Positions 1-11,548 of a DNA stretch of 11,548 bases are shown here, one piece after another. The translations under genes and the position numbers were made by a program. Numbering within the stretch: the first letter of the stretch is position 1; every line of letters begins with the position of its first letter. The notes below the pieces were generated by a model. It was not told where the DNA came from. It did not search any database and worked only from the letters and a program-made list of their open reading frames with translations. This DNA is from Treponema sp. (GTDB taxonomy: Bacteria > Spirochaetota > Spirochaetia > Treponematales > Breznakiellaceae). The DNA lies in the NCBI GenBank assembly GCA_031280065.1, contig JAITHH010000058.1, positions 1 through 11,548 on the forward strand, given 5' to 3'.

Positions 1-336
1 CAGGAGGCTTCATCCGCGTTTTCAGGCGATGTGCTGAAAGAGGCGCTTCCCGGCCTGGTCAAAGGATGGGCTTCCGGGGCTGAAACCCTGGACGTGATCC
101 TCCCCGAAGGCGAACTGCGCGCGCTGGATGCCTATTTTCAGGATAAGCTGGCGGCGGAATTCAAGCGGGGTCTGGAACTCAAACCCGACCGCAACTTGGC
201 CGCCGGATTCCGTATCGCCAACAAAGACGGGTCCGCCTATTACGACTTTTCCGCGGACGCGGTGGTGGAACTCCTTTCGGCGTACCTCAACCCCCGGCTG
301 GCGGAAATCTTGAAAGATTCGGCAAAAGGAATATAA
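1..336 (+). CDS. atpE: V-type ATP synthase subunit E, C-terminal part (5' end outside window)
   Basis: This is the C-terminal 111 residues of the peripheral-stalk subunit E, which tethers the V1 head to membrane subunit I. The frame is open from base 1 (reading QEASSAF...) with no start codon that would fit a full-length protein; family members are usually about 190-210 residues, so roughly half is missing upstream. Visible features are the alternating acidic/hydrophobic stretch (VILPEGEL) and a terminal segment ending in LNPRLAEILKDS, which fits the subunit E C-terminal domain. The TAA stop at 334-336 lies four bases before the next start. The assignment depends partly on position: in treponemes and chlamydiae subunit E is the first gene of this operon. 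An ATG at 31 is internal and is not taken as the start. Confidence 0.85.
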   Translation, partial: QEASSAFSGDVLKEALPGLVKGWASGAETLDVILPEGELRALDAYFQDKLAAEFKRGLELKPDRNLAAGFRIANKDGSAYYDFSADAVVELLSAYLNPRLAEILKDSAKGI

Positions 337-340
337 CAAA

Positions 341-928
341 GTGGGCTCCTACTATTATCTGGCGGCCCAGCTTCCCTATCTCGTATACGGACAGACCCCG
401 CCCATGACTTCCGCCGCTTTCCGGGAACTGGCCGGTTCGCTGTTGGATAAGGAAGACGCGGCGTTGCTGGATGCGGTAGGACTGGACTCCGGCGCCGGCG
501 GGGAGGGCCCGGCTTATGCGGAGGACGCTCCGGCCTCGGGCAGCGGCTTTATTGACCGCTGGCGGGAATGGGAGCGGGCGCTGCGGCTGAACCTGGCCCG
601 GTACCGCGCCGGAAGGCTCAAACGGGACGGGGGCGCGTCTGCGGAGCCGCCCGCTCATCCGGCGGACGCGGCTGCGGCGGTCAAGGCGGCGGCGGCGCTG
701 GATTCCCCCCTGGAAGCTGAGTTCCTGTTGGATAAAGCCCGCTGGGACGCGGCAGATCACTTTCAGGGAATTGACTGGTTTGACAGGAATAGCATTTACG
801 CCTATCTGCTCAAGCTGCTCCTGTTGGAACGGCGGGCGGCATTTCAGGTTGAAGAAGGATTTGCGGAATATAAAGCACTCTACGCTTCCATTCTGGATCG
901 CGTACAGTCCGTGGGAGAAGCGAAATGA
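341..928 (+). CDS. DUF2764 family protein of the V-ATPase operon
   Basis: This is a 195-residue soluble protein starting at GTG 341, with an AAAAGGA ribosome-binding sequence at 324-330. It begins GSYYYLAAQLPYL, which matches my memory of DUF2764 proteins found between subunits E and A in spirochaete, chlamydial and Bacteroidetes V-ATPase operons. The middle (about residues 45-120) is rich in Ala, Gly and Pro and probably a variable linker. The C-terminal third (WDAADHFQGIDWF, then a Leu-rich helix with LLKLLLLERR) looks helical and conserved. There is no signal peptide, membrane segment or nucleotide-binding motif. Its TGA stop overlaps the atpA start (ATGA, 925-928), suggesting translational coupling and a structural role in the complex. 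Because no C or F subunit is visible, I infer that it could substitute for a central-stalk or adaptor subunit; this is not shown by the sequence. Confidence 0.8.
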   Translation: MGSYYYLAAQLPYLVYGQTPPMTSAAFRELAGSLLDKEDAALLDAVGLDSGAGGEGPAYAEDAPASGSGFIDRWREWERALRLNLARYRAGRLKRDGGASAEPPAHPADAAAAVKAAAALDSPLEAEFLLDKARWDAADHFQGIDWFDRNSIYAYLLKLLLLERRAAFQVEEGFAEYKALYASILDRVQSVGEAK

Positions 929-2685
929 CCGGAACAAAAGGCACGGTGGTAGCCGTTAACGGCAATATGGTAAGCGTCCGTTTTGACGGCGCCGTTTCCA
1001 TGAACGAAGTCGGTTATGTCAAGGTTGCCGATAAGCGGCTTAAGAGCGAGGTGATCCGGATCCGGGGGAATATTTCCCAGCTCCAGGTGTTTGAGATTAC
1101 CAAGGGAATCGCCGTCGGGGACCAGGTGGAGTACACCGGCGATATGCTGTCGGTGGAAGTGGGGCCCGGTCTGCTGGGCCAGGTCTATGACGGCCTGCAA
1201 AACCCCCTTCCCCAGTTGGTGGCGGCGGCGGGCAGCTTCCTTGAACGGGGCGTGTACCTGGACCCGCTGTCTACAGACAAGGCGTGGGAATTCACCCCGG
1301 CGGTCAAGGCGGGAGACGCGGTGGAACGGGCCGATACCCTGGGCACGGTGATGGAGGGGGCCTTTACCCACCGTATCATGGTGCCCTTTGGCTTGTACGG
1401 GGCGTATACTGTAGCTTCTATTAAAGGCGCGGGTTCGTATAAGCTGCGGGACGCTATCGCCGAACTGAAAGACGAAAAAGGCAATGTGATTCCCGTCTCG
1501 CTTTCGTTCCGTTGGCCGGTCAAGCGCCCGGTGGACTGCTTTCAGGAGCGGCTGAAACCCCGGGATCCCATGGTTACGCGGGTCCGCCTGATCGACACTT
1601 TCTTTCCGGTGGCGCGGGGCGGGACGTATTGTATTCCGGGGCCTTTCGGCGCCGGGAAGACCGTGCTCCAGCAGATCACCAGCCGTCACGCGGACGTGGA
1701 TATTGTAATCGTGGCGGCCTGCGGCGAGCGGGCCGGCGAAGTGGTGGAAACCCTCAAGGAATTCCCCGAATTGACCGACCCCAAGACCGGGCGTTCCCTC
1801 ATGGAGCGGACGATCATCATTTGTAATACCTCTTCTATGCCCGTGGCGGCACGGGAAGCGTCGGTGTACACCGCTGTAACCCTCGCCGAATACTACCGCC
1901 AGATGGGGCTGCACGTGCTTTTGCTGGCGGACTCCACGAGCCGCTGGGCCCAGGCCATGCGGGAAATGTCGGGCCGCCTGGAGGAGATTCCCGGCGAAGA
2001 AGCCTTCCCCGCGTACCTTGAATCCACCATCGCCAGCTTTTACGAGCGGGCGGGCATTGTGCGGCTCAAGGACGGTTCAATTGGGTCGGTCACCATTGGC
2101 GGCACGGTCAGTCCGGCGGGCGGCAACTTCGAGGAGCCCGTTACCCAGGCCACGCTCAAGGTAGTGGGCGCGTTCCACGGCCTTTCCCGCGAACGTTCAG
2201 ACGCCCGGAAGTTCCCCGCCATCCACCCGCTGGATTCCTGGTCCAAGTACCGGGGCATCATCGACAGCGCCAAGGTGAAGTACGCCCACGCCTTTATGCG
2301 GCGGGGCAACGAAGTCGAGCAGATGATGAAGGTCGTCGGCGAAGAGGGCACGAGCATCGAGGACTATGTGGTGTACCTCAAGGGGGACCTGGTGGACGCG
2401 GTTTACTTCCAGCAGGACTCGTTTGATCCGGTGGATTCATCGGTCAGTCCTGACCGGCAGAAGCATATCTTCGCCATTCTCCTCAATATTCTGGCTTCCC
2501 AGTTCTCGTTCCCCGATAAGAACGAGGCCCGGACCTGGTTCAACCGGCTGCGGCAGAAATTCCTGGACTACAACGGCTCCGATTGGCAGAGCGAGCGGTT
2601 TTTCAGCCTGCAAAAGGAAGTCGAGGCCACGGTGGCCCAGCAGTCGCTGGGGCTGGACAAGACGGCTGAGAAGGTCTTGGCGTAG
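925..2685 (+). CDS. atpA: V-type ATP synthase catalytic subunit A
   Basis: This is the catalytic subunit of the V1 head, which hydrolyses or makes ATP at the A/B interfaces. The 586-residue length is normal for the family. After an N-terminal beta-barrel comes the long insert typical of A subunits (about residues 110-190). The P-loop GPFGAGKT lies at residues 239-246 with Lys245 and Thr246 as nucleotide ligands. The catalytic Glu268 sits in the CGERAGE motif. The Walker B region LLLADSTSRWAQAMRE has Asp336. No key residue is missing. The ATG overlaps the stop of the DUF2764 gene by four bases, and a GGGAG sequence at 913-917 can serve as the ribosome binding site. A 66-base gap with no obvious promoter or hairpin separates it from atpB, so the two are probably co-transcribed. 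Confidence 0.97.
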   Translation: MTGTKGTVVAVNGNMVSVRFDGAVSMNEVGYVKVADKRLKSEVIRIRGNISQLQVFEITKGIAVGDQVEYTGDMLSVEVGPGLLGQVYDGLQNPLPQLVAAAGSFLERGVYLDPLSTDKAWEFTPAVKAGDAVERADTLGTVMEGAFTHRIMVPFGLYGAYTVASIKGAGSYKLRDAIAELKDEKGNVIPVSLSFRWPVKRPVDCFQERLKPRDPMVTRVRLIDTFFPVARGGTYCIPGPFGAGKTVLQQITSRHADVDIVIVAACGERAGEVVETLKEFPELTDPKTGRSLMERTIIICNTSSMPVAAREASVYTAVTLAEYYRQMGLHVLLLADSTSRWAQAMREMSGRLEEIPGEEAFPAYLESTIASFYERAGIVRLKDGSIGSVTIGGTVSPAGGNFEEPVTQATLKVVGAFHGLSRERSDARKFPAIHPLDSWSKYRGIIDSAKVKYAHAFMRRGNEVEQMMKVVGEEGTSIEDYVVYLKGDLVDAVYFQQDSFDPVDSSVSPDRQKHIFAILLNILASQFSFPDKNEARTWFNRLRQKFLDYNGSDWQSERFFSLQKEVEATVAQQSLGLDKTAEKVLA

Positions 2686-2751
2686 GGCGCGGCGGGTTGT
2701 TCATGTTCGATTTACGGTACGGCATTTTAACCGGACAAAACAGGGGTTAGT

Positions 2752-4053
2752 ATGAAAAAGGTATATAGCAAGATTGAATCCATTACCGGAAGCGTCATCA
2801 CCGTCCGGGCCGAGGGCATTCGCTACGGGGATCTCGCCGAAGTGGACACCGTGTTTGGAACCTCCCTGGCGGAGGTGAACCGGCTGCAGGACGACTTGGT
2901 TTCCCTCCAGGTGTTTGCGGGGGGGCGGGGTATTTCTACCGGCGATACGGTGCGCTTCCTGGGCCATCCCATGCGGGTGCCTTTCTCGGAAGATTTGTTG
3001 GGCCGGGTGTTTTCCGGTTCGGGGACTCCCCGCGACAAGGGGCCGGGGCTCTATGAGAACCTGATTCCCATCGGCGGCCCGTCGGTGAATCCCGCGCAGC
3101 GCATTGTCCCCCGGAACATGATCCGGACGGGAATTCCCATGATCGACCTTTTCAACACCCTGGTCGTTTCGCAGAAACTTCCGGTCTTCTCGGTTTCCGG
3201 GGAGCCGTACAACGATCTGCTGGCGCGGATCGCCATGCAGGCGGAAGTTGACGTGATCATCCTGGGGGGCATGGGGCTTAAATACGATGACTATCTCTTC
3301 TTCAAGGATACCTTGGAGGAGGGCGGGGCCCTTTCGCGGACGGTGATGTTCGTCCATACGGCTTCTGATCCCACGGTTGAGTGCTTGATGATCCCCGATA
3401 TGTCCCTGGCCGTGGCCGAGCAGTTCGCCTTGCAGGGGAAGGACGTGCTGGTTCTCTTGACCGACATGACCAACTTCGCGGACGCGATGAAAGAAATCTC
3501 CATTATCCAGGAGCAGGTTCCCTCGAACCGTGGCTATCCGGGCGATTTGTACAGCCAGCTTGCCAGCCGCTACGAGAAGGCCGTTGACTTTGAGGGCGCC
3601 GGTTCCATCACGGTACTGGGGGTAACGACCATGCCCGGCGATGACGTAACCCACCCGGTGCCGGACAACACGGGCTATATCACCGAGGGGCAGTATTACC
3701 TCAAGAACGGGCGCATCGAGCCCTTCGGTTCGCTGTCGCGGCTGAAACAGCAGGTAAACGGGAAGACCCGCGCCGATCACCGGGCGCTCATGGACGGGAT
3801 GATCAAGCTGTACTCGGCGTACCGGGACACGCTGGAAAAGAAGGCGATGGGCTTTATCATGACGGCCTGGGACGAGAAGCTCCTCAAATACGGCGAGCTG
3901 TTCGAGAGCAAGATGATGGATCTGTCGGTGAATATTCCCCTGGAAAAGGCCCTGGACTTGGGCTGGGAAATTTTGGCCGATTGTTTTGAGCCGGAAGAAA
4001 CAGGACTGCGGACCGAGCTGATTTCCAAGTTCTGGCCGGGCGAAAAAGCCTAG
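2752..4053 (+). CDS. atpB: V-type ATP synthase regulatory subunit B
   Basis: This is the non-catalytic nucleotide-binding subunit that alternates with A in the V1 hexamer. It has 433 residues, slightly short of the usual 440-460 but complete. Where the catalytic subunit has a P-loop, this protein reads SVSGEPYND (residues 147-155), lacking the GKT Lys/Thr; this degeneracy is diagnostic of subunit B. SLSRL carries Arg330, the arginine finger that reaches into the A active site. [16 protein letters not shown] and [17 protein letters not shown] are classic B-subunit blocks. The start is ATG 2752 with an AGGGG ribosome binding site nearby (about 2742). It lies between atpA and atpD in the standard spirochaete order. 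Confidence 0.97.
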
Positions 4054-4071
4054 CGCTTTTGATGAGGGACT

Positions 4072-4674
4072 ATGGCAAAGATAAAGCTGACCAAAAACGA
4101 GCTTAAGAAACAGAAAGATTCTCTTAAGATGTATCAGCGGTATTTGCCAACCCTGATGCTCAAAAAGCAGCAGCTTCAGGGGGAGATCCGGATCACGGAA
4201 CTGCGGATCAAGGAACTGCGCAGCGAGAAGGATCATTTGGACGAGTCTTTTAAGTCCTGGGTGGCGGTATTCGGCGAGCGGGGCGTTTTTACCCCCGGTA
4301 TTCTCCAGATTACCCGGATCAAGACCGCCCAGGGGAATATCGCGGGGGTGGCTATCCCCCTTTTTGAGGGCGCTGAATTTGAGACCGCGCTCTATGATTT
4401 GGCCCGGACGCCGCTCTGGCTGGATATTGCCGTGGAGAAGATGAAGCAGGTGATCCTTTTGGACCTGGAAGCGCAGATCGTAGAGGAGCAGCGCAGGCGG
4501 CTTGACCGGGAATTGCGGGTTACAACCCAGCGGGTCAACCTGTTCGAGAAGATCAAAATCCCCGAAACGCGGGGAAACATCAAAAAAATTCAGGTGTATT
4601 TAGGCGATCAGCAGACTTCCGCGGTGGTGCGGGGAAAGATCGCCAAGAGCGGATTGGAGAGGGCAGCGACATGA
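4072..4674 (+). CDS. atpD: V-type ATP synthase subunit D (central rotor shaft)
   Basis: This is the central rotor axle that transmits torque between the A3B3 head and the membrane ring. The 200-residue length is typical. The N-terminus (MAKIKLTKNELKKQKDSLKMY) matches the family's opening LTKxxLxxQxxxLKxY pattern. Long charged helices at about residues 10-65 and 120-195 would form the antiparallel coiled coil. NLFEKIKIPE in the C-terminal helix resembles the conserved NALE/NxFEx(V/I)xIP block of subunit D. A GAGGGA ribosome binding site (4064-4069) precedes ATG 4072. The TGA stop overlaps the atpI ATG. The Chlamydia and Treponema genes in the same position carry the same name. Confidence 0.95.
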   Translation: MAKIKLTKNELKKQKDSLKMYQRYLPTLMLKKQQLQGEIRITELRIKELRSEKDHLDESFKSWVAVFGERGVFTPGILQITRIKTAQGNIAGVAIPLFEGAEFETALYDLARTPLWLDIAVEKMKQVILLDLEAQIVEEQRRRLDRELRVTTQRVNLFEKIKIPETRGNIKKIQVYLGDQQTSAVVRGKIAKSGLERAAT

Positions 4675-6599
4675 TAGTACCCATGAAGAAGGTGTGCCTG
4701 ATCGTTCAGGATAAGGTCCAGGAAGAAGCCCTTACTAAGCTGCGCGAGATTGGCGTAGTGCATCTGGAAAAGAAGGACGCTGCTTCCGCCGGTCTTTCCA
4801 AGGCGCTTGAACGCAAGGCCAGGGTGGAAAACGCCCTTAATCTCCTGCGGCCCTTCAAAGCGCCGAAGCAGTCCGCCGGTTCCGAAGGCGGGGAGCGGCG
4901 GACTGGTCCTTCAGGGCGGCGCGCCACTGACCAGGCGGACGCGGGGGCGCAGGGGCCCTATTCGCTGGACGCGATTGACGCCCCGGCGCGGCCTGATCTG
5001 GCGGCGTTAATCGGGGATGTGGGCCGGGAAATCAAGGCGCTGCGGGACCGGCAGGTGTTCCTGGTACAGGAATGCACCCGCGTCCAGGCGTGGGGTGAAT
5101 TCGATCCCCGGTCGGTTCAGGCATTGGCGGAGAAGGGGTTGCCGCTTTTCTTCTATGAACTAACGCCCGCCGATTTTGCGGTCTTGCCGGAGGATGTGCG
5201 GTATATCCGTATGGGCGAGGACAAGAGCCGGGTGTACATTGTGGTTTTTGGCGCGGAAATTCCCGGCGTTTCTCCGTTTGTCCTGCCTGAAAAGTCCCTC
5301 GCGGGAATGAGGCGGGAGCAGGAGGAGATCAGGGCGCGGATAACGGAGCTTGAGGGGCGGCTGGAACGGTTTGTTGACCGGCGGCCCCATTTGGTCAAGG
5401 AGATGGCGGCGGTTCAGCAGGATATTGACTTTGAGGCTGCGCGGGGGGCGCTGGAACGCATTGACGATATTCCCCCGCAATTCGCCTGTTCGTATCTCAT
5501 GGGTTATGCGCCGCAGGAAGATATTGGGGTTCTCAAGCGGGCTGCGGCGGAACATGGCTGGGCGTTTTGGGCCGATGATCCGGGGCCCGATGATCCGGTT
5601 CCCACCAAGTTGAAGAACAACCGGCTGGTGAGCCTCCTGTACCCGCTTACGGATTTCCTGGAAGTGGTGCCCGGCTACAACGAGGTGGACATTACCGGCT
5701 GGTTCCTGCTGTTCTTCTGCGTGTTCTTTGGGATGATCTTCGGGGACGCGGGCTATGGGCTTCTGCTGTTTTTCATTGCCCTTATCGGGATACTCAAGAC
5801 CGCGAAGAAGGGCGTTCCCGCAGGGCTCAAGATGCTCATGCTGCTCAGTATTTCCAACACGGTCTGGGGCGTTTTGACCTGCACCTGGTTCGGGGTCGAG
5901 GCGGCCACGCTCCCCCAGATTTTCAAGGATATTTCCCTGCCCTTCATATCCGGCGCGAACCCGGATGAGGCTTATGTCAGCCAGAACTTGCAGGTCTTCT
6001 GCTTCTCCCTGGCGCTCCTGCAGTTGAGCATTGCCCATCTCAAGGGAATCATGCGGAACATTAAGTCCCTCAAGGTTTTAGGCGAGGTGGGGTCTCTGGC
6101 GATGCTCTGGGGAATATACCCGCTGGTCCTGTACTTGGTGGTGAGCAGCGTCCGTTTTCCCTTCCTTGAAGGGGATTCCCTCAACGTTGTGCTGGGGCTG
6201 GTAGGGGGCGGCTTTGCCTTGGGCTTCATATTCGCCAACTACGAGGGCAGTATCGGGCGGTCGATTGTGACCAGCTTGAAAAACATCATTTCCGTTGTGC
6301 TGGGAGTTACCAACGTGTTCTCCGACATCATGTCCTATATCAGGCTGTGGGCGGTTGGGCTCGCGGGGGCTTCCATATCCGCAACGGTGAATACCATGGC
6401 GGGCCCCCTGCTGGGGAATTTCCTGGTGTTCCTGGGGATCATTCTGTTGGTATTCGGACATGGGCTCAATATCGTGTTGAACGTACTGTCCGTACTCGTT
6501 CATGGTGTCCGTCTCAATACGCTGGAATTTTCAGGGCATATTGGGCTGACATGGTCAGGTACCGCATATAGACCGTTCGCTGAAACGGCTAGAAAATAA
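4671..6599 (+). CDS. atpI: V-type ATP synthase subunit I (membrane stator, a-type)
   Basis: This is the membrane stator subunit that provides the ion half-channels against the K ring and anchors the peripheral stalk. It has 642 residues. The cytoplasmic domain (about 1-340) starts MIVPMKKVCLIV, the usual family opening, which supports ATG 4671 over the internal ATG at 4683. The membrane domain starts near Trp344 and contains FFGMIFGDAGYG (352-363), a family hallmark, followed by about six further hydrophobic helices. Arg558 in SYIRLWAVGLAGA corresponds to the essential arginine of a-type subunits (Vph1 Arg735 region). Residues 63-96 form an Ala/Gly/Arg-rich low-complexity insert within the cytoplasmic coiled coil that looks unstructured. 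The start overlaps the atpD stop (ATGA), which suggests coupled translation. Confidence 0.96.
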   Translation: MIVPMKKVCLIVQDKVQEEALTKLREIGVVHLEKKDAASAGLSKALERKARVENALNLLRPFKAPKQSAGSEGGERRTGPSGRRATDQADAGAQGPYSLDAIDAPARPDLAALIGDVGREIKALRDRQVFLVQECTRVQAWGEFDPRSVQALAEKGLPLFFYELTPADFAVLPEDVRYIRMGEDKSRVYIVVFGAEIPGVSPFVLPEKSLAGMRREQEEIRARITELEGRLERFVDRRPHLVKEMAAVQQDIDFEAARGALERIDDIPPQFACSYLMGYAPQEDIGVLKRAAAEHGWAFWADDPGPDDPVPTKLKNNRLVSLLYPLTDFLEVVPGYNEVDITGWFLLFFCVFFGMIFGDAGYGLLLFFIALIGILKTAKKGVPAGLKMLMLLSISNTVWGVLTCTWFGVEAATLPQIFKDISLPFISGANPDEAYVSQNLQVFCFSLALLQLSIAHLKGIMRNIKSLKVLGEVGSLAMLWGIYPLVLYLVVSSVRFPFLEGDSLNVVLGLVGGGFALGFIFANYEGSIGRSIVTSLKNIISVVLGVTNVFSDIMSYIRLWAVGLAGASISATVNTMAGPLLGNFLVFLGIILLVFGHGLNIVLNVLSVLVHGVRLNTLEFSGHIGLTWSGTAYRPFAETARK

Positions 6600-6642
6600 T
6601 GGTTTGCTCAGGCGAATCGTAAACGTAATAGAGGAGTAGAGC

Positions 6643-7083
6643 ATGGACAATTTAGGGTTGTTAGGGGCCGGTTTAGTGATGGGTATTGCCGCGCTGGGTT
6701 CCGCATTGGGGATCGGTATCGCCGGTCAAGCTACAATCGGGGCATGGAAGAAGTGCTATGCCGCCAACAAATCGGCTCCGATGACGCTGCTTACCTTTGC
6801 GGGAGCGCCGTTAACTCAGACCTTCTACGGGTTTATCCTGATGCAGCAGATTAAAACCGCTGCGGCGCTGAATCCGGGCAGCGGCTGGCTGTATATCGGC
6901 TTCGGCATCGGTTCCGGCCTGGCAATGGCTTTCTCGGCTATCGCTCAGGGTAAAGCGGGGGCTTCCGCCGCTGACGCGCAGGGAGAAACCGGCAAGGGTT
7001 TTGCCCAGTATATCGCGGTGGTTGGTATCTGCGAGACCGTCGCGCTGTTTGCGATGGTTCTTTCCATGACCAGTCTCGCCTAA
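6643..7083 (+). CDS. atpK: V-type ATP synthase subunit K (proteolipid ring), Na+-type ligands
   Basis: This 146-residue proteolipid has four hydrophobic helices (about 4-28, 48-75, 82-103 and 121-145), the duplicated 16-kDa form that builds the rotating membrane ring. The ion-carrying carboxylate is Glu131 in ICETVALF. The other side-chain ligands known from the E. hirae Na+ ring (Thr64, Gln65, Gln110, Glu139, with Tyr68 as hydrogen-bond partner) align with Thr58, Gln59, Gln102, Glu131 and Tyr62 here, in PLTQTFYGF and AIAQGK. Only one carboxylate is present in the two hairpins, as in NtpK. The start has a strong GAGGAG site at 6631-6636. A 43-base gap follows atpI, and no promoter is evident in it. 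This is the last gene of the operon. Confidence 0.95.
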   Translation: MDNLGLLGAGLVMGIAALGSALGIGIAGQATIGAWKKCYAANKSAPMTLLTFAGAPLTQTFYGFILMQQIKTAAALNPGSGWLYIGFGIGSGLAMAFSAIAQGKAGASAADAQGETGKGFAQYIAVVGICETVALFAMVLSMTSLA

Positions 7084-7087
7084 ATAA

Positions 7088-7107
7088 GCGGGGGGCCAGG
7101 CCCCCGC
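7088..7107 (+). terminator. GC hairpin after atpK, possible end of the ATPase operon
   Basis: A perfect 7-bp stem, GCGGGGG paired with CCCCCGC around a 6-base loop, begins five bases after the atpK stop. It has the placement of an operon-end hairpin. No run of T follows (the next bases are GCCTTCTCC), so it is not a textbook intrinsic terminator; it may act as an mRNA 3'-end stabiliser, a weak terminator, or one copy of a repeated hairpin (the same arms recur at 9599-9618). The rest of the gap to 7220 is GC-rich, with no convincing promoter seen. Confidence 0.35.
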
Positions 7108-7220
7108 GCCTTCTCCGCTCACCGGCGGCGCTTGTTGCGCGGCAGGTGGTTTCATGGGATGGGGAGGCGCGGGGGCTTTAATGAGGGGCGCGGGACGGCC
7201 CTCCAAAGTTTTCCTCTTAT

Positions 7221-8297
7221 ATGTCTTCAGTGGTAAAGATCGGCAGTTCCCTCAGTATCGGGGGCAATTCTCCCGTGGTTATTCAGACCATGTGGAAGGA
7301 TCCCCTCTCGTATAGTGATCTTGAGGGAAGCGTGAAACGTATACACGATCTCGCTGCAATGGGCTGCGGGCTCCTCCGGTTTGCCGCGCCGGATATGTCC
7401 TCTGTAGAGGTTCTGGGTGCGCTCGCTTCGCTGGTTTCCATGCCCCTGTCAGCGGATATTCACTTTGATTACCGCATCGCCCTGCGCTGCCTTGACTTCC
7501 CCATCGCTAAAATCAGGATAAATCCCGGAAACATCGGGGGCCGCAAGCAGGTGGAGGCGGTGCTTTCCAAGGCCGCCGCCAAAGGGGTTCCCATCAGGAT
7601 CGGGGTAAACGGGGGCAGTCTGCCCCGTGATCTCAGGGCGCGGGTTCAAGACGGGAGTCTGGGGCGGGCCGAAGCCCTGGCCGAGGCCGCCGAACGGGAA
7701 TTGGCGGTTTTCAAAGAATTCGATTTTCAGCAGGTTCTCGTCTCTATGAAAGCCTCCTCGGTTGCCGATACTATAAAGGCGAACCGGATGCTGGCGCAGC
7801 GGAGCGATGTTCCGCTCCATATCGGCGTTACCGAGGCGGGGCCGCTGATTGCGGGCGTAACGCGGAATACGGCGGCGCTCTATACCCTGCTGACCGAGGG
7901 GATTGGCGACACGATCCGCGTTTCCCTTTCGGACACGATGGAGAACGAGGTGATCGCGGGCCGTGAGATTCTGCGTACGGTGAGCGGAGGAGGGGAGGCC
8001 GGGCGATGCGCGAGCGGAGGGGTAACGATCATCTCCTGCCCCCGCTGCGGCAGAAACGGCTTTGACACGCACGGCTTTACCGAACGGTGGCGGGATTATC
8101 TCTACAAACTGGATAAGAACCTTACCATTGCGGTGATGGGCTGCGCGGTAAACGGCCCGGAAGAGGCCCGGCACGCCGATCTGGGGATCACCGGCGCGGG
8201 AAACAAGGCGCTGCTCTTCCGCCGGGGAACGGTGATTCGTACTATAGACGCGGCGGACGCGGACGGGGTATTTCGGGAAGAGCTGGAGAAACTATGA
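7221..8297 (+). CDS. ispG: 4-hydroxy-3-methylbut-2-enyl diphosphate synthase (flavodoxin/ferredoxin), MEP pathway
   Basis: This is the 4Fe-4S reductase that turns methylerythritol cyclodiphosphate into HMBPP in isoprenoid synthesis. It has 358 residues, the compact bacterial form with TIM-barrel and C-terminal cluster domains. The opening block (VKIGSSLSIGGNSPVVIQTM) and KIRINPGNIG are typical. The cluster ligands are Cys273 and Cys276 (SCPRCGR), Cys308 and Glu315 in MGCAVNGPEEA, matching E. coli Cys270, Cys273, Cys305 and Glu312. The usual Gly before the Glu ligand is Glu here. No good ribosome binding site precedes ATG 7221, and the upstream frame has no start codon back to a TGA at 7182, so this start is favoured by alignment and lack of alternatives. 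It overlaps the next gene by four bases. Confidence 0.95.
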   Translation: MSSVVKIGSSLSIGGNSPVVIQTMWKDPLSYSDLEGSVKRIHDLAAMGCGLLRFAAPDMSSVEVLGALASLVSMPLSADIHFDYRIALRCLDFPIAKIRINPGNIGGRKQVEAVLSKAAAKGVPIRIGVNGGSLPRDLRARVQDGSLGRAEALAEAAERELAVFKEFDFQQVLVSMKASSVADTIKANRMLAQRSDVPLHIGVTEAGPLIAGVTRNTAALYTLLTEGIGDTIRVSLSDTMENEVIAGREILRTVSGGGEAGRCASGGVTIISCPRCGRNGFDTHGFTERWRDYLYKLDKNLTIAVMGCAVNGPEEARHADLGITGAGNKALLFRRGTVIRTIDAADADGVFREELEKL

Positions 8298-9415
8298 GGC
8301 AAAGACAGGCATGGACGTTAAGCGCGGCGCTGCTCCTTTTTTCCGCTCCCCTGTGGGCGCAGCGGGAGGTTCAGCGGCCTTTTTGGTATATTTTGGAGCA
8401 GGGGAAGCTGGCGTTTAGAGCCGGGGCCTATGGCGAAGCCCTGGCATCGTTTGAACGGGCCCGGGACCTGCGGCGGGATATGTTTACCCGCATGGAAGAG
8501 GACTTTATCGCCCTTTTGTCCATGGCGGAAGTCCGGCGTCTGGGGGACAGTCTGGAACAGGTCGAGTCCTACATTTCCAGCCGGAGTTATCTGAATGTGT
8601 CCGGTATCCTGGAAGAGGTTTATTACCGGGTACCCAAGGCGAGTCTGAATGGTTCCGCGTCCAAGGCCTTAACGGAAATGGGCCGTTTGAAAAATTATCC
8701 CGAGGCGGAATATTGGATAGGCGAGGCGTACCGCGCCGATGGGGAGCTGGGCATTGCCCTGCGGCAATACGAAAAGGCGTATGAGCTGCGCTCCCTGTTG
8801 GAGAATCCTGCCTTTGCCCCGGAGCTGCTCTACAAGATGGCCGATATTCACCGTATCCGCGCTGAGTACAATCAGATGGAGAAGCGGCTGCTGGAGATTC
8901 TTGAGGGTGATTCCCTGTGGCCGGAGGACCCGGAGAGTTTTCTGCGCAGCGCGATGAACCGGGTTCTTGAGAACGATGGGATTAACCGTTTCCTGACGGT
9001 GTACCGTTACAGCAACGCGGCGGTTTTGCGGGCTCATTCCCTGTTGGGTTTCTACTACTATACGCGGGGGCGCCATAGCCGGGCGGTTGAACATCTGCTT
9101 TTTGCCTTTTTGATTCAAAACACGCTTTTAATCGAAGAACTCAGCCGGATTCAATATGGCTTTACCTTTACCTCGATAGACGCGCTTCTTGCCGAAGTCT
9201 TGCGCCGGCCTGCGCTGGCCGCTTACCTGGAAGAGCTGGAGTATTACCGGATTGCCTATTACTTGGGTTCCTCGTACTACGGGGATGGAAAGGCGAAGAT
9301 CGCCCGGATGATATGGGATATGCTCAACCGGCAGCGCGCTGCGGGAGAATGGCAGGCTCGCGCTGCGGGGCAGCTTAAAAGTCCGTTCGTGGAACGGGGG
9401 GCCAGCGGAGAGTAG
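8294..9415 (+). CDS. Exported TPR-repeat protein downstream of ispG
   Basis: This 373-residue protein begins with a probable Sec signal peptide: basic start (MRQRQ), hydrophobic core (SAALLLFSAPLW) and likely cleavage near Ala22. The mature part is helical, with at least three TPR-like units at about 30-62 (GKLAFRAGAYGEALASFERA), 136-169 (GEAYRADGELGIALRQYEKA) and 244-277 (LLGFYYYTRGRHSRAVEHLL). No catalytic motif or lipobox is visible, so a periplasmic scaffold or assembly role is plausible but the partner is unknown. Its ATG overlaps the ispG stop (ATGA), so the two are translated together. From memory, a hypothetical gene also follows ispG in Treponema pallidum; I could not compare them. 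No function is assigned. Confidence 0.85.
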   Translation: MRQRQAWTLSAALLLFSAPLWAQREVQRPFWYILEQGKLAFRAGAYGEALASFERARDLRRDMFTRMEEDFIALLSMAEVRRLGDSLEQVESYISSRSYLNVSGILEEVYYRVPKASLNGSASKALTEMGRLKNYPEAEYWIGEAYRADGELGIALRQYEKAYELRSLLENPAFAPELLYKMADIHRIRAEYNQMEKRLLEILEGDSLWPEDPESFLRSAMNRVLENDGINRFLTVYRYSNAAVLRAHSLLGFYYYTRGRHSRAVEHLLFAFLIQNTLLIEELSRIQYGFTFTSIDALLAEVLRRPALAAYLEELEYYRIAYYLGSSYYGDGKAKIARMIWDMLNRQRAAGEWQARAAGQLKSPFVERGASGE

Positions 9416-9423
9416 GGCGCAAC

Positions 9424-9455
9424 CGGGGGGGCCACCCCCGCAGAGGCAACCGGGG
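9424..9455. repeat. G/C hairpin plus 22-bp direct repeat, copy 1
   Basis: A stem of CGGGGG and CCCCCG with a 5-base loop (9424-9440) runs into a 22-bp unit at 9434-9455, whose core reads CCCCCGCAGAGGCAACC. The unit recurs with one mismatch at 9611-9632. It lies just after the TPR gene stop at 9415. It may help end the ispG-TPR transcript, or it may be a dispersed intergenic repeat; no T tract follows. Confidence 0.6.
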
Positions 9456-9519
9456 GGTCTGGACGCGCTCTGCTCAGGCTAAAGCCTTCGCGCATGTGTG
9501 ATAACATGGGGCATTGTGT

Positions 9520-9552
9520 GCGCTACGCCGTGCCGCAACACGCGGTTAGCGC
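9520..9552. other. Interrupted stem-loop in intergenic DNA
   Basis: GCGCTA (9520-9525) pairs with TAGCGC (9547-9552). Inside, CGTG (9529-9532) pairs with CACG (9539-9542) around a 6-base loop. The two stems are separated by a small imperfect internal loop. The structure has REP-like character but has no T tract, so a terminator role is uncertain. A separate perfect 12-bp palindrome, GGGCCTAGGCCC, follows at 9576-9587. Confidence 0.4.
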
Positions 9553-9598
9553 CCTGCGGTCGCGTTTACTGGGCGGGGCCTAGGCCCTCCAGCGGGGT

Positions 9599-9632
9599 GC
9601 GGGGGTGGGAACCCCCGCAGAGGCAGCCGGGG
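9599..9632. repeat. G/C hairpin plus 22-bp direct repeat, copy 2
   Basis: GCGGGGG and CCCCCGC enclose a 6-base loop at 9599-9618, the same arms and loop length as the hairpin after atpK. The 22-bp unit at 9611-9632 matches 9434-9455 with one difference (GGCAGCC against GGCAACC). The hairpin-plus-unit block therefore occurs twice within 200 bases. Confidence 0.6.
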
Positions 9633-9668
9633 ATTTTCTTAAAGCATTATGCGGATGAACCTCCAGTA

Positions 9669-10167
9669 ACAACTGTTTTTTTACCACAGATGAACACGGA
9701 TGTACACAGATTGCGAACCTTCGGTTCTACGCTGATGTGGTTTTTCTTCATCTGCGCCATCTGTTTCATCCGCGTAATCTGCGGTTCCTGGACAACTGTT
9801 TTTAAACCACAGATGTACGCAGATTGCGAACCTTCGGTTCTACGCTGATGTGGTTTCCGTTCATCTGCGGTATCCTGTTCATCCGCGTAATCTGCGGTTC
9901 CTGGACAACTGTTTTTAAACCACAGATGAACACGGATGTACGCAGATTGCGAACCTTCGGTTCTACGCTGATGGGGTTTCCGTTCATCTGCGGTATCCTG
10001 TTCATCCGCGTAATCAGCGGTTCCCTGGTAACTGTTCTTTTTAACCACAGATGAACACGGATGTACGCAGATTGCGAACCTTCGGTTCTACGCTGATGGG
10101 GTTTTTCTTCATCTGCGCCATCTGTTTCATCTGCGTAATCTGCGGTTCCCTAAAGGCTGTCCTTTTT
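9669..10167. repeat. Four tandem ~113-125-bp repeats with internal inverted words
   Basis: Four adjacent copies start with CCACAGATG at 9684, 9807, 9920 and 10045, giving periods of 123, 113 and 125 bases; copy 2 lacks ten bases near its start. A partial end of the unit (ACAACTGTTTTT, 9669-9680) precedes copy 1. Each copy carries CAGATGAACACGGATG and CGCAGATT on the left, a GAACC-TTC-GGTTC mini-hairpin in the middle, and reverse-complement words (TTCATCTGCG, TTCATCCGCG, AATCTGCGG) on the right, so each is an imperfect inverted repeat. Copies 1 and 4 share one version of the right half and copies 2 and 3 another. Both strands stay open for short stretches, but the implied peptides repeat with the DNA and have no start context, so I treat the array as non-coding. 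Similar CAGATGAACACGGAT words are scattered in many bacterial genomes as far as I recall. Confidence 0.92.
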
Positions 10168-10201
10168 CCGATAGTAATTCGGAATTGCTGCCAGAAAACA
10201 C

Positions 10202-10230
10202 TTGACATAGTTTTCAATTGCCGGTATAAA
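10202..10230 (+). promoter_or_regulatory. Consensus-like sigma-70 promoter
   Basis: TTGACA (10202-10207) and TATAAA (10225-10230) are spaced by exactly 17 bases, a perfect -35 and a 5-of-6 -10 box in otherwise GC-rich DNA. It begins about 35 bases after the tandem repeat array ends. Transcription would start near 10237, which is also an ATG. Downstream lie the C tract, the 21-bp array and the gene at 10727, so this promoter could drive that gene through a leader of about 490 bases, a leaderless reading frame, or a non-coding RNA. Confidence 0.7.
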
Positions 10231-10363
10231 AAGAATATGCAGCGCAGACAAGGGTACGGTAAGTACCATGTAAACCAAGGGGCGGCGTTTTTCGCTGGCC
10301 GGGAGCCGTTAATGCCCAGGATGGGCCCGGCGCAAATTGCAGGGGTCATTCAGCAGAGGTTTA

Positions 10364-10377
10364 CCCCCCCCCCCCCC
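10364..10377. repeat. Poly-C tract (14 bases)
   Basis: Fourteen consecutive Cs, followed by ATTTTTTAG and then a second run of seven Cs (10387-10393). Tracts of this length are prone to slipped-strand length change, and treponemes are known to use poly-G/C tracts for phase variation. It lies 134 bases downstream of the -10 box and about 350 bases upstream of the gene at 10727. A length error in sequencing or assembly is also possible. Confidence 0.9.
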
Positions 10378-10451
10378 ATTTTTTAGCCCCCCCGGTAAAT
10401 TACTGGTTATATTCTCTCTTTACCCGGACGGGTTCTGGTAATTATGGGCCA

Positions 10452-10703
10452 TATTCTAAAGAATTCGGGCTGTATTCTAAAGAATCTGGCTCATATTCTA
10501 AAGAATCTGGGCTGTATTCTAAAGAATATGACTCGTATTCTAAAGAATTTGGGGCATATTCTAAAGAATCTGACTCGTATTCTAAAGAATATGGGCTGTA
10601 TTCTAAAGAATATGGGTCATATTCTAAAGAATTTGGGTCATATTCTAAAGAATCTGGGGCGTATTCTAAAGAATATGGGACGGATTCTACAGCAAACAGC
10701 GCC
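10452..10703. repeat. 21-bp tandem repeat array (11 units plus a degenerate 12th)
   Basis: Eleven head-to-tail 21-bp units (10452-10682) each begin with the identical 13-mer TATTCTAAAGAAT. An 8-base variable part follows, usually (A/C/T)TG(G/A) plus four bases. A decayed twelfth unit (GATTCTACAGCAA) follows. The core contains a dyad, ATTC-TAAA-GAAT, extended to six-base arms where the flanks allow. The 21-bp period equals two helical turns, placing all cores on one DNA face. The array ends 23 bases before the start codon at 10727. Options are a multi-site operator or iteron-like protein-binding array, a structured leader, or coding repeats (see 10237-10715). It is not a CRISPR: units are contiguous and spacers are only 8 bases. 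Confidence 0.95.
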
Positions 10704-10726
10704 ATAAGCACATAAGGAGGCTTGAA

Positions 10727-11434
10727 ATGGCGCAAAAATCAGACTGGATGCCCTCACGCAGGGACGATATTCTCCACATGGCAAAGACCTGGAACACAGT
10801 GCTGGCGGTTAAGGGGCCGCTCTGGGGCGTGCCCGCCGCGGAAATCGCCGAACTGCTCGCCCTGACCGCCGAAGCAGAGGCCGTTCTGCAGGAAGCCAAG
10901 TCCGGGGAGCGGAATTCGGTCATTACCGTCCGCTGCAGAACCGTCTTTGACCTGCTGCGGGGCAAGATGCGGTACATCAAGGACCGGTATTTCAAAAAAC
11001 CCCCGCTGGAGGACCCTGATTTCCCCGCCCTGCTCCTGCACCTCAAGGACGATAACCCCACCTCATCCGGGCGGCCCGCGGGCCAACTGCTCCTCAGCGT
11101 GAGCTACGAGGGGCCGCACCTGCTGGTCGTCCACTGCTCGCCCCTGATTACCGGGGTAATTCACTCGAGCGAATGGGGCTATGCGGTCTACGACGGCATC
11201 ATGCCTTCAGGCGGCGCGAGCCTGGAAGAAGCGGCGGGCGCCCGGCACTGCCTGATGCATCCGTCCCTGTCCGGGGACGAGCTGCTGTACTGGCGCTTTA
11301 CCCGGCGCAAGAAGGAAGTCCGCGAGTATGCCGCGGAGGAAAGTTCAAAGACGGCGTATTTCTGCGCCCGCTGCGAGAACCAGCGCGGCGAGCACGGGGC
11401 CTGGGGCCCGGTGGCAAGCGCGGTGATCCCCTAA
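10727..11434 (+). CDS. Hypothetical protein, treponeme-type family starting with a DWMPxxR motif
   Basis: This 235-residue protein has no assigned function. ATG 10727 follows a strong AAGGAGG site at 10714-10720 with a 6-base gap, so the start is secure. It opens MAQKSDWMPSRRDDILHMAK, then a helical N-terminal region to about residue 70 (LLALTAEAEAVLQEAKSGERN). KMRYIKDRYFKKPPLEDPDFPALLL is a likely conserved centre. The C-terminal 100 residues look beta-rich and end KTAYFCARCENQRGEHGAWGPVASAVIP, reminiscent of a fibronectin-III-like edge. There is no signal peptide or membrane segment. I recall similar multi-copy hypothetical proteins in termite-gut treponemes but could not check. Upstream are the 21-bp array and promoter; immediately downstream an IS5-type element abuts its TAA. 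The stop is probably native because the ending SAVIP seems typical of the family as I recall it. Confidence 0.85.
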   Translation: MAQKSDWMPSRRDDILHMAKTWNTVLAVKGPLWGVPAAEIAELLALTAEAEAVLQEAKSGERNSVITVRCRTVFDLLRGKMRYIKDRYFKKPPLEDPDFPALLLHLKDDNPTSSGRPAGQLLLSVSYEGPHLLVVHCSPLITGVIHSSEWGYAVYDGIMPSGGASLEEAAGARHCLMHPSLSGDELLYWRFTRRKKEVREYAAEESSKTAYFCARCENQRGEHGAWGPVASAVIP

Positions 11435-11548
11435 GGAAGCGCTGATTAAAGCGACAAAACAGGATAGACTCTCAAATATGGAAAAACAGCAAACCTTTAC
11501 GGATATGGAATACGGGCAGCGAAAGCGGAAAAGCCGCCGGGAGATATT
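11435..11548 (+). mobile_element. IS5-group insertion sequence, left end (continues beyond window)
   Basis: The element appears to start at GGAAGCGCTGATTAAAG (11435 onwards), which shares the GGAAG opening of the IS5 terminal inverted repeat. The four bases before it, CTAA (11431-11434), fit the YTAR target that IS5-group elements duplicate. They also contain the stop codon of the preceding gene. A transposase reading frame begins 43 bases in. The right end and second target copy lie outside the window, so the boundaries are inferred from one side only. Confidence 0.75.
11478..11548 (+). CDS. IS5-family transposase, N-terminal fragment (3' end outside window)
   Basis: Only the first 23 codons are present. 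The sequence MEKQQTFTDMEYGQRKRKSR followed by REI aligns with the start of the IS5 transposase (pattern TFxDxE(F/Y) with a basic cluster and R-x-EIF). A DDE catalytic domain would follow beyond the window. The start ATG 11478 has a weak AGGA 13 bases upstream (11461-11464), consistent with the low expression usual for transposases. The frame is open at the window edge; truncation here is by the window, not visibly by mutation. Confidence 0.85.
   Translation, partial: MEKQQTFTDMEYGQRKRKSRREI

What the first reader, a model, noticed from the sequence alone, without database searches (positions are those of the whole stretch)
10202..10726. Possible phase-variable locus: promoter, C14 tract and heptad-repeat frame that become one gene at 15 or 12 Cs
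TTGACA-17-TATAAA is followed by an ATG at 10237 whose frame enters a 14-C tract and stops at 10384. Adding one C (or removing two) joins it to a frame open through all 21-bp units as YSKE-type heptads, which stops at 10713-10715 on the ribosome binding site of the next gene. The third phase stops at 10439 and has TAA in every unit, so the tract would give one ON and two OFF states. Frames and motifs are read directly; switching is inferred from known poly-G/C phase variation in treponemes.
Basis: partly seen in the sequence, partly recalled or inferred. Interest (0 to 1): 0.75.

Follow-up and report, generated by a model that had tools for sequence, protein, structure and literature searches.

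The report
Phase-variable translated leader with foldback array
A run of 14 Cs sits between a start codon and an array of self-complementary 21-base repeats in front of a gene of unknown function; gain or loss of Cs would likely switch translation through the array, and probably the gene behind it, on and off, and such an array stands in front of 71 of 75 genes of this family that were examined, 27 of them with a similar repeat tract further upstream.

Summary
Alone, this window's open frame is no better than chance (short linker), so relatives decide. The downstream 235-aa protein belongs to an unnamed multi-copy family (N-terminal helices, C-terminal fibronectin-III-like fold, predicted) of Treponema-type MAGs. 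Of 75 unique family genes with upstream DNA, 71 have a 21-bp-type array just upstream, its unit differing between loci. In 27 a poly-C/G run or 7-bp repeat lies upstream of the array (90-fold enriched). In 21 of 27 a frame stays open from tract through linker and array (3.5 expected), exactly one in 19. A promoter with an ATG 6-9 nt later recurs (7 of 17). Units tend to be palindromic; 63 of 67 arrays fold better than the mean of column-permuted controls. On average neither units nor linkers show synonymous excess: the frame is kept, the peptide is not. I read it as a phase-variable translated leader: ON, ribosomes likely cross a foldback array and feed the next gene; OFF, they stop early. Nearest proven mechanism: the repeat leader of Streptococcus gallolyticus pil1, but intrinsic terminators are not general here. 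Tract variation, expression and protein function are untested.

The parts
10202..10230 (+). sigma-70-like promoter TTGACA-17-TATAAA
   Evidence: sequence; 11 of 12 matches; the scan does not list it, since it demands T at the last base of the second hexamer
10237..10239 (+). ATG of the leader, 6 nt after the -10 hexamer (predicted leaderless start)
10237..10386 (+). leader reading frame as assembled (OFF): enters the C tract and stops at 10384-10386
10364..10377 (+). C14 tract (predicted slippage site)
10380..10715 (+). YSKE frame (predicted ON frame) from tract through linker and array to TAA 10713-10715
   Evidence: its register to the unit palindrome is the commonest one in relatives
10439..10441 (+). 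stop of the third frame after the tract
10440..10689 (+). array of about 12 units of 21 bp: conserved TATTCT-AA-AGAATA palindrome plus 7-bp variable spacer
   Evidence: RNA minimum energy z -8.7; none of 40 column permutations folds as well
10714..10720 (+). Shine-Dalgarno AAGGAGG, overlapped by the ON-frame stop
10727..11434 (+). 235-aa protein of an unnamed multi-copy family; three N-terminal helices and a C-terminal fibronectin-III-like sandwich (predicted)

Best explanation
This is a likely phase-variable translated leader: a C14 tract between a promoter-proximal ATG and a self-complementary 21-bp repeat array would, by slippage, put the array in or out of frame and so probably switch the 235-aa gene that follows. 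Shown by the sequence: promoter, ATG, tract, array, and three frames of which one passes the array and ends on the Shine-Dalgarno of the next gene. Shown by comparison: the same layout at paralogous loci, an open frame from tract through array in most tract loci, and arrays that mostly fold better than permuted ones. Inferred: tract length changes in cells; in the ON state ribosomes run through the array, keep it from folding back and re-initiate at the next gene; in the OFF state they stop before the array, it folds back and the gene is poorly expressed (loss of coupling, polarity or cleavage of the foldback). The assembled C14 form is OFF.
For: Array in 71 of 75 unique family genes with at least 200 bp upstream, this window included. 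Tracts 25 in 22.6 kb upstream of arrays against 8 in 654 kb elsewhere in the same loci; poly-C and several 7-bp repeats fill the same place. 21 of 27 tract loci have a frame open through linker and array, 3.5 expected under linker shuffling, exactly one frame in 19. ATG 5-9 nt after a promoter of at least 10 of 12 matches in 7 of 17 tract loci, 0.08 expected. The array frame is phase 2 relative to the gene in 27 of 36 uniquely open arrays. ON-frame stop within -35..+20 of the gene start in 17 of 17 loci with one ON frame (12.4 expected; range chosen after seeing the data). Palindrome arms of 5 or more in 29 of 65 arrays against 12.5% of shuffles; lower energy than the mean column permutation in 63 of 67, within the best 5% in 31. 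On average no synonymous excess in units or linkers, as expected if only open translation matters. Another promoter of at least 10 of 12 in the gap at only 3 of 71.
Against: This window alone is not significant (linker-shuffle probability 0.765). 6 of 27 tract loci have no passing frame, and 34 arrays with room upstream have no tract. 10 of 68 arrays have no fully open + frame at all, among them L062 and L068, two of the most palindromic. Three tract-less loci with a strong promoter and ATG (L018, L023, L064) have that ATG frame stopping before the array. Some open frames do have a high synonymous share (L009 0.47, L035 0.52, L064 0.56). The minimum-energy foldback of this array is one of many near-equal registers (frequency 0.0009, centroid almost unpaired). 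Only 16 of 65 units pass p below 0.05 for palindromy singly. Clustering of ON stops is only modestly above chance. No reads, expression data or second strain were examined; tract lengths are assembly calls. Many loci are paralogs in the same genomes and not independent.
Confidence: 0.55

Rival explanations
1. The heptad array is itself the product: tract slippage switches a repeat protein with variable positions, and the 235-aa gene is merely next in the operon.
For: Period of 21 (seven codons) or a multiple in the arrays found; open frame from tract through array; the same codon register of the palindrome in 13 of 20 uniquely open arrays with long arms; changes fall on a few codons of each unit; a few open frames have many synonymous changes (L009, L035, L064).
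Against: No synonymous excess on average in any frame (0.30, 0.27, 0.27 over 64 arrays); linker codon positions change about equally (321, 283, 309); unit sequences differ between loci; foldback tendency kept.
Confidence: 0.2
2. The array acts at DNA level, as a row of dyad sites two helical turns apart for a DNA-binding protein, or is a by-product of slippage of palindromic repeats; the open frame matters little.
For: Palindromic units with different sequence at each locus; 21 bp equals two helical turns; the minus strand shows a similar frame bias (39, 16, 15); some strongly palindromic arrays have no open frame (L062, L068).
Against: Does not predict an open frame continuing through non-repeat linkers from a slippery tract (21 of 27 against 3.5), nor the promoter-ATG in front.
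Confidence: 0.15
3. Transcription attenuation as in S. gallolyticus pil1: an intrinsic terminator is opened by the longer leader translation.
For: Same logic of a repeat tract inside a leader ORF (PMC3894217, abstract and passages); two terminator-like stems on the + strand of this region, 10392-10406 behind the tract and 10574-10595 inside the array.
Against: T6 runs near the array end or in the gap at only 7 of 71 arrays.
Confidence: 0.07
4. Tract and frames are assembly noise or neutral; nothing switches.
For: Single metagenome contig; homopolymer lengths are error-prone (general knowledge).
Against: Ninety-fold tract enrichment at this place and frame statistics.
Confidence: 0.03

Closest known systems
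Streptococcus gallolyticus pil1 leader (GCAGA repeats; PMC3894217)
   Same: Slippery repeat inside a leader ORF; the frame decides whether ribosomes reach an RNA hairpin ahead of the main gene; supported there by mutants (abstract and passages seen).
   Different: Pil1 uses one intrinsic terminator and pentanucleotides; here poly-C or 7-bp tracts, an array of about 3 to 20 or more palindromic units inside the ORF, few T runs, and many paralogous loci.
NeuO of E. coli K1 (AAGACTC repeats; PMC13001214)
   Same: Seven-base repeat in a coding frame, ON at repeat numbers divisible by 3 (passages seen); some relatives here have 7-bp tracts that read as heptapeptides.
   Different: In NeuO the tract is in the enzyme's own gene; here it is in a leader upstream of a separate gene.
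PARCEL palindromic repeat coding elements (PMC2996958)
   Same: Tandem coding repeats with dyad symmetry that can form extended palindromic structures (passages seen).
   Different: PARCEL units are 75 nt and match DUF285-type models; here 21 nt and no synonymous excess on average.
Poly-G phase variation in Treponema pallidum (recalled; PMC7864442 seen in a search listing only)
   Same: Homopolymer tract in a treponeme.
   Different: There recalled as tracts next to promoters; here the tract begins 127 bp downstream of the ATG, inside the leader frame.
TAACTGA repeats of Beggiatoaceae (PMC4679880)
   Same: Seven-base direct repeats upstream of genes.
   Different: Those are mostly intergenic, just upstream of start codons (passages seen), and the unit itself contains stop triplets; not a leader ORF.

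Membership tests
SSR-driven translational phase variation | slippery tract of a unit not divisible by 3 inside a reading frame | tested here: met
   C14 in the 10237 frame; poly-C/G or 7-bp tracts upstream of 27 of 71 arrays
SSR-driven translational phase variation | one frame ON, others OFF | tested here: met
   this window; exactly one passing frame in 19 of 27, two in 2, none in 6
SSR-driven translational phase variation | tract length varies between cells and changes expression | not testable with these tools
   no reads or expression data
pil1-type leader attenuation | tract inside a leader reading frame ahead of the main gene | tested here: met
   (translation itself is predicted)
pil1-type leader attenuation | intrinsic terminator between leader start and gene, opened by ribosomes | tested here: not met
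   T6 run near array end or in gap at 7 of 71; in this window two terminator-like stems on the + strand, so for this locus alone inconclusive
PARCEL | 75-nt units matching DUF285-type models | tested here: not met
   unit of 21 nt; the peptide was not scanned for DUF285
Treponema pallidum promoter poly-G switches | tract within or beside the promoter (recalled) | tested here: not met
   tract begins 134 bp after the last base of the -10 hexamer
Known protein family for the 235-aa gene | match above a curated Pfam cut-off | tested here: not met
   no family at E 0.001 for this protein; over 90 members with E up to 1 the best E is 0.006 in one member, and no family matches more than 5

The most novel reading that the evidence does not exclude
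Gut treponemes run a genome-wide switchboard: up to dozens of paralogous fibronectin-III-type genes, many behind their own slippery tract and each behind its own self-complementary translated array, so that the act of translation, not the peptide, sets each gene ON or OFF and gives every cell a random combination.
Probability: 0.4. Interest if true: 0.85.

Novelty: new variant of a known kind. Interest (0 to 1): 0.7.

Why it matters
It would extend leader-based phase variation from the pilus loci of one Streptococcus to a large multi-locus repertoire in spirochaetes, with a new part: a foldback array kept open as a reading frame but not conserved as a peptide. It makes the tract-to-array layout a searchable signature and gives an abundant, nameless protein family a testable mode of control.

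Tried and rejected
A single-protein scan of genome contigs found nothing; an alignment found 124 relatives, of which 80 were kept. A scan of viral contigs gave no relative of the protein, and another no exact match to a two-unit pattern of this array. Purifying selection on the heptads was tested and not found on average, nor on the linker in 12 loci that I picked by eye as alike, 23 pairs compared. An in-frame fusion of array and gene was considered: 6 of 68 arrays run into the gene in its own frame. A known domain for the 235-aa protein was sought in Pfam and by sequence in the PDB without a convincing match; structure comparison gave a fibronectin-III-like C-terminal half (best E 2e-4, TM by query about 0.35). 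The ILKN frame was rejected as ON frame because it is closed behind the tract and has the less common palindrome register. Literature: seven searches, listings only except for the papers cited with passages; the main text of PMC6749651 (prokaryotic satellites) has no occurrence of Treponema (passages seen). No paper on this layout appeared among the titles listed; the library lacks most subscription journals.

Rows dropped and slips: one search found arrays in 68 of 81 loci including the window; 8 of the 13 without had under 80 bp upstream. Arrays were counted only if their period was 21 or close, or a multiple, so the constancy of the period is partly built in; over whole loci the smallest period was 21 in 107 of 199 merged tandem arrays (duplicates included), and of the four genes without an array one has a 29-bp pair. 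One search used the 64 arrays with at least 4 units; one search used 66, statistics on the 65 with self-identity of at least 0.6; one search used 67 of 71, at most 12 units each. Duplicates were removed only if the first 301 bases were identical. A labelling slip shifts phase numbers by one for genes beyond base 1500; codon-register values are not affected.

Full report
What is in the window. Behind the tract one frame stops at 10384, one at 10439, and one (YSKE) runs through the array to a stop that overlaps the Shine-Dalgarno. The ATG frame as assembled is the one that stops at 10384, so this contig is in the OFF phase. Taken alone this proves little: with the linker shuffled, some frame still passes from tract through array in 76.5% of trials.

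Where it comes from. No genome is held for the window; its protein is on a single 11,548-base contig. The protein has 179 homologs at E up to 0.001, 120 of them listed; of the 14 listed with an organism, 12 are Treponema MAGs, one a Planctomycetaceae MAG and one Pillotina. An alignment of 34 of them found 124 relatives in genome contigs, of which 80 were kept: 76 in Treponema or Spirochaetaceae MAGs and 4 in bins named Planctomycetaceae. I recall Pillotina, and believe these MAG sets, to be termite-gut material; no call confirms that for this window. In 15 genomes searched the family has 4 to 73 matches each, fragments included. In a search of the taxonomic family of one of them, 126 of 195 genomes have a match (with a limited number of candidates scored a genome).

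The layout is shared. After removing identical copies, 75 family genes, this window's included, have their N-terminus and at least 200 bp upstream; 71 of them have a 21-bp-type array ending less than 260 bp before the gene. The four without are L006, L019, L042 and L075. Unit sequences differ between loci. The period is 21 or a multiple, a property partly built into the count. In 27 of the 71 a run of at least 10 C or G, or a 7-bp unit repeated at least four times, lies upstream of the array; 10 others are cut off too soon upstream, and 34 have room but no such tract. The density of such tracts in the 400 bp upstream of arrays is 25 in 22,618 bp, against 8 in 653,640 bp elsewhere in L001-L080 and the window, a 90-fold excess.

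The frame is kept. In 21 of the 27 tract loci some frame stays open from the tract through linker and array; 3.5 are expected when linkers are shuffled with dinucleotides kept. Exactly one frame passes in 19, two in 2, none in 6. In the 17 loci with exactly one passing frame, that frame ends within -35..+20 of the gene start in 17 of 17, against 12.4 expected; the excess is modest and the range was chosen after seeing the data. Over 68 arrays the frame one base behind the gene is open in 46, the other two in 22 and 16; it is the only open one in 27 of 36. Ten of the 68 arrays have no fully open + frame: L003, L007, L021, L033, L034, L038, L043, L046, L062 and L068. Upstream of the tract, 7 of 17 loci have an ATG 5-9 nt after a promoter of at least 10 of 12 matches (0.08 expected from 11 such among 9,516 background ATGs), this window included; others, such as L045, have a Shine-Dalgarno. 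Of these seven, two (L012, L063) are ON in the assembly and five are not, L033 having no ON frame at all; random phase would give about a third. Three tract-less loci with such a promoter (L018, L023, L064) have an ATG frame that stops before the array.

The peptide is not visibly kept. Between units the share of synonymous single-base changes averages 0.30, 0.27 and 0.27 in the three frames (64 arrays). In several loci it is close to zero in the open frame (L022, L057, L065), in a few it is high (L009, L035, L064). In 12 linkers picked as alike (23 pairs compared) changes are spread about evenly over codon positions, 321, 283 and 309, with 106 synonymous and 289 other single-base changes. So open translation is preserved without a clear constraint on the amino acids.

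The array is self-complementary. The unit here is TATTCT-AA-AGAATA plus a variable 7-mer. Best palindrome arms of at least 5 are found in 29 of 65 arrays against 12.5% of shuffled units; singly, 16 of 65 pass p below 0.05; arms vary less than the rest in 45 of 65. The minimum energy of this array's RNA is -101 kcal/mol against -59 for shuffles, z -8.7, as one long foldback, but many registers compete (frequency 0.0009, centroid almost unpaired). Against a control that permutes unit columns and so keeps the repetition, 63 of 67 arrays fold better than the mean control and 31 rank in the best 5%; this window's is better than all 40. In 13 of 20 uniquely open arrays with long arms, and in 8 of 14 whose ON frame is set by the tract, the palindrome centre falls between the first and second base of a codon; the YSKE frame has that register, the ILKN frame does not.

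How it most likely works. A tract that slips changes the frame; in one of three phases ribosomes from the ATG would cross the array and end at the next gene's start, in the other two they would stop before the array, which then folds back. Since the frame is kept but not the peptide, and the foldback tendency is kept, I take translation through the foldback as the switch and the 235-aa gene as its target. That last link is inferred. T6 runs near the array end or in the gap occur at 7 of 71 loci and promoters of at least 10 of 12 in the gap at 3 of 71, so the gene most likely depends on the upstream promoter and the block is probably not an intrinsic terminator in general; this window does have two terminator-like stems on the + strand. 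Loss of coupling, polarity or cleavage of the foldback remain open.

The gene. The model of the 235-aa protein (mean pLDDT 90.4, pTM 0.62) has three helices and a C-terminal sandwich that matches fibronectin-III domains (best E 2e-4; 1k85 with TM by target 0.78). No Pfam family fits. Its function is unknown.

What it resembles. Streptococcus gallolyticus pil1 is the closest proven mechanism: GCAGA repeats in a leader peptide whose frame decides whether ribosomes open a terminator (PMC3894217, abstract and passages). NeuO shows a 7-bp coding repeat that switches by thirds (PMC13001214, passages). PARCELs show palindromic coding repeats of 75 nt (PMC2996958, passages). The combination found here, at many paralogous loci, did not appear among the titles listed by the seven literature searches. 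I therefore call it a new variant of a known kind.

Limits. Tract lengths are assembly calls; no reads, transcripts or second strain were available. Loci are related and not independent, and the null models do not correct for that. The window's own open frame would not stand without its relatives.

Noticed in passing
9694-10149: Nearly four tandem copies of a roughly 113-125-bp element (CACAGATGAACACGGATGTACGCAGATT...) directly upstream of the promoter, a different repeat from the 21-bp array.
   Followed up: no
10453-10670, minus strand: Each of ten successive array units gives a promoter-like match on the minus strand (TTTAGA-17-TAGAAT), 10 found against 1.4 in shuffles.
   Followed up: no
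31-7083: Genes whose order and sequence look like a V-type ATPase operon (named from recognition, not searched), then gcpE/ispG at 7221-8297 (Pfam match) and a weak TPR protein at 8294-9415.
   Followed up: partly
G009 C59:15366-16154, C94:6106-6522, C139:10578-11803: Several short repeated C-terminal pieces of the same protein family lie close together or near longer copies; they could be silent cassettes or decayed copies.
   Followed up: no
L002, L003, L008, L009: Family genes, three of the four with a 21-bp-type array in view, lie in bins named Planctomycetaceae: misbinning or transfer.
   Followed up: no
L006:4874-5237 and L099:481-727: Further 21-bp-type arrays lie more than 500 bp upstream of the family gene or ahead of a second array.
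   Followed up: no
L014, L017, L025, L034, L046, L051: Contigs begin at or one base before the 7-bp tract, as if assembly broke there; true tracts may be longer than shown.
   Followed up: partly
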